The notes beneath the pieces were generated by a model. That model was not told the origin of the DNA and ran no database searches. It saw only the letters and a list, made by a program, of their open reading frames with translations. The position numbers and the translations under genes were made by a program. Below are positions 1-50,899 of a stretch of 50,899 nucleotides of DNA, piece after piece. Origin of the DNA: a virus; the IMG/VR virus record IMGVR_UViG_3300021440_000032, positions 1-50,899 of that record; one strand, written 5' to 3'. Each line of letters starts with the position of its first letter. Position 1 is the stretch's first letter.

Positions 1-34
1 ATCTACAGAGTAGCTAATAGTAGCAGACACATTC
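1..34. other. Fold-back inverted copy of 78-111 (probable artefact)
   Basis: Bases 1-34 are the exact reverse complement of bases 78-111, so the contig opens with a snap-back of its own sequence. The copy of the same region at the 3' end of the window is preceded by different bases that continue the nrdJ reading frame. The first 32 bases are therefore most likely an assembly or amplification chimera and not phage sequence. Confidence 0.85.
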
Positions 35-159
35 AGTTGGAACGATATAAGATGTTGATGACTAACTGGTGTCAACAGAATGTGTCTGCTACTATTAGCT
101 ACTCTGTAGATGAGGTACCTGCTATTATTGACTGGTTGCTAGAAAACTGGGATAATTAT
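33..159. repeat. 127-bp direct repeat, left copy (contig overlap)
   Basis: Bases 33-159 are identical to 50773-50899. The 127-base length equals a common assembler k-mer, so this most likely marks a circular or terminally redundant molecule and not a biological repeat. The two copies put the two pieces of nrdJ in the same reading frame. Confidence 0.9.
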
Positions 160-363
160 GTTGGTGTATCCTTCTTGTTCAGAGCAGATCCAACCAAGAC
201 TGCTAAAGATCTTGGGTACTTGTATCTCCCACAAGAGGTAGTTACCAGGGAAGTATATGATGTCTATGTTTCATATATCCAACCTATTGAGCTAGATAAA
301 GCTAATGACATTGATGCAGAGATTGAAGATGATTGCGCTTCTGGCGCATGTCCCATTAGGTAG
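37..363 (+). CDS. nrdJ: Class II ribonucleotide reductase, C-terminal part
   Basis: This is the last 108 residues of the reductase that starts at 49118 and runs off the right end of the window. Through the overlap, base 37 is codon 554 of a 661-residue protein, so the leading TTG is an internal Leu codon and not a start. The piece ends in CASGAC followed by PIR. This CX4C pair (about residues 653 and 658) matches the C-terminal shuttle cysteines that re-reduce the active site in Lactobacillus-type monomeric adenosylcobalamin-dependent RNRs. An HNH endonuclease gene begins 3 bases after the stop. Confidence 0.9.
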   Translation: MERYKMLMTNWCQQNVSATISYSVDEVPAIIDWLLENWDNYVGVSFLFRADPTKTAKDLGYLYLPQEVVTREVYDVYVSYIQPIELDKANDIDAEIEDDCASGACPIR

Positions 364-366
364 TCT

Positions 367-867
367 ATGACACATAAAGAACTACTAGAATTAGTTAACT
401 ACGATCCAGCTATAGGAATATTTACATCTAAACCAGGAAATAAATATTCTAATCAGCCAGTTGGAGCTAGGCTAGGGACTCTACACAAAACAAAAGGATA
501 CCGGTATATTACGATACTTGGCCAACTATTTAGAGAGCATCGGTTGGCATTCTTCTATATGACTGGTAGTTGGCCTAAGTATCAGATAGATCATATAAAT
601 AATAATAAATCTGATAATAGATGGGAGAATCTTCGTGATGTACCTGCTATAATTAATTGTCGGAATAGACCAATGTTTAAGAATAACACCTCAGGACATC
701 GTGGTGTTGTATGGAATAAACAATGTAATAAATGGCAGGTAATTTGTCGATCTAAAGGAGTTCAACATTACTTTGGCCTGTTTGAAGAAAAACAGGATGC
801 TATCGATATTGCTAACAAGTTTTATAATAAATTAAATAATAACAATGACTACTATTGCACTAAATAA
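367..867 (+). CDS. HNH homing endonuclease with AP2-type DNA-binding tail
   Basis: A 166-residue protein with the HNH_3 pattern (HRLAFFYMTG, then YQIDHINNNKSDNRWENLR, about residues 58-97) followed by an AP2-like segment (NNTSGHRGVVW...KWQV, about 108-125), the usual build of free-standing phage homing endonucleases. It lies between nrdJ (stop 363) and the HslV-like gene, whose ATG at 845 overlaps its last codons. It is AT-richer than its neighbours, as expected for a mobile gene. It presumably cuts alleles lacking the insertion near the nrdJ 3' end; the exact target is not visible. Confidence 0.88.
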   Translation: MTHKELLELVNYDPAIGIFTSKPGNKYSNQPVGARLGTLHKTKGYRYITILGQLFREHRLAFFYMTGSWPKYQIDHINNNKSDNRWENLRDVPAIINCRNRPMFKNNTSGHRGVVWNKQCNKWQVICRSKGVQHYFGLFEEKQDAIDIANKFYNKLNNNNDYYCTK

Positions 868-1354
868 AAATGAGATTGCCTGTGATTTACAATTCACTCA
901 TCCATCTGGTTACAAATTCAAAGGCACTACTAAAGTGCATCAAATATTTAATCCTGCTGTGTATCCCAAGCCTTTTTATGTGGGCTTTGCTGGCAGCGTC
1001 ACCGCTGGTCAAGCTGGTCTCGGTTGGCTTGTTGATCCCGTCGGCCGCCCCCCTAAGGGTGGTGGAGCAGAATTTGTAGTACTAACACATGACAAGAAGA
1101 TGTTCACATTTACCAATCCAGCTAATTGGATTGAGATTACTGAACCACACTACTCTATCGGTAGTGGATCACAGTATGCAGCAGGAGCTATGCAAGCTGG
1201 TAAGTCACCACTAGAAGCTGTAAAGATTGCTGCCAAGTTTGATCCCAATACTGGTAATGGTTACAAAATCTTTTCCGCAAATGAAAAAGGGGCCACGAAG
1301 GCCCCTAAATCAAGCAAGGAAAAGACTGGTCTCCCTGGCGCGTCGGCTGACTAA
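845..1354 (+). CDS. HslV/proteasome-beta-like Ntn-hydrolase
   Basis: 169 residues starting MTTIALNKNEIACD. The second-residue Thr is where HslV and proteasome beta subunits carry their N-terminal nucleophile after Met removal. The later SIGSGSQYAAGAM segment (about residues 102-114) matches the conserved Gly-Ser-Gly turn and following helix of the fold. HslV-like proteins are common in phages; their role is unclear, and no HslU-like ATPase is seen here. The gene is last on the plus arm. Its final 45 bases run antisense into the lysozyme gene and over that operon's terminator, and its Lys/Ser-rich C-terminal tail (from about residue 146) is probably not conserved. Confidence 0.75.
   Translation: MTTIALNKNEIACDLQFTHPSGYKFKGTTKVHQIFNPAVYPKPFYVGFAGSVTAGQAGLGWLVDPVGRPPKGGGAEFVVLTHDKKMFTFTNPANWIEITEPHYSIGSGSQYAAGAMQAGKSPLEAVKIAAKFDPNTGNGYKIFSANEKGATKAPKSSKEKTGLPGASAD
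1283..1308 (-). terminator. Rho-independent terminator of the late (minus) operon
   Basis: On the minus strand an AGGGGCC stem, TTCGT loop and GGCCCCT stem are followed by TTTT. It starts 2 bases past the lysozyme stop, which ends the late operon. No T-run follows on the plus strand, so it should act only on leftward transcripts although it lies inside the plus-strand HslV-like gene. Confidence 0.8.
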
Positions 1355-1747
1355 GCCTGGTTGAACTTTACCATTATCAAACACCCACTTCTGGAATTCA
1401 CCAGAAGCACCAACATAATCCTTTAGATTAAGTTTCTTGAGGAGGGTTGATTTAGTAAATTGACCCTCACCAAGATTATAAACAAAGTCTACAAGCGAAT
1501 CAAATTGGTTCTGTGTTAACGGAACCTTCACGAGCCGACCAACACTTAATTCAGCAGATGCAACGTCTGCACGAAGTTGGTTTACCGCCTGCTCATTACT
1601 AACCACATCCCCACTTCTTACTGGTCTTCCAAATATCCTGGTAGATCCGAATCCAATAGTCCAAACACCACCAGTGTCCTGGTACGCCTTGGCTCTGAAT
1701 CCCTCTGAATCCTGGATCAGTTTCAATCCATTATCACTGAGCTGCAT
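1310..1747 (-). CDS. Endolysin, T4-type lysozyme (GH24)
   Basis: 145 residues. The catalytic triad of the T4/P21 lysozyme family is visible as Glu15 (in DSEGF), Asp24 (in YQDTGG) and Thr30 (in WTIGFGST), with the same 9 and 6 residue spacing as T4 Glu11-Asp20-Thr26. It hydrolyses the MurNAc-GlcNAc bond of peptidoglycan. There is no N-terminal signal-anchor, so it should need a holin to reach the wall; the candidate is at 10861-11277. It is the last late gene. Its start overlaps the upstream ejection-protein gene by 14 bases, and a terminator follows directly. Confidence 0.93.
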   Translation of the reverse strand: MQLSDNGLKLIQDSEGFRAKAYQDTGGVWTIGFGSTRIFGRPVRSGDVVSNEQAVNQLRADVASAELSVGRLVKVPLTQNQFDSLVDFVYNLGEGQFTKSTLLKKLNLKDYVGASGEFQKWVFDNGKVQPGLVSRRARETSLFLA

Positions 1748-4700
1748 TCTTCACCCCATAGTATTTCTGCCAGTTCTGCATGGCTTGCAGATGCTTTGCT
1801 TTCATCACATTGATTGCACTAGCATCTAGATTATGGTCAATGATATACTTCTGCATAGAAGCTTGAATAAGCTGTTGAGTTTGGTCAGGTGCTCTCTTAG
1901 CTAGATTAGCTACATAGGCATTCTTACCCTTCTCACCATCACCTTCCATCAGAGATCTTACATACTTCTCAGCTAGTCCATTGTTAACTAACTTGTCGTT
2001 AGCTTGTGCTTTAGCTTGTTGGTATATGATCTCTTTCTGTCTGGATTCTGGAATAGAAGTAATCCCTAGTCTCCGCATTAGCTTATCAGTATCAGAACGG
2101 AAGTAACCTTTACTGAAATCACCACTGGTAGGTGGGGCATACTTTCCGCTACGCTTATCCTGGAATGCCCCAGAGTCAACGTCAATCAATCCCTGAGCTA
2201 CTCCTGATGGAGCTACTGCATAAGCAGCTTGAGCTAGGCCTTTAGAATCCCCTTGAGATAGTCCACCAAGTATAGCACTACCTTGATCGTATACATCTTT
2301 TAATGGTCCCCAAATTGGAGCAGATACTGAGGTCTCAAACTTCTTGCTAAGATCAGCACCAGTTATAACAGATGTAATCCCATATTTGATGGCTTCCCCT
2401 GTTTTATCTAGGAATGATTTGAGCATAGGATTATCTACATTCTTACCAATCCCTTCACCAACGTCTACTAAAAGTTTACGTTCGATATCTGGCCAATTAT
2501 CATACCATTCTGGATTATGTTTAGCTACCGCATTACGGAGGGCATCATATCCAGATATTGCATAATTCAATCCAGTCATACCAGCTAACCCTGCCATACC
2601 ACCACTAATACCAAGGAATAGTATAAGAGGAGTAAACTTACCTTCTTTTAAAGCCTTGTTAGCAAAGTAATGCGCTTGGTTTAGGTAGTTCATGGTGTAC
2701 CCTTGTAGGGTAGAACCTGCGGTACCAATTAATCCTGTATCCTGTACTATGAACGGACGTTCCTGCATTCTAGGATCAACCATGGAAGCATTCATATAAT
2801 GCTGTGCTTCTCTTAGTACTTCCATTCTAGGCATACCAGGATGAGCCTGTTCAATATGGTGTGCAAAGCTCATGAAAGCTGCAAACTTACTAAACTTGTC
2901 AGCAATCTGAATAGGAGCACCTAGAGTACGTTGTAGTGCTACTTGTGCTCTACCAGAGTTAACATTGGTATGTTCGTCAAATGAGGATAGATTTAGAATT
3001 CCATTGGACTCTGCATACTTAAGAGCATCTCTACCAAGGTTAGTCATAAGAGCATGAGCAGGTGATCTAGCTCCAATAGCGTTCCCATAGTGTGCAGCCA
3101 TACCACCAATCGTATCATTAATCGATTTGATCAATGTCTTGGTAGCATTATGTTCTAGACCATTTAGAGTCATGTCACGATGCCATGGTAGGGTATTAAC
3201 CATCTGTACAACGTTCTGAGCGACAGCACCAAGGTTGGTACCCATCTTCTGTAGAATCCAGGCAGTACGAGCTAATCCCATTCCATTACGAACATCCTGT
3301 ACAGAATGACCAGTCCATAAAGCTAGATTATTCTCTAAGTTCTGGAACATTCTTTGGTGTGATCCAAGATAATGATCAATGATATGAGTAGCTTGTTGGG
3401 AAGCTTTATGGGCTTGTGCAACTACCTCAGGATCATTGATGATCTGCTTTACTTGATCAGCAGCCTTATTATATTCAGACCATTGGAATGAATTCTTCAG
3501 GTAGTTAAGCTGTTCATGGAACATATCTCTAGCATCATGGTATGGGTCCATCCAAGGACGATCCCCAACGAAACCACGAATGTTAGCCTTGTTCTTAAAG
3601 TGCTTGGATTGAGCTAGTGTATTCTGAGCCTCTCCCATCATCTTGGCATTCATTACTTCTCTGATCTTGTCAGATAGTGGATGAGTTTCCCCTAGATGCT
3701 GGATCATTGATGCAAAGGCAGCAGGAATATCTTGTGGAGTCCTGCTATTACCACGAGAGAACTCAGCTTTTGACTTTGCTCTATCAAATTCAATTCCTTG
3801 TGAAGCAAGGTGGTCTAGTGCTTGTTCAACACCTTTTTGAGTGTGGTCTTTAACCACCCACATAAGTCTACCATCTTTGTCATATACATCACTTCTCCAA
3901 TCACCAGTCCAGCGAGAAGAAAGATAATACTCTGCTTTCGATAGTACATTTCCATCCTTACCAGGTTTAAACCCATTCGATTTTAAAGCCTCTTCTTGTG
4001 CTCTCCATGCTTTATCATAGGCATCACGTAAGGCAGTATATGTACTGATCTGTTTATCAGAGAATCCAGCTTGTCTTAATTGATCTTCTGTAAATGTTCT
4101 ACGTTCAAACATTTCCTTCTTCATCAACTGAGCTAGTTCTACGAATTCCTTCTTGTTATTCCAACCAAGCTTCTGTAATTGATGCTCAATAGGCTTTACA
4201 ATGTGTGTAATAGCATGATCTGCTCTTTGTGAAGCAGCTTGCATATAGTCAGCAGCAGCCTTAATAACTGGATGCTGCGTTTCAATATACTTCATTGAAC
4301 TTCCAGAACGGAAGCTTTCCCACTTAGCCCATCGATCCCCGATTGATGATAGTCCTGCTTTAACCTTGGCTAGATATTCCACTGCATCGGGATATGTAAC
4401 AAGCATATCCTTACCAGTTGTCTCATGCCCAGGAATGCCATTAAAAGCCTCTTGGACGCGTTTAAATGATGCACCGAAGGCCTTAGCTATCTCATCAATA
4501 TTAATCGCACCACGTTGGTTTCTAGGCACTCTAATAGTGGGAGAGCTACCACGCATCAGTGCAGATTGCTGTTGAGTAGATTTCCTCTGAGCTTGGTCTA
4601 AATTACTTACGAGAGATTCTAGATCCTTTTGACGTTGGATAACTTCATCAAACTTATTTGAATTCGATTCAAATGAGGAATTCCCAGGAGCTGGGGACTT

Positions 4701-5957
4701 TGATTCCACAGTAGAACCTTTACCTACAGCATTTTCCCCAGTAGATAGACTACGTGGGATTCCCTGGGGTTCACCTTCTATACCAGCAGTACTCCCTAAG
4801 GATCCAAATGGTCCTTCAGGATTAGGAACTGGTTTACGGTTTACAGTAGGTCCACTACCAGGAGTATTCTCACCTGTAGATAAAGCCTCTCTATCAGCTT
4901 GTTCTTTTAGTGCTCGTTGATGGGCTTCTTGTTCCGCAGATTTAATCAGGGCTTGAGTACGGGTTTCTTCTACCTGTTTAGACGCGACTTCTTCTTGAAG
5001 TGCTTTTGATTGCTCTTCACGGGTCTTTCTTGTAGACTCAAATGAATCAGAGTTAATACCTCGTGCTTCTGCCTCTGCTTGATGTCTCTGTTGATCTAGT
5101 ATCTGTTGTTGCCGATCCTGTGCCCTGCGCTCTGCAAGGTACTGAGTATCTATAGGGGCAGCAACTTCACCAGCGGCCTTTCCAGGTATTACTTGATCTT
5201 CTGTTTTTGGAGCAATTTGATCTAGTGCAGTAAGTTTATCAGTGTTATATGTCTCCCGAGTACTTGGTTGTTTATGAAGGATCCCAAAACCACCCCCAAT
5301 GATAGCAGCGGGAATAAGGGTATCCATAGTTGGTTCTAAACTCTTCTGTAGATCGCTATTTGTGGCAATTTGCTGTTGTATTTTTTTAACAGCATATTCT
5401 TGAGCAGTGTTAGTTACTACTCCACCAATAACCTTTGTTCCAATAGTTTTACCAACACCTGGAAGTATCAGTCCAATAGCATTACCAACTGCGTCCACTC
5501 CTCCGGCAAGACGAGCCCTAGTATTTGATTCACCAGCCTCTTTAAACTGTTTAGCTGTTTCTGCTGGAGATAATGGTGCTGTAAAGAATTGTGGTAGAGC
5601 AGAAACTACCTTACCACCAATACCCTGTTCTAGATTCTCCGGGTTAATACCTTCTATACGAGCTTTAATCCGAGCATTTAAAGAATCTTGAATTCCTGGA
5701 AGAACTTGATCCCCTTGAATAGCTGCTTGTACTGGGGCCCGAATGGCAAGATTACCAATAGTATCAAGTGTATTTAGAACACCAGCCCCCCCAAGGGCTA
5801 CATCTTGTAGTAAACTTGTACTTTTAACGGATTGTTTAGCAGCAAGAAACTGTTTGTGGTTTGATGCCACATACGATAGTTGTTCTTGATTTAGTTCAGA
5901 TGGAGAATCAATTTCAAATGATTGACCATCAGGCATAGAAAATTCATATGTAGGCAT
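1734..5957 (-). CDS. Large internal virion / DNA-ejection protein (1407 aa)
   Basis: The longest gene in the window. Its position at the end of the structural block after two coiled-coil proteins, and its size, fit the giant internal proteins that podoviruses eject with their DNA. Visible features are an N-terminal YEFSMPDGQSFEIDSP segment, hydrophobic Gly-rich stretches (about residues 150-225), a long Gln/Glu-rich low-complexity part (about 260-470) and another Gly-rich hydrophobic stretch (about 1100-1130: GISGGMAGLAGMTG) that could insert in membranes. I see no lytic transglycosylase signature. Role inferred from context and composition. Confidence 0.7.
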   Translation of the reverse strand: MPTYEFSMPDGQSFEIDSPSELNQEQLSYVASNHKQFLAAKQSVKSTSLLQDVALGGAGVLNTLDTIGNLAIRAPVQAAIQGDQVLPGIQDSLNARIKARIEGINPENLEQGIGGKVVSALPQFFTAPLSPAETAKQFKEAGESNTRARLAGGVDAVGNAIGLILPGVGKTIGTKVIGGVVTNTAQEYAVKKIQQQIATNSDLQKSLEPTMDTLIPAAIIGGGFGILHKQPSTRETYNTDKLTALDQIAPKTEDQVIPGKAAGEVAAPIDTQYLAERRAQDRQQQILDQQRHQAEAEARGINSDSFESTRKTREEQSKALQEEVASKQVEETRTQALIKSAEQEAHQRALKEQADREALSTGENTPGSGPTVNRKPVPNPEGPFGSLGSTAGIEGEPQGIPRSLSTGENAVGKGSTVESKSPAPGNSSFESNSNKFDEVIQRQKDLESLVSNLDQAQRKSTQQQSALMRGSSPTIRVPRNQRGAINIDEIAKAFGASFKRVQEAFNGIPGHETTGKDMLVTYPDAVEYLAKVKAGLSSIGDRWAKWESFRSGSSMKYIETQHPVIKAAADYMQAASQRADHAITHIVKPIEHQLQKLGWNNKKEFVELAQLMKKEMFERRTFTEDQLRQAGFSDKQISTYTALRDAYDKAWRAQEEALKSNGFKPGKDGNVLSKAEYYLSSRWTGDWRSDVYDKDGRLMWVVKDHTQKGVEQALDHLASQGIEFDRAKSKAEFSRGNSRTPQDIPAAFASMIQHLGETHPLSDKIREVMNAKMMGEAQNTLAQSKHFKNKANIRGFVGDRPWMDPYHDARDMFHEQLNYLKNSFQWSEYNKAADQVKQIINDPEVVAQAHKASQQATHIIDHYLGSHQRMFQNLENNLALWTGHSVQDVRNGMGLARTAWILQKMGTNLGAVAQNVVQMVNTLPWHRDMTLNGLEHNATKTLIKSINDTIGGMAAHYGNAIGARSPAHALMTNLGRDALKYAESNGILNLSSFDEHTNVNSGRAQVALQRTLGAPIQIADKFSKFAAFMSFAHHIEQAHPGMPRMEVLREAQHYMNASMVDPRMQERPFIVQDTGLIGTAGSTLQGYTMNYLNQAHYFANKALKEGKFTPLILFLGISGGMAGLAGMTGLNYAISGYDALRNAVAKHNPEWYDNWPDIERKLLVDVGEGIGKNVDNPMLKSFLDKTGEAIKYGITSVITGADLSKKFETSVSAPIWGPLKDVYDQGSAILGGLSQGDSKGLAQAAYAVAPSGVAQGLIDVDSGAFQDKRSGKYAPPTSGDFSKGYFRSDTDKLMRRLGITSIPESRQKEIIYQQAKAQANDKLVNNGLAEKYVRSLMEGDGEKGKNAYVANLAKRAPDQTQQLIQASMQKYIIDHNLDASAINVMKAKHLQAMQNWQKYYGVKNAAQ

Positions 5958-5966
5958 TAAGTTTCC

Positions 5967-6935
5967 TTATGGATGACTGTTTTTTACCCTTACGGTAATC
6001 CCACCGGGTAGCTGTACTTCTGCTGGTTTAGCTAGAGGTGCTCCCACTGATGGGGCTCCAGTTGCAGGTGATGGTGGTGCTTGAATAGTGTTGTTATTGG
6101 CAGCAGCAGAAACATCAATACCAGACTGATTTACTGGTGCAGTTGTAGCTAGTTTAGCATAATAAGCAGCTCTTTCACGAGCAGCACTTGCCTTAGGATC
6201 TCCTTGTTGTTCAAGTTGATCAGCAATATTATCCCAGTGAATACTAGCTGCTTTAAAGTCTTTATCATTGACTGCTTTATCAGCCTTTTTAGAGGCTAGT
6301 TCTAGCATAGTACTAAATCGTAGATTAGCAATATCCCATGCATTCTTACGATTTGCAGCACCTTCAGACTGAGTTACATCTAACTTCATCTGTTCTAGTT
6401 GTTTAGTTCGTAGGTGATCTGCTGTATCTAGGGCCATTTGAGTGCCACGTTGACGCAGTTTTTGACGACCTTCAGGAGTAGATAGAGCCTGCATAATATC
6501 TGGAGGTAGACTCTGTTGAATATCTAGAGGTACTTGTTGTCCAGCATCAACTAGATCAGCCATATGAACCATAGATTGGCCCATATTACCTAGTTGCTTT
6601 ACCTTATCATCTGACATACTAGCTAAGTTCTTAGATAATTTAGCTTTGATATCAGAAGGTTGAGTAGCTTCTGCCGTGCCAGCTTCTACTATCTTTTTTC
6701 TAGACTCAGCGGCAACCCCTGGATTCTGTGCAAGGGTTTGCTCCAGATTAGCTTGTTCTTGTTGGAGTTTTATGGGATTGGCTTGCTCAGTAAACTGATT
6801 AGCAAGAGTTTGTCTTTGCTGATCTAGTCTATCTTGTTCTTCTGCGTTAGCCTGTTGCTGTAATGTCCCATTAATTGCAGCAATACTTCCACCACCATAA
6901 ATAGAGTTTAGATCATTTGGATATTGTGCTGGCAT
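5967..6935 (-). CDS. Internal virion protein, Gln/Ala-rich coiled coil
   Basis: 322 residues, very rich in Gln, Ala and Lys, with long predicted coiled-coil stretches (about residues 24-70 and 165-270) and a Pro/Ala-rich linker before the C-terminal PGGITVRVKNSHP. It has no recognisable enzyme motif. It sits between two other putative internal proteins with a 1-base overlap upstream and a 9-base gap downstream, so the three are probably co-translated and packaged together as the ejectosome set. Function inferred from position. Confidence 0.6.
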   Translation of the reverse strand: MPAQYPNDLNSIYGGGSIAAINGTLQQQANAEEQDRLDQQRQTLANQFTEQANPIKLQQEQANLEQTLAQNPGVAAESRKKIVEAGTAEATQPSDIKAKLSKNLASMSDDKVKQLGNMGQSMVHMADLVDAGQQVPLDIQQSLPPDIMQALSTPEGRQKLRQRGTQMALDTADHLRTKQLEQMKLDVTQSEGAANRKNAWDIANLRFSTMLELASKKADKAVNDKDFKAASIHWDNIADQLEQQGDPKASAARERAAYYAKLATTAPVNQSGIDVSAAANNNTIQAPPSPATGAPSVGAPLAKPAEVQLPGGITVRVKNSHP

Positions 6936-8302
6936 TAGAAACTACCCCACAGTTCCTTTACTTTATCCCATCCACCTTGAAGAATACCGGCGCCAGAACC
7001 TTGACTTTGTCCACCTGGTTTTTGTGGCATAAAGATACTCTTAAGATCAGCGATCTGACGGTTTCTAGCAGCTTGTTGTTGTGCAATAGAACCCTGCATA
7101 GCTTGTGATGTTAGGATATTCTGCATTGGAGCTAGTCCGGCTTGCTTCTCTGCGAGCATAGCTTGTAGTTGAGTTTCCCTACCTCCATACTGTGATCTAC
7201 GTCCAGAAGCAGCATCCTTACGCTCTAATTCTTGTCGTAGTTGTTGAGCATATGGGCTATTCTGTGAATATAGATTAGACATGCTACCCATCATATTATT
7301 CATCTGATCTTGATACTGTCTATTAGCTTTAGCTGCTCTATTATTCATATAAATAGATCCAAGGGTATCAAAAGCAGCTCTACCCATATCACCATTAAGT
7401 CCAGTAGTTGTTCCATTTAGTACACTACCTAGTGTTGGATTAACAATAGAAGCCCCAGCCCTAACTACCTTACCTGGGGTACTATTTAGAAAATCTCGTG
7501 CTTGATCCATATAGCCAGGAGGAGCACTACCTGTAACATATGGTGAATTACCAACACCATAGGACTGATCATAATCCATATTTGGTAGTGATGGGTTAGA
7601 TCCATAATTACCTAAATCTGGTGTATATAATGTATCTGATGGATTACCACCGTATACTGAAACATCGCCCATTTGTGAGCCTCCTTGAGTTACTGTTGCC
7701 AAATTAGATAATGAGTTAGAACCGCTATAAAAATCAGATGGTGTTACTGTAGTACTTCCACCACCTGGTAAAGCTTCTTGGTATGTGTTACTATCTGTTG
7801 GTAATGACGATCCATTAGACACTGAGTTTGAAATATTACTACCTAAATTATATAGGCCAACGGCATCGGCTATTCCACTAGTTCGACCATTATTATAGTC
7901 ACTACCTGAGGCGGCAGCATCTAATTGATATCCAGTAGAGCCAGCTCCATAAAATGGATTTCCTGTAGTAGCCACATTAGCACCGGCTTTTATCCATCCA
8001 CCAGTACCAAATATATCATCCCCTTGTTCATTAAAATTGTCTAGTTTACGCTGCGCAGGATCAGTATAACTATTAATGTCTAGGGGATCTGATGTAGCAT
8101 TTCTAGTAATATCCCCAACCATTTGCCCAGTATCCCCAACCATATCAACACCAGTTTTCCAATAATTATCTAAATTATTGTAAGTCTGTTGCCAGTCATT
8201 TCCGACTTTATCACCGATCCATTGACCAGCATCTCCCACAGCATCCACTGTATTACCAACAAAATCTCCTACGCCGTCTACGAAATCACTTAAGAATCCC
8301 AT
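6935..8302 (-). CDS. Internal/structural virion protein
   Basis: 455 residues. The N-terminus repeats short Gly/Val/Asp units (FVDGVGDFVGNTVDAVGDAG), suggesting an amphipathic, possibly membrane-active segment. The middle is Ser/Gly/Asn-rich and low in complexity, and the C-terminal third (about 320-425) is Gln/Met-rich coiled coil. A good Shine-Dalgarno sequence (AAAGGAAG) precedes the ATG. No specific family recognised; grouped with the two downstream genes as probable ejection proteins. Confidence 0.55.
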   Translation of the reverse strand: MGFLSDFVDGVGDFVGNTVDAVGDAGQWIGDKVGNDWQQTYNNLDNYWKTGVDMVGDTGQMVGDITRNATSDPLDINSYTDPAQRKLDNFNEQGDDIFGTGGWIKAGANVATTGNPFYGAGSTGYQLDAAASGSDYNNGRTSGIADAVGLYNLGSNISNSVSNGSSLPTDSNTYQEALPGGGSTTVTPSDFYSGSNSLSNLATVTQGGSQMGDVSVYGGNPSDTLYTPDLGNYGSNPSLPNMDYDQSYGVGNSPYVTGSAPPGYMDQARDFLNSTPGKVVRAGASIVNPTLGSVLNGTTTGLNGDMGRAAFDTLGSIYMNNRAAKANRQYQDQMNNMMGSMSNLYSQNSPYAQQLRQELERKDAASGRRSQYGGRETQLQAMLAEKQAGLAPMQNILTSQAMQGSIAQQQAARNRQIADLKSIFMPQKPGGQSQGSGAGILQGGWDKVKELWGSF

Positions 8303-8311
8303 ATACTTCCT

Positions 8312-8707
8312 TTATGTTAAGGTTACTGATTTTAGGGTACCGCTATCGTTAACCCATAGTTTAATTGTTGAAGTGGATGTATTCTTATACAGTTTAGAGT
8401 ATCCAGAAGGTATATCTGATGTAGTTGGATCTCCTGCCATAGAGTTTAATGGTAACGATCCGATAGCAGTATGCTCTGCATTTGTCAGGTGGTAATATTC
8501 AGCAGTAGTACCACCTTGTATTGAAGTTAATTTATTATGGTCTCTAGATACAATATCTTCTATTTTAGATCCAGCAAAGTTCAGATTTACCCAAGCAATA
8601 GAGGTAGCAATACTGTTAATAACGGTTCTTAACTTTTCATACCAGACATTCCAGAAGGCATGTCCTGGTGGAACTCCTTGTGGAGTTGGTGGAAGGATAG
8701 AGGCCAT
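8312..8707 (-). CDS. Small tail-associated structural protein
   Basis: 131 residues beginning MASILPPTPQGVPPGH. It contains TSIQGGTTAEYYHLTNAEH (about residues 64-82), a phrase often seen near the shaft or tip of tail-fibre proteins. Its stop overlaps nothing and its ATG overlaps the end of the gp10-like gene by one base. It may be a short tail needle or fibre-linking protein; the family is not certain. Confidence 0.5.
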   Translation of the reverse strand: MASILPPTPQGVPPGHAFWNVWYEKLRTVINSIATSIAWVNLNFAGSKIEDIVSRDHNKLTSIQGGTTAEYYHLTNAEHTAIGSLPLNSMAGDPTTSDIPSGYSKLYKNTSTSTIKLWVNDSGTLKSVTLT

Positions 8708-10164
8708 TATGAATTTCCCATGTTTAGATCAACTTCAAATCCTCTAAAACGGATTGGTTGATTATCTGTATTTGTAAATATAAAGGCACGCTTTCTAAAG
8801 CCACCTAAACGACGAATGCTTGGAAGTTCTTGATTTAAAGTAATAGAGTATGTATTACTATACGTTTGATAATCATCATCTGTCCATTGTAGATTTATTG
8901 TAGCAGCATTGTTATTATCTACGAATAGCGAAAGTCTACCCATAAACTTCATCTGTAATGTTTCAAAGTCTAGTTGTTCTGTTCTTATAGTCATCGTATA
9001 AGAAGTTCCAGAATCTGTGAAGGTATTTAAAGCGAACTTAACTACTGCATTATCTGATGGAATATACATAAAAGTATTAATTTCAGAAGTAGAATAAGCT
9101 ACATCAGAATACTGAATATTAAAAGTACTGGTTCCTTTATACTTCCAATTAGTAAAGAAATCAGTTCCAATATTATAAGCAAATGTACTCCCAGCTACTG
9201 TGAACACATATAATGTATTGCTATCATATGTTACAATAGAAGCAGTAAGAGTAGTAAAATCAGTAATTCTAGATAGGAATCTTTGAATTTGTTGACTACC
9301 TACTGGGGTTACTTTAGAGTCCTCAATAAGAAACAGATCAGGAGCGCCATTATCATACTTACCAATAATATAGACTTTATTTCCAGATCTTACAGATCCA
9401 CCTAGATATCTAATCTGTTTATAGAAAGTATCATTTCTACCAAGTGGAGATCCAGCAGCATTAGCTGCATCATAGAAGTATTCTACAGACTCTGTACCTA
9501 AAGCAATGATATAGTTACTCATTCTTTCAATTCTGAGTAATGAGTCAGGGGACATTTCAGCAGAAATATAATTTGACGGTGTCCATGCTAATGGGGCATC
9601 ATTATCAGAGTTATATATATCTTGTGTTCCAGTCTTAACAATGAAAATATATCCGTCTAAGAATACTGGGTGTGGGAAGTGTGGGGAAGGTAAGTCAGCA
9701 TCAGCCGAGGTCGTTACCACAAAGGTATCAGATATCTCGCCTAGTTTAGTTCCATCTGACCACACTACAGTAACATGTCCATCGGAGTATAGGAATTCTT
9801 CAAACCCAACATCTCCGGTAGTGGTAGTTAAAGCTGCTGAACTTGTCGCAGTGCTAATATTAGTTGAAACATCCCAGAAGTAGAATGTGTTTCCAATGAC
9901 ATAAATTAGAGTATTCTTCTTTTGCCAAAAGTACATTCCTCTAAAGGAGGCTGTAATTAAACTAGCAGAAATGCTGGTAGTAGTCCCCTGTCTCTTTACT
10001 ACTGCCATATCCATTTGTTTAGTATCTTTATTTTTAAGTATTTCAACTGTACAATTCTCATATAGAGCATCGTAAGAATTAGTACTTCTTAAAAAGACAT
10101 CTTTAACTAGTGGAACTCTTTCTGTCTTATATGTAGAGTATTGTGGAGAATTAGAGAAAGGCAT
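8707..10164 (-). CDS. P22 gp10-like tail hub / packaged-DNA stabilisation protein
   Basis: 485 residues, close to the 472 of P22 gp10. Segments such as SVEYFYDAANAAGSPLGRND (about residues 226-245) and the following GGSVRSGNKVYIIG resemble the beta-propeller-like repeats of gp10 family proteins, which form the second ring of the tail machine beneath the portal and gp4 and plug the packaged DNA. The gene directly upstream encodes the gp4-like adaptor with zero spacing, the same neighbourhood as in P22-like tails. Confidence 0.7.
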   Translation of the reverse strand: MPFSNSPQYSTYKTERVPLVKDVFLRSTNSYDALYENCTVEILKNKDTKQMDMAVVKRQGTTTSISASLITASFRGMYFWQKKNTLIYVIGNTFYFWDVSTNISTATSSAALTTTTGDVGFEEFLYSDGHVTVVWSDGTKLGEISDTFVVTTSADADLPSPHFPHPVFLDGYIFIVKTGTQDIYNSDNDAPLAWTPSNYISAEMSPDSLLRIERMSNYIIALGTESVEYFYDAANAAGSPLGRNDTFYKQIRYLGGSVRSGNKVYIIGKYDNGAPDLFLIEDSKVTPVGSQQIQRFLSRITDFTTLTASIVTYDSNTLYVFTVAGSTFAYNIGTDFFTNWKYKGTSTFNIQYSDVAYSTSEINTFMYIPSDNAVVKFALNTFTDSGTSYTMTIRTEQLDFETLQMKFMGRLSLFVDNNNAATINLQWTDDDYQTYSNTYSITLNQELPSIRRLGGFRKRAFIFTNTDNQPIRFRGFEVDLNMGNS

Positions 10165-10859
10165 TATCTACTCAATACAGGTTGGAAGAATAAACTAGCA
10201 TTCTCGTTATTTGTAGCCTTAGCCATTTCGAGATGCATCTTAGCTTCTTCAGCTAGTTTAGATCTATCTTGTAAAGGAACATTATTCTCCACAGCTAGTG
10301 CTAATCCAGTGAAGTATATTACTGCATTATACCACTCTGTTGGAAAGTCAATGGTTTGAGCAGCATCAGTAGCTACCTGTAGTTCTAATTCACCAACGAT
10401 ATGTAAAGTCTTATTACTTACTACGGTAGCATTGGGTGCAGGCCATAGAGTTATTTTACCCGATGCTAGCTGAGGCTCATAAACTATTTGAACAGGAGTT
10501 CCATTATTTCCTAGAGGGAAAAAGTTATAGTTAAAGATAGAAACCACATTTAATGGGGTCTTTGACTGACTAGAGTTATCCTGCAACCAAGCTTGATATA
10601 ATTTAGCTAACTTATTAGGTTGAGTTAAAGTATACTCTGCTTGACCATTTACCATAGCTAATGTGGTATTGGTGAGTTTCCAAAGATTAAGTCCCTCACC
10701 ACGAAGTTCAGCAATTACAAGATTAAGAGCTTCAATACCTTCTGTTAGTTCTGTTCCGTCAGCAGCTTGACCTTTAGCCATAATACCAGTTTTACGATAA
10801 GCGGCATCTACTACCTGTTGTACTGTTCTCGTATAAGTTGTAATTCCTGAAGTTGCCAC
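10164..10859 (-). CDS. P22 gp4-like head-to-tail adaptor
   Basis: 231 residues. The N-terminal RTVQQVVDAAYRKTGIMAKG followed by EGIEALNLVIAELRGEG is the helical pattern of the head-tail connector/gp4 family. The C-terminal half has the DFPTEWYNAVIYFTGLALA segment typical of the same proteins. It should bind below the portal ring and receive the gp10-like hub encoded next. No muramidase motif is evident, so I do not claim the lytic activity reported for P22 gp4. Confidence 0.65.
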   Translation of the reverse strand: MATSGITTYTRTVQQVVDAAYRKTGIMAKGQAADGTELTEGIEALNLVIAELRGEGLNLWKLTNTTLAMVNGQAEYTLTQPNKLAKLYQAWLQDNSSQSKTPLNVVSIFNYNFFPLGNNGTPVQIVYEPQLASGKITLWPAPNATVVSNKTLHIVGELELQVATDAAQTIDFPTEWYNAVIYFTGLALAVENNVPLQDRSKLAEEAKMHLEMAKATNNENASLFFQPVLSR

Positions 10860-10860
10860 G

Positions 10861-11277
10861 TTATTTTCCTTTAATCTTATCTACTGTACGAGCAGCAGCA
10901 TATCCAATATATCCTACACCAAATAGTTGAACGAATTCAGATGGGATAGCTGCTAGCCAAGCTTTCATACCAGTAGCAATTGCAATAGCCATATCTGGTT
11001 TAAAAGCAGATAGAATACCCATTGGGATAGAGAACAGAATCATTGTGTACATTACATACATGAAGGATGGTCTTGCTCTAGAAGTCCATGGGTCAGAAGA
11101 ACTAGCTTCCGTAACGATAGCTTTCATTCTCTCTGTTAATTCTGTAAGCTCTCCTGTTTGCTGCATCTTCAGAAGATCTAGAGTTGCTTTATCTTTATCT
11201 GCTTGATTTGGAAACCAACGATCAATTAATTTTCCAGCTAGGTCTGCTATTGTTCCAAGTCCAGTTAAGTCTGCCAT
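10861..11277 (-). CDS. Putative holin (3TM type)
   Basis: 138 residues from the ATG at 11277, which has an AAGGAA Shine-Dalgarno; a longer open frame to 11331 overlaps the spike gene and is unlikely. The protein has a soluble, charged N-terminal half (MADLTGLGTIADLAGKLIDRWFP) then hydrophobic segments (about residues 79-100 and 105-130), the layout of the gene-transfer-agent 3TM holin family. It would permeabilise the inner membrane to release the lysozyme encoded at 1310-1747. Confidence 0.65.
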   Translation of the reverse strand: MADLTGLGTIADLAGKLIDRWFPNQADKDKATLDLLKMQQTGELTELTERMKAIVTEASSSDPWTSRARPSFMYVMYTMILFSIPMGILSAFKPDMAIAIATGMKAWLAAIPSEFVQLFGVGYIGYAAARTVDKIKGK

Positions 11278-11285
11278 ATTTTTCC

Positions 11286-12608
11286 TTATACAGAAGCACC
11301 AGTTGCATCTACCCAAATAGTGCCAGTCCAAAAGATAGGCTTTCCATTTGCATTTAGTGTAGTATCAAAGTATAGGGACCCACGATTTCTGGTATTTAAT
11401 GTTGGTCTTGATCCAGTAGCTCCAGATGAGGCTGCATTTAGAATTCCATAGGATTTAGATGTACCATAAATTTGGTAATGCTCAGGAGTATATGTATCTG
11501 TAATCTCTACTAATGTATCACTACCAACCGTACTATATCCGAACCGCCCGGAAGCATTAGTAGCCCCGTGTCTACAGGGACCAATTCTACCATAGTAGTT
11601 ACCAACACTATTTAGATCAATATCATACTTAGAACTACCAGAGAAGGCTACTCCTTCAATATGGAATATAGTTCCCGCATTTAGACTAATATTTGAGTAG
11701 AGAGCATTATTAATATGGCATTCTCCACCAAGAATAGATATAGTAGCAGTAGTAGACGTAGACTTTATGCCTTCTTTACCATTAGCCTCAGAGTATATTC
11801 CAATAAGATCAATACTACGGGTTGGGTTTTGAATTATAATACCCTCATTTACAGCATTTTCTGACTTTACATTTAACAATCTAATTCCAGATTGAGATGT
11901 ACCACTGCCACTACCAATAGTAAAGTTTACTGTATTAGCAGTATTCTTTACATTATCTAGCGTCCAATCATTTGCTTCTTGTTTTAAATAAACCCCAATA
12001 CCACATTTAGAGACACTAGAATCCTTTACTGTATTTACAAATGAATACTGTGTTACTTCAATTCCATTTCCAGTGAAGTTAGATATATGACAATTTTCAA
12101 TCAGATTACCTGTAGCAGCAGAACCAGATGTTCCATAGAATACAACACCATTAGTGCCTGTTCCATTACCAAAGATACCTAGGTTTCTTAGTACTCCACC
12201 TTGAGTTCCAAATGTACTACCATCACCGAATCTAACTGCACTTGCCCCAGAGCATTGAAATGTTACTGGGGTTGTATTACTAGTAGAAGATGTCCCAATG
12301 TATGGAGCCCCTTCCCCTTCTAAGGTTACTCTATTTCGTAAAGTAATACCAGTAGAACCGAGACCGTATACTCCAGTTGTTTTCCTTGGAAAAAATAATG
12401 TACCACCACCACTAGCTGATAAAGAATCAATAGCAGCTTGGATAGCTGTTGATTGATCACTTCCGTCATCTAAGATTCCCAGATAATATACATTGGTTCC
12501 GAATAGAGTTGTTTTTGTAGTCCCATTAGTGTACACAAAATCATTAACATCATTTAGCCATGAGGCTGGTACTGGAGTTACTCCATCTACGAAAGTTGTA
12601 TCACTCAT
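11286..12608 (-). CDS. Tail spike with right-handed beta-helix (pectate-lyase-like)
   Basis: 440 residues from the ATG at 12608, preceded by AAGGAA; an upstream ATG at 12653 overlaps the preceding gene and lacks a ribosome site. The N-terminal MSDTTFVDGVTPVPASWLNDVNDFVY is a virion-anchoring head found on many podovirus spikes. Residues about 60-330 show the Pectate_lyase_3 opening (DDGSDQSTAIQAAIDSL) and repeating N-x-x-N-x-V beta-helix rungs. The C-terminus (GSLYFDTTLNANGKPIFWTG) is a common spike end. It likely binds or cleaves host surface polysaccharide. Confidence 0.85.
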   Translation of the reverse strand: MSDTTFVDGVTPVPASWLNDVNDFVYTNGTTKTTLFGTNVYYLGILDDGSDQSTAIQAAIDSLSASGGGTLFFPRKTTGVYGLGSTGITLRNRVTLEGEGAPYIGTSSTSNTTPVTFQCSGASAVRFGDGSTFGTQGGVLRNLGIFGNGTGTNGVVFYGTSGSAATGNLIENCHISNFTGNGIEVTQYSFVNTVKDSSVSKCGIGVYLKQEANDWTLDNVKNTANTVNFTIGSGSGTSQSGIRLLNVKSENAVNEGIIIQNPTRSIDLIGIYSEANGKEGIKSTSTTATISILGGECHINNALYSNISLNAGTIFHIEGVAFSGSSKYDIDLNSVGNYYGRIGPCRHGATNASGRFGYSTVGSDTLVEITDTYTPEHYQIYGTSKSYGILNAASSGATGSRPTLNTRNRGSLYFDTTLNANGKPIFWTGTIWVDATGASV

Positions 12609-12616
12609 CTTATTCC

Positions 12617-12949
12617 TTATAAAATCTGTTTCGGAGTACCTGCTATCATACAACCTGCCGTGGTCATACCAGCAATACTAGTTGGAATAATTGGACAATA
12701 TTGTGCATAATTAAAGTTTGATAGTTGATAAGGTACATTCGTATATGTATAGTTTTCAGGACGAGTCCATGGTGGTACTACTACCTCTTCTCTGATCCTG
12801 ATGAAATCTTGTGGATGGCGGGTTTCCCAATCATTTTTACAAACTTTTAGTCCGTCCCACCTATCCCTGAGTTTATCTGAAGGGAAACGTTTTCCACAGA
12901 CATCACATATTGCAGCAAAAGTTCCTGGCCACTTACCCTTATACGTCAT
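12617..12949 (-). CDS. Small protein with zinc-finger-like CX2C
   Basis: 110 residues. The N-terminal half has CDVCGKRFPSDKLRDRWDG...VCKNDWETRHPQDFIR, a CX2C-plus-single-Cys arrangement common in a widespread but uncharacterised phage protein found next to tail-fibre genes. The C-terminal half is Tyr/Asn/Pro-rich. Its start overlaps the upstream gene's stop (ATGA), so the two are probably coupled. Role unknown. Confidence 0.6.
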   Translation of the reverse strand: MTYKGKWPGTFAAICDVCGKRFPSDKLRDRWDGLKVCKNDWETRHPQDFIRIREEVVVPPWTRPENYTYTNVPYQLSNFNYAQYCPIIPTSIAGMTTAGCMIAGTPKQIL

Positions 12950-13197
12950 CGGTTTAGCCTCTCAATTTCCTGACGAAAATCTAACTTCATTTCATCCAAG
13001 CGAACGAATAATTCTTCCTTGAATTCTCTGAAGTCTTCCTTTTTAATGTAAGAGTCTTTAATCTTATCAATTGCTACCTGGTGTTCTTTTAACTTATCAT
13101 TAACACCATCTGCTGTGTACTTAACAAAGAACATAATGATCCCCATAAGCACATTAACTATTAAAGAAACTACTGCTAGTACAACTGCTAAATCCAT
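12946..13197 (-). CDS. Membrane-anchored coiled-coil protein (possible inner-membrane spanin)
   Basis: 83 residues: one N-terminal transmembrane segment (about residues 5-25, LAVVSLIVNVLMGIIMFFVKY) followed by a charged helical tail rich in Glu, Lys and Arg. A single N-terminal anchor plus coiled coil within the lysis-gene neighbourhood fits an inner-membrane spanin or a haemolysin-XhlA-like accessory holin. Neither can be confirmed by eye, and no matching outer-membrane spanin is adjacent. Confidence 0.55.
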   Translation of the reverse strand: MDLAVVLAVVSLIVNVLMGIIMFFVKYTADGVNDKLKEHQVAIDKIKDSYIKKEDFREFKEELFVRLDEMKLDFRQEIERLNR

Positions 13198-13200
13198 ATA

Positions 13201-13284
13201 TCATACACTTCCTACATATAGTGAAGTCAACGCCTGAGTGCACACCAAAAATAGGGCGAGGGCTGCGGTTAGAGCGGTCAACAT
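13201..13284 (-). CDS. Tiny hydrophobic peptide (27 aa)
   Basis: MLTALTAALALFLVCTQALT then SLYVGSV: one hydrophobic span. It begins just past the SGNH gene's stop and ends just before the membrane protein at 13197, so it fills an otherwise empty slot. It lies at the edge of the GC-rich patch and may have arrived with it. The ribosome site is weak, so expression is uncertain. Confidence 0.35.
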   Translation of the reverse strand: MLTALTAALALFLVCTQALTSLYVGSV

Positions 13285-13288
13285 ATTC

Positions 13289-14734
13289 TCAAGGGCGGTA
13301 TTTACTGATGGCGTCAGTAAGCAAATTCCCCCACACCACCTGGGTCGCTTGATTTGCGTGCAGCCCATCGACATACGTGCCCGCCATGAGGTGCTGCGGG
13401 GTACCACCGTCGTTACATACGCCGTTGAAATCGAGCACAGGTGGCCCGTAGCTAGTGAGCTCCGTATTTGCAGTGAGCCTCCTAGCATCCATCGCCGCAT
13501 CCCAATCGGTGCCACCAGCACCGTTGTTGCGAGGGATGCCATTTCGCAAAAGGGCTTTAATACCCAGCTTTTTGCACAGCGCGAGGAATGCGACTACTCC
13601 AGATCGAGGCATACCGAGCGTTGTGACCAGTACGCCCGTTGCCGAATGATCGTTAGGCGTAAACCCGTTGAACACTGCGATGTGCGGACACGCCCCTACG
13701 GCGTCGAGTGCAGTCAGCAGCTTGTTGCCCAGGTAGGTGAACTGCTGCGTCGTTGCGCCCGGCATACCACAGTTGACGAAACCAACTGGTGATGTTGACG
13801 TGGTCATTGCTATCGCCGCTTGCATCGGGTATCCACGCTGGTAAGACGGCAACTGCGACCCAGCATCATTGCTATCGCCTACCGTGATAAACGTCATGCC
13901 TCGTCTCTTCGAGCGCACAAGGACGCCAAAAATGTTATTGGCTATAGTCGTTGACTGGGCTCCACTAAAAGCACCTGTTAGCTGAGTACCGGTCCCGTGC
14001 GAGAAGCCAGGGAACATGAATCGCCCCAGATCATCTTTACCTGTTCCGCCCCATCCAGTTGAACCGGCCGCCCAGGTAGTGATTTTCTCGCTCCCAGTTG
14101 TGGTGGCGTACTCTGTGCGGACAGTGATAGCTGCACGCTGACCGCCGTCCGTGCGCGCCGACGCCACCGCGTAGAGCGGCACGAAATCGGTGATATACCA
14201 ATCGATGTCAGTGTAGCCGTTGCCCGTTGACACGCCGCTCGCCGCCGCCATCGTCAGCGTTGATTTTCCGCCGCTGAATGTGACTGCTTTTTGGTTGCCA
14301 GAGAAATTGGCGTCGTTACCGTAACTGTCCCAGGCTGGGCACTGCGCGACGGTCATCCCTGTGATTTGAGCGGCGCCAGAGGTTGCGCGGTTTGCCAGTA
14401 CAAATGCAATGGCATCAACTTCATCTACCTCAACTTCAAGCGAAACGCAGAACGTAGTTCGCGTGTCTCCGCTTGTCCAGCCGAACGCCGACGCAGCAGT
14501 TTGATCAGATCCTAAAATTGTCCACATTTTTGTGGTCACGTAGTCATTTGCTGCCGGTGCTGGCAGCGACCGCCACAATCCATCAGACGCTATGTATAGG
14601 CTATCCCCCACAGTCGCAGTCTTCCCGGCATTGCTCGCGGCTGGGTATCTAGTATTTAAAGTGGATAAATCTACAAATGTTCCTAAAAAATCAGAGGAAT
14701 TACCACTAATAACATTGTTTACGTTAGTAGACAT
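13289..14734 (-). CDS. Tail protein with SGNH/GDSL hydrolase domain
   Basis: 481 residues. SGNH blocks are visible: block I FITVGDSNDAGS (Ser nucleophile, about residues 280-291), block III-like NGFTPND (about 352-358) and block V DGLHANQ (catalytic Asp/His, about 455-461). Such domains on tail fibres deacetylate or de-esterify host surface glycans. The first 30-40 codons are AT-rich like the rest of the phage, but from about 14640 down to 13220 the DNA is strikingly GC-rich, so the hydrolase domain looks grafted onto a native virion-binding head. Confidence 0.82.
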   Translation of the reverse strand: MSTNVNNVISGNSSDFLGTFVDLSTLNTRYPAASNAGKTATVGDSLYIASDGLWRSLPAPAANDYVTTKMWTILGSDQTAASAFGWTSGDTRTTFCVSLEVEVDEVDAIAFVLANRATSGAAQITGMTVAQCPAWDSYGNDANFSGNQKAVTFSGGKSTLTMAAASGVSTGNGYTDIDWYITDFVPLYAVASARTDGGQRAAITVRTEYATTTGSEKITTWAAGSTGWGGTGKDDLGRFMFPGFSHGTGTQLTGAFSGAQSTTIANNIFGVLVRSKRRGMTFITVGDSNDAGSQLPSYQRGYPMQAAIAMTTSTSPVGFVNCGMPGATTQQFTYLGNKLLTALDAVGACPHIAVFNGFTPNDHSATGVLVTTLGMPRSGVVAFLALCKKLGIKALLRNGIPRNNGAGGTDWDAAMDARRLTANTELTSYGPPVLDFNGVCNDGGTPQHLMAGTYVDGLHANQATQVVWGNLLTDAISKYRP

Positions 14735-15075
14735 TATACCCCCATTAGAACTGTTACAGTAGCACCAGTACCACTAATAGCAGTAACATTTGCTCTTACA
14801 TATTTCCAGGACGCAGAAGTTGTAAATCCGTCGGTAGCACTAGTTGTACCAGAGAGTGTAATAGTACCAGCAACTGTGGAACACCAATTAGTTCCATCTA
14901 AAGATACCTCAATATTAATTGTAGCGGATACAGTTCCAGTACCTACAACTGTAGCCTGGAAAGTTGAATAAGGAGAATCCTTATAAATTTGTGATTGTGC
15001 ACCAGTGGATGTTACACCAGCAGCAGGAGTAAGATTATATACCTTACCAGATTTTAACCAAACATTACTTGACAT
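14734..15075 (-). CDS. Small virion protein (decoration or fibre-base type)
   Basis: 113 residues with a Thr/Ser/Val-rich, beta-strand-like composition (TINIEVSLDGTNWCSTV, ASWKYVRANVTAISGTGATVTVLM), typical of small immunoglobulin- or jelly-roll-like phage surface proteins. It abuts the SGNH gene with a one-base overlap. No specific family can be named. Confidence 0.5.
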   Translation of the reverse strand: MSSNVWLKSGKVYNLTPAAGVTSTGAQSQIYKDSPYSTFQATVVGTGTVSATINIEVSLDGTNWCSTVAGTITLSGTTSATDGFTTSASWKYVRANVTAISGTGATVTVLMGV

Positions 15076-15095
15076 AGTATCTCCCCAAGAGATAA

Positions 15096-15114
15096 GGCGG
15101 GCTCACCACCCGCC
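15096..15114 (-). terminator. Hairpin, possible weak terminator
   Basis: GGCGGG and CCCGCC arms with a 7-base loop, between two structural genes. On the minus strand it is followed by TTATCTCTT, a poor T-tract, so it may attenuate late transcription or protect a 3' end and not stop it fully. Confidence 0.4.
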
Positions 15115-15119
15115 CTAAA

Positions 15120-15557
15120 TTAACGAACGTACCAGATAGCTACTTTGTAAGGACCACCTGCTGATGATGCTGTACCTGATTCAGTATACTTAGCATAGAT
15201 CTGAATATCAGCACCAAGAGGAATATTCTCTAGCTGTGGCATATTTGCTGAATTAACTGAAGCTGTAGGAATAATTAATCCACCAGTAGTTTTTACATCT
15301 TGAGCGTTTACAAACTCGTTAGAGTTCGCTGAAGTACTACCAATACTAATCGTTGCAGTTGTACCAGCATTAGACGCAGCACCATAGATTAGAAATCCTA
15401 AAATAGAAGCATCTGCGGGGAGCACTGCTTTTAGAGAGGCAGTAGTATCTGTTCTAGACACCTGAAAAACTTTTAGACTACCCTCTTTCGGGGAGGGGCT
15501 GATTGCTGTTGGTCCGGTAGAACCTGGGTAGACTAGGTCTACTTGTTTAAATCCCAT
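15120..15557 (-). CDS. Structural protein, beta-rich
   Basis: 145 residues, Ala/Ser/Thr/Gly-rich. It starts MGFKQVDLVYPGSTGPTAIS and ends YKVAIWYVR, with alternating hydrophobic residues suggesting a beta sandwich. It is the first gene after the capsid terminator and is flanked by hairpins on both sides, so it may be expressed at its own level. Probable head decoration or fibre protein; family not recognised. Confidence 0.5.
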   Translation of the reverse strand: MGFKQVDLVYPGSTGPTAISPSPKEGSLKVFQVSRTDTTASLKAVLPADASILGFLIYGAASNAGTTATISIGSTSANSNEFVNAQDVKTTGGLIIPTASVNSANMPQLENIPLGADIQIYAKYTESGTASSAGGPYKVAIWYVR

Positions 15558-15576
15558 GATATTTCCTTTGTAAATA

Positions 15577-15600
15577 AAAAACCCCCAAGCAGCACTTGGG
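15577..15600 (-). terminator. Rho-independent terminator after capsid/endonuclease genes
   Basis: On the minus strand CCCAAG, a TGCTG loop and CTTGGG are followed by GGTTTTTT. It lies 22 bases past the endonuclease stop. Since the endonuclease seems to be an insertion, this was probably the terminator of the capsid gene and helps give a strong separate capsid transcript. Confidence 0.85.
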
Positions 15601-15622
15601 CTGATGGGGGCCGTATTAGCTA

Positions 15623-15976
15623 TTAGGCGCCTTGAGTCTGAATATATCTCTTTGCTACTTCTAATAGAAGAGGATTATCTTTAAATAATCCTAATCCAGT
15701 ATTACAATCTGTGCATAAAAGACCACGAATAGTTCCGGTTTTATGACAATGATCTACTGCTAGATCACGTACTTTACCAGTTCTATGGTCTTTCTTACTC
15801 TCTGGTTGTAAACAAATAGCACAAACAAAGTCTTGATCAGAAAGAAGTTTCTTATATGTCTCTAAAGAAATATTAAATCGTTTCTTTAGGTCAATACTTT
15901 TCATCTTCTCAGGATTACGTTTTCTGTATTCCTGCATGTATTTTGACCAAGTCTCTTTTGTATGAGATTTATTCAT
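15623..15976 (-). CDS. Endonuclease VII-type homing endonuclease
   Basis: 117 residues with the recombination endonuclease VII pattern: CAICLQPE (first zinc Cys pair), then LAVDHCHKTGTIRGLLCTDC and NTGLG (His-Me finger plus second Cys pair), about residues 50-97. Free-standing members act as homing nucleases. It begins 3 bases after the capsid stop. Its own last codons (TQGA, TAA-TAG) copy the capsid end (SQGA, TAA-TGA), suggesting that insertion duplicated the capsid 3' end. Confidence 0.85.
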   Translation of the reverse strand: MNKSHTKETWSKYMQEYRKRNPEKMKSIDLKKRFNISLETYKKLLSDQDFVCAICLQPESKKDHRTGKVRDLAVDHCHKTGTIRGLLCTDCNTGLGLFKDNPLLLEVAKRYIQTQGA

Positions 15977-15979
15977 TCA

Positions 15980-16888
15980 TTAGGCACCCTGGCTTCCGTA
16001 GATAGCACGGGGATCAGTCCAACCGAAGCTATAACGGGCAGAAGCCTTATACTTAGCATTTTCAGTATCGAAGTCTTCATCCATACCGAACTCATCACCA
16101 CGACGTTCAAAGTACTTCAGTCCATGTTGAACATCAGTGCGGATGAACCAAGCGTCTTGATCGGTTAGATAATGGTTAACCACAATCTTAGGAATCAGAC
16201 CCATATCCTTCAGAGCATTGATATCATTGTTATCGGTACCAACACGACCTGCTGTTTTCAGGATACGCTGTGCTTCAAAAGCTAGTTGACGAGGAATGAT
16301 TAGGGTCTTAGGTAGAACCTTGATCAGTAGACCACGATCATTAGTGAAGCCACCAATGTCGATGCAAGCTTGCTCTAGGGATGCTTCTGATAGGTCAGCA
16401 GCAGTAGAGATTACGTTACTCCATGTACCACCAGCAAAGTTTGCATGGTTGGAAGCGATCATTTGAACGCCATCACCACCAGTGTAGTTAGAATCGAATG
16501 CACGGTTATAAACGTTAGCTGCAACGATTTCCTTGGTTTGACGCATAGAGAAGGCTAGGCCTTGAGCTTTACGTTGACCAACTACATCATACTGATCATC
16601 TTCATAGATCTCACGAGTTACGATAAAACCTAGAGCAAAGACGGTATGATTATACCGAGTGATGAAGCCTTGACGTTCAGTATCATAAGTGATAGGAGAA
16701 CCTTCAGGCTTTTGAACGGCCAGTCCAAATGAACTGATACCGACATCTTCTTCAAACTGCTTACGTGATGTATAGGTATCGAATAGGTCTGTATATTCTA
16801 CAGGATACTCATCATAAGCCTTACCATACCATGCGTTAATACCAGGCCATAGGGCCTTGGCAAACGAGGAACTATTAATAACTGACAT
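15980..16888 (-). CDS. Major capsid protein
   Basis: 302 residues, preceded by a strong Shine-Dalgarno (AGAAAGGAA). The order scaffold, small structural genes, capsid fits. Segments such as QGFITRYNHTVFALGFIVTR and EIVAANVYNRAFD (about residues 74-135), and a C-terminal SARYSFGWTDPRAIYG, are typical of HK97-fold capsid proteins of podovirus-like phages in which the N-arm is short. It lacks a cleavable delta domain, consistent with a separate scaffold gene at 17920-18717. A GroES-like protein encoded upstream may assist its folding. Confidence 0.85.
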   Translation of the reverse strand: MSVINSSSFAKALWPGINAWYGKAYDEYPVEYTDLFDTYTSRKQFEEDVGISSFGLAVQKPEGSPITYDTERQGFITRYNHTVFALGFIVTREIYEDDQYDVVGQRKAQGLAFSMRQTKEIVAANVYNRAFDSNYTGGDGVQMIASNHANFAGGTWSNVISTAADLSEASLEQACIDIGGFTNDRGLLIKVLPKTLIIPRQLAFEAQRILKTAGRVGTDNNDINALKDMGLIPKIVVNHYLTDQDAWFIRTDVQHGLKYFERRGDEFGMDEDFDTENAKYKASARYSFGWTDPRAIYGSQGA

Positions 16889-16907
16889 GTGTTATTCCTT
16901 TCTAAAA

Positions 16908-17489
16908 TTAGATACCAGTAGTACCAGCACTACCAAAGTTAGCGGTATTTAGAGTAACCAGTAACTTCCAGTTAGATGAATCAGACATGTCTTGGTCAGG
17001 GGCCTGACGAACACCGATAATCTTTAGAGGTAGAGTTGAAGTAGTAGCCTTGGTTGACATCTTAGCTACCAGTCCGGAAAGACCAGTAGTAGCTGAACCA
17101 GCAGTGTAGGTTAGGCCAATGTTTAAACCGACATCGGTAATGGCAGCGGCAGCATCAGCTTGGATTTCATACACTACAGTAGGATCTACAACAACAAATG
17201 CTGTACGAGCAGTAGAAGCTGCACGGTATCCTGAGACTGCGTTTAGATTGGAATAATCAGGCACGAAACCAACTACAACACCAACATGAAGGTCAGCATC
17301 AGCAGTTGAACGTGCAATACTAGCCACACCAGTAGCACTTGCAGTGCCACTAAATTTAACTAGGTCGCCTACATAGGATGCTGTACCATCAGCAGCCAGG
17401 AAGGCAAAGGATTCGGTTTGACCTGTCCATGCAGAACCAGATAGGTGCTTTACAGGACGGAGACCGAGAACTCGACTTACGTTAGACAT
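16908..17489 (-). CDS. Structural (capsid decoration-like) protein
   Basis: 193 residues. MSNVSRVLGLRPVKHLSGSAWTG opens a domain rich in Gly, Ala, Thr and Val with phrases such as YVGDLVKFSGTA and VGVVVGFVPDY that recur in proteins encoded directly before capsid genes in podoviruses. It probably sits on or within the capsid. It ends 19 bases before the capsid ATG and is likely co-transcribed. Confidence 0.55.
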   Translation of the reverse strand: MSNVSRVLGLRPVKHLSGSAWTGQTESFAFLAADGTASYVGDLVKFSGTASATGVASIARSTADADLHVGVVVGFVPDYSNLNAVSGYRAASTARTAFVVVDPTVVYEIQADAAAAITDVGLNIGLTYTAGSATTGLSGLVAKMSTKATTSTLPLKIIGVRQAPDQDMSDSSNWKLLVTLNTANFGSAGTTGI

Positions 17490-17518
17490 TTATATCTCCA
17501 GTAAATGCCCTTCGAGAA

Positions 17519-17920
17519 TTAATCCCTTGATGTAGAGATCTTTCCATAATATTCTCGTTGAGCGTCTTCTTTCATAGAACGTTCTAACGCATCAATATTT
17601 TGTCGTTTAACAGTTTGATCTTCATCATACCAATCCTTAGGGATTCGCATAACAACAGCCTTCGTACCATTTCCAACAGAAATCTCAGCGGCAGAACCCG
17701 TAGATGAGGCAGCATCTGCGCGTCGGTCGCCAATCTTGACATCCTTCGCTTCAACTACTTCCCATCCATTTAGTTTGAATGCATCAATACGATCGTCCGT
17801 ATCATTTACAATTCGGTATTCGTAATTAGTATCCTTGTTATGAACCGTAAGACGATTACGGGTATTAACAGGAGTACGCTTTACACGCCCTCTGGGGCTT
17901 TTGACAAGGTTTTCAGCCAT
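17519..17920 (-). CDS. Hypothetical virion-block protein
   Basis: 133 residues. An N-terminal Arg/Lys-rich stretch (KSPRGRVKRTPVNTRNR) leads into YEYRIVNDTDDRIDAFKLNGWEVV, a small fold often found near scaffold genes, and the C-terminus is highly charged (KDWYDEDQTVKRQNIDALE). It overlaps the scaffold stop by one base. Function unknown; an assembly or head-completion role is inferred only from position. Confidence 0.5.
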   Translation of the reverse strand: MAENLVKSPRGRVKRTPVNTRNRLTVHNKDTNYEYRIVNDTDDRIDAFKLNGWEVVEAKDVKIGDRRADAASSTGSAAEISVGNGTKAVVMRIPKDWYDEDQTVKRQNIDALERSMKEDAQREYYGKISTSRD

Positions 17921-18717
17921 TATTCTAATCCCTTCACTTTACGAAGATCTGCGATATACTTATCTTTTGTGATAGCTCCACTACGAACAAGAGTATTCAT
18001 GATATTACGTTCTTGTTCTGTAAGCTCAAAGTCTCCACTAGCCTTAGTTCCAGTACTACGTTTAGCAGTACTCCCTTCTACGGCAGGAGCATTATCTTTA
18101 TTTGCATTCCTGAACTTGGTAGGAAATTCTTTACGAACTTCTTCTTCTACTCGTTTTAGGATTTCCGCTTTTGATACACCTTGGTTATGAAGTTTTAGTC
18201 CAACTTCATCTGCAAATGCAGCCATATGCTTATATGATTCATACCAAGGATTACGGTTTACCCACGAGCGAAATTCAGGATTAACCTGTTCTGGTTCAAT
18301 TGTAACCGGGGCAGTTTGCTTAATTGTACGAGCGGTTTCCTTGACAGTTTCAATCTCATCCGTGAGTTGATCATACTTTTCAAGGTCTCCATCTACAAGA
18401 GCCTTCTTCTTCTCAGCCTTTAGAGTTTCTAGAGCACGAGTGTACTCTGTCTCCTTAACCTTTGAGTAATGCTCTTGCATCGCTTCTAAAGCTTTACGAA
18501 CTGCCTTCAGTTCTTTACTTTGAGATTCAATTCGTTTGATAGGTTCATCTAAAGCTAGAAATACTTCTGCTGACTTCCACCGTTGTGGATCACCAGAGTA
18601 GTCATCTTTAGGAACCCAACCAAGTTCCATAGCACGTTGTTCAACGTCAGTAAATTGCGGCGTATTATCTACTGGAGTAGAGCCAGTGTCTACTGATGCA
18701 TTAGTGTCTTCACTCAT
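17920..18717 (-). CDS. Capsid scaffolding protein
   Basis: 265 residues, acidic, almost entirely helical, with a long coiled coil (about residues 60-135, rich in Glu/Lys) and a basic C-terminal tail (NTLVRSGAITKDKYIADLRKVKG), the layout of podovirus scaffolds that bind capsid through a charged C-terminal helix. The WVPKDDYSGDPQRWKSAEVFL motif (about 34-54) recurs in scaffold proteins between portal and capsid genes. Its ATG overlaps the co-chaperonin stop by 8 bases. Confidence 0.75.
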   Translation of the reverse strand: MSEDTNASVDTGSTPVDNTPQFTDVEQRAMELGWVPKDDYSGDPQRWKSAEVFLALDEPIKRIESQSKELKAVRKALEAMQEHYSKVKETEYTRALETLKAEKKKALVDGDLEKYDQLTDEIETVKETARTIKQTAPVTIEPEQVNPEFRSWVNRNPWYESYKHMAAFADEVGLKLHNQGVSKAEILKRVEEEVRKEFPTKFRNANKDNAPAVEGSTAKRSTGTKASGDFELTEQERNIMNTLVRSGAITKDKYIADLRKVKGLE

Positions 18718-19048
18718 TCGTATTTTCCTTTACTAGTTTACAAATTAGATCTTCATCATTTAGTAGAAGAAAGATCTCTTTTGAGTCTGGGTCTTGAATC
18801 ATTTTCCCACCATGTCGAGCGTATGCTACTAGATCACCAACCTGACACCACGGTTCAGTACCAAAGTCTTTAAAGGCTGTTGGACCAATATCAAGAACAG
18901 TTCCCTTGTCCATAGCGACTTGTTCTTTTCTGATCTCATATTCTAGTAGTTCAATGCCAGCAGCTTTAGCTGACTTGTACAGTTGATCTGTATCCTCTAC
19001 TCGTTGTGGTTTTAATAGGATTCTGTGTCCTAATGGAATTAACTTCAT
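18710..19048 (-). CDS. GroES-like co-chaperonin
   Basis: 112 residues matching the Cpn10 fold end to end: LIPLGHRILLKPQRVEDTDQ (N-terminal strand), a variable stretch at the mobile-loop position (about residues 20-45), KGTVLDIGPTA, QVGDLVAYARHGGKMI and a C-terminal LLLNDEDLICKL. It should cap the host GroEL, as T4 gp31 does for its capsid protein. It lies between the portal-side gene and the scaffold, so capsid or scaffold folding is the likely job. Confidence 0.85.
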   Translation of the reverse strand: MKLIPLGHRILLKPQRVEDTDQLYKSAKAAGIELLEYEIRKEQVAMDKGTVLDIGPTAFKDFGTEPWCQVGDLVAYARHGGKMIQDPDSKEIFLLLNDEDLICKLVKENTNE

Positions 19049-19049
19049 C

Positions 19050-19247
19050 TTAACCCTCCACTTGTTCGGCGTCCATGTCTAGGACATCTTTTAGTGCTTG
19101 GATATAACCTTGTCGGTATTTAATAGTCTCAGCATCAGCAGTATCAAATTCTTCTCGAATCTCCCAGATACGTTGATTTAGAATACTATATACAACTTTA
19201 GTTACCGGGTATTGTTTCCACTCTTGGAATTCTTGCTTGGTGATGAT
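19050..19247 (-). CDS. Small conserved-type phage protein with apparent ATC start (65 aa)
   Basis: An open frame without ATG, GTG or TTG near its beginning encodes (M)ITKQEFQEWKQYPVTKVVYS... and ends DVLDMDAEQVEG. This resembles the small acidic helical protein (typically beginning MITK/MLTK-EEF) found beside portal genes in many podoviruses. A good Shine-Dalgarno (AAGGAG) lies 8 bases before the first ATC codon, making ATC the best start. It overlaps the portal 3' end by 46 bases in another frame and stops 1 base before the GroES-like gene. Function unknown, possibly head assembly. Confidence 0.6.
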   Translation of the reverse strand: MITKQEFQEWKQYPVTKVVYSILNQRIWEIREEFDTADAETIKYRQGYIQALKDVLDMDAEQVEG

Positions 19248-21310
19248 TTTGAAATCTCCTTAGATTGTTTTAACTTTTGTTGATGTAGTTCATGATTTTG
19301 TGCAAGTGATTGATTCAGTTTGGCTTGTTCGGTAACTGAATGTACTTGCTGTTTATGAAGTGCCATCGCTGCTTGGGTTTGAGCAATGTCCTGTTGGTGA
19401 GCCATATCCATTGCATGGTTCTCAGCCGCCATTTGCATTTGCTGTTCTTTACTACGAGAATCCATCTCCATCTTATGTTGTTGTAACTCAGCTTGCATAG
19501 CAATCTTCTGCGATTCAAACTGACTCTTCATCTGCATTTCTTGCAGTTTTGGATCAGGTGGTGGAGGAGGCATTTGTCCAGTTTGTTGTACTTGCTGGTT
19601 AAATAGTTTCTCGTAATTAGGTTGTTCTTGTGCTTGCAGCAGACGAGTAACAACCTCAATAGGATCTAGAATACCTACTGGTAGTAGTTCTAATAGTGCT
19701 TGTGCTTTTTGCATCTTCTCTGAAGAAGATACTGCGTTTGGATCAGCTCCAGGACAAACATCATAATCAGAATCACTGAAATCATCAGGACCAATAGCGG
19801 TATCTAGTACTGAAACATAAGTATTAGGATCTAGATAAGTTTCATTCAATTCAAAGATCTTCTTGAATTCTTTATCTAAACTTCTAAATACTCTCTTATA
19901 TACAGCAGTAAATACTTTCATACCTTGTTCTACCGAAGCCATTGTGGTAGTAGCTGGAGTATTCTGACCAGGCATTTTACCAGTAAAGATCTCAGCTACA
20001 GAAGCTAGTTCCTTACCAGCAGTGATCATTGCCTGCATTAATTTAAATAGAACTTCCGATGGTTCCTTGGTAGGAAGTGGTACGATCTGTTTGCGTAGAT
20101 CATCAGCAGTTGCATTAACTGGTTTCCATTCTCCAGGGGTGAATCGTTGATCACCCATCTTAAGACGCAATCCCTTACCAATAAAACCAGACTGTAAGTT
20201 AGATAATGTACCAGCATCTGTTAATTGGTTGATCAGGGTATTAACTGATTCGTTAATTGGTCCTAAAAGAATGCCAAAACCGAGATCGTAGAAACTGCCA
20301 TCAGGATTAGGAACAAAAGAAAATTTGGTGTAATACTGAACTGGCTTGATTGAAGTGATCTTGCCTTTTTCATTTGTTTTAATACCATCTTGTGTAAACC
20401 TCGCTACGATTCTTAGAACGGTTCCAGATTTACGATCAAACGTAACAATATAAGGCTCAGTATATCCGTCATCATCTAGATCTAAGAACGTATGCTGTTC
20501 AATTAGAGTGTAAGGAATAGCCTCATCTGTTACATTATAATTATCAATTGGAAGAGTAATAAACTGATTTGGAGATGGATCTGGAAGTTCTTCCGTTAGA
20601 AAGATCTTTTGTTTTTGTCTTTCAACCAGGATTCTCTTAGGCATCTCAATAACTTCAGAAACACGTTCAGCTTCTTCAAGAGTACGTGCCCAGTAGTTAA
20701 CTACTAAGTCCTTAGGAGAGATAAGATAAGACTTGATCTTTTCACAAGCATTATCATAATATGTCTTTTTGAATACTGTACCAATGATGGGTAGCATCAT
20801 TAGTAGTTTATCCATGTCTTCTTCCCAATCCTTCATATCATGCATTACTTGCCATGACATAAACTGAGCAATTCTGTCTGCTCGCTCCTGCTTGGTTCCA
20901 TCAGGATCTTGTCCAATGACAATACCCTTTACAACTTTACCATCAGAAGGAACTAGACTAGGGTAAGCTCTGGCAGCAAACTGCATAGCAGCAGTAGATA
21001 GAAGGGGGTATTTGATATTTGATGCTTTATTCCAAGGAAATGACTTAGGTTCACGAGTTTGCATCGCAAGTTTAAGCCAGTCATCAATATTATCTTCCCA
21101 GGTCTTTCTGGAAGCTAGGTCAGCTTCAAATTGGTATCGGCAATTAGCACCAATTTTGTGTCTTTCTTCTTTGGAGAGGGACTCTGCAATGTTTTTCGAT
21201 TGCAGAATCTTGTCAATTTCACGTTCTTGCTGTTCTTGAGCATCAGTATCATTAGTAACCGGTGAATTCTGACCTGCCTGCATCTCCATATTCGGATTCT
21301 CGTAGTTCAT
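19202..21310 (-). CDS. Portal protein
   Basis: 702 residues. It follows the large terminase gene and overlaps it by 59 bases. The N-terminal half has the portal pattern of podoviruses with large portals (WEDNIDDWLKLAMQTR, KASNIKYPLLSTAAMQFAARAYPSL, ILLGPINESVNTLINQL). The C-terminal about 130 residues are extremely Gln/Met/Lys-rich (QMKSQFESQKIAMQAEL), a long coiled coil like the barrel of P22-type portals. It forms the dodecameric DNA gate at the head vertex. Confidence 0.88.
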   Translation of the reverse strand: MNYENPNMEMQAGQNSPVTNDTDAQEQQEREIDKILQSKNIAESLSKEERHKIGANCRYQFEADLASRKTWEDNIDDWLKLAMQTREPKSFPWNKASNIKYPLLSTAAMQFAARAYPSLVPSDGKVVKGIVIGQDPDGTKQERADRIAQFMSWQVMHDMKDWEEDMDKLLMMLPIIGTVFKKTYYDNACEKIKSYLISPKDLVVNYWARTLEEAERVSEVIEMPKRILVERQKQKIFLTEELPDPSPNQFITLPIDNYNVTDEAIPYTLIEQHTFLDLDDDGYTEPYIVTFDRKSGTVLRIVARFTQDGIKTNEKGKITSIKPVQYYTKFSFVPNPDGSFYDLGFGILLGPINESVNTLINQLTDAGTLSNLQSGFIGKGLRLKMGDQRFTPGEWKPVNATADDLRKQIVPLPTKEPSEVLFKLMQAMITAGKELASVAEIFTGKMPGQNTPATTTMASVEQGMKVFTAVYKRVFRSLDKEFKKIFELNETYLDPNTYVSVLDTAIGPDDFSDSDYDVCPGADPNAVSSSEKMQKAQALLELLPVGILDPIEVVTRLLQAQEQPNYEKLFNQQVQQTGQMPPPPPDPKLQEMQMKSQFESQKIAMQAELQQHKMEMDSRSKEQQMQMAAENHAMDMAHQQDIAQTQAAMALHKQQVHSVTEQAKLNQSLAQNHELHQQKLKQSKEISKSSPSKNSKSGNNTR

Positions 21311-22748
21311 TGCGGTATTCTTCTTCCTCTTCTTCTTGTTTGGTTGGTGCTTCCACCATTTTGTCCAAAAGGAGACCTAAGTAAGCAAAAGAGTCCACTT
21401 GGTCATCATGCTTCCCACGAGGAAAAGCGCATAATTCGTCTTCAAATATCGGATACCAATCCTCATCTTTAGCGAATCTTACGGATTTTGCACGCATACG
21501 TGCTTGAATGGATCGAGCCCGACTAATCTTGTCTTTACCACCATGTTTTAGTGAGACAATCGACGGAAAACAATTCTGACGAATCATTTCTTCCCTAAGG
21601 AACGGACCGATAGCTTTAGTAACCTGCATTTCCTCAATACCGATGCATTCAGGACGATACAAACGTTCAAGCCCTAAGATTGTGTCAACAATCTCACGCC
21701 CATCTAGTCGTTCTCGAATAACTTGTTTTATATGCAAGACACGGTTTTCATCTAAACCACCAACAACAAAGGTAGAATAGTCAGCCGTATCTTCTTTGGA
21801 AATAGCTAAGTCAATACCAATATAGTAATGAAGCTTATTTCCCTTATGTTCTTTTTCTATCGCCTGGAAATCTGCTCTCTTAAAGTAAGAAACAGACTCA
21901 TCAATAGGAATATTCAGATATTCTTGTGAGTATGATTCAGGGATACCCTGATCAATATACTCCTGTCGTTTTGTAACAAACCAGTCTTTATCGAATCTGG
22001 ATGCCCATAGAATCTTTCTAAAATCGTCTGTATGAGCACGATACTTAACCGATAACCATGCTGTATTACGACGAGTGGAGTAAGTCTTTAAATCCTCTAC
22101 AACCGTCATCTTATCGTGCATGGCAGGCATAAGCCGCTCTAGCAAACTATCCGCATGAAGAATTGTACCCACGTAGCGGACAATACCATATGCAGATTTA
22201 CAAGGAACCAGAGCCGAGAAAAACCATTTACGAAACTTTTCACGTCTTTCCTTATTTAGAACAATCTCATCGTTCTCCAGGTCGTCACAGACAATCAAGT
22301 CTGGACGTTTATTATTCCATTTAAGTCCACGAACCTTCTGTTCTGAACCCTTGGCTTGAACACGGAACATATGTCCATCTTCACAACCAACAATCAAATC
22401 ATCCTCGGAATCTTTCAGGAATTCTTTAATCTTGAAAAGCATTCTTAGCTTCTCATTATCAAGCAGTTCCTTCTTGATATCTGCAAGGAATTGGACACTC
22501 TGGGCTACCGTGTCTGAGACGATAAGTACATAGGATCGCTCCCGAAATACAAGGTTTGCCAGAGTATACGCAAACGTTAATGAGGTAGATTTTGCATGGC
22601 CTCTGGGCGCACAGAGTGCAACTTGAGGGTGTGGATCACAAAAGTATTTCCACCATTCCTTATGACATTCAGGAGACTCAACTGCTCCATCGAAGTTCTT
22701 TTGGAGTAAAGAACCCACAAAACCTTCGATGATATCCGCTGTTAGCAT
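21252..22748 (-). CDS. terL: Terminase large subunit
   Basis: 498 residues. The ATPase domain shows Walker A APRGHAKST (residues 47-55) and Walker B LIVCDDLE (151-158). The RNase H-like nuclease shows YIGIDLA (Asp313), IGIEEMQ (Glu372/373) and KHDDQVDS (Asp448-452). It packages DNA through the portal encoded next. The Glu-rich C-terminus (EEEEEEYRNELRESE) overlaps the portal start. The downstream co-expression order terS, HNH, terL, portal is complete. Confidence 0.95.
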   Translation of the reverse strand: MLTADIIEGFVGSLLQKNFDGAVESPECHKEWWKYFCDPHPQVALCAPRGHAKSTSLTFAYTLANLVFRERSYVLIVSDTVAQSVQFLADIKKELLDNEKLRMLFKIKEFLKDSEDDLIVGCEDGHMFRVQAKGSEQKVRGLKWNNKRPDLIVCDDLENDEIVLNKERREKFRKWFFSALVPCKSAYGIVRYVGTILHADSLLERLMPAMHDKMTVVEDLKTYSTRRNTAWLSVKYRAHTDDFRKILWASRFDKDWFVTKRQEYIDQGIPESYSQEYLNIPIDESVSYFKRADFQAIEKEHKGNKLHYYIGIDLAISKEDTADYSTFVVGGLDENRVLHIKQVIRERLDGREIVDTILGLERLYRPECIGIEEMQVTKAIGPFLREEMIRQNCFPSIVSLKHGGKDKISRARSIQARMRAKSVRFAKDEDWYPIFEDELCAFPRGKHDDQVDSFAYLGLLLDKMVEAPTKQEEEEEEYRNELRESEYGDAGRSEFTGY

Positions 22749-22760
22749 TTAATCTCCTCT

Positions 22761-22835
22761 TGGAGCGGGATCAGGGAATCGAACCCTGTATAACTAGCTT
22801 GGAAGGATAGGGAGCTACCATTGCTCATATCCCGC
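22761..22835 (-). tRNA. tRNA-Gly (UCC)
   Basis: Cloverleaf on the minus strand: acceptor GCGGGAT with ATCCCGC, D stem GAGC/GCTC, anticodon loop CTTCCAA (anticodon TCC, reads GGA), T arm CAGGG-TTCGATT-CCCTG, discriminator T and an encoded CCA. One anticodon-stem pair is mismatched (T-C). It sits between terL and the small HNH gene in the late operon, an unusual place for a phage tRNA. Confidence 0.9.
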
Positions 22836-22839
22836 TTAT

Positions 22840-23142
22840 TTATTTCTTAGATTCTTTACGAGAGGTCTGACTTTTGACAGTAGAGTTTGAATTACGACTG
22901 AAAGAACGATTGACAGACTTCGGCACAGCCCTGAGATTAGATCGAGAATTAGACCCACCGTTGTTAAGAGGCTTCTTATGATCGACATCCTTACCATCCC
23001 CCTTGTGGACTAAGCCCTCCTTGGATAGTTCTCTCCGAGCTGCATTCCGCTCCGCTCGGTTGTGTTTCTGTTCCGCTGTCCCTTGGTACTTCTGGTATTC
23101 CCGTTTGTAATCCCTCGTACCATCCTTCTTCGTGTAAGGCAT
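22840..23142 (-). CDS. HNH nuclease of the terminase neighbourhood
   Basis: 100 residues, strongly basic. VDHKKPLNNGGSNSRSNL then RAVPKSVNRSF (about residues 53-81) is the HNH core with its His and Asn residues. HNH proteins encoded next to terminase genes are known in several phage groups to help the packaging motor cut DNA. This one starts inside the small terminase gene (151-base overlap, other frame) with a GGAGG site and precedes tRNA-Gly and terL. A packaging role is likelier than homing. Confidence 0.75.
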   Translation of the reverse strand: MPYTKKDGTRDYKREYQKYQGTAEQKHNRAERNAARRELSKEGLVHKGDGKDVDHKKPLNNGGSNSRSNLRAVPKSVNRSFSRNSNSTVKSQTSRKESKK

Positions 23143-23680
23143 TCTCTTGAACCTCCGTCACATCAGTGACATCTATGATTTCTTTTTTCTTGGAACCATT
23201 GAACTTGGCAAATTCAGCAGCCAGTAGTTTCAATGTATCCGCCATTGTCTCTTGTGTTTGTAGCGCAGACTCATCCAACTTTTGCTTATCAAGTTTTTCT
23301 TGACGTTCCAACATATCATTGGTCAGCTTGGATATATCCCTTAGCGCAACTGGTTTACGAATCAATTCACCAGTTTTGTTATTCAAAACAAGATCACCAT
23401 TCTCCAGACGATCTTCGATCAATACCAAAGATTTATCTACGATCTTGGATAATTTATCCTTGGTTTCACTACGTTTTGAATTCTTGATTTCGTACTCATA
23501 CTCTTTCCACCAAGGTTTTGATTTCCAGAATCTGAGTAATTGATAACCTATACCTGTGGCACCAGCCACAATTCTCATATTTCCTGTAGCCAGATATGCT
23601 GTTACAGCAGCAATCTTCTGTTCTTCAGTATATGGATGATTAGGTTCATGCTTTTTAGTAAGGTTAGAAATTTTTAACAT
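22991..23680 (-). CDS. terS: Terminase small subunit
   Basis: 229 residues and the first gene of the late operon. The N-terminal part (HPYTEEQKIAAVTAYLATGN, then RIVAGATGIGYQLLRFWKSK, about residues 16-55) is a helix-turn-helix of the kind terminase small subunits use to recognise DNA, followed by a helical region and an acidic C-terminal end. Position directly before HNH and terL supports the call. Confidence 0.8.
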   Translation of the reverse strand: MLKISNLTKKHEPNHPYTEEQKIAAVTAYLATGNMRIVAGATGIGYQLLRFWKSKPWWKEYEYEIKNSKRSETKDKLSKIVDKSLVLIEDRLENGDLVLNNKTGELIRKPVALRDISKLTNDMLERQEKLDKQKLDESALQTQETMADTLKLLAAEFAKFNGSKKKEIIDVTDVTEVQENALHEEGWYEGLQTGIPEVPRDSGTETQPSGAECSSERTIQGGLSPQGGW

Positions 23681-23693
23681 TTTCTACTCAGAA

Positions 23694-23727
23694 AGATTAA
23701 TATGCATATATTATATCATATTAATCT
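23694..23727. repeat. Perfect 11-bp inverted repeat flanking the late -10 box
   Basis: AGATTAATATG (23694-23704) and CATATTAATCT (23717-23727) are exact reverse complements with a 12-base spacer that contains the minus-strand TATAAT. A second inverted repeat, AATACT/AGTATT (23738-23743 and 23752-23757), lies around the -35 region. This is a likely operator for a regulator of late transcription. Confidence 0.65.
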
Positions 23728-23739
23728 ATTAACTTACAA
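23710..23739 (-). promoter_or_regulatory. Candidate late-operon promoter
   Basis: On the minus strand TTGTAA (23739-23734), an 18-base spacer and TATAAT (23715-23710), about 30 bases upstream of the terS start. The -35 is weak (4 of 6), which together with the surrounding inverted repeats suggests control by a bound protein. Confidence 0.6.
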
Positions 23740-23836
23740 TACTTACGTTACAGTATTTATATAATAATTGTAAATTAAATATAAAAATAGTGCGGCCGAC
23801 TACTCAGGAGGCAGAGTTCGTTAGAACACTCACAGA

Positions 23837-23852
23837 GCAATCGAATGATTGC
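23837..23852. other. Intergenic hairpin GCAATC-GAAT-GATTGC
   Basis: Perfect 6-bp stem with a four-base loop in the divergent intergenic region (23681-24008), which otherwise holds the two divergent promoters, the inverted repeats and the TA repeat and no gene. Its function is unknown. Confidence 0.4.
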
Positions 23853-23892
23853 GATTGCAGCATATTTCTATTTGAGCAGGATGCTCATTCTA

Positions 23893-23945
<53 letters not shown>

Positions 23946-24008
23946 TAATAATATAGTTATTAATATTATTATTTATTTTAATTATTTATTTATTATTAGG
24001 AATTTATT

Positions 24009-24323
24009 ATGTATAAATCACAATGGACTGAATTTGAAGTTCAATCATTAGCTTTTTCTATCCTTAGAAAAAATTTATATCCAGATTATTTAGTTCGTGG
24101 AGAGTATAAATTTCCTGGATGTAGAATTGATATCGCTGTTTTTAAAGCTCATAAAGATCAGGAACCAGAATTAAAATTTGTAGTAGAAATTAAAAAGAAT
24201 CCAAACGGATATACTACTTCTCAAGGAGAAAGATATACTCATCTATTAGGAGTTCCTTGCATATACATTAGAGGAGCAGATGAAGCATATAAAATAATTG
24301 AATCTATTCAAGAGTATCTTTAA
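24009..24323 (+). CDS. Small PD-(D/E)XK-type nuclease domain protein
   Basis: 104 residues. VRGEYKFPGCRIDIAVFKAH followed by LKFVVEIKKNPNG (about residues 28-66) is the D...ExK core of restriction-endonuclease-like folds, here of the kind seen in type I restriction subunit N-termini. It is AT-rich, has its own consensus promoter and AGGAA site, and ends in its own terminator, so it is a stand-alone first-expressed gene. Host DNA degradation or DNA repair are both possible. It is short for an independent restriction enzyme. Confidence 0.65.
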   Translation: MYKSQWTEFEVQSLAFSILRKNLYPDYLVRGEYKFPGCRIDIAVFKAHKDQEPELKFVVEIKKNPNGYTTSQGERYTHLLGVPCIYIRGADEAYKIIESIQEYL

Positions 24324-24329
24324 ATATTA

Positions 24330-24353
24330 GCCTCCTTAGTTGGAGGCTTTTTT
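24330..24353 (+). terminator. Rho-independent terminator
   Basis: GCCTCC, a 6-base loop, GGAGGC and TTTTTT, starting 6 bases after the stop of the nuclease-like gene. It isolates that gene from the structured leader downstream. Confidence 0.92.
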
Positions 24354-24755
24354 ATTTGTAGTGCGAGCTGCGGTAGCACGAGCTGACGTTAGAAATAAGT
24401 TCCTATAGCCCTTGTTTTTAAAAATATATTGTAGCGATACAAGGTGACTTACACAAATAAATAAATCCAAATCTTTTCCCCCACCCCCACCTCTGCATAT
24501 ATACCAATTCAAAATCAGGTATTCTAAATAAGAATAGTTCTCATTTGGAACCTAGGATAGGATGTGTTTTTTGGTTGTTATACGCACACAGAATTAATTC
24601 AACGTCCCCCCATATATACAATCTCATCAATACCCGAGGATCTTTAATACACCCCAATAGCTCTAGAACGCATTTAAACCCCTCCAGAATCGATCTAAAT
24701 AGGTAGGGTGCTACATGGGTATCAACCCACTATTTTTAATCGCTCTAAAGCCCTT

Positions 24756-24769
24756 TTACAGAATTGTAA
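24756..24769. repeat. Dispersed palindrome TTACA-N4-TGTAA, copy 1
   Basis: TTACA-gaat-TGTAA, perfect. It is the first of a family of inverted repeats with 5-7 base arms and a mostly 4-base centre that occur only in the plus arm. The centre is not conserved, which fits either a dimeric DNA-binding protein or a small RNA hairpin. Overlapping TGTAAGTTACA creates a further half site. Confidence 0.7.
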
Positions 24770-24799
24770 GTTACAACCTGTTACACAAATAAGGGTTTA

Positions 24800-24889
24800 C
24801 CCTGATGACACCAGGGAAGAAACCGGGCATGATGGGAACCATACAGAGCTAAGGCCCTGTTACCAGGGAGAAACCCCCCTAAACAGGGG
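24800..24889 (+). other. Three short hairpins in the leader RNA
   Basis: CCCTG-N7-CAGGG (24800-24816), CCCTG-TTAC-CAGGG (24855-24868) and CCCCT-AAAC-AGGGG (24876-24889) lie within 90 bases upstream of the boxA. The first two share the same stem. This suggests a structured untranslated RNA or a small RNA; no coding role is supported. Confidence 0.5.
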
Positions 24890-24929
24890 ATATACATCCT
24901 GGTGATGCTGGTGCATACTAGCGTCAATC

Positions 24930-24969
24930 GTTCTTTAACAGTTTATCAACCTAATGCACTATGTAGTGC
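24930..24969 (+). promoter_or_regulatory. nut-like antitermination site: rRNA-type boxA plus hairpin
   Basis: GTTCTTTAACAGTTTATCA (24930-24948) closely matches the E. coli rRNA operon boxA and its flank (GCTCTTTAACAATTTATCA). Fifteen bases after the boxA core, GCACT-ATGT-AGTGC (24956-24969) forms a boxB-like stem-loop. In rRNA operons and lambdoid phages such elements load NusB/S10 and related factors to make RNA polymerase resist termination. Downstream is the long early operon. Confidence 0.65.
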
Positions 24970-25092
24970 CATCCGTGAGGAGGGTCTAGTGTGTCTATGG
25001 AACATGTGCGACGTCAGGCCGTGCCCTATCGCATGTAGATGTGAAAGCATCCAGAGGCAGACAACACACAATACAACGTAGTAATATAATGG

Positions 25093-25121
25093 TTGACAGA
25101 CTGGAAAAGATAGCCTACACT
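25093..25121 (+). promoter_or_regulatory. Early promoter, upstream member of a tandem pair
   Basis: TTGACA, 17-base spacer, TACACT. It lies 70 bases before a second promoter in the same direction, and both face the early genes from 25517 on. Confidence 0.65.
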
Positions 25122-25162
25122 GTAGGCAATGGTTAGGGGCTGCAAAAGCAGAAACAAACCCC

Positions 25163-25191
25163 TTGACAACAGAGCTAGACTGTGCTCTAAT
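25163..25191 (+). promoter_or_regulatory. Early promoter, downstream member of a tandem pair
   Basis: TTGACA, exact 17-base spacer, TCTAAT (5 of 6). It leaves a leader of about 320 bases before the first small gene at 25517, containing the 25345 hairpins and two palindrome copies. Confidence 0.7.
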
Positions 25192-25344
25192 ACAGTTAAC
25201 GGTTCAATAGAACCTAGCGCCGGGCAATGCTGGAATATCCCCAGGGCGCAATAAAAATACTGATGGTGACGAAACCAGACCATCATACGGGTTTAGTACG
25301 TATCTGCTGACAACAGATATCATCTAATGGGACAACATTACCGG

Positions 25345-25372
25345 GGTTCGCAAGTGAACCACCGTTCGGTGG
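25345..25372 (+). other. Two abutting hairpins sharing two bases
   Basis: GGTTC-N6-GAACC (25345-25360) and CCACC-GTTC-GGTGG (25359-25372) share bases 25359-25360, so both cannot form fully at once. They lie in the early leader and are not followed by a T-run. An attenuator-like switch is possible but unproven. Confidence 0.45.
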
Positions 25373-25404
25373 ATAAGGTGTATCCTTTATTGAGTTAGCA
25401 CCGT

Positions 25405-25418
25405 TTACACTTTTGTAA
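25405..25418. repeat. Dispersed palindrome, perfect copy (GTTTACA-N4-TGTAAAC)
   Basis: Core TTACA-cttt-TGTAA with arms extended to 7 bp by flanking GT and AC. It is in the early leader, about 110 bases before the first small gene. Confidence 0.8.
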
Positions 25419-25448
25419 ACCAGAAAACTAGGATCTAGTTAGTATCGT

Positions 25449-25463
25449 TTACAATGGTTGTAT
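25449..25463. repeat. Dispersed palindrome, one-mismatch copy (N5)
   Basis: TTACA-atggt-TGTAT, 54 bases before the ATG at 25517. It is the second copy within 60 bases in the early leader. Confidence 0.55.
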
Positions 25464-25516
25464 TATTAAGCGCATCCTGTAGGTGCGCCTAAACCATGCA
25501 ACTAAGTGAGGTTAAC

Positions 25517-25633
25517 ATGCCTGATATCTATGATGTTTACAATGAAACCCACAAGGCATTCATCTGCGAATCCTTTTTCAAGGATCATCTGATGATGAAC
25601 ATCTGGTTTGGTTGGGATGATGTGCCTTATTGA
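25517..25633 (+). CDS. Small early protein (38 aa)
   Basis: MPDIYDVYNETHKAFICESF and so on to FGWDDVPY, starting at an ATG preceded by GTGAGG. It is the first gene of the early operon. It is acidic and aromatic-rich; small early phage proteins of this kind often bind and redirect host enzymes, but nothing specific can be read here. It is followed by a palindrome copy and the 190-residue early gene. Confidence 0.6.
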   Translation: MPDIYDVYNETHKAFICESFFKDHLMMNIWFGWDDVPY

Positions 25634-25642
25634 TTCCAGGTT

Positions 25643-25656
25643 TTACAGGGTTGTAA
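25643..25656. repeat. Dispersed palindrome, perfect copy (TTTTACA-N4-TGTAAAA)
   Basis: TTACA-gggt-TGTAA with 7-bp arms. A second, overlapping inverted repeat TTACAGGG/CCCTGTAA (25643-25667) uses the same left arm. It is 50 bases before the ATG at 25706. Confidence 0.8.
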
Positions 25657-25705
25657 AAGCCCTGTAATGCGTGTAATCTCGCACGACAACAACGTAGGAT
25701 AGATC

Positions 25706-26278
25706 ATGTCTGATAAGACTGCTGATACACTTGAAAATGGTCAGATCGCTCAAGGCGAAGCATTGGCCGTTCGTTTCAATGAACACTGTCGCGATGAGGG
25801 CTCCAAGCTGATGCGCTACATGAAGGACTTGTTCGAGTTGTCTTTGCAAGGCCGTAAAGCCTTCCGAGTCAACGTTGAGCACATTCTCAAGCAGTGGCGT
25901 GCTGAAGTGAAAAACCATGAAGGCACAGACAAGGAAGAGTTGTATCAACGTATGGCCCGTAGTGCTGGCGTCCGTCTGTCTGAAGCCGTGACTATTTCCA
26001 AGGCATTTGATGCTGGATTTAATCCTGACTTTGATCTGTCTTCTACTGGTGCTATTCTGGTTAAGGTGAATGGCGAGTATGCTGGTTATCACTCGCTGGT
26101 GGGCTTCGCCCGTCAATTCCGTGATTCCCAAGCTGCCAATGGTCCCACTGCCAAGCGTGGCCGTAAGGCTAAGGATGAGCTTACCAAGGCTATGGAATAC
26201 CTCGCCAAGCTGGAGCTTGATGACGTGGCCCGTGATGCACTGGTGGCATTCCTGACCGATCCTAAGGGACAAGAGTAA
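25706..26278 (+). CDS. Early protein of unknown function with AT-hook-like KRGRK motif
   Basis: 190 residues, GC-richer than its surroundings and the first sizeable early gene. Mostly helical. The C-terminal part has AKRGRKAKDELTKAME (about residues 150-165); the KRGRK core resembles an AT-hook minor-groove binder. This makes it one candidate for a DNA-binding regulator of the early region. No family is recognised. An open frame on the opposite strand is a shadow of this one. Confidence 0.6.
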   Translation: MSDKTADTLENGQIAQGEALAVRFNEHCRDEGSKLMRYMKDLFELSLQGRKAFRVNVEHILKQWRAEVKNHEGTDKEELYQRMARSAGVRLSEAVTISKAFDAGFNPDFDLSSTGAILVKVNGEYAGYHSLVGFARQFRDSQAANGPTAKRGRKAKDELTKAMEYLAKLELDDVARDALVAFLTDPKGQE

Positions 26279-26285
26279 TCAACCC

Positions 26286-26361
26286 GGGCCGGTAACTTAT
26301 TGGTTAAAAGTAGCGGGCTCATAACCCGTTAATGAGAGTTCGATTCTCTCCCGGCCTACCA
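26286..26361 (+). tRNA. tRNA-Met (CAU)
   Basis: Acceptor GGGCCGG with CCGGCCT (a G-T first pair), anticodon arm GCGGG-CTCATAA-CCCGT, T arm GAGAG-TTCGATT-CTCTC, discriminator A and encoded CCA. The paired first base suggests elongator Met. A CAT anticodon lysidine-modified to read Ile (ATA) cannot be excluded by eye. Confidence 0.9.
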
Positions 26362-26362
26362 A

Positions 26363-26376
26363 TTACAATCGTGTAA
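26363..26376. repeat. Dispersed palindrome, perfect copy (AATTACA-N4-TGTAATT)
   Basis: TTACA-atcg-TGTAA with 7-bp arms, directly after the tRNA CCA end and 33 bases before the ATG at 26410. Confidence 0.8.
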
Positions 26377-26409
26377 TTTCTGTCAACTGTCAACAACTGG
26401 AGTTAAGTC

Positions 26410-26682
26410 ATGCAAGTTCTGCAAAACGTGGTAGAAGTGAAGGAAGAAGGTTTTCTTGCCTTGATTGGTAAGAATGTGGAAGTATTCTGTGGTATCTACA
26501 TATATGCTGGAAAACTTGTGGGTGTGAACACTACATGTATCAAGTTGGAGAATCCCCATATTGTGTATGAAACAGGTGGTTTCCTGGACAAGAAGTATAA
26601 GGATGCCCAACAAATGGGGAGGCAATTCCACTATATCTCAACTGCCTTTGTTGAGTCTTTTGGTGAAAGTCACAAACTGTGA
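26410..26682 (+). CDS. Early protein of unknown function (90 aa)
   Basis: MQVLQNVVEVKEEGFLALIG opens a compact, beta-rich protein (NVEVFCGIYIYAGKLVGVN) with a GGAG ribosome site. Such small folds resemble OB- or Sm-like domains, but this is not a family assignment. It ends in TGA, and the very next codon (TTG) continues in the same frame into the Gly-Leu repeat ORF, so partial readthrough would give a fused product. Confidence 0.6.
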   Translation: MQVLQNVVEVKEEGFLALIGKNVEVFCGIYIYAGKLVGVNTTCIKLENPHIVYETGGFLDKKYKDAQQMGRQFHYISTAFVESFGESHKL

Positions 26683-26907
26683 TTGGACGTAAACAACGAA
26701 GCCAGTCTGGGTCTAGGTCTGGGTCTGGGTCTAGGTCTTGGTCTTGGTCTGGGTCTGGGTCTAGGTCTGGGTCTAGGTCTAGGTCTTGGTCTTGGTCTGG
26801 GTCTGGGTCTAGGTCTAGGTCTAGGTCTAGGTCTAGGTCTGGGTCTGGGTCTGCGACCAAGACCTTTTAAGTTTCAATTCTTTCAACTCATCTGGAGATT
26901 ATTATGA
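26683..26907 (+). CDS. Gly-Leu dipeptide-repeat ORF (74 aa)
   Basis: DVNNEAS-L, then 24 Gly-Leu pairs, then RPRPFKFQFFQLIWRLL. The start would be TTG directly after the TGA of the preceding gene and in the same frame. The stop overlaps the next gene's ATG as ATGA, typical of coupled phage genes. Across 24 repeats only the third base of the Leu codon varies, as expected if the Gly-Leu protein is selected. The repeat is hydrophobic enough to enter a membrane. No family known; the ribosome site is weak. Confidence 0.5.
   Translation: MDVNNEASLGLGLGLGLGLGLGLGLGLGLGLGLGLGLGLGLGLGLGLGLGLGLGLGLRPRPFKFQFFQLIWRLL
26710..26853 (+). repeat. Hexanucleotide tandem repeat (GGTCTN)24
   Basis: 24 consecutive GGTCTN units where N is A, G or T and the other five bases never change. 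The order of N shows a repeated block (A-T-T-G-G-A occurs twice), indicating expansion by slippage or unequal recombination. Directly after it CGACCAAGACC is complementary to GGTCTTGGTC within the repeat, so an RNA hairpin is possible. Confidence 0.95.
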
Positions 26908-27143
26908 TTCGTGCAACATCTATGACCCATGCATTCGCAACTGCTGCTACTCGCAATCCCAATTGGATTGCACGTCAAGTGGAAGATCGTATCGTCCACA
27001 CGAAGGTTGGTATCGTCCGTGAAAAGGACCACATCAACGTAAGCAAGACCACAGCTCTGAAGTTGGTAGGGTCTATCATCGGCCACATCGCTGCCACCAA
27101 CAAGCAGCAACATCCCCGCGTTGTTGCGGATATCCAAGGCTGA
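26904..27143 (+). CDS. Early protein of unknown function (79 aa)
   Basis: Starts MIRATSMTHAFATAATRNP with a GGAG site, its ATG overlapping the stop of the repeat ORF. Basic, helical, with a KTTALKLVGSIIGHIA segment. No recognisable family. Codon use is GC-richer than in the late genes, like the other early genes around it. Confidence 0.6.
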   Translation: MIRATSMTHAFATAATRNPNWIARQVEDRIVHTKVGIVREKDHINVSKTTALKLVGSIIGHIAATNKQQHPRVVADIQG

Positions 27144-27166
27144 TTAATTGGGCTTAGGCCCCTTAA

Positions 27167-27180
27167 TTACAAAGGTGTAA
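27167..27180. repeat. Dispersed palindrome, perfect copy, holds a ribosome site in its centre
   Basis: TTACA-aagg-TGTAA ends 3 bases before the ATG at 27184. The AAAGG Shine-Dalgarno of that gene lies in the loop, so RNA folding or a bound protein could control its translation. Confidence 0.8.
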
Positions 27181-27183
27181 ATC

Positions 27184-27525
27184 ATGAAAGTTGAAATCAA
27201 TCACCCACATGCTGAAGCTATTGCAGCTTTCTATAATGGACGTAGAATCCGAAGTATATCATACACTGGTCACCCACCCTGGATGAAACTTGGTGTTAAT
27301 AACCCACTTTTCTCACCAGAAAACAGATACGAAATCGAACCAGAAGTCAAGGTGAAGTATTCATCTATGTACAAGACTAGTACTCAAGGCACTGCCATTG
27401 GTGTTGGTGAATTTACGACATATCACCAAGCTTCTGAAAGTATTCGTCCGGACGAATTTGCTGGGGTGGTGAAGAAGACATATACAGACAATGTGTTGAC
27501 TGCAATTGAAATTGTGAAAGAGTAA
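27184..27525 (+). CDS. Hypothetical early protein (113 aa)
   Basis: MKVEINHPHAEAIAAFYNGR, later SPENRYEIEPEVKVKYSSMY and a C-terminal VKKTYTDNVLTAIEIVKE. The middle EIEP segment resembles a short motif in many uncharacterised phage early proteins. A palindrome copy sits right before its start. Function not known. Confidence 0.6.
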   Translation: MKVEINHPHAEAIAAFYNGRRIRSISYTGHPPWMKLGVNNPLFSPENRYEIEPEVKVKYSSMYKTSTQGTAIGVGEFTTYHQASESIRPDEFAGVVKKTYTDNVLTAIEIVKE

Positions 27526-27534
27526 GGAAACAAA

Positions 27535-27723
27535 ATGAATGTGAAGAAGATGGCTCGACGTGTTCGGGCATTGGAGCGTTTCAAGGTTTTGCCATTTGAC
27601 CAAGTACGTGATCGTGAGGAGGAATTCGACCGTCCTTATACCGAAGTCGATTACAATTTGTATTTGGATCGCAAGCAAGCTGAACTAAACTCGTTGAAGA
27701 AGTATCATGGCGTTCAAATTTGA
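27535..27723 (+). CDS. Small basic early protein (62 aa)
   Basis: MNVKKMARRVRALERFKVLP, followed by acidic/aromatic residues (RDREEEFDRPYTEVDYNLYL). It starts with an AAGGAA site 10 bases after the preceding stop and overlaps the next gene by 17 bases. Charged and helical; no family recognised. Confidence 0.6.
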   Translation: MNVKKMARRVRALERFKVLPFDQVRDREEEFDRPYTEVDYNLYLDRKQAELNSLKKYHGVQI

Positions 27724-28243
27724 ACAGCAGTTCGGCGACTATAAACTCTGTCTCAAAGGAGAATTTGTCTTCAATGGGACGGATGATAAAGGGTATGGAA
27801 AGATTATCCGTTGGTCTGTGTTTACTCCCAATGATGCAGGAAATATAAACTGGGGTAAAGGGGTTCTTCATTTTGCTACTATGTACTGGTTCATGGCCCA
27901 ATGTGGTAATGCTGGTATGATGCGGTTTGCCGGAAGTACTAGGTTCTGGCCTGAAGAGCATCAGGATGCTATGGCTAAATGGGTCATTAATTCCATCGAA
28001 TCAGTATTTGATGCGCTTGATGGGTACCATAAGAACACTCGCCAGTGGACTTTGAATCTCACATCGCATAACGATAATGCATTATGTGGGTATATCAAGA
28101 AGCAGCCTAACTGCAAGCCGGTGCATACATACCGGAATCAAGCTCATCACCCCAACGCACAGTGTACCTGGTATGCTTGGCATAGGAACCCAGATGGGTT
28201 GCCAGAAGAATGGGGTATTGAATTGAAGGAGATTCCTATTTGA
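27707..28243 (+). CDS. Hypothetical early protein (178 aa)
   Basis: Trp- and His-rich (WFMAQCGNAGMMRFAGSTRFW; YRNQAHHPNAQCTWYAW). The MYWFMAQCG to RFWPEEHQDAMA part is helical and may form a small domain of unknown function. No catalytic motif is clear. It overlaps its neighbours by a few bases at both ends, a tightly packed early operon. Confidence 0.6.
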   Translation: MAFKFEQQFGDYKLCLKGEFVFNGTDDKGYGKIIRWSVFTPNDAGNINWGKGVLHFATMYWFMAQCGNAGMMRFAGSTRFWPEEHQDAMAKWVINSIESVFDALDGYHKNTRQWTLNLTSHNDNALCGYIKKQPNCKPVHTYRNQAHHPNAQCTWYAWHRNPDGLPEEWGIELKEIPI

Positions 28244-28425
28244 AGAAAGATCTTCTTATTCCTCTTGTGGCATCGTTATGGTTCGTGCTTGGATACCTGT
28301 GTCACGAACCTGATATTGTTTACAAGGTTGTAATTCAACCTGCTACTGATCAACAACTCATCGACTTCTGGTTTGGTAACCAGGACAAAACTAAATTGCG
28401 TAATCGCATCTGTAGGAATAGATAA
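28240..28425 (+). CDS. Small membrane protein, TTG start (61 aa)
   Basis: MKKDLLIPLVASLWFVLGYL gives one N-terminal membrane segment or signal, then a periplasm-facing tail (HEPDIVYKVVIQPATDQ) ending in basic residues. The start is TTG overlapping the preceding stop, with GAAGGAG upstream. Possibly an envelope modifier such as a superinfection-exclusion protein, but this is only a guess from size and topology. Confidence 0.5.
   Translation: MKKDLLIPLVASLWFVLGYLCHEPDIVYKVVIQPATDQQLIDFWFGNQDKTKLRNRICRNR
28320..28333. repeat. Dispersed palindrome, perfect copy inside a coding region
   Basis: TTACA-aggt-TGTAA within the small membrane protein gene, encoding YKVV. Sites in coding DNA mostly read as Tyr-Lys-Val-Val or similar. 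Confidence 0.75.
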
Positions 28426-28652
28426 TGTTTAAAGACATCTGCCTTGCCATCGTAGCTATCATCTTATTCTGTGTTGTACTTTTAGGTACAATAATGGGGT
28501 TAGAGTGGGCTAATCAAAAGTGGAATTGTACCTATTATCCTGGAGACACCAAGATGATTGCTGGTACTTGTTATATAAAAGAAAACAATAAGTATGTAAC
28601 ATTGCATACTTATATCAACAACGTGTCTAATGTAAACGTACAAGTTAAGTGA
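28425..28652 (+). CDS. Small membrane protein (75 aa)
   Basis: One N-terminal transmembrane span (residues about 5-26, ICLAIVAIILFCVVLLGTIM) then a polar tail with three Cys or aromatic-rich turns (WNCTYYPGDTKMIAGTCYIK). The start overlaps the previous stop by one base (TAATG). The two adjacent genes thus encode a pair of single-span proteins. Role unknown. Confidence 0.55.
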   Translation: MFKDICLAIVAIILFCVVLLGTIMGLEWANQKWNCTYYPGDTKMIAGTCYIKENNKYVTLHTYINNVSNVNVQVK

Positions 28653-28664
28653 AGGATTATCATC

Positions 28665-28931
28665 ATGCGCCCATACTTTATCCATATCCGACCTAAGAAT
28701 GTTCAGACCAACTGCAAGGGCGGTACTACTGTTGCCGTTGTTGGTGACGAAGACAACGGTTATTCCTTCGGTGTTGCTAAGTGCAGCATCCATGATAACT
28801 ATTGCAAGGTCACTGGCCGTATGCTAGCTACTGGTCGTGCATTCGAGAAGCGTACTCGCATTCATCTTCCTGATGATGTGACTACGTTGCAAGCTGCTGA
28901 AAAGCACATCCGTTCCATTCTGTCTGTGTAA
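28665..28931 (+). CDS. Hypothetical early protein (88 aa)
   Basis: MRPYFIHIRPKNVQTNCKGG, then VGDEDNGYSFGVAKCS and a C-terminal helix (LQAAEKHIRSILSV). It has a GAAGGA site. Three Cys residues do not make an obvious zinc motif. Not recognised. Confidence 0.6.
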   Translation: MRPYFIHIRPKNVQTNCKGGTTVAVVGDEDNGYSFGVAKCSIHDNYCKVTGRMLATGRAFEKRTRIHLPDDVTTLQAAEKHIRSILSV

Positions 28932-28945
28932 TTACACAGTTGTAA
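28932..28945. repeat. Dispersed palindrome, perfect copy between stop and start
   Basis: TTACA-cagt-TGTAA fills the gap between the stop at 28931 and the ATG at 28947, leaving one base before the start and no room for a normal Shine-Dalgarno. Confidence 0.8.
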
Positions 28946-28946
28946 T

Positions 28947-29159
28947 ATGATCAGAATACCTGCACATAAGCAGATTGATCCAGCTAAGGCTGCTGGTCAG
29001 ATCAAAACCCTTGGTGATTACATTCAGCAGAAGACTGCTAATGATCCCAAGAAGCTCACGTTTGAAGAGTGGTGGACAAAGGAACATGACCACACCCCAG
29101 AGTGGGGAAGTTATGAAATTCTTAAACAGTGTTGGGATGCCAGTAGGGCTAACCTGTAA
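28947..29159 (+). CDS. Hypothetical early protein (70 aa)
   Basis: MIRIPAHKQIDPAKAAGQIK, then KKLTFEEWWTKEHDHTPEWG and a C-terminal EILKQCWDASRANL. The FEEWW...W..A..A pattern is a common short phage protein shape of unknown role. It has no Shine-Dalgarno; the palindrome occupies that position. Confidence 0.6.
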   Translation: MIRIPAHKQIDPAKAAGQIKTLGDYIQQKTANDPKKLTFEEWWTKEHDHTPEWGSYEILKQCWDASRANL

Positions 29160-29166
29160 CTAACAT

Positions 29167-29242
29167 CTGCCCGTAGCTCAATGGAAAGAGCAACAGATTT
29201 CTAATCTGTGGGTTGGGGGTTCGAGTCCCTCCGGGCAGGCCA
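29167..29242 (+). tRNA. tRNA-Arg (UCU)
   Basis: Acceptor CTGCCCG/CGGGCAG, D arm GCTC/GAGC, anticodon arm ACAGA-TTTCTAA-TCTGT (anticodon TCT, reads AGA), T arm with TTCGAGT loop, discriminator G and encoded CCA. It supplies a codon frequent in AT-rich phage genes. It lies between early genes, 7 bases after a stop. Confidence 0.92.
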
Positions 29243-29243
29243 A

Positions 29244-29256
29244 ATACAAATTGTAA
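29244..29256. repeat. Dispersed palindrome, one-mismatch copy (N3)
   Basis: ATACA-aat-TGTAA one base before the ATG at 29258; again the palindrome replaces a ribosome site. Confidence 0.6.
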
Positions 29257-29257
29257 A

Positions 29258-29362
29258 ATGAAATACTTTTACGAAGTGTTCTGCACAGTGTGTGGATCAC
29301 TATTTCATAACCGTAGTACTTGTCCTATCGAAAAGGCAAAGAAACGAAATGACTCAAACTAA
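29258..29362 (+). CDS. Tiny Cys-containing protein (34 aa)
   Basis: MKYFYEVFCTVCGSLFHNRS then TCPIEKAKKRNDSN: a CX2C plus a third Cys, like half of a zinc ribbon. It starts right after a palindrome copy, and its end overlaps the next gene's start by 14 bases. Short, so confidence is limited, but the position fits a real early gene. Confidence 0.5.
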   Translation: MKYFYEVFCTVCGSLFHNRSTCPIEKAKKRNDSN

Positions 29363-29594
29363 GTTCATCAAACCGTTCCGTGTTGGTGATGTAGTGCATA
29401 TCCGGGGTGAGAAGGATGAGCACATCATCAAAGAAGTTAACATTGATGTTGATACCTTTGAGTACTCTACCCATCGCTCCGCATGGTGGCCACATGAACA
29501 CTGTTCACTTATACGTAGGTGTAATGTTGACTCAATGAAAACCCTGAGAGAATCTATCTTTGCAGAAGAGGAAGAAGGTTATGAGAGCTACTAG
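29349..29594 (+). CDS. Hypothetical early protein, KOW/SH3-like start (81 aa)
   Basis: From the ATG at 29349 (a longer frame to 29292 lacks a ribosome site): MTQTKFIKPFRVGDVVHIRG, later IKEVNIDVDTFEYST. The FRVGDVVHIRG...IKEV phrase looks like a small SH3-type barrel. The C-terminus is acidic (FAEEEEGYESY). Role unknown. Confidence 0.6.
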   Translation: MTQTKFIKPFRVGDVVHIRGEKDEHIIKEVNIDVDTFEYSTHRSAWWPHEHCSLIRRCNVDSMKTLRESIFAEEEEGYESY

Positions 29595-30006
29595 ACTATG
29601 GTCTATCATCATTGCTGCGGCATCCATAGCTGTGGCTTTTACAGGTTGTAATAACGATCAACCCCAACAGGTACAACAATATGCACCTCAACAACAGCAG
29701 GAACCGGCCGGTGTTTCTCAACAATATCAACCGCAGGTTGTTCAGCAAGCCCCAGAAGATCACACGATTCGTGATGGCCTCATTGGTGCTGGCGTTGGCT
29801 ACATGCTTGGGCGTCACACTGCTGGTGGGGGAGGTACTCCTTCGTACAGTGGGGGTTCTCCTGGGTATTCCCATCCTCCTGTGGTACACAATACAACGGT
29901 TGTAAAGAAGGTTTACGTTCAGCAGAACGTCAAGCAATTCAATCGACCACCAGTGAATACATCACCACGGTCATATCGACCATCAATCAGTAGTAAACGT
30001 CGATGA
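29581..30006 (+). CDS. Lipoprotein with glycine-zipper segment
   Basis: 141 residues from the ATG at 29581 (AGAAGG site). MRATRLWSIIIAAASIAVAF then TGC: a signal peptide with lipobox FTGC. After a Gln/Pro-rich linker comes DGLIGAGVGYMLGRHTAG (about residues 64-80), a glycine zipper, then a Gly/Ser/Pro and basic tail. It would be anchored in the outer membrane of the host. An early lipoprotein is more likely to block superinfection or modify the envelope than to act as a spanin. Confidence 0.7.
   Translation: MRATRLWSIIIAAASIAVAFTGCNNDQPQQVQQYAPQQQQEPAGVSQQYQPQVVQQAPEDHTIRDGLIGAGVGYMLGRHTAGGGGTPSYSGGSPGYSHPPVVHNTTVVKKVYVQQNVKQFNRPPVNTSPRSYRPSISSKRR
29639..29651. repeat. Dispersed palindrome, perfect copy with N3, over the lipobox codons
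   Basis: TTACA-ggt-TGTAA spans the Thr-Gly-Cys codons of the lipoprotein signal. Confidence 0.65.
29891..29905. repeat. Dispersed palindrome, one-mismatch copy (N5)
   Basis: ATACA-acggt-TGTAA in the lipoprotein's 3' part; core TACAA-cgg-TTGTA. Confidence 0.5.
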
Positions 30007-30464
30007 TTACCCACAAGATTACACTCAAGGCTAAGGCCAGAGTGATTGATGATGATGAGTGGGGTGGATATCTTGGAATGGATAGGCACTATCACAATTC
30101 ATTCCGTAATGTCCCTCGTAAGCTGGACAAGATATCCTACACTCAGTTCATTACCAAACTGCCATGTAAGATAGGGGATCTTCTGGTAGTTAAGTCCTTG
30201 GATCTTAACGGTCCTGAGGCTCTGCAACCATTCCGTTGGTATGTTGTTTCTGATATTCAGGAACTTCACCAGATGGCTAATTATACGACTGATCTTGAGC
30301 CTCAGTGTCTTTACCTTCAACCATTGAGTACATACTCACCAGGATACAAAGCCCAACCATTCTGGTCTAATCCGCTTCTTTACAAAGTTGTAGAACAGAC
30401 TAGTGTCCCTCAAGTTATTAAGGATGCTTATGCTAACCTACAGAATCAATGCCAAGCAAACTGA
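30003..30464 (+). CDS. Hypothetical early protein (153 aa)
   Basis: MITHKITLKAKARVIDDDEW, then Tyr/Pro/Gln-rich sequence (LPCKIGDLLVVKSLDLNGPEA; LYLQPLSTYSPGY). Start overlaps the lipoprotein stop (ATGA), stop lies 34 bases into the next gene. A GDLLVVK...PFRWYVVSD segment suggests a small beta domain. Not recognised. Confidence 0.55.
   Translation: MITHKITLKAKARVIDDDEWGGYLGMDRHYHNSFRNVPRKLDKISYTQFITKLPCKIGDLLVVKSLDLNGPEALQPFRWYVVSDIQELHQMANYTTDLEPQCLYLQPLSTYSPGYKAQPFWSNPLLYKVVEQTSVPQVIKDAYANLQNQCQAN
30380..30393. repeat. Dispersed palindrome, one-mismatch copy
   Basis: TTACA-aagt-TGTAG, encoding YKVVE, 37 bases before the start at 30430. Confidence 0.55.
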
Positions 30465-30750
30465 ACAACGTGAGTTTATTCCTCTTACCAAACAGGAAAA
30501 AAAAAGATACGTCGTAGGCGGAGCAGATCACAAGCAAGCCATTCTAAGGCACGCGCTGAAAAATACCTACTTCAAAGAAGGTGATACAGTCTATGCCTAT
30601 GATGGTGAAGAAGGTACAATTGTTGATATCTGTCCACACTATGACAAGATTGAGTGGAATGGATTGAAACCATTGTTTATTGGGGTATGGATTGAGGACT
30701 ACCAATGTTCTCTATACTTCCACTATTCTGACCTTGAATGGACTAAGTAA
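30430..30750 (+). CDS. Hypothetical early protein (106 aa)
   Basis: Start chosen at 30430 because AAGGA lies 6 bases upstream; other in-frame ATGs are at 30403 and 30424. Sequence MLTYRINAKQTEQREFIPLT, then FKEGDTVYAYDGEEGTIVDI (about residues 52-71), which looks like a small SH3/KOW-like barrel. The C-terminal part is Tyr/Trp-rich. Function unknown. Confidence 0.55.
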   Translation: MLTYRINAKQTEQREFIPLTKQEKKRYVVGGADHKQAILRHALKNTYFKEGDTVYAYDGEEGTIVDICPHYDKIEWNGLKPLFIGVWIEDYQCSLYFHYSDLEWTK

Positions 30751-31076
30751 TGCAACACATCGTTTATCGCCATGCTGAAAATCATGGCAACCAATTCCTT
30801 GTTATAAACTATGCAGAGGTTCGAGTGTTTGGTAGCTTGTATACCATGCACGACAACTCATTCAGACCTTACGTTGAGGCTGACGCACTTCATCCTGAAC
30901 GTGCTTTTTACTACGTTGTAAATGATGAGGCTACCGCTATGAAGGTAGCGGAGTTCTGTGCCAGTAAAACCCCCGGGGTTGATTGGTACTGGGCTAAGAT
31001 TTCTGGTAAGGTGACTAGTAAGGTAGCACCTACTATTGTCACAACATTTGATGAGAAAGGGGCACTGCCCAAATGA
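30750..31076 (+). CDS. Hypothetical protein (108 aa), end of early small-gene block
   Basis: MQHIVYRHAENHGNQFLVIN and a later YVVNDEATAMKVAEFCASKT, a mixed alpha/beta shape without recognised motifs. Start and stop overlap its neighbours (TAATG and ATGA). It directly precedes the PuuD-type peptidase gene and may be the first gene of the amidoligase cassette, or the last small early gene. Confidence 0.55.
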   Translation: MQHIVYRHAENHGNQFLVINYAEVRVFGSLYTMHDNSFRPYVEADALHPERAFYYVVNDEATAMKVAEFCASKTPGVDWYWAKISGKVTSKVAPTIVTTFDEKGALPK

Positions 31077-31705
31077 AACTCGCTTCTGCAATCTATGATG
31101 ATTTTTATCCGTTCCATTCCTTTGGTCTGTTTACAGGTCATAAGGTGGTGACATTGGCTGAAGAGCTGGATGATGCTGATGCTCTGGTTGTCTGGGGCGG
31201 TGAGGATATCTCCCCATCTCTGTATAACCAAGCAGTACATCCCTATACTTCTGCTGGTGCTGCTCCATCCCGTCGTGACCGCATCGAATGGGCACTGATG
31301 CAAGCTGCTGCCAAGAAGGGTATTCCCATTATTGGTATCTGTCGTGGTGCTCAGATGCTGTGTGCATTCTCTGGTGGTACTCTGTATCAGCATGTGAACA
31401 ATCATGGTGTTGGTCGTGGTCACGAAGCAGAATGCGATGATGGGTCTATCATCACTGTCAGCAGTCTGCACCATCAAATGATGAATCCCACAAACACCGA
31501 GCATGAACTTATTGCTTGGTCCAAGGAGATTCGTAGTGATGTTCACCTAGATGCTAATGGGGATCAACCTGTTGAGATCGAGCCTGAATATGTGTACTTT
31601 CCCAAGGTTAAGGGCCACGCTATCCAATGGCATCCAGAATTCCAGGCAAAGGAAGATGGTGCTAATGTGTGGTTGAAAGATCGTTGGAATAAACTGGGGT
31701 TGTAA
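31073..31705 (+). CDS. Class I glutamine amidotransferase-like peptidase C26 (PuuD type)
   Basis: 210 residues. WGGEDISPSLY (about 41-51), the nucleophile elbow GICRGAQM with Cys90, and GHAIQWHPEF with His187 and Glu189 make the complete Cys-His-Glu triad of gamma-glutamyl-gamma-aminobutyrate hydrolase-like enzymes. These cut gamma-glutamyl or similar amide bonds. As the first enzyme of the 31-37 kb cassette it could trim, recycle or reverse the conjugates built by the ligases encoded downstream. Substrate unknown. Confidence 0.85.
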   Translation: MKLASAIYDDFYPFHSFGLFTGHKVVTLAEELDDADALVVWGGEDISPSLYNQAVHPYTSAGAAPSRRDRIEWALMQAAAKKGIPIIGICRGAQMLCAFSGGTLYQHVNNHGVGRGHEAECDDGSIITVSSLHHQMMNPTNTEHELIAWSKEIRSDVHLDANGDQPVEIEPEYVYFPKVKGHAIQWHPEFQAKEDGANVWLKDRWNKLGL

Positions 31706-32061
31706 TGCCTACTACTTTGTTAACTACAGAACAGTTGGAATACTGGCGAGTAAGATTGCCAGTAATTTCACAGTATGATATAATCTGTGGATGCTGTGGT
31801 GCAACAGCATTTGATAATGCTACGTCCAAGCTGCCTGGTTATAAATACTTCTCAGCAGCTTATGGCATCAGTCTATTTAATACCGTTGAACCACCAGCAT
31901 TGGAATATTTCATGAGTAAAGGTGGTAGATGGAACGGGTTGGATAGGTGTGAGCACCATTTTGAAACGGTTTCTCTTCCTGAGATTGGGTGGTCTTATCA
32001 CATTGTTATTCAGGATGGTGAAACACCGGAACCAGAAGACGACGAAGACGATGACTACTAA
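31705..32061 (+). CDS. Cassette protein of unknown function (118 aa)
   Basis: MPTTLLTTEQLEYWRVRLPV, then ICGCCGATAFDNATSKLPGY; CGCCG could bind metal. The end is very acidic (EPEDDEDDDY). It overlaps the peptidase stop by one base, so it is coupled to it. No family recognised. Confidence 0.55.
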   Translation: MPTTLLTTEQLEYWRVRLPVISQYDIICGCCGATAFDNATSKLPGYKYFSAAYGISLFNTVEPPALEYFMSKGGRWNGLDRCEHHFETVSLPEIGWSYHIVIQDGETPEPEDDEDDDY

Positions 32062-32377
32062 ACTGAAATTTATCCACCTTCAAGGGTTGGAAAATGCTTT
32101 ATATCGGTTGTCAGGTAATGTCCACCATGTTATTCAGTACTTGGATTATACTGGTGCATTTAACAAGGATGGAGATACTTATTGGGGGTTTATCACCGTA
32201 AATGAAAAGGACACCATTCATATGCCATATACCCCTCCTGGCCTGAAGCATCTTCTTTCCAAGTTCGACGACGTTCTTTCATACGAGGAAGTCCATAAAT
32301 CAACTCCCTTCGCCAATGTGAACTATTGGGAAGGTAACTATCTCCAATTCCATATTTACAAGGTTGCAAAGAAATGA
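32051..32377 (+). CDS. Cassette protein of unknown function (108 aa)
   Basis: Start at the internal ATG 32051; the longer open frame from 31922 lies wholly inside the preceding gene. MTTKLKFIHLQGLENALYRL, then GDTYWGFITVNEKDTIHMPY and YEEVHKSTPFANVNYWEGNY. Aromatic-rich, no enzyme motif. It overlaps the amidoligase start (ATGA). Confidence 0.55.
   Translation: MTTKLKFIHLQGLENALYRLSGNVHHVIQYLDYTGAFNKDGDTYWGFITVNEKDTIHMPYTPPGLKHLLSKFDDVLSYEEVHKSTPFANVNYWEGNYLQFHIYKVAKK
32356..32369. repeat. Dispersed palindrome, one-mismatch copy before the first amidoligase
   Basis: TTACA-aggt-TGCAA, ending 4 bases before the ATG at 32374. Confidence 0.5.
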
Positions 32378-33153
32378 ACTTTAAGATTGGCTGTGATCCT
32401 GAAGTCTTCGTTCGGGATCAGAACGGATACAGGTCTATCATCGAAACCATCGGGGGCTCCAAAGATTTTCCTCGCCCATTGGATGAACTCGGTAAGGGAT
32501 TCTGTGTCCAAGAGGATAACGTTGCTATGGAATTCAATATTCCTGCTTCGTCTTCCAAGGGTGAATTCATTACAAACGTTGTAAAAGCTCGTTTGTTCCT
32601 GGATCAACTGGTGCGGGACCAGTATGGCTGGTTCATGTCCAGTGAGTCTGCTGTTATCTTCCCTGAAGAGGAATTGCAGCATCCTATGGCCAAGGTATTC
32701 GGCTGTGATCCAGACTACAATGCCTGGAACAAGCGTCCTAACCCACGTCCTAAGGCTGCTAATGCACGTCTTCGTTCTTGTGGAGGACATGTCCACGTTG
32801 GGGCAGATCTTACAGAAGATCAGAAGTGGGCACTGGGACAAGCTATGGACTTCTATCTTGGTGTGCCATCCGTACTGATGGACAAGGGCGAGGCTCGCAA
32901 GGAACTCTATGGTAAGGCTGGGGCAATGCGCCTTAAGTCTTATGGTATGGAATATCGTACCCTGAGTAACTTCTGGATCTTTGATCAACGTCTGATTGGT
33001 TGGGTCTATGAACAGACTGCCAAGGCTGTTCAAGCAGTAGAGGTCGGCACATCCTTCAAGGATCTGCGCAAGACCATTACAAATTGTATTAACAACAATG
33101 ACAAGCAGTTGGCTCAACTGTTGGTTGATGAATATGAACTGACGACGGTGTAA
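32374..33153 (+). CDS. COOH-NH2 ligase type 2 (phiEco32-like amidoligase)
   Basis: 259 residues. FKIGCDPEVFVRDQNG (residues 3-18, Asp8/Glu10), EDNVAMEFNIPAS (about 47-59), RLRSCGGHVHVGAD (about 132-145, metal His pair) and KSYGMEYRTLSNFW (about 188-201, conserved Glu-Arg) are the key segments of the glutamine-synthetase-like amidoligase group first described from phage phiEco32. Such enzymes use ATP and metal to join a carboxylate to an amine. The substrate here is unknown. Confidence 0.82.
   Translation: MNFKIGCDPEVFVRDQNGYRSIIETIGGSKDFPRPLDELGKGFCVQEDNVAMEFNIPASSSKGEFITNVVKARLFLDQLVRDQYGWFMSSESAVIFPEEELQHPMAKVFGCDPDYNAWNKRPNPRPKAANARLRSCGGHVHVGADLTEDQKWALGQAMDFYLGVPSVLMDKGEARKELYGKAGAMRLKSYGMEYRTLSNFWIFDQRLIGWVYEQTAKAVQAVEVGTSFKDLRKTITNCINNNDKQLAQLLVDEYELTTV
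32570..32584. repeat. Dispersed palindrome, perfect copy with N5 (TTACAA-N3-TTGTAA)
   Basis: TTACA-aacgt-TGTAA, which can also be read as 6-bp arms around ACG, in the first amidoligase gene. Confidence 0.7.
33077..33089. repeat. Dispersed palindrome, one-mismatch copy (N3)
   Basis: TTACA-aat-TGTAT near the 3' end of the amidoligase gene, 65 bases before the next start. Confidence 0.5.
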
Positions 33154-33154
33154 T

Positions 33155-33748
33155 ATGGACGCTAAGTTTACTATTGAGGGAAGCCGAGACTTCTCTCAAC
33201 GATATGGTGAAAGCTATGGTTGGCTTCCTCGTGAGGGTAAGCCGGATCTTCCTGTCTATATTCGTAATGTAGACGGAGGTACTCTATACTTTGAAGATCT
33301 TGACGAGAACCAATACCATGTCTTTGCTGACAAGGATGTGTCATTCAAGTTTCACCAGATGCGACGTGCTTTGTACGTCGGTGGATCTGGCCGTGTATAT
33401 GTGATTGAACGCAGACCAGCTCGTCAATGGCAGCGTGGTGTATCCCGTAATAACACCAATCTGTTTGTTTACAATGCAGATCGTCGTCGGTTCGACCCTA
33501 GTCGCATTGGTCATGGTACGATGAGAGATATCATGGCAAAGGGTTCTAAGCCTTCTGTGCCTGGTGTCATCATGTCGGACATCTTCTGTATTCTCCACGA
33601 CACAGTGTACATGTACTACACACCAATCGGTGCAGCTAGCAACCTTGATGGTACATGGTCTGTAACTCTGTCCCCCAAGTTTGCATCATTTAAGCAAGAG
33701 CTTTCTGATGCTGCTCGTGATTCCAAAACCAAGTTTACATTTGTTTGA
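33155..33748 (+). CDS. Unknown cassette protein between the two amidoligases (197 aa)
   Basis: MDAKFTIEGSRDFSQRYGES, then YGWLPREGKPDLPVYIRNVD and many Arg/Tyr residues (RALYVGGSGRVYVIERRPAR). It starts 2 bases after the amidoligase stop and is followed by the second amidoligase after 8 bases. Basic and beta-rich, with no recognised catalytic motif. Its constant contact with the ligase genes suggests an accessory subunit or the acceptor of the modification. Confidence 0.55.
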   Translation: MDAKFTIEGSRDFSQRYGESYGWLPREGKPDLPVYIRNVDGGTLYFEDLDENQYHVFADKDVSFKFHQMRRALYVGGSGRVYVIERRPARQWQRGVSRNNTNLFVYNADRRRFDPSRIGHGTMRDIMAKGSKPSVPGVIMSDIFCILHDTVYMYYTPIGAASNLDGTWSVTLSPKFASFKQELSDAARDSKTKFTFV

Positions 33749-33756
33749 GGTGAAAC

Positions 33757-34758
33757 ATGCCTGATGATATTGAAGTTAACCCGGCTGCTGGTCTACAACC
33801 ACTGTGGAATCAAGCAATTGTTAATGCCCGTCCCCGGGCTGCAAGACCCATTGCAGGTATCCTAGATGAACTGGCCCCAGTAGGAGGGTTTGAAGTTTTC
33901 CTTCAAGATGCTGCTTTGAAGAAGCAATCTACTGCATCCGAGTATGACACTCAGATCATGGGACAGATCTGGAGCATCAAGATCCATGATCGAGTGATCA
34001 AGGCAATGGCTGCTCATCCTGGTGAAATCATCAAGGGTATCGAGCTTGAGATTGAGAACTGGCCAGAGAACTGGGCTGATTCTTCTGCGGTAGGGTTTAC
34101 ATTCACGGAAGATGGTAGCCTTCGTAACAATGGTACTGAAGCAGTAAGTCACCCGAATAATACTCGTGGTTTGCTGGCTGTGACAGAACAATTGTGGAAG
34201 AAGTTTAATATCCAGTCGGATAAGAACTTCTCTGACCGCACATCCATTCACGTTCATGCTAACGTATTTGACTTTACTGGTGCCCAGTTCAAGGCCATTA
34301 CACTGTTGTATCAGGTCTTTGAAGAGTTGCTTTTTGCATATGTCGGGGATGACCGTGCAAATAACATCTTCTGCGTACCTTGGTACGAAGCAGGTGTGAC
34401 TGCATTCAACCATCAACTAATGGTGAAGAGTCCTCGTGGTTGGAATAAATACACTGCACTGAACCTTGCTCCAGTAGCATCTCAAGGCAGTATCGAATTC
34501 CGTCATATGGCTGGTCATGCAGACATTACCAAGTTGGCTGGGTGGCTTAACATCATTGATGATCTGATGCTTTCTGCAAAGAAGACGGATTACAACAGTG
34601 TAATCGATCGTATTCAGAATATCAATACAAACTCTCAGTATGCTGAGTTCCTTTACTCTATCTTCCCTAATACGGGTTCTCTGTTGAAGACCGCGGACTA
34701 TGAACGAAAGATGTCTCGCGGTGTGGTTGAAGCCAAGCTGGCCTTGGTAGGAGCATAA
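33757..34758 (+). CDS. Amidoligase (PF12224-type, glutamine-synthetase-like fold)
   Basis: 333 residues. GIELEIENWPENW (about 89-101, the metal-binding Glu-x-Glu), TFTEDGSLRNNGTEAVSHP (about 114-132), DRTSIHVHANVFDF (His pair, about 160-173) and GSIEFRHMAGHADI (about 246-259) are the core of the putative amidoligase_2 family. It differs clearly from the ligase at 32374, so the cassette encodes two distinct amide-forming enzymes. They may act in sequence on one product. Confidence 0.82.
   Translation: MPDDIEVNPAAGLQPLWNQAIVNARPRAARPIAGILDELAPVGGFEVFLQDAALKKQSTASEYDTQIMGQIWSIKIHDRVIKAMAAHPGEIIKGIELEIENWPENWADSSAVGFTFTEDGSLRNNGTEAVSHPNNTRGLLAVTEQLWKKFNIQSDKNFSDRTSIHVHANVFDFTGAQFKAITLLYQVFEELLFAYVGDDRANNIFCVPWYEAGVTAFNHQLMVKSPRGWNKYTALNLAPVASQGSIEFRHMAGHADITKLAGWLNIIDDLMLSAKKTDYNSVIDRIQNINTNSQYAEFLYSIFPNTGSLLKTADYERKMSRGVVEAKLALVGA
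34590..34603. repeat. Dispersed palindrome, perfect copy in the second amidoligase
   Basis: TTACA-acag-TGTAA, about 160 bases before the amidotransferase start. Confidence 0.75.
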
Positions 34759-34759
34759 T

Positions 34760-36037
34760 ATGTGTGGTATCGTTGGTGTGATTAACAAGAATCCTCGTCG
34801 TGGCTTTAATCATCGAGAGGCTGAGTTGTTTCGTACCTTGCTACTGCTTGACACCCTGCGTGGCAAGGACAGTACTGGGATCTTCGGTGTGGACGCTGAT
34901 GGCAATGTAGACATTGCTAAGGATATCCTTACAGGCAGTGAGTTCACCAAGAAGAAAGAGTACCTTGACATTGAGAAGAGCATGATCCGTGATGGCTTTG
35001 CCATGATTGGGCATAATCGTGCTGCTACTCGTGGTGTTATCGTAGAAAAGAATGCTCACCCATTCTGGTATAACGACGAAGTTGTGCTGGTACATAATGG
35101 TACCTTCGCAGAAGACCATAAGAAACATGCCGACGTGGACGTGGATAGCGAGGCTCTGTGCCATCTTGTCGGTAAGCACGCTGTAGATGACGTGGATTCT
35201 GTATTCCAGAAGATTAATGCGGCATATGCAACCATTTGGTATGATGCCCGTGATAAGTCCGTGAACATCGTTCGTAATCATGAACGACCGCTGCATTTCT
35301 ATGACATGGGAGCATGTTATGTGGTGTCTTCAGAGAAGAGCATCCTTATGTTTGCACTTAGTCGATGTGACTTTAAGTTCAAGATGGAAGAGGTAGTCAT
35401 GATCAAGGAGGATGTTCATGTCAAGTTCAAGATGGAAGGCCACCAAGTCAAGGTATCCAACTCTGATATTGAGCATGTACAACCTACTTCCAAAGTATGG
35501 CCTTGGGTTCCAATTCATCAAGTTGCAAAATCAACAGAACCAATTGTTGACACCAAGAAACTCCCTAATGTGACAAAGGAGGTGATCGAAGCTGCTAACG
35601 AAGCAGGTAAGGTCATTGATTCTTTTCGTCTCGGAACAGACCGTACAAGTCACAACCAAGCCATTGACGAAGACCTTGGTCCGCAAACCAGTTACGTCCC
35701 GTTCGCAAGGTACGAAGAAGCAAGAGAGTTCTACCCTACTGACGGTACCCTTAATTTTGCTCCTCGTTCTGTTGTTTCTCTTTCAGGTGATGAGTGCTTG
35801 CTTTACGGAACTGTTCAAAACGAGCCGGACATCCTGGCGGCAGTAGTTATCTCTGAGAAGACATTGGATCGTTTGGTTAGTAGTTGTGGTGTTAACAATA
35901 TGGTCAAGATCCGTATTCGTACACAAACCTTCCTGAATAAAACAACGTCCCTTGATGTTCGTGAGAACAAGGGTTTGGTTATTATCTATGGTGTTGAACC
36001 AGAAAATGTTGAGGTGATTGAACATGCCAGTTGCTAA
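34760..36037 (+). CDS. Class II glutamine amidotransferase (Ntn-type)
   Basis: 425 residues. MCGIVGVI puts the Cys nucleophile at residue 2, as in GlmS and PurF. TLRGKDSTGIF (about 32-42), GHNRAATRG (about 83-91) and LVHNGTFAED (about 109-118) complete the glutaminase domain. It would release ammonia from glutamine for an amide-forming partner. The part after about residue 230 does not look like a known synthase domain, so ammonia is probably handed to an amidoligase or the ATP-grasp enzyme. It starts 1 base after the amidoligase stop. Confidence 0.88.
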   Translation: MCGIVGVINKNPRRGFNHREAELFRTLLLLDTLRGKDSTGIFGVDADGNVDIAKDILTGSEFTKKKEYLDIEKSMIRDGFAMIGHNRAATRGVIVEKNAHPFWYNDEVVLVHNGTFAEDHKKHADVDVDSEALCHLVGKHAVDDVDSVFQKINAAYATIWYDARDKSVNIVRNHERPLHFYDMGACYVVSSEKSILMFALSRCDFKFKMEEVVMIKEDVHVKFKMEGHQVKVSNSDIEHVQPTSKVWPWVPIHQVAKSTEPIVDTKKLPNVTKEVIEAANEAGKVIDSFRLGTDRTSHNQAIDEDLGPQTSYVPFARYEEAREFYPTDGTLNFAPRSVVSLSGDECLLYGTVQNEPDILAAVVISEKTLDRLVSSCGVNNMVKIRIRTQTFLNKTTSLDVRENKGLVIIYGVEPENVEVIEHASC

Positions 36038-36743
36038 GAAAGTAGTAATCGTTACTGAGAACATGAAATCCCAGTCGATCAAACGCCTAGCTTCCAGCTT
36101 GACCGATAAGCTTGGGTATAAGGTATGGCGAGTCCTGCCTGGTCGTGAACGTAATCGTCGTGTTGTGCGATTCAACCGTGGCTTGGATAAGCTAACACAA
36201 CTGAATAAATTTGCAGAAGCAGGACTATCATTCCCTAAATTCACCACTGATTCCTCCAAGCTTTCTGATCTGGACGAATTTAAGAATCAGAAGTATGTAG
36301 CTCGTAAGCTGCTCAATAGCAGTGAGGGTAAGGGTATTGTCATCTTTGGTGCTGACGAACCTATCCCTAATGCACCACTGTACACCCAGTATGTTCCTAA
36401 GAAAAAGGAATTCCGAGTGCATATATTTAACAACGTTGTAATTGACATTTCCGAGAAGCGGAAGAGAAAGGGTTTCGATGAAGAAGCGCGTGATACTCAT
36501 GTTCGCAATCTTGCTAATGGCTATGTGTTCTGTCGTGATTCAATCACAGAACCAGAAGGTATCCGAGATCTGGCAGTACGTGCCGTTGGGGCGTTGAACC
36601 GTACACAGGGTGCTGTGGACATTATCTGGAATGAGAAACGTAACCAATGCTACGTCTTGGAAGTAAACTCTAATCCAGGTATGGAAGGAACTACACTGGA
36701 AAAATACACTCAAGCAATCATTCGGGGGTTCAATGGAGAATAA
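36024..36743 (+). CDS. ATP-grasp ligase (RimK-like)
   Basis: 239 residues from the ATG at 36024 (GAGGTG site); a TTG at 36018 is less likely. KYVARKLLNSSEGKGIVIFG (about residues 90-109) is the ATP-binding Lys and Gly loop, YTQYVPKKKEFRVHIFNN (about 120-137) the second strand pair, and VDIIWNEKRNQCYVLEVNSN followed by PGMEGT (about 197-222) the metal-binding Glu/Asn site. It forms an acyl-phosphate and joins it to an amine or thiol, typically adding amino acids to a peptide or protein. Confidence 0.85.
   Translation: MPVAKKVVIVTENMKSQSIKRLASSLTDKLGYKVWRVLPGRERNRRVVRFNRGLDKLTQLNKFAEAGLSFPKFTTDSSKLSDLDEFKNQKYVARKLLNSSEGKGIVIFGADEPIPNAPLYTQYVPKKKEFRVHIFNNVVIDISEKRKRKGFDEEARDTHVRNLANGYVFCRDSITEPEGIRDLAVRAVGALNRTQGAVDIIWNEKRNQCYVLEVNSNPGMEGTTLEKYTQAIIRGFNGE
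36428..36441. repeat. Dispersed palindrome, one-mismatch copy in the ATP-grasp gene
   Basis: TAACA-acgt-TGTAA; core AACAACGTTGT is itself a longer perfect palindrome. Confidence 0.55.
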
Positions 36744-36972
36744 AATCTACTGGCCGAACGGGGAAGAAGCTGTCAAGTATACATATGATGATGACCTTAA
36801 TCTTTGTGCTAGCTGTGGTTGTGTGAAAGCTAATGGCCCATTGAAACCACGTCGGTATATTCAGATAGGTGTGGGTAAACTAAATGAGCCATCGGATGAT
36901 GGTAGCACTAGAATTGATGTGATCGAAACACAAAATGGTCCGATTACTGTGGGGATTCGTTATGCCTGGTAA
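36733..36972 (+). CDS. Small Cys-rich protein (79 aa), possibly part of the cassette
   Basis: MENKIYWPNGEEAVKYTYDD, then LCASCGCVKANGPLKPRRYI. CX2CXC is a possible metal site. It starts inside the ATP-grasp gene's last codons and stops 8 bases into the next gene. No family recognised. Confidence 0.5.
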   Translation: MENKIYWPNGEEAVKYTYDDDLNLCASCGCVKANGPLKPRRYIQIGVGKLNEPSDDGSTRIDVIETQNGPITVGIRYAW

Positions 36973-37243
36973 AGTTGTTAGCTTATGTGTATCTGACCTG
37001 CTAGGTTCCACATGGAATATCCGTTTTGATCGACTGGCTTTTTATGTGCGTGAGGTACTCCCTATAACCAAGGAAGATACAGGATTGCTCGTCTTTGGTA
37101 GTGGTCAGGAAAAACAACTGCAAGCTCTAGAAGAAAGTCCTAGAATCAAGATCCTTTACAAGAGTGTAAAATCTGTAAATGGTACTCCAGGTCATGGTGG
37201 TTTACCAAGAAATACACTCGTTATCGTGGAGTTGAATCAATAA
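36962..37243 (+). CDS. Hypothetical protein (93 aa)
   Basis: MPGKVVSLCVSDLLGSTWNI, then DTGLLVFGSGQEKQLQALEE and SVNGTPGHGGLPRNTLVIVE. Start at the ATG 36962; an earlier in-frame ATG/GTG-type start at 36935 lies in the preceding gene. Mixed alpha/beta and probably a small globular domain; no function seen. Confidence 0.5.
   Translation: MPGKVVSLCVSDLLGSTWNIRFDRLAFYVREVLPITKEDTGLLVFGSGQEKQLQALEESPRIKILYKSVKSVNGTPGHGGLPRNTLVIVELNQ
37156..37169. repeat. Dispersed palindrome, perfect copy
   Basis: TTACA-agag-TGTAA with 6-bp arms (TTTACA/TGTAAA), encoding YKSVK, about 75 bases before the next start. Confidence 0.78.
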
Positions 37244-37464
37244 TGCGTTGTGTATGCTGTAATAAGCTTCTTAGTGACTTTGAGGCAACTAGGAAACATG
37301 CTGAGACTGGTGAATATCTAGACATGTGTAATAAATGTCTTGACTTCTGCCCAGAGATCCCTTATACTGAACGATCTGATCTATGTAATGACTCAGAACT
37401 AGATGACTTCGAGGAGGATACTGAGGATGGCTGGGAGAGTAATTCAGAGGATTCCATGTCCTAA
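37243..37464 (+). CDS. Zinc-ribbon-like protein with acidic tail (73 aa)
   Basis: MRCVCCNKLLSDFEATRKHA, then YLDMCNKCLDFCPEIPYTER: two CX2C pairs (residues 3-6 and about 29-32) about 24 residues apart make a zinc ribbon. The remainder is very acidic (DDFEEDTEDGWESNSEDSMS). It precedes and overlaps the primase gene, so it may take part in replication or transcription control. Confidence 0.6.
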   Translation: MRCVCCNKLLSDFEATRKHAETGEYLDMCNKCLDFCPEIPYTERSDLCNDSELDDFEEDTEDGWESNSEDSMS

Positions 37465-38149
37465 GTGTAGAGAGAATGGTGGAGATAGCCGTGGGGACAA
37501 TCTTGCAATCTACGATGATGGCGGAGGTCATTGTTGGGCGTGCGGCTTTCACATTCACCCTAAGTATTACAACCCTGTAAAAACTGAGAAGGTCTATCAT
37601 CATGGCTCAGATCTGTTACCTGCTGACTTCAGCAGAGAAGTTCCAGGAGTTGCATGGAGATGGCTGCTCCAGTATGGACTCCCAATCAGCTATTGGAAAC
37701 CGTATGTCGGATATAGTGAGAAAGATTCCCGCCTTGTTTTTACCGTCGGAGACCCGATCTGCTTTTCTATCGGCAGATGGATCGGAGAGCAACCAAATCC
37801 AAGAAAGTGGTTCGTGTGGGGAGATTCCCACAGAACAGCCACAGCCTTGGGCGAACAGGACACCGGGACAAAAGTTGTTCTTGTTGAAGATATTATATCC
37901 GCACACAAAGTTGGGAGAGTTGAAATCTCAATTCCTCTCTTCGGAACAGTAGTTCATCCATGTCACTTTAACCTATTAAAACACATTGGCTTACCCATTG
38001 TCTTGTGGTTGGATCAAGACCAAGATCCGTACACCAGAAAGAAAGCAACGCAAATCAGCATGGTCACTGGTTTGCCAGTGGAAATTGTCTCCACTAAAAA
38101 AGATCCCAAAGAAATCCCTATTGAAACCATCAAGGAAATACTAAGTTGA
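37427..38149 (+). CDS. DNA primase (zinc ribbon plus TOPRIM)
   Basis: 240 residues from the ATG at 37427. CPKC (Cys11/Cys14) and CWACG (Cys36/Cys39) form the zinc ribbon that reads the primer start sequence. KVVLVEDIISAHKV (about 155-168) and LPIVLWLDQDQDPY (about 192-205) supply the Glu and Asp-x-Asp of a TOPRIM domain. It lacks a helicase domain, which is encoded separately at 40076, unlike T7 gp4. Confidence 0.85.
   Translation: MAGRVIQRIPCPKCRENGGDSRGDNLAIYDDGGGHCWACGFHIHPKYYNPVKTEKVYHHGSDLLPADFSREVPGVAWRWLLQYGLPISYWKPYVGYSEKDSRLVFTVGDPICFSIGRWIGEQPNPRKWFVWGDSHRTATALGEQDTGTKVVLVEDIISAHKVGRVEISIPLFGTVVHPCHFNLLKHIGLPIVLWLDQDQDPYTRKKATQISMVTGLPVEIVSTKKDPKEIPIETIKEILS
37567..37580. repeat. 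Dispersed palindrome, perfect copy in the primase gene
   Basis: TTACA-accc-TGTAA, encoding YYNPVK. Confidence 0.75.
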
Positions 38150-38154
38150 GTGAA

Positions 38155-38167
38155 TTACAAGTTGTAA
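38155..38167. repeat. Dispersed palindrome, perfect copy with N3, before the thyX remnant
   Basis: TTACA-agt-TGTAA ends 2 bases before the ATG at 38170, the same arrangement as at 28932 and 29244. Confidence 0.78.
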
Positions 38168-38169
38168 AT

Positions 38170-38208
38170 ATGCAGGTAACTCTAGTTGACTACATGGGTA
38201 GTGAATAA
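38170..38208 (+). pseudogene. Remnant of the original 5' end of thyX
   Basis: ATG followed by codons for QVTLVDYMGSE and a TAA. This lines up with the start of the intact ThyX downstream (MSVQLVDHQGTDLSV) and even better with the usual phage ThyX opening M-x-V-x-L-[IV]-D-Y-M-G-[ST]. It appears to be the pre-insertion start of thyX, cut off when the HNH gene and a second thyX start were inserted after it. Only twelve codons, but position and match are specific. Confidence 0.7.
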
Positions 38209-38211
38209 TAC

Positions 38212-38240
38212 TTGACAAACCCCTAGCAGCGTGTTATAAT
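38212..38240 (+). promoter_or_regulatory. Perfect consensus sigma70 promoter of an HNH gene
   Basis: TTGACA, 17 bases, TATAAT, with both boxes exactly at consensus. It starts 3 bases after the thyX remnant and faces the HNH gene at 38262, and would also raise thyX expression. Confidence 0.9.
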
Positions 38241-38261
38241 TGGGTATGGAGGAATTAACAT

Positions 38262-38723
38262 ATGCAAACTTGCACACACTGCCAAATATCTAAAGAAGAC
38301 CTAGAGTTCCCTGTAAGAAACGATAGATCTGGTAGATTACGACCGTATTGTAAATCTTGCTCGAATAATATTCAGCGAAGTAGATATGAAGTTTACAAAA
38401 AGAGAAATCCGTTTTTACACAAATGTAATAGAGCTAAATCTAGGGCTTCACAATTGAAGCTACCATTTAACTTAACTCCTGATTATTTAGAAAGTTTATG
38501 GACTGGAACATGTCCTATTACTGGAGAAGCTATTTCCTTTGTAGAAAGAGACCGTTCCGATGAATTTGCTGCTGAGTTAGATAGATTTGTACCAGCATTA
38601 GGTTATGTACAAGGGAATGTTTCATTTATATCAAGAAAAATGAATAGATTAAAGAACTCCGCAACAACGGAGCAATTACAAAAATTATTGGATTGGATGT
38701 ATGACAGAATTCAAAAAAAGTGA
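38262..38723 (+). CDS. HNH-type homing endonuclease with N-terminal zinc finger
   Basis: 153 residues. CTHCQISKEDLEF...RPYCKSCS (residues 4-34) is a zinc finger. CPITGEAISFVERDRSDEFA (about 85-104) and DRFVPALGYVQGNVSFISRK with MNRLKN (about 106-131) form the His-Me-type nuclease core of a family also found at 39535. GGAGG precedes the start. It is inserted between primase and the functional thyX, whose start it overlaps. It carries its own promoter. Confidence 0.8.
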   Translation: MQTCTHCQISKEDLEFPVRNDRSGRLRPYCKSCSNNIQRSRYEVYKKRNPFLHKCNRAKSRASQLKLPFNLTPDYLESLWTGTCPITGEAISFVERDRSDEFAAELDRFVPALGYVQGNVSFISRKMNRLKNSATTEQLQKLLDWMYDRIQKK

Positions 38724-38724
38724 A

Positions 38725-39414
38725 ATGTCAGTACAATTAGTGGATCATCAAGGAACGGACCTTAGCGTTGTTAATGCAGCTAGGGTTAGTTTTGATAAGC
38801 AAAGCGATTGGGTAACAGATGATGATGATTTCTATCTTTTAGATCCGAATGAGAAAGAAATTCTAAGTGAAAAAGATGCAAAACTCATTAACTATCTCGC
38901 GAAGCATAACCACTGGACACCGTTCGGTCATGCCTTCGCAACATTCAGAATTAAGGCTCCACTTTTTGTCGCAAGGCAAATGGGAAAACATCAGGTGGGT
39001 TTGGTCTGGAACGAAGTGTCTCGCCGCTACGTCGATTCAGAACCCGAGTTTTACATTCCAGAATCGTTCAGAGGTAGGGCCGAGAACGTCAAACAAGGAA
39101 GCTCTCAAAACGCTGTAGAAACGCCTGGAGCTGGTCAAGACTACCCTGGTATTACCTATGCTGTAGAAACCGCTCTAGCGGCCTATAAAGGGCTTCTAAA
39201 GGATGGTGTTGCACCAGAACTAGCCAGAATGGTTCTCCCACAGAACATGATGACTGAATGGATCTGGTCTGGAAGCCTTGCTGCTTTCAGTCGAGTATGT
39301 AGGCTTCGCCTTGATCCTCACACTCAGATTGAGACTCAGGAAGTAGCTAAACAAATCGCTACCGAGATGGAAGTTCTGTTCCCTGTTTCATGGGTAGCGC
39401 TACAAAATGACTGA
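38725..39414 (+). CDS. thyX: Flavin-dependent thymidylate synthase
   Basis: 229 residues from the ATG at 38725 (chosen by alignment with the remnant; an upstream in-frame ATG lies in the HNH gene). The ThyX signature is present in its phage form KHQVGLVWNEVSRRYV (about residues 93-108). NAARVSF (about 16-22) and LPQNMMTEWIWSGSLAAFS (about 177-195) are also typical. It makes dTMP from dUMP with methylene-tetrahydrofolate and FAD. With NrdJ and dCMP deaminase it supplies nucleotides for replication. Confidence 0.93.
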   Translation: MSVQLVDHQGTDLSVVNAARVSFDKQSDWVTDDDDFYLLDPNEKEILSEKDAKLINYLAKHNHWTPFGHAFATFRIKAPLFVARQMGKHQVGLVWNEVSRRYVDSEPEFYIPESFRGRAENVKQGSSQNAVETPGAGQDYPGITYAVETALAAYKGLLKDGVAPELARMVLPQNMMTEWIWSGSLAAFSRVCRLRLDPHTQIETQEVAKQIATEMEVLFPVSWVALQND

Positions 39415-39574
39415 CAGAGATCTATGGAAGATGTGGTGGTTTGCTACTCTTTACGGTTCTTCACCACAAAAACGTATGGAACTACTTGACAAACAGCATT
39501 GTGTATGCTACAATAGATATAAGGAGGAAAAAGTTTGTCATTTAAAACAAGCAACAAATGGCAGTCAGAACTAG
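39407..39574 (+). CDS. Small ORF, probably disrupted by the following HNH insertion (55 aa)
   Basis: MTDRDLWKMWWFATLYGSSP then QKRMELLDKQHCVCYN..., starting inside the thyX stop region (coupled ATGACTGA). The first 29 residues look like a genuine phage protein start. From about codon 28 the frame runs over the HNH promoter and ribosome site, so the present C-terminus is likely new and an original gene may have been cut off. Confidence 0.4.
   Translation: MTDRDLWKMWWFATLYGSSPQKRMELLDKQHCVCYNRYKEEKVCHLKQATNGSQN
39486..39514 (+). promoter_or_regulatory. Near-consensus sigma70 promoter of the second HNH gene
   Basis: TTGACA, 17 bases, TACAAT (5 of 6). It shares the CTTGACAAAC start with the promoter at 38212, suggesting a common origin for the two mobile cassettes. 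Confidence 0.85.
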
Positions 39575-40089
39575 ATAAACTTCTATATCTATCAGAACAA
39601 GGGAACTCTTTTGAAGAGATTGGTAAGGTGTATGGTGTAAGCCGTCAACGTATCAAGCAGGTATTCAAAAGATATAACCTACCTCATAAGGGTGTAAGGT
39701 ATCTAGTCAAGCTTCGTAGAGAAGCTGAAAAGGTAGACTACAAACTAAAGTGGGGAGATAAGGATGATACTGATCTCTATCGTGCTAAACGAGCTAAGTT
39801 TCGTGGTAAAAGAGATAATGCCAAACGAGCAGGAATTCCTTTTAACATCGAGTTTGGAGAATTAGTATTTCCAAATGTCTGCCCAGTACTAGGAATCCCT
39901 ATTGACTACTTCTCAGATGGTAGATCAGAAAATAGTCCTAGTTTTGATAGGATTAAACTAGATTTAGGGTATGTTTCAGGTAATGTTGTGATCATGTCCT
40001 GGAGAGCAAACAGGATTAAAAATGATGGTACAGCAGAGGAACATAAACTAATTGCACAATATCTTAGCAATATGAATGAACAACCTTGA
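39535..40089 (+). CDS. Homing endonuclease with N-terminal helix-turn-helix
   Basis: 184 residues from a TTG at 39535 (AAGGAGG 7 bases upstream). FEEIGKVYGVSRQRIKQVFK (about residues 22-41) is a helix-turn-helix. The C-terminal part, CPVLGIPIDYF...SFDRIKLDLGYVSGNVVIMS with WRANRIKN (about 117-159), is clearly related to that of the nuclease at 38262. It sits between thyX and the helicase and overlaps the helicase start by 14 bases. Confidence 0.78.
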   Translation: MSFKTSNKWQSELDKLLYLSEQGNSFEEIGKVYGVSRQRIKQVFKRYNLPHKGVRYLVKLRREAEKVDYKLKWGDKDDTDLYRAKRAKFRGKRDNAKRAGIPFNIEFGELVFPNVCPVLGIPIDYFSDGRSENSPSFDRIKLDLGYVSGNVVIMSWRANRIKNDGTAEEHKLIAQYLSNMNEQP

Positions 40090-41320
40090 ACTACTACTAC
40101 TAAGACTACTACTATATAATAATAATTATATTAAATATAAACATTTAATAGATTATAATTATATTAAAGAATATAATATAGAATTATATTATATATATAA
40201 AGCATTAGGAGATTTATATGAGTTAACTAATGAAGTTACATTACAAGATTTAGAAGCATACTTCTTTGCTAAATACCAAAACAATGCTGATAAATACAAA
40301 GTTGTATTTGACTCGCTGCAAGCGATTGAACTTTCTGATCATGTAGTAGACACAGTTCTGCAAGAACTGAATAAAAAGAAAAATGCATTGTTGCTGAGTG
40401 AAAAGGCATTCGCCTTTACTCAGGGTAGATCCTCCATAGAGGATATTACTGCGGCGTATGACGCCATTTACACTCCTGTAAAACAAGAAGATGATCCAAA
40501 TGAATTCGTTAGTACTGATATTGAGGAGCTGGTAAATGGAACAGTGGTACGACCGGGCCTTCGCTGGCGCTTAGGTTGTTTAAATAAATCCTTAGGTTCA
40601 CTAAGACAAGGTGACTTCGGAGCAATCTTTGCCCGCCCAGAAACAGGCAAAACAACATTCCTAGCTTCTGAAGTAAGCTTTATGCTCGATCAATTAACAG
40701 AAGATCGCCCACTACTTCACTTAAATAATGAGGAACAAGGAGCCAAGGTAATGCTGAGGTATGCTCAAGCATACTTTGGACTAAGACTTGATCAGCTAAG
40801 AGCTAACATGCGGGAAACCAGAGAGGTTTTCCAAGACCGTGTTGGTAACAAGATTAAGTTCGTAGATAGTGCGCAGATTGATAAAGCGTATGTTGAGGAT
40901 CTAATGGCTAAGTTCAATCCTGGTTTGGTAGTATTCGATCAGATGGATAAGGTAAAGGGATTCAAGGCAGAGAGAGACGATCTGCTATACGGAACAATCT
41001 ACCAATGGGGTAGAGAACTCGCAAAGCAATATTGCCCAGTGATCAGCGTATGCCAAGCTGATGGCACCGCAGAAGGTAATAAGTGGTTGTTCATGAACCA
41101 CATGGCACTGGCTAAGACCTCAAAACAGGCTGAATGCGATTGGATTCTCGGTATTGGCAAGACTCATATGGATGGATCAGAGAATATGCGCTACCTGAAC
41201 TTGTCTAAGAACAAGCTGGCAGGAGATGCTGACTCTAATCCTGATTTGAGACACGGAAGGTTTGACGTATTGATTAGGCCCGAGGTGGCACGCTATGAAG
41301 ACATTATCTCATATGATTAA
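40076..41320 (+). CDS. Replicative DNA helicase (DnaB/gp4-like RecA fold)
   Basis: 414 residues. An N-terminal helical region (about 1-130) precedes the RecA core: LRQGDFGAIFARPETGKTTF (Walker A, about 176-195), LVVFDQMDKVKGF (Walker B, about 284-296) and PVISVCQADG (sensor). It unwinds DNA with the primase encoded separately at 37427. The first 60 codons are far more AT-rich (runs of Tyr, Asn, Ile, Lys codons) than the rest, as if replaced together with the adjacent homing gene. Confidence 0.85.
   Translation: MNNLELLLLRLLLYNNNYIKYKHLIDYNYIKEYNIELYYIYKALGDLYELTNEVTLQDLEAYFFAKYQNNADKYKVVFDSLQAIELSDHVVDTVLQELNKKKNALLLSEKAFAFTQGRSSIEDITAAYDAIYTPVKQEDDPNEFVSTDIEELVNGTVVRPGLRWRLGCLNKSLGSLRQGDFGAIFARPETGKTTFLASEVSFMLDQLTEDRPLLHLNNEEQGAKVMLRYAQAYFGLRLDQLRANMRETREVFQDRVGNKIKFVDSAQIDKAYVEDLMAKFNPGLVVFDQMDKVKGFKAERDDLLYGTIYQWGRELAKQYCPVISVCQADGTAEGNKWLFMNHMALAKTSKQAECDWILGIGKTHMDGSENMRYLNLSKNKLAGDADSNPDLRHGRFDVLIRPEVARYEDIISYD
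40468..40481. repeat. Dispersed palindrome, perfect copy in the helicase gene
   Basis: TTACA-ctcc-TGTAA with 6-bp arms (TTTACA/TGTAAA). Confidence 0.75.
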
Positions 41321-41504
41321 AGGAATCAGATTGATTGACTCAGAACTGACAGCTTACAATAATGGTAAGGCTGCATACTATAATGGTGAAGAGAACCCAT
41401 ATAACGTAGATGACAACTACACTCTATGGGAAGCATGGTTCGATGGCTTTGGTGACGAACAACGTCGTGACTCGGAGGCTAGGATCGGAGAGTGTGGTAC
41501 ATAA
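41313..41504 (+). CDS. Small Rmf-like protein (63 aa)
   Basis: MIKGIRLIDSELTAYNNGKA then AYYNGEENPYNVDDNYTLWEAW. The pattern A..NGK-A-YYNGE--NPY---D-----WEAWFDGF is like ribosome modulation factor and related small phage proteins. Start at 41313 overlaps the helicase stop; an in-frame ATG at 41295 is possible. Role unknown; a ribosome-binding role is only a suggestion. Confidence 0.5.
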   Translation: MIKGIRLIDSELTAYNNGKAAYYNGEENPYNVDDNYTLWEAWFDGFGDEQRRDSEARIGECGT

Positions 41505-41692
41505 TGGCATATTATTCCTATAAAGAAGTGCGTGATCTTATCCCATCTGAATTCTCAGATAGATTTATAGCTGGTTTTGGAGATACTTATGATCATGATG
41601 CAAACTATAATGGAGATATGTGGCTCTTAACTGCTGCTTATATAGAGCATCTACTTGAGAGGATTCGCAAGCTTGAGAACCCTAATATTTGA
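41504..41692 (+). CDS. Small hypothetical protein (62 aa)
   Basis: MAYYSYKEVRDLIPSEFSDR, ending ERIRKLENPNI. Helical. It starts at the stop of the preceding gene (ATAATG) and its end overlaps the polymerase gene start. Not recognised. Confidence 0.55.
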   Translation: MAYYSYKEVRDLIPSEFSDRFIAGFGDTYDHDANYNGDMWLLTAAYIEHLLERIRKLENPNI

Positions 41693-42848
41693 CGGCGAAA
41701 CGTCGATCAAGAATAAAGGCAATCCGTTTACAGATGGAAACTTTCTTGTTTCTTTTGGCTGGGGCCTACTTGATGATGATTCCGATAGGTTTACTTACTA
41801 TCGGGACGCTGATTTTCTTAGCGATTTTCGACAAGCCCTATCGGTAGCTGACTGTATAGTTGGTGTAAATATCAAGTTTGATATCCACTGGCTTCGTAAA
41901 TACAACATTGTAATTCCACCACATGTAAAAGTGTGGGACTGCTCTATCGCTGAGTTTATCCTATCAGGGCAGAAATCTGTCCTCCCATCCATGAATAAGA
42001 TGTGTGATTTGTATGGGATAACAAACAAGCAAGGCGGTCTGGAAGACTATTGGAATGCAGGTATATCCACTGAATCAATTCCTGTTGATGTGGTCAAGGA
42101 TTACCAGTTGGGTGACATATGGAGAACAAAACAGATCTTCATTCACCAACAGAACGATCCTAGACTAACAAAGACAGACAAGCTAGAACAACTGATCTAC
42201 CTAGACGGAGAAGATCTTAAAGTACTTCAGGATATGGAGTATAACGGAATTAAGTATGACATTCAAGAATCTATTTCAAAAGCTGAAGTTCTGGAAGCAG
42301 AAGCCAAAGAGTTACACCGCATCCTATTGGGATTTAGCTCAGACCCCGAAATCAACTTCGGTTCCCCCGATCAACTCTCTGCGTACTTATTCGGGGGTTG
42401 GTATGAATCCAGTAAGTCCGAAGTACGCTCCTTACAGTACAAGTCAGGCCCTCGCAAGGGAGAATTCTATGACAGAAACGTCACAGTCGAGCGACGTATT
42501 CACAGACACCATGGTTGGTTTGATGCTCCTGTCGGAAATGAACTCGCGAAGTCAACCACAGAGCGTAGAATCTATTCTACAGCCGACGGAGTGTTGTCCC
42601 AGTTGCGATGCAGATCAAGAGTGCAGCGACTCATCATCGAGTCCTTGCAACGACTAACTGAAATTGAGAAGCTAACTACAACATATCTTAGAAAGCTTCC
42701 TGCGCTCATAGAGGAGATGGAATGGGGAGAATACCTACATGGTCAGTTCAACCAAACAATTGCAGCCACGGGCCGTTTAAGCAGTTCTAAGCCTAATATG
42801 CAGAACTCACCTCCAATCTCTGACCAGATGTTAATTACAAGGTGGTAA
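41673..42848 (+). CDS. DNA polymerase I-type, N-terminal half (3'-5' exonuclease and start of polymerase domain)
   Basis: 391 residues from a TTG at 41673 (GAGAGG upstream; TTG at 41655 is an alternative). Exonuclease motifs: LIFDGETS (Exo I, Asp/Glu), VGVNIKFDIHWL (Exo II) and KDYQLGDIWRTKQIF (Exo III). The end, FNQTIAATGRLSSSKPNMQN then SPPISDQMLITRW, is the start of the polymerase domain just before motif A. It then stops at TAA. Motifs A, B and C lie in the separate ORF at 43019. Confidence 0.88.
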   Translation: MRTLIFDGETSIKNKGNPFTDGNFLVSFGWGLLDDDSDRFTYYRDADFLSDFRQALSVADCIVGVNIKFDIHWLRKYNIVIPPHVKVWDCSIAEFILSGQKSVLPSMNKMCDLYGITNKQGGLEDYWNAGISTESIPVDVVKDYQLGDIWRTKQIFIHQQNDPRLTKTDKLEQLIYLDGEDLKVLQDMEYNGIKYDIQESISKAEVLEAEAKELHRILLGFSSDPEINFGSPDQLSAYLFGGWYESSKSEVRSLQYKSGPRKGEFYDRNVTVERRIHRHHGWFDAPVGNELAKSTTERRIYSTADGVLSQLRCRSRVQRLIIESLQRLTEIEKLTTTYLRKLPALIEEMEWGEYLHGQFNQTIAATGRLSSSKPNMQNSPPISDQMLITRW

Positions 42849-43025
42849 ATGGAAGAGAACACAACTTATAATTTGGTGTATAGACTTAGGAAAAGAGCGG
42901 AAATTAGACTATCTATTCCTGGTAGGAAATCTGTTCAGAATAATGAATCGGATAGAATAGCGGAACTCCTACTTGAAGCCGCAGATAGGATTGAAACATT
43001 AGAAAGCTATCTTGAAGGATGCTAA
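42849..43025 (+). CDS. 58-residue ORF splitting the polymerase gene
   Basis: MEENTTYNLVYRLRKRAEIR then LSIPGRKSVQNNESDRIAEL, ending AADRIETLESYLEGC. It starts directly at the stop of the first polymerase half (TAAATGG, AAGGTGG site). Its end overlaps the start of the second half by 7 bases, so ribosomes could pass through all three. The DRIAELLLEAADRIE phrase is common in small phage proteins. It has no nuclease motif. It looks like an inserted accessory gene or what remains of a mobile element. Confidence 0.7.
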   Translation: MEENTTYNLVYRLRKRAEIRLSIPGRKSVQNNESDRIAELLLEAADRIETLESYLEGC

Positions 43026-43741
43026 TCAATGCTGACGTAAAAAGTTTGGAAGTATATGTAGCATGTGACCTCAGTGGAGACAAGACACTATATGATGAGC
43101 TAATGATTCCTGGTAACGATATGCATACAAACAATCAGAATGCATTCGGACTACCAAGCAGAGTCATTGCGAAAATATTCGTCTTTAAGCTACTATATGG
43201 AGCATCTGCATATGGTTATGCCAATGACCCAGACTTCGTAGCAGTATCACGTAAGGAGAAGTTCTGGCAGGATGTCATTGATAACTTCTATTCCAAGTAC
43301 CCATCTATTGCCATATGGCATAAAAAACTAATCAAGGAGGCACAAACAAATGGATTTCTTAGTATCCCCAGTGGTCGTTACTATCCTATTGATCCTATTA
43401 TTCGCGGCGGTAGGGTCAAGTGGCCTGAGACTATCATCAAAAATTACCCAGTTCAAGGCTTCGGCGCTGATCTCGTTAAGCTTGCTCGGATCGAGACTGC
43501 ACGCCGCTTTCGTGAAGAAGTAAAGCGTGGGTGCCTAGTTGGCACTATCCACGACTCAATCGTAGCAGATGTTCCTGATGACGAAGTAGAACTTTCTTGT
43601 AGAATTATGAAAGAAAGTATTGCAAAAGTCCCAGAACTATGCTATAATATTTATAGACACAAATTTTCTTTACCTATGCTTTGTGAAGTACAGGTAGGAA
43701 CAAACAAGAATGACATGAAGGAGTTTCATTTTGATCATTAA
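43019..43741 (+). CDS. DNA polymerase I-type, C-terminal half (palm and fingers)
   Basis: 240 residues. LINADVKSLEVYVACDLSGD (residues 2-21) is motif A with the catalytic Asp. SRVIAKIFVFKLLYGASAYG (about 47-66) is motif B/O helix with Arg, Lys, Tyr-Gly. CLVGTIHDSIVADV (about 173-186) is motif C with His-Asp. Together with the upstream half it makes a full family A polymerase; here the two must associate as separate chains or be joined at the RNA or protein level. Confidence 0.9.
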   Translation: MLINADVKSLEVYVACDLSGDKTLYDELMIPGNDMHTNNQNAFGLPSRVIAKIFVFKLLYGASAYGYANDPDFVAVSRKEKFWQDVIDNFYSKYPSIAIWHKKLIKEAQTNGFLSIPSGRYYPIDPIIRGGRVKWPETIIKNYPVQGFGADLVKLARIETARRFREEVKRGCLVGTIHDSIVADVPDDEVELSCRIMKESIAKVPELCYNIYRHKFSLPMLCEVQVGTNKNDMKEFHFDH

Positions 43742-44237
43742 AGTTCTAAACGTAGACGTAAACGACGCCGGCTCAGGCCGCAACAAATATCAAATCGCAG
43801 AAGTTCTGTACGATACCAACGGTGAGAAGAAGACATTCAAGATCTTCAGCTTCGTAAATCCCGCAGTATTCAAGGAAATGTCTGGAGCAAAGAATGGTGA
43901 TATCTTCACAATTACAACTGGTAAAAACGATAAGGGCTATATTACTTGGGAGTCTGCTACGGCTGGTGCCAGTGCAGAAGCACCTGCTGCAAGTACCAAG
44001 TCTGCGTCCTTCGGTGGAGGTGGTCGTGACTTTGAATCCAAGGAAGAGCGTGAAGCCAAGCAGCGCTATATCATTCGGCAGTCCAGCCTCTCAAATGCAA
44101 TTGCCGTTCTGACTACAGGTGCCAAGTCACCTCCAGATGAAAAGGCTATCCTGGATCTTTCTGACAAGTTTGTAAACTATGTGTTTGAAGTAGCAGATAT
44201 CTTTGCTGCTGATACACCAGACGACGTTCCATATTAA
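43731..44237 (+). CDS. Putative single-stranded-DNA-binding protein
   Basis: 168 residues from a TTG at 43731 (AAGGAG 7 bases upstream). IIKVLNVDVNDAGSGRNKYQ, TFKIFSFVNPAVFKEM and GDIFTITTGKNDKGYITWES look like an OB fold (about residues 2-75). An Ala/Ser/Gly-rich linker leads to a charged helical region and an acidic end (DIFAADTPDDVPY), the usual SSB tail. It lies right after the polymerase. Confidence 0.7.
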   Translation: MIIKVLNVDVNDAGSGRNKYQIAEVLYDTNGEKKTFKIFSFVNPAVFKEMSGAKNGDIFTITTGKNDKGYITWESATAGASAEAPAASTKSASFGGGGRDFESKEEREAKQRYIIRQSSLSNAIAVLTTGAKSPPDEKAILDLSDKFVNYVFEVADIFAADTPDDVPY

Positions 44238-44593
44238 TGATTAATGTTGCCTATAAGACTGCTCAGAAGAGCACATTTGAACGTCATCGACTTGGAGCTG
44301 TAATTGTTAGGGGTCACAGGGTATTAGCTTCTGGATCAAACTCAATCAGATACTCCAAAGAGATAGGTAAGAGTACTCTACATGCAGAGGAAGCCGCCAT
44401 TATTCAGATGCTAAAGTCTCGTAGGCAACATCTACTAGTAGGAGCGGATATTTATGTTACTAGAGTACGGCCAAATGGGTCAGTTGGTTTGTCTAAGCCT
44501 TGCCCCCGTTGTATGGAACTTATCCGTAGTGTCGGTATCAATCGAGTATATTACACAGATGATACAGGAATCGTGGAGGTTATTCGTTGTTAA
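44237..44593 (+). CDS. dCMP/cytidine deaminase-family enzyme
   Basis: 118 residues. TLHAEEAAI (His49, Glu51) and KPCPRCMELI (Cys89, Cys92) are the zinc site and proton shuttle of the deaminase fold. The family converts dCMP to dUMP, the substrate of the ThyX encoded at 38725, so a pyrimidine-supply role is likely. Short for a dCMP deaminase. A tRNA- or RNA-directed activity cannot be excluded. Confidence 0.82.
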   Translation: MINVAYKTAQKSTFERHRLGAVIVRGHRVLASGSNSIRYSKEIGKSTLHAEEAAIIQMLKSRRQHLLVGADIYVTRVRPNGSVGLSKPCPRCMELIRSVGINRVYYTDDTGIVEVIRC

Positions 44594-44839
44594 ATGAAAT
44601 TCTTAACTGAAAATGAAGAACATTTAGTAGACCGTCTAAGTAGTTATCCAACAAAACAATATCGGATTGGTAACAAACTGGTTGGAATCAAATATGGAAA
44701 TCAACGACCCAAATATGTCTTACTAGATATGCAGGATCTTACTGAATTAGAACACGAGATTAAAACAGATCCAGATCGTTTATGCTCGTGGATCAGACGA
44801 CATTTAATTCATACTGTGTATGTTAAGACTAACCCTTGA
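44594..44839 (+). CDS. Hypothetical protein (81 aa)
   Basis: MKFLTENEEHLVDRLSSYPT, then NKLVGIKYGNQRPKYVLLDM, a compact alpha/beta protein. It begins directly after the deaminase stop and overlaps the next gene by 20 bases. No motif recognised. Confidence 0.55.
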   Translation: MKFLTENEEHLVDRLSSYPTKQYRIGNKLVGIKYGNQRPKYVLLDMQDLTELEHEIKTDPDRLCSWIRRHLIHTVYVKTNP

Positions 44840-45209
44840 GTTACTGCCATACGGTCAGGAAAAGGGTAAGAAGTTCATCAAACGGGTAGAGATAGCTAAT
44901 GATGGACGAGCACCTAATTTCGTCCACTATGCTGACTACAAAGTAAAAGTAAATGATAATGCCCATACTGAAGCTAAATGGAAACAGAAATATATTACAG
45001 CATTCCCAAGGGAGAAGTATGACGCTTTATACTTATGCTACCTTGTTTTAAGAAAGATGGTGCATGAGCACGAATCAGTTGATCCTATCGACACTAAAGC
45101 AGAACAAGATAGAGAAGCTTCTAGTGGACCTGGACATAGTTATATACAGGACGGCGTGCAAATGGTCGGAGGTCCAGGATACATTAAACGGGGCAGCCTC
45201 GGCAGTTGA
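44820..45209 (+). CDS. Hypothetical protein (129 aa)
   Basis: MLRLTLELLPYGQEKGKKFI, then VEIANDGRAPNFVHYADYKV, beta-rich, with a middle KYITAFPREKYDALYLCYLV. The last 146 bases overlap the exonuclease gene in another frame, a long overlap even for a phage, so the C-terminus from about residue 82 may be poorly constrained. Function unknown. Confidence 0.55.
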   Translation: MLRLTLELLPYGQEKGKKFIKRVEIANDGRAPNFVHYADYKVKVNDNAHTEAKWKQKYITAFPREKYDALYLCYLVLRKMVHEHESVDPIDTKAEQDREASSGPGHSYIQDGVQMVGGPGYIKRGSLGS

Positions 45210-45822
45210 CACACTGGATTGGATTGCTACTGAAACTGGTATTAGTACTATGGATCTTTTCCTTTCTGGTGACAACAATTTCAGAAAGAAGATCTATCCA
45301 GAGTACAAAGCCAATAGACGTAAAATGATCAGGCCACCCAGTCTTGAGTATATGAAAGATTGGTTCAAATTGAATTATCCTGTCCACATTCAAGATGAGG
45401 TCGAAGCAGATGATCTACTTGGACTTGCTCAGGACGATACTACTTGTATCGTATCCATAGACAAAGATATGCTCATGATTCCTGGTTGGCATTACAACTA
45501 TGTAAAGAATGAACTCAAGTACGTCAATTATCTTGACGGTCTCCATCATTTTTATACTCAACTCCTTGTTGGTGATACTGCTGACAATATTAAAGGGGCT
45601 AAAGGGATTGGGGTCGCCAAAGCACAAAGAATCTTAATGGATTGTGAAACAGAAGAAGATATGCTGAATGCAACATATCCTTATTTCTCCTGTTGGGAAG
45701 AATATGATATGACAGCGAAGCTTCTATGGATCAGAAGGAAAGGAAGAATAGACTGGAATGACACCGGCATCGGCGAAAGCAAAAAGGAAATTGACGGGGA
45801 AATTTATTCGCAGTTTGAATAA
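45064..45822 (+). CDS. 5'-3' exonuclease (T7 gp6/FEN-like)
   Basis: 252 residues. KLLVDLDIVIYRTA (first metal Asp, about 19-32), YPEYKANRRKM (about 79-89), DEVEADDLLGL (about 112-122), IVSIDKDMLMIPG (about 131-143) and GDTADNIKGAKGIGVAKA (about 171-188, helix-hairpin-helix) are the motifs of the 5' nuclease family. It should remove RNA primers and resect DNA ends. Its end overlaps the next homing gene. Confidence 0.9.
   Translation: MSTNQLILSTLKQNKIEKLLVDLDIVIYRTACKWSEVQDTLNGAASAVDTLDWIATETGISTMDLFLSGDNNFRKKIYPEYKANRRKMIRPPSLEYMKDWFKLNYPVHIQDEVEADDLLGLAQDDTTCIVSIDKDMLMIPGWHYNYVKNELKYVNYLDGLHHFYTQLLVGDTADNIKGAKGIGVAKAQRILMDCETEEDMLNATYPYFSCWEEYDMTAKLLWIRRKGRIDWNDTGIGESKKEIDGEIYSQFE
45492..45505. 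repeat. Dispersed palindrome, perfect copy, the last one in the plus arm
   Basis: TTACA-acta-TGTAA inside the exonuclease gene, encoding HYNYVKN. Confidence 0.6.
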
Positions 45823-46291
45823 GTTTAGACAGAGTAAAACTCCCCATGAATATTTCTATCAACGAGTAGAACTCGACCTAGAAGATGTTCAGAACTGCTG
45901 GAGTTTTAAAACAGCAGGAGACAAGAACGGTTACCCTCAGATTGGAAGTTCTATTGCATATAGAGAACTAGGTGTAACTAGAGCACATCAACTATCTTTC
46001 ATTCTGCACTGTGGAGAAATCCCTAATGGAATGTTAGTATGTCATACTTGTGATAATCCTGGTTGTGTAAATCCTTCTCATCTATTCTTAGGAACACCTA
46101 ATGATAATGTTCAAGATATGATGCTAAAAGGACGATATATTCATCCTACTAGTAGAGGACACTACTTAAAAATAAGTCCAGCAATGAAAGAAGAGATTCT
46201 ATCTTTAAAAGATAAGCATACTAGTTTTGAAGTAGCTAAAATGTATAACATATCTTTCAGTAGAGTGTGCCAAATTTGGAGGGGAGAATGA
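45758..46291 (+). CDS. HNH homing endonuclease using a captured gene start
   Basis: 177 residues. CHTCDNPGCVNPSHLFLGTP (about 110-129, with Asn/His residues) is the HNH_3 core. A C-terminal helix-turn-helix (KHTSFEVAKMYNISFSRVCQ, about 154-173) would bind DNA. Its first residues, MTPASAKAKRKL, nearly repeat the start of the next gene (MTPQSCKAKGRV). The homing gene therefore seems to have landed after the first codons of that nuclease gene, kept them as its own start, and left a fresh start downstream. Confidence 0.83.
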   Translation: MTPASAKAKRKLTGKFIRSLNKFRQSKTPHEYFYQRVELDLEDVQNCWSFKTAGDKNGYPQIGSSIAYRELGVTRAHQLSFILHCGEIPNGMLVCHTCDNPGCVNPSHLFLGTPNDNVQDMMLKGRYIHPTSRGHYLKISPAMKEEILSLKDKHTSFEVAKMYNISFSRVCQIWRGE

Positions 46292-46656
46292 CACCACAAT
46301 CATGTAAGGCCAAAGGAAGAGTTCTTCAGAAGATGGTCAGGGATTTGATCCTGATGATGTTCCCTGGTCTTGAACCAGATGATGTAAAAAGCACCTCAAT
46401 GGGTGCATCGGGTGAGGACGTGCAGCTCAGTCCAGCAGCGCGGAAGATTCTCCCATATCAAATAGAGTGTAAGAACAAAGCTAAACACGCTATCTACACT
46501 CACTATGAGCAAGCTAAGACTCATGGTAAATACGAACCTTTACTTATCGTAAAACAGGATCGTAAAGAACCTCTAGCTGTGGTAAGCCTAGAGCATTTCA
46601 TCAAACTAATTCAGGAGAAAAATAATAATGCGAATTCAAGTAACAACACGAAATGA
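46288..46656 (+). CDS. PD-(D/E)XK endonuclease (Holliday-junction-resolvase-like)
   Basis: 122 residues from the ATG at 46288 (GGGGAG site). KSTSMGASGEDVQLSPAARK and PYQIECKNKAKHAIYTHYEQ (about residues 34-71) give Asp, Glu-x-Lys, the catalytic core of this fold. The sequence strongly resembles a widespread small phage endonuclease whose usual N-terminus is MTPxSAKAKGRxLQ. It may resolve branched replication intermediates before packaging, or degrade host DNA. Confidence 0.75.
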   Translation: MTPQSCKAKGRVLQKMVRDLILMMFPGLEPDDVKSTSMGASGEDVQLSPAARKILPYQIECKNKAKHAIYTHYEQAKTHGKYEPLLIVKQDRKEPLAVVSLEHFIKLIQEKNNNANSSNNTK

Positions 46657-46831
46657 AGATGGTTCGGTTGCCTTCACAGGGCAACTAAATGCAGCAGAAG
46701 TTTCCTCACTACTACAGTATAGTGTAAACAATCTCATGGCTCTAGGGTTTGTATTTGACATGCAAGATATCCCAGAGGATGATGACGTAACTAATCGAAT
46801 TAAAGCACCCACAGGAGCTAAGTATAATTGA
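46628..46831 (+). CDS. Hypothetical protein (67 aa)
   Basis: MRIQVTTRNEDGSVAFTGQL and VSSLLQYSVNNLMALGFVFD, a short alpha/beta protein preceded by AGGAG. Similar small proteins precede phosphoesterases in other phages, but no function is known. Its stop overlaps the next TTG start. Confidence 0.6.
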   Translation: MRIQVTTRNEDGSVAFTGQLNAAEVSSLLQYSVNNLMALGFVFDMQDIPEDDDVTNRIKAPTGAKYN

Positions 46832-47589
46832 GACACTTAATAATTCCTGATTGTCAGGTAAGACCTGGTGATGATACCAAGTATCTTGAAAGGATCGGTA
46901 AGTACATTGTCGAACTTAAACCAGATGTTGTTGTCCAGATTGGGGATTTTGCGGATATGCCAAGTCTTTCATCTTATGATGTTGGTAAGAAGTCATTTGA
47001 AGGACGTAGGTATAAAGCTGACATTGAAGCAGCTAATACAGCTATGGAACGTCTGCTCTCTCCTATTACAGAGTTCAACAAACGAGCTATCAAAAATAAA
47101 GAGAAACAGTACAAACCAAGACGTGTACTCACGTTGGGTAACCACGAAGACAGAATCTCAAGAGCTGTAAATAATGATCCAAAGTTGGATGGAACGATTG
47201 GTTTACAAGATCTTAAGTATTCCGATTTTGGATGGGATGTTATACCTTTTCTTCAACCTGTTGTTCTTGATGATGTCGCCTATTGTCACTATTTTACTAC
47301 TGGTATAGCAGGAAGACCATCGACTAGTGCTCAAGCACAACTAGCTAAACAGCATATGAGTTGTATCGCTGGTCATCAGCAAGGTTTACAGATTGCAACA
47401 GGACATAGAGCTGACGGATCTAGGCTCACGAGTATTATCGCTGGTTCATGTTATGAACATGACGAGGATTACCTTGGCCCGCAAGGAAATAAGCATTGGA
47501 GAGGAATACTTGTACTACATGAGGTTGTTAATGGACAGTTTGACCTTATGCCAATATCCCTCAATTACTTGGAAAGAAAGTATGGTTGA
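46828..47589 (+). CDS. Calcineurin-like metallophosphoesterase
   Basis: 253 residues from a TTG at 46828. LIIPDCQVRPGD (Asp and an atypical Gln/Arg in the first motif), DVVVQIGDFADM (GD-x motif, about 34-45), VLTLGNHEDR (GNHE, about 100-109) and IAGHQQG (GH, about 179-185) are the metal-binding motifs. Phage members may cleave nucleic-acid ends or nucleotide phosphates, or process signalling nucleotides; the substrate here is not known. Confidence 0.85.
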   Translation: MRHLIIPDCQVRPGDDTKYLERIGKYIVELKPDVVVQIGDFADMPSLSSYDVGKKSFEGRRYKADIEAANTAMERLLSPITEFNKRAIKNKEKQYKPRRVLTLGNHEDRISRAVNNDPKLDGTIGLQDLKYSDFGWDVIPFLQPVVLDDVAYCHYFTTGIAGRPSTSAQAQLAKQHMSCIAGHQQGLQIATGHRADGSRLTSIIAGSCYEHDEDYLGPQGNKHWRGILVLHEVVNGQFDLMPISLNYLERKYG

Positions 47590-47962
47590 AACAAATCTAA
47601 CAGATAATATCTTTAAATTAACAGCACCATATAATAATCCATACCAAGGAACTGATAAAAGGTTGCTCTTTGTTTGTAGTGCTGGTTTACTCAGATCGGC
47701 TACCGCTGCTAATCTATTTGCTAAGAAAGGGTACAACACAAGAAGTTGTGGCTCTACCAGTTATGCCCTTATTCCTTTTTCGGAGAATCTAAAGCAATGG
47801 GCAGATAAAATCTTCTTTGTAAATGAAGAGAACTACTTAGATGTTATTCGTAGGGGATTTGATCTAGAAACTGAGACAATTCAAGTTCTAAATATTCCTG
47901 ATAATTTTGAGTATAATAATCCAGAGTTGATCACTATCCTAGAAAGGGAAGTAAATGTCTGA
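47582..47962 (+). CDS. Low-molecular-weight protein-tyrosine-phosphatase-like protein
   Basis: 126 residues from the ATG at 47582, overlapping the preceding stop; a longer frame to 47393 is a shadow. LLFVCSAGLLRSATA has the CX5R loop (Cys32, Arg38) near the N-terminal strand as in low-molecular-weight phosphatases and arsenate reductases. The general acid Asp expected near the C-terminus could be in LNIPDNFEYNNPE. It could remove phosphate from host or phage proteins. Confidence 0.75.
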   Translation: MVETNLTDNIFKLTAPYNNPYQGTDKRLLFVCSAGLLRSATAANLFAKKGYNTRSCGSTSYALIPFSENLKQWADKIFFVNEENYLDVIRRGFDLETETIQVLNIPDNFEYNNPELITILEREVNV

Positions 47963-48266
47963 GGGAACTAAGTATGATAAAGATAAACCTCGCATGGATC
48001 TTCTGGACACAGATGCATTGGTTGGTCTTGCAGAAGTCCTAACATTTGGAGCTAATAAATATGCTGCTCATAATTGGCGTAAAGGTATTGTTAACTCTAG
48101 GCATGTTGCTGCTCTTATGCGCCATCTTGGAGCTATTAATAAGGGTGAGCTTCTCGACCCCGAATCTGGGTTACCTCATATTGATCATGTTGGTTGTTGC
48201 TGGATGTTTCTTTCAAACAATCTAAAGAATCGTCCTGATCTGGATGATTTATGGAAACAGCAATGA
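47955..48266 (+). CDS. dATP/dGTP diphosphohydrolase N-domain protein (DUF5664/MazG-like)
   Basis: 103 residues. KYDKDKPRMDLLDTDALVGL, LTFGANKYAAHNWRKGI (about 30-46) and MRHLGAINKGELLDPESGLP (about 56-75, Glu/Asp-rich) form the helical core of a MazG-related family found in many phages, including the MazZ enzymes of phages with 2-aminoadenine DNA. It probably adjusts purine nucleotide pools. It is followed without a gap by an HD hydrolase. Confidence 0.75.
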   Translation: MSEGTKYDKDKPRMDLLDTDALVGLAEVLTFGANKYAAHNWRKGIVNSRHVAALMRHLGAINKGELLDPESGLPHIDHVGCCWMFLSNNLKNRPDLDDLWKQQ

Positions 48267-48832
48267 GATACGAACAACCATATATTGAAACTAGCTCTGG
48301 GAAGAAAGTTCACTTTCTGGAGCCGGACCCAGATTCAATAGATATTGAGGATATTGCTTATGCACTCTCACATATTCCCCGCTTTAATGGACATACTTCT
48401 AAATTTGTATCTGTGGCTGAACACTGCTGGAGCGGGGCACGGTATATTCAATCTGATCTAAAACTTCAGATGCTACTACATGATGCAGCGGAAGCTTATC
48501 TATGTGATATACCAAAGCCTCTGAAGGAGTTCCTTCCTGACTATAGGAAGATTGAAGATAACATGATGGCAACCATTTCCAAGAAGTTTGGATTTGATTT
48601 CCCATTGTCACCAGTGGTAAAACACTATGATATAGCCCTTCTAAGTAATGATGCCCATTGGTTGCTACCTAGCAGGGGTAATGACTGGAGTCTATGGAAG
48701 ACAGTAAAGCGACCTACAATTTGTCCTGAGTTCAAACCGTTGTGTCTGGATTCAGGTACAGCTAGAAGGGTATTTTTGGATTTATATTATGACTTATGCG
48801 GAACTAAAGCCCCTTCTAGAAAAGCTGCGTGA
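48263..48832 (+). CDS. HD-domain phosphohydrolase (YfbR/DatZ-like)
   Basis: 189 residues from the ATG overlapping the previous stop. FVSVAEHCWSGARY (His in EH, about residues 53-66), LLHDAAEAYLCDIPKPLK (His-Asp, about 76-93) and HYDIALLSNDA (last Asp, about 123-133) give the H-HD-D metal site. Family members hydrolyse deoxynucleotides; in Z-DNA phages the DatZ branch destroys dATP. Here no purZ is found, so general dNTP or dNMP balancing is the safer call. Confidence 0.75.
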   Translation: MRYEQPYIETSSGKKVHFLEPDPDSIDIEDIAYALSHIPRFNGHTSKFVSVAEHCWSGARYIQSDLKLQMLLHDAAEAYLCDIPKPLKEFLPDYRKIEDNMMATISKKFGFDFPLSPVVKHYDIALLSNDAHWLLPSRGNDWSLWKTVKRPTICPEFKPLCLDSGTARRVFLDLYYDLCGTKAPSRKAA

Positions 48833-48953
48833 ACTAGATGAGATTGCTCTAATTGAACTGTTAGAGCTTACTTCAGAAGATATCGTTGATGCCTGTATTG
48901 ACCTTATTATTGAGAAACAAGAAAAACTAATTGAATATGTCAAAGACGAGTAA
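48789..48953 (+). CDS. Small conserved-type helical phage protein (54 aa)
   Basis: MTYAELKPLLEKLRELDEIA and ELTSEDIVDACIDLIIEKQE, an acidic helical protein with the LTSEDIVD phrase common in small phage proteins near nrd genes. Starts inside the HD gene and overlaps the next start. Function unknown. Confidence 0.7.
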   Translation: MTYAELKPLLEKLRELDEIALIELLELTSEDIVDACIDLIIEKQEKLIEYVKDE

Positions 48954-49116
48954 GACAGAATTCCGTAATAAAGAGAATGATCTACGGAAGGGTAAGATTG
49001 CTTACCAAGAACGTTTGGTAGATGAACAGATCGCAGAAGAAGAGATCAAGAACTATGTGGCTGAGTCTACTGATTATGAAGATATCTTTGAAGATGTAAA
49101 GAATAAACTACGATAA
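48937..49116 (+). CDS. Small charged phage protein (59 aa)
   Basis: MSKTSKTEFRNKENDLRKGK then IAYQERLVDEQIAEEEIKNY. A highly charged helical protein; the S-K-x-x-FR-----LR-GK--YQ-RL pattern recurs in small phage proteins preceding NrdJ-type genes. Start at 48937 (an in-frame TTG at 48931 also possible). Its stop is followed at once by nrdJ. Confidence 0.65.
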   Translation: MSKTSKTEFRNKENDLRKGKIAYQERLVDEQIAEEEIKNYVAESTDYEDIFEDVKNKLR

Positions 49117-49117
49117 G

Positions 49118-50899
49118 ATGACAATAAAAAATAAAACCCAATCACTACGCAGTCAGTTAATTACTCGACGTACCTATAATAGAACTACTGATGAGTCTGG
49201 TAAAAACTTTGAAACCTTTGAGGAGACAGTTAATCGTGTAATTGGACACCAACAGTGGCTTTGGACACGAGCAGCGGGGCCCCTAGATAACTCCAAGATG
49301 GAGGAACTACTAGAGCTTCGTAAGCTGATGCTGGACCGTAAGGTCCTAATGTCTGGTAGAACTCTATGGCTAGGTGGTACAGAGATTGCTAAACGACGTG
49401 AGGCATCACAGTTCAACTGTAGCTTCACAACAGTGGAAACCATTCATGACCTAGTAGACGTTCTATGGCTACTGATGCAGGGTTGTGGTGTTGGTTTCCG
49501 ACCAATCATTGGCCAACTCACTGGATTCCAGAAACCAATTAAAGAAGTAGAGATTGTTAGATCCACAAGGACAACTAAAGGTGGTAAACAAGAAAACTCA
49601 GAATCATTCGACCTCGATACCAAAACCTGGACAATCAAAATCGGAGACTCAGCAGAAGCCTGGGCAAAGAGTATTGGTAAGCTGGCCGCTCATAAGTTTC
49701 CCGCCGATAAACTTGTGGTCAGTCTGGCCGAGATTAGACCAGCGGGAGAGAGGCTCAAAGGATACGGATGGATAAGTTCTGGTGATGCGGCTATTGCAAC
49801 GGCGTACAAAGCGATCATTGAGATCTTTAATAAGCGTGCCGGGTCTCTACTTACTCGTATTGACATCCTCGATGTGGTTAATTGGTTGGGAACTATCCTC
49901 TCTTCTAGACGATCTGCTGAGATTGCTCTTTTTGAAGTAGGTGAGGATGAATGGCAGGAATTTGCAGTAGCTAAACGTAACTGGTGGGAAGGTAATATTC
50001 AACGTGCCCAAAGCAACAATTCGCTTCTCTTTACGAAGAAGCCAGAGAAAAAGGAACTTGAAGAAATCTTTAAACTCATGGTGGAAGCTGGTGGAAGTGA
50101 ACCAGGGTTCATCAACGGTGTGGCAGCTACAAAGCGAGCGCCCTGGTTCAAAGGTGTTAACCCCTGTGCCGAGATACTCCTTGGGAACAAATCCTTTTGT
50201 AACCTTACGGAAGTAGACGTAGCTAAATTTAGAGGAGATTCTAATGGACTCAGACGAGCGATCCATCTGGCGGCTAGAGCTAATTACCGACAAACGTGCG
50301 TTAATCTCCGCGATGGAATTCTGCAAGAGGCATGGCATCTTAACAATGAATTCCTCAGACTCTGTGGAGTGGGTCTCACGGGTATCGTCCGACGGCCCGA
50401 CCTATCAAGCTATGATTATGCTGAACTGCAACGAACAGCAACATCAGGCGCTTATGGAATGGCTGATGAACTCGGTCTACCAAGACCGAAGAATGTTACG
50501 ACCATCAAACCCTCCGGTACACTATCAAAGGTCATGGACACTACAGAGGGAGTCCACAAGCCATTGGGCAAGTATATCTTTAACAATGTTAACTTCGGAA
50601 AACATGATCCTCTTGTCCCCTTATGTAGAGCAGCAGGATATAAGGTTATCGAGAATCCCTCAGATCCTGAAGCGGTTCTTATTACCTTCCCGGTGAAGTG
50701 GGATGACGTTCCGTTTGACCACGTAGAAAAAGACGGGAAACTACTAGAGGTTAATCTAGAGTCTGCCGTCTCTCAGTTGGAACGATATAAGATGTTGATG
50801 ACTAACTGGTGTCAACAGAATGTGTCTGCTACTATTAGCTACTCTGTAGATGAGGTACCTGCTATTATTGACTGGTTGCTAGAAAACTGGGATAATTAT
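49118..50899 (+). CDS. nrdJ: Class II (B12-dependent) ribonucleotide reductase, N-terminal part, runs off the window
   Basis: 594 codons in the window; with 37-363 the full protein has 661 residues. In QFNCSFT, Cys101 matches one redox Cys. NPCAEIL has Asn348, the thiyl-radical Cys350 and Glu352, and Cys361 is the second redox Cys. The spacing 350-361 equals 408-419 in the Lactobacillus triphosphate reductase, so this is the monomeric adenosylcobalamin type. It converts ribonucleotides to deoxyribonucleotides without oxygen or a second subunit but needs host or environmental B12. Starts 1 base after the preceding stop. Confidence 0.93.
   Translation, partial: MTIKNKTQSLRSQLITRRTYNRTTDESGKNFETFEETVNRVIGHQQWLWTRAAGPLDNSKMEELLELRKLMLDRKVLMSGRTLWLGGTEIAKRREASQFNCSFTTVETIHDLVDVLWLLMQGCGVGFRPIIGQLTGFQKPIKEVEIVRSTRTTKGGKQENSESFDLDTKTWTIKIGDSAEAWAKSIGKLAAHKFPADKLVVSLAEIRPAGERLKGYGWISSGDAAIATAYKAIIEIFNKRAGSLLTRIDILDVVNWLGTILSSRRSAEIALFEVGEDEWQEFAVAKRNWWEGNIQRAQSNNSLLFTKKPEKKELEEIFKLMVEAGGSEPGFINGVAATKRAPWFKGVNPCAEILLGNKSFCNLTEVDVAKFRGDSNGLRRAIHLAARANYRQTCVNLRDGILQEAWHLNNEFLRLCGVGLTGIVRRPDLSSYDYAELQRTATSGAYGMADELGLPRPKNVTTIKPSGTLSKVMDTTEGVHKPLGKYIFNNVNFGKHDPLVPLCRAAGYKVIENPSDPEAVLITFPVKWDDVPFDHVEKDGKLLEVNLESAVSQLERYKMLMTNWCQQNVSATISYSVDEVPAIIDWLLENWDNY
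50773..50899. repeat. 127-bp direct repeat, right copy (contig overlap)
   Basis: Identical to 33-159, inside nrdJ. The bases before it (through 50772) continue the nrdJ frame, whereas those before the left copy do not, so this copy shows the true upstream sequence. Confidence 0.9.

What the first reader, a model, noticed from the sequence alone, without database searches (positions are those of the whole stretch)
31073..36743. Amide/peptide-bond cassette: PuuD-type peptidase, two distinct amidoligases, class II glutaminase and ATP-grasp ligase
Seen: five enzymes with intact catalytic motifs in one tightly packed run, interleaved with three unknown proteins (31705, 32051, 33155). Known: COOH-NH2 ligase type 2, amidoligase_2, GATase II and ATP-grasp genes occur together in phiEco32-type phages and were proposed to make novel peptide or protein modifications. 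Inferred: the phage makes an amidated or peptide-like conjugate, on a protein, the cell surface or a small molecule, and the C26 peptidase trims or recycles it. Two different amidoligases plus an ammonia source imply several bond-forming steps. Product and target are undescribed as far as I can tell.
Basis: partly seen in the sequence, partly recalled or inferred. Interest (0 to 1): 0.88.

Follow-up and report, generated by a model that had tools for sequence, protein, structure and literature searches.

The report
Known phage amide-bond-making gene cassette
This uncultured bacterial virus carries a diverged copy of an enzyme cassette, already recognised in many phages, that should build and trim unusual amide bonds early in infection; its product is still unknown, but the comparison here adds a sixth conserved protein and shows that one kind of bond-cutting enzyme is always present.

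Summary
Five enzymes with intact catalytic residues lie in a tightly packed run: C26 peptidase (31073-31705), COOH-NH2 ligase (32374-33153), Amidoligase_2 (33757-34758), class II glutaminase (34760-36037) and RimK-like ATP-grasp (36024-36743).

The cassette is not new. [quoted passage not shown]

Comparison with 59 other cassette-bearing phage records adds two points that I did not find in the papers I could read.
(1) The unknown gene at 33155-33748 ("X") is a sixth core component. It sits between the two amidoligases in nearly all relatives, diverges fast, and has a confident, mostly beta model (pLDDT 94) without a solved relative. Crassvirales-type cassettes lack it.
(2) Every record except one cut-off fragment carries a gamma-glutamyl-cleaving enzyme, from one of two unrelated families. 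All 11 records without C26 have gamma-glutamyl cyclotransferase (GGCT), against 6 of 48 with C26 (Fisher p=4e-8, phylogeny ignored).

Most likely mechanism: a cytoplasmic pathway forming about three amide bonds through a gamma-glutamyl intermediate, which C26 or GGCT cleaves. Product and target are unproven; peptidoglycan precursor and soluble metabolite lead. The genes at 31705 and 32051 were found only in this window.

The parts
31073..31705 (+). C26-type cysteine hydrolase (gamma-glutamyl-amide hydrolase type; triad Cys90-His187-Glu189)
   Evidence: Pfam PF07722 E=1.9e-23; phrog_7218 2e-39; best NCBIfam hits gamma-glutamyl-CDP-amidate hydrolase and PuuD, both far below equivalog cut-offs; triad 98-100% conserved in 46 homologues
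31705..32061 (+). orphan protein of 118 aa, not part of the conserved cassette
   Evidence: no Pfam or PHROG hit; no homologue in fetched loci
32051..32377 (+). orphan protein of 108 aa, not part of the conserved cassette
   Evidence: no Pfam or PHROG hit; no homologue in fetched loci
32374..33153 (+). COOH-NH2 ligase type 2 (phiEco32-like carboxylate-amine ligase)
   Evidence: PF14395 E=6e-11; phrog_3815 5e-76; 28 invariant columns among 27 sequences
33155..33748 (+). protein X: sixth core component, no known function, mostly beta with SH3/Tudor-like barrel; conserved Arg86, Arg90, Gly159
   Evidence: iterated profile finds it in 45 of 52 loci and in phiEco32-like and Zobellviridae phages; = phrog_11055 plus phrog_4877; AlphaFold pLDDT 94.2; no PDB match at E<=1e-3
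33757..34758 (+). Amidoligase_2 (second carboxylate-amine ligase)
   Evidence: PF12224 24.0 bits vs cut-off 22; all 25 aligned relatives match it; 17 invariant columns incl. E96, E98, E100, H165, H167, E247, R249
34760..36037 (+). class II (Ntn) glutamine amidotransferase; residues 1-238 glutaminase, 239-328 mostly disordered linker, about 329-410 small beta domain; no synthetase domain
   Evidence: PF13522 E=3.3e-13; fold matches GlmS, PurF and EgtC glutaminases, E down to 8e-14; AlphaFold domain layout; Cys2, Arg87, Asn113, Gly114, Asp129 conserved
36024..36743 (+). RimK-like ATP-grasp ligase (start ATG 36024)
   Evidence: PF08443 23.4 bits vs 21; phrog_2599 2e-46; alignment to S6 and alpha-L-glutamate ligases of the PDB; D201, E215, N217 invariant

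Best explanation
This is a diverged member of the known phage cassette of two carboxylate-amine ligases, a class II glutaminase and a RimK-like ATP-grasp ligase, with two further constant parts: protein X and one gamma-glutamyl-cleaving enzyme (C26 here, GGCT elsewhere). Most likely working: the cassette acts in the cytoplasm soon after infection. The COOH-NH2 ligase, Amidoligase_2 and ATP-grasp each activate a carboxylate with ATP and join it to an amine, giving up to three amide or peptide bonds. The glutaminase supplies ammonia or glutamate to a partner ligase, since it has no synthetase domain of its own. At least one intermediate carries a gamma-glutamyl amide, placed by one of the GS-like ligases as a protecting or activating group, and the C26 enzyme hydrolyses it. 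Protein X is a non-catalytic beta-barrel subunit or adaptor that holds the two amidoligases or their substrate. Shown: gene content, intact motifs, conserved order, C26/GGCT complementarity. Inferred: the reactions, the gamma-glutamyl intermediate, X's role. The final target is not determined; a peptidoglycan precursor and a soluble metabolite are the leading options.
For: Family hits and intact active sites. Loci retrieved with the COOH-NH2 ligase alone carry the rest: of 52 loci, Amidoligase_2 in 49, glutaminase in 50, ATP-grasp in 48, C26 in 46, X in 45, with several of the gaps at contig ends. Order C26-(GAT)-CNL-X-AL2-(GAT)-ATP-grasp is kept at mean pairwise identities of 19-44% and, with GGCT in place of C26 in some, in phages of Zobellviridae, Grimontviridae, Kuravirus, Krylovvirus and Vicosavirus. 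Of 60 records tested whole, 59 carry C26 or GGCT. All 11 intact records without C26 have GGCT, against 6 of 48 with C26; Fisher p=4.4e-8. Relatives of both enzymes are rare in phages: 57 and 143 of 50,697 records by tblastn. C26's nearest named relatives cut gamma-glutamyl amides. Glutaminase without a synthetase domain. X modelled as mostly beta, with only weak Tudor/SH3 matches. Early transcription of the homologous cassette in PSA-HP1 (PMC7082346).
Against: No product or enzyme activity of any such cassette was found in the papers read. C26 and GGCT could each serve as a general scavenger (for example of glutathione) instead of a dedicated deprotection step. The C26/GGCT statistic ignores phylogeny; the 11 C26-negative records come from roughly six lineages, and six records have both enzymes. 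Neither ligase has a solved relative by sequence, so gamma-glutamyl specificity rests on family names. Crassvirales-type and related cassettes lack X, so X is not essential to the chemistry everywhere.
Confidence: 0.6

Rival explanations
1. Peptidoglycan modification: the ligases add unusual amide linkages to the peptide side chains of cell-wall precursors, to hinder superinfection or to prepare the wall for the phage's own lysis enzymes (published hypothesis).
For: Stated for the homologous cassettes in PMC5498523 and PMC11945000 (citing Iyer and Hardies); cassette transcribed at once on infection in PSA-HP1 (PMC7082346); peptidoglycan contains a gamma-glutamyl bond, and RimK-like and D-Ala-D-Ala ATP-grasp families make such bonds (one search lists D-Ala-D-Ala ligase among weak hits); the named hosts all have peptidoglycan.
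Against: No experiment found. The known C26 and GGCT enzymes act on gamma-L-glutamyl compounds, while the wall has gamma-D-Glu (established knowledge). The named hosts are mostly Gram-negative, where the wall is not the outer surface, so blocking adsorption this way is doubtful. No cell-wall-specific domain is in the cassette.
Confidence: 0.35
2. Soluble metabolite: the cassette makes or remodels a small gamma-glutamylated molecule (antimetabolite, polyamine or thiol conjugate, signal) that changes host metabolism or inhibits host defence or competitors.
For: Combination of GS-like ligase, ATP-grasp, glutaminase and C26/GGCT resembles gamma-glutamyl protection pathways (PuuA/PuuD; BtrJ/BtrG of butirosin, from knowledge; phage tf's GGCT is annotated as BtrG-like); the two nearest NCBIfam neighbours of C26 are small-molecule hydrolases; no protein-binding or wall-binding domain was recognised by Pfam.
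Against: No carrier protein, exporter or tailoring enzyme is constant in the cassette. No metabolomic data found.
Confidence: 0.35
3. Protein modification: the RimK-like ligase and amidoligases add amino acids to a host or phage protein, as RimK does to ribosomal protein S6.
For: RimK-family hits in Pfam, PDB and PHROGs.
Against: Score is far below the RimK equivalog cut-off (24.1 vs 331 bits); similarity to MptN and D-Ala-D-Ala ligase is as good; two further ligases and a C26 enzyme are not needed for tail glutamylation.
Confidence: 0.15
4. Modification of phage DNA bases with amino acids or amides.
For: Position next to replication genes; glutamyl- and putrescinyl-modified thymidines exist in other phages (knowledge).
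Against: None of the genes scanned in the window is recognised as a known base-hypermodification enzyme, though not every gene was scanned; no C26/GGCT role is known there.
Confidence: 0.04
5. Chance neighbours without a common function.
For: None beyond the lack of biochemistry.
Against: Same set and near-constant order over very diverged phages; rank correlations of pairwise distances among C26, CNL, X, AL2 and GAT of 0.62-0.75.
Confidence: 0.01

Closest known systems
Putative peptidoglycan modification cassette of RIO-1/PSA-HP1 and LUZ24-like phages (PMC5498523; PMC11945000; UFV-P2 in PMC3890496)
   Same: COOH-NH2 ligase, unknown protein of about 190 aa, Amidoligase_2, class II glutaminase and ATP-grasp in the same order (UFV-P2; tf)
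   Different: C26 hydrolase in place of GGCT; gene X only 13-33% identical to relatives in the aligned set; two extra orphan genes between C26 and the first ligase; no small protein between glutaminase and ATP-grasp
Cassette of Alcaligenes phage vB_Af_QDWS535 (L044) and IMG/VR relatives L002-L004, L006
   Same: same order C26-CNL-X-AL2-GAT-ATP-grasp; QDWS535 terminase also related
   Different: QDWS535 has a GGCT gene in addition; the IMG/VR relatives are 55% identical at most over the first ligase
Cassette of PA11 and other Zobellviridae (L048, L049, L058)
   Same: same six components, with C26
   Different: glutaminase lies before the first ligase instead of after the second
Cassette of phiEco32-like Kuravirus and Grimontviridae (SU10, 7-11, GAP52)
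   Same: first ligase, X, second ligase, glutaminase, ATP-grasp in the same order
   Different: GGCT instead of C26, sometimes kilobases away; two extra genes upstream; larger ATP-grasp and glutaminase
PuuD / gamma-glutamyl-CDP-amidate hydrolase (C26)
   Same: fold family and catalytic triad
   Different: far below both equivalog cut-offs; substrate unknown

Membership tests
phiEco32/LUZ24/RIO-1-type amidoligase cassette | COOH-NH2 ligase type 2 (PF14395) | tested here: met
   42.5 bits vs cut-off 25; phrog_3815 5e-76
phiEco32/LUZ24/RIO-1-type amidoligase cassette | Amidoligase_2 (PF12224) downstream | tested here: met
   24.0 bits vs 22, all 25 relatives match
phiEco32/LUZ24/RIO-1-type amidoligase cassette | class II glutaminase with N-terminal Cys | tested here: met
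phiEco32/LUZ24/RIO-1-type amidoligase cassette | RimK-like ATP-grasp ligase with metal ligands | tested here: met
phiEco32/LUZ24/RIO-1-type amidoligase cassette | protein X between the two amidoligases | tested here: met
phiEco32/LUZ24/RIO-1-type amidoligase cassette | GGCT (PF06094) as in the LUZ24-like and PSA-HP1 descriptions | tested here: not met
   no match in the window record; C26 takes its place, as in PA11, which PMC5498523 lists among the cassette phages, so GGCT itself is not a defining feature
phiEco32/LUZ24/RIO-1-type amidoligase cassette | biochemical product (cell wall or other) | not testable with these tools
   no activity published in the papers read
PuuD (gamma-Glu-GABA hydrolase) | equivalog score | tested here: not met
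   34.2 bits vs cut-off 266
RimK (S6 glutamate ligase) | equivalog score | tested here: not met
   24.1 bits vs 331
GlmS | isomerase domains after the glutaminase | tested here: not met
   linker plus small beta domain only; 48.8 bits vs 418
Known anti-phage defence systems (PADLOC) | strong profile match | tested here: not met
   only a 15-bit weak hit

The most novel reading that the evidence does not exclude
The cassette is a complete protect-couple-deprotect pathway to an undescribed gamma-glutamyl-derived phage molecule or conjugate (not ordinary peptidoglycan), in which C26 and GGCT are interchangeable deprotecting enzymes and protein X is a new scaffold or acceptor on which the two amidoligases work.
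Probability: 0.25. Interest if true: 0.72.

Novelty: new member of a known kind. Interest (0 to 1): 0.42.

Why it matters
Relatives of the first ligase are in 311 sequenced phage records, including Pseudomonas and E. coli phages studied for therapy, so a pathway used by many phages still has no known product. The constant presence of a gamma-glutamyl-cleaving enzyme from either of two unrelated families narrows the chemistry and points to one mutant (C26 Cys90, or its GGCT counterpart) in which an intermediate should accumulate. Protein X gives a sixth component that the annotations seen here list only as hypothetical.

Tried and rejected
Single-sequence searches for X found nothing; only iterated profiles did. 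Sequence-profile search of X and both ligases against the PDB gave nothing usable. Profile comparison of the two amidoligases did not show them to be related (probability 2%), so 'two distinct amidoligases' stands. The idea that the C-terminal beta domain of the glutaminase is related to X was tested and not supported. A carrier-protein reading of the small zinc-ribbon protein at 37243-37464 was dropped: found in only 13 loci and not tied to the cassette's presence. The small protein between glutaminase and ATP-grasp in phiEco32/LUZ24-like phages is absent here. The lower distance correlations of ATP-grasp are not read as independent history, because some loci hold two ATP-grasp genes and the best-scoring copy was taken. 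Iyer 2009 and Hardies 2013 are not held in the library, so their content is cited through later papers. A defence-system reading has no support.
Full report
The window is an IMG/VR virus record of 50,899 bases. Terminase, portal and head genes lie on the minus strand and replication genes on the plus strand. The closest named isolate found is Alcaligenes phage vB_Af_QDWS535, by Amidoligase_2 and terminase (second only to an uncultured record).

Observation. Curated Pfam cut-offs are passed for all five. PHROGs matches are stronger. Over 46-51 homologues the catalytic residues are near-invariant: C26 Cys90, His187, Glu189; glutaminase Cys2, Arg87, Asn113-Gly114, Asp129; ATP-grasp Asp201, Glu215, Asn217; Asp8, Glu10, Glu53, His139, His141, Arg186, Glu193, Arg195 in the first ligase; Glu96, Glu98, Glu100, His165, His167, Glu247, Arg249 in the second. 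The ATP-grasp start is better placed at ATG 36024.

Same cassette elsewhere. A search with the first ligase alone brought 42 IMG/VR loci. Iterated profiles over these plus eight named-phage loci, the window and a window-derived locus found Amidoligase_2 in 49, glutaminase in 50, ATP-grasp in 48, C26 in 46 and X in 45 of 52 loci. Two main orders occur: C26-CNL-X-AL2-GAT-ATP (as here) and C26-GAT-CNL-X-AL2-ATP. The trio CNL-X-AL2 is kept in nearly all. Annotated phages confirm it: QDWS535, UFV-P2, GAP52, Vibrio 1.293.O, Pecta, PA11, 7-11, 3H10_20, Vp_R1, SU10, CVT22, WD615, LAh_6 and tf; in UFV-P2 X is assigned by position only and in tf the profile match is weak (E=0.003). A variant without X occurs in the Crassvirales phages phi14:2 and cr108_1, in a Leptolyngbya phage, and in L015 and L039.

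Protein X. The gene at 33155-33748 has no Pfam or NCBIfam family, only chance-level PHROGs matches on its own, and no single-sequence relative in the phage collection. The iterated profile nevertheless connects it to the protein at the same position across the cassettes. Members fall in phrog_11055 (28 of 34) and phrog_4877 (5 of 34), both of unknown function. Arg86, Arg90 and Gly159 are nearly invariant. AlphaFold gives a confident model (pLDDT 94.2, pTM 0.86), mostly beta. No solved structure matches at E<=1e-3; the best weak hits are Tudor/SH3-type barrels. Nine predicted viral proteins match, among them one of Salinivibrio phage CW02, which PMC5498523 lists with the cassette. A binding or scaffold role is inferred, not shown.

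Gamma-glutamyl-cleaving enzyme. Sixty whole records were scanned for PF07722 (C26) and PF06094 (GGCT): the window, 41 other IMG/VR records and 18 named phages. C26 is in 48 and GGCT in 17. Twelve lack C26. One is a 19-kb fragment cut about 110 bases upstream of the first ligase, and the other eleven all have GGCT. Among the 48 with C26, six have GGCT. Fisher's exact test gives p=4.4e-8, without correction for kinship; the eleven come from about six lineages. Relatives of both genes are rare in phages at large: tblastn finds relatives of this C26 in 57, and of the tf GGCT in 143, of 50,697 records; tblastn with one query misses distant relatives, so these are lower bounds. The nearest named relatives of C26 in NCBIfam are gamma-glutamyl-CDP-amidate hydrolase and PuuD, which cut gamma-glutamyl amides, but scores are far below their equivalog cut-offs. 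I read this as one step, cleavage of a gamma-glutamyl amide, that every cassette needs and that two unrelated folds supply. This is an inference.

Glutaminase. Its first 238 residues match GlmS, PurF and EgtC glutaminase domains. Then comes a mostly disordered linker and a small beta domain. There is no synthetase domain, so ammonia or glutamate must go to a partner. Most relatives end in a CxxC..CxxC ribbon that this copy and its nearest relatives have lost.

Mechanism. Three ATP-dependent carboxylate-amine ligases, a glutaminase and a gamma-glutamyl hydrolase fit a pathway that puts a gamma-glutamyl group on an amine, couples it to further residues, and removes the group. Known parallels are PuuA/PuuD and, by annotation of the tf GGCT as BtrG-like, butirosin BtrJ/BtrG; the parallels themselves are from general knowledge. 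The target is open. The published proposal is peptidoglycan (PMC5498523; PMC11945000). Known C26 and GGCT enzymes act on gamma-L-glutamyl compounds while the wall has gamma-D-Glu, and most named hosts are Gram-negative, so a soluble metabolite is as likely in my view. Early action is supported in PSA-HP1, whose homologous genes are expressed immediately after infection (PMC7082346).

Novelty. The kind is known. PMC5498523 lists phiEco32, 7-11, PA11, tf, MR299-2, LUZ24, PaP3, CW02 and RIO-1 with it, and PMC3890496 gives the same gene order in UFV-P2. What I did not find in the papers read is X as a core family and the C26/GGCT exchange. Interest is therefore moderate.

Noticed in passing
41655-42848 and 43019-43741: Family A DNA polymerase is split into two ORFs at about motif A by 170 bases; 'MLI' is encoded on both sides of the gap. 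No Rfam intron at gathering threshold. LUZ24 is reported to have an intron in this gene (PMC3517423).
   Followed up: partly
845-1354: Small HslV-like Ntn peptidase (phrog_1040, 2.3e-33) with Thr after Met1, next to an HNH endonuclease at 367-867.
   Followed up: no
26705-26853: Array of about 25 copies of a 6-base unit GTCTGG/GTCTAG (91% match), downstream of tRNA-Met, between the late and early modules.
   Followed up: no
37243-37464: Small zinc-ribbon protein with acidic tail just after the cassette, conserved in 13 loci of this phage group.
   Followed up: partly
38262-38723 and 39535-40089: Two related endonuclease-VII/HNH-like genes flank thyX (38701-39414) and separate primase from helicase.
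   Followed up: no
L057:3812-5993, L061:4172-5985 and the same place in L050, L055: phiEco32/LUZ24-like cassettes have two extra genes of about 290-400 aa just upstream of the first ligase, not seen in C26-type cassettes.
   Followed up: no
L023, L040, L043: Some cassettes carry two ATP-grasp genes, one on each side.
   Followed up: no
L052:6779-7426: In the Leptolyngbya phage, a second C26 gene sits between the first ligase and the ATP-grasp, where other cassettes have X.
   Followed up: no
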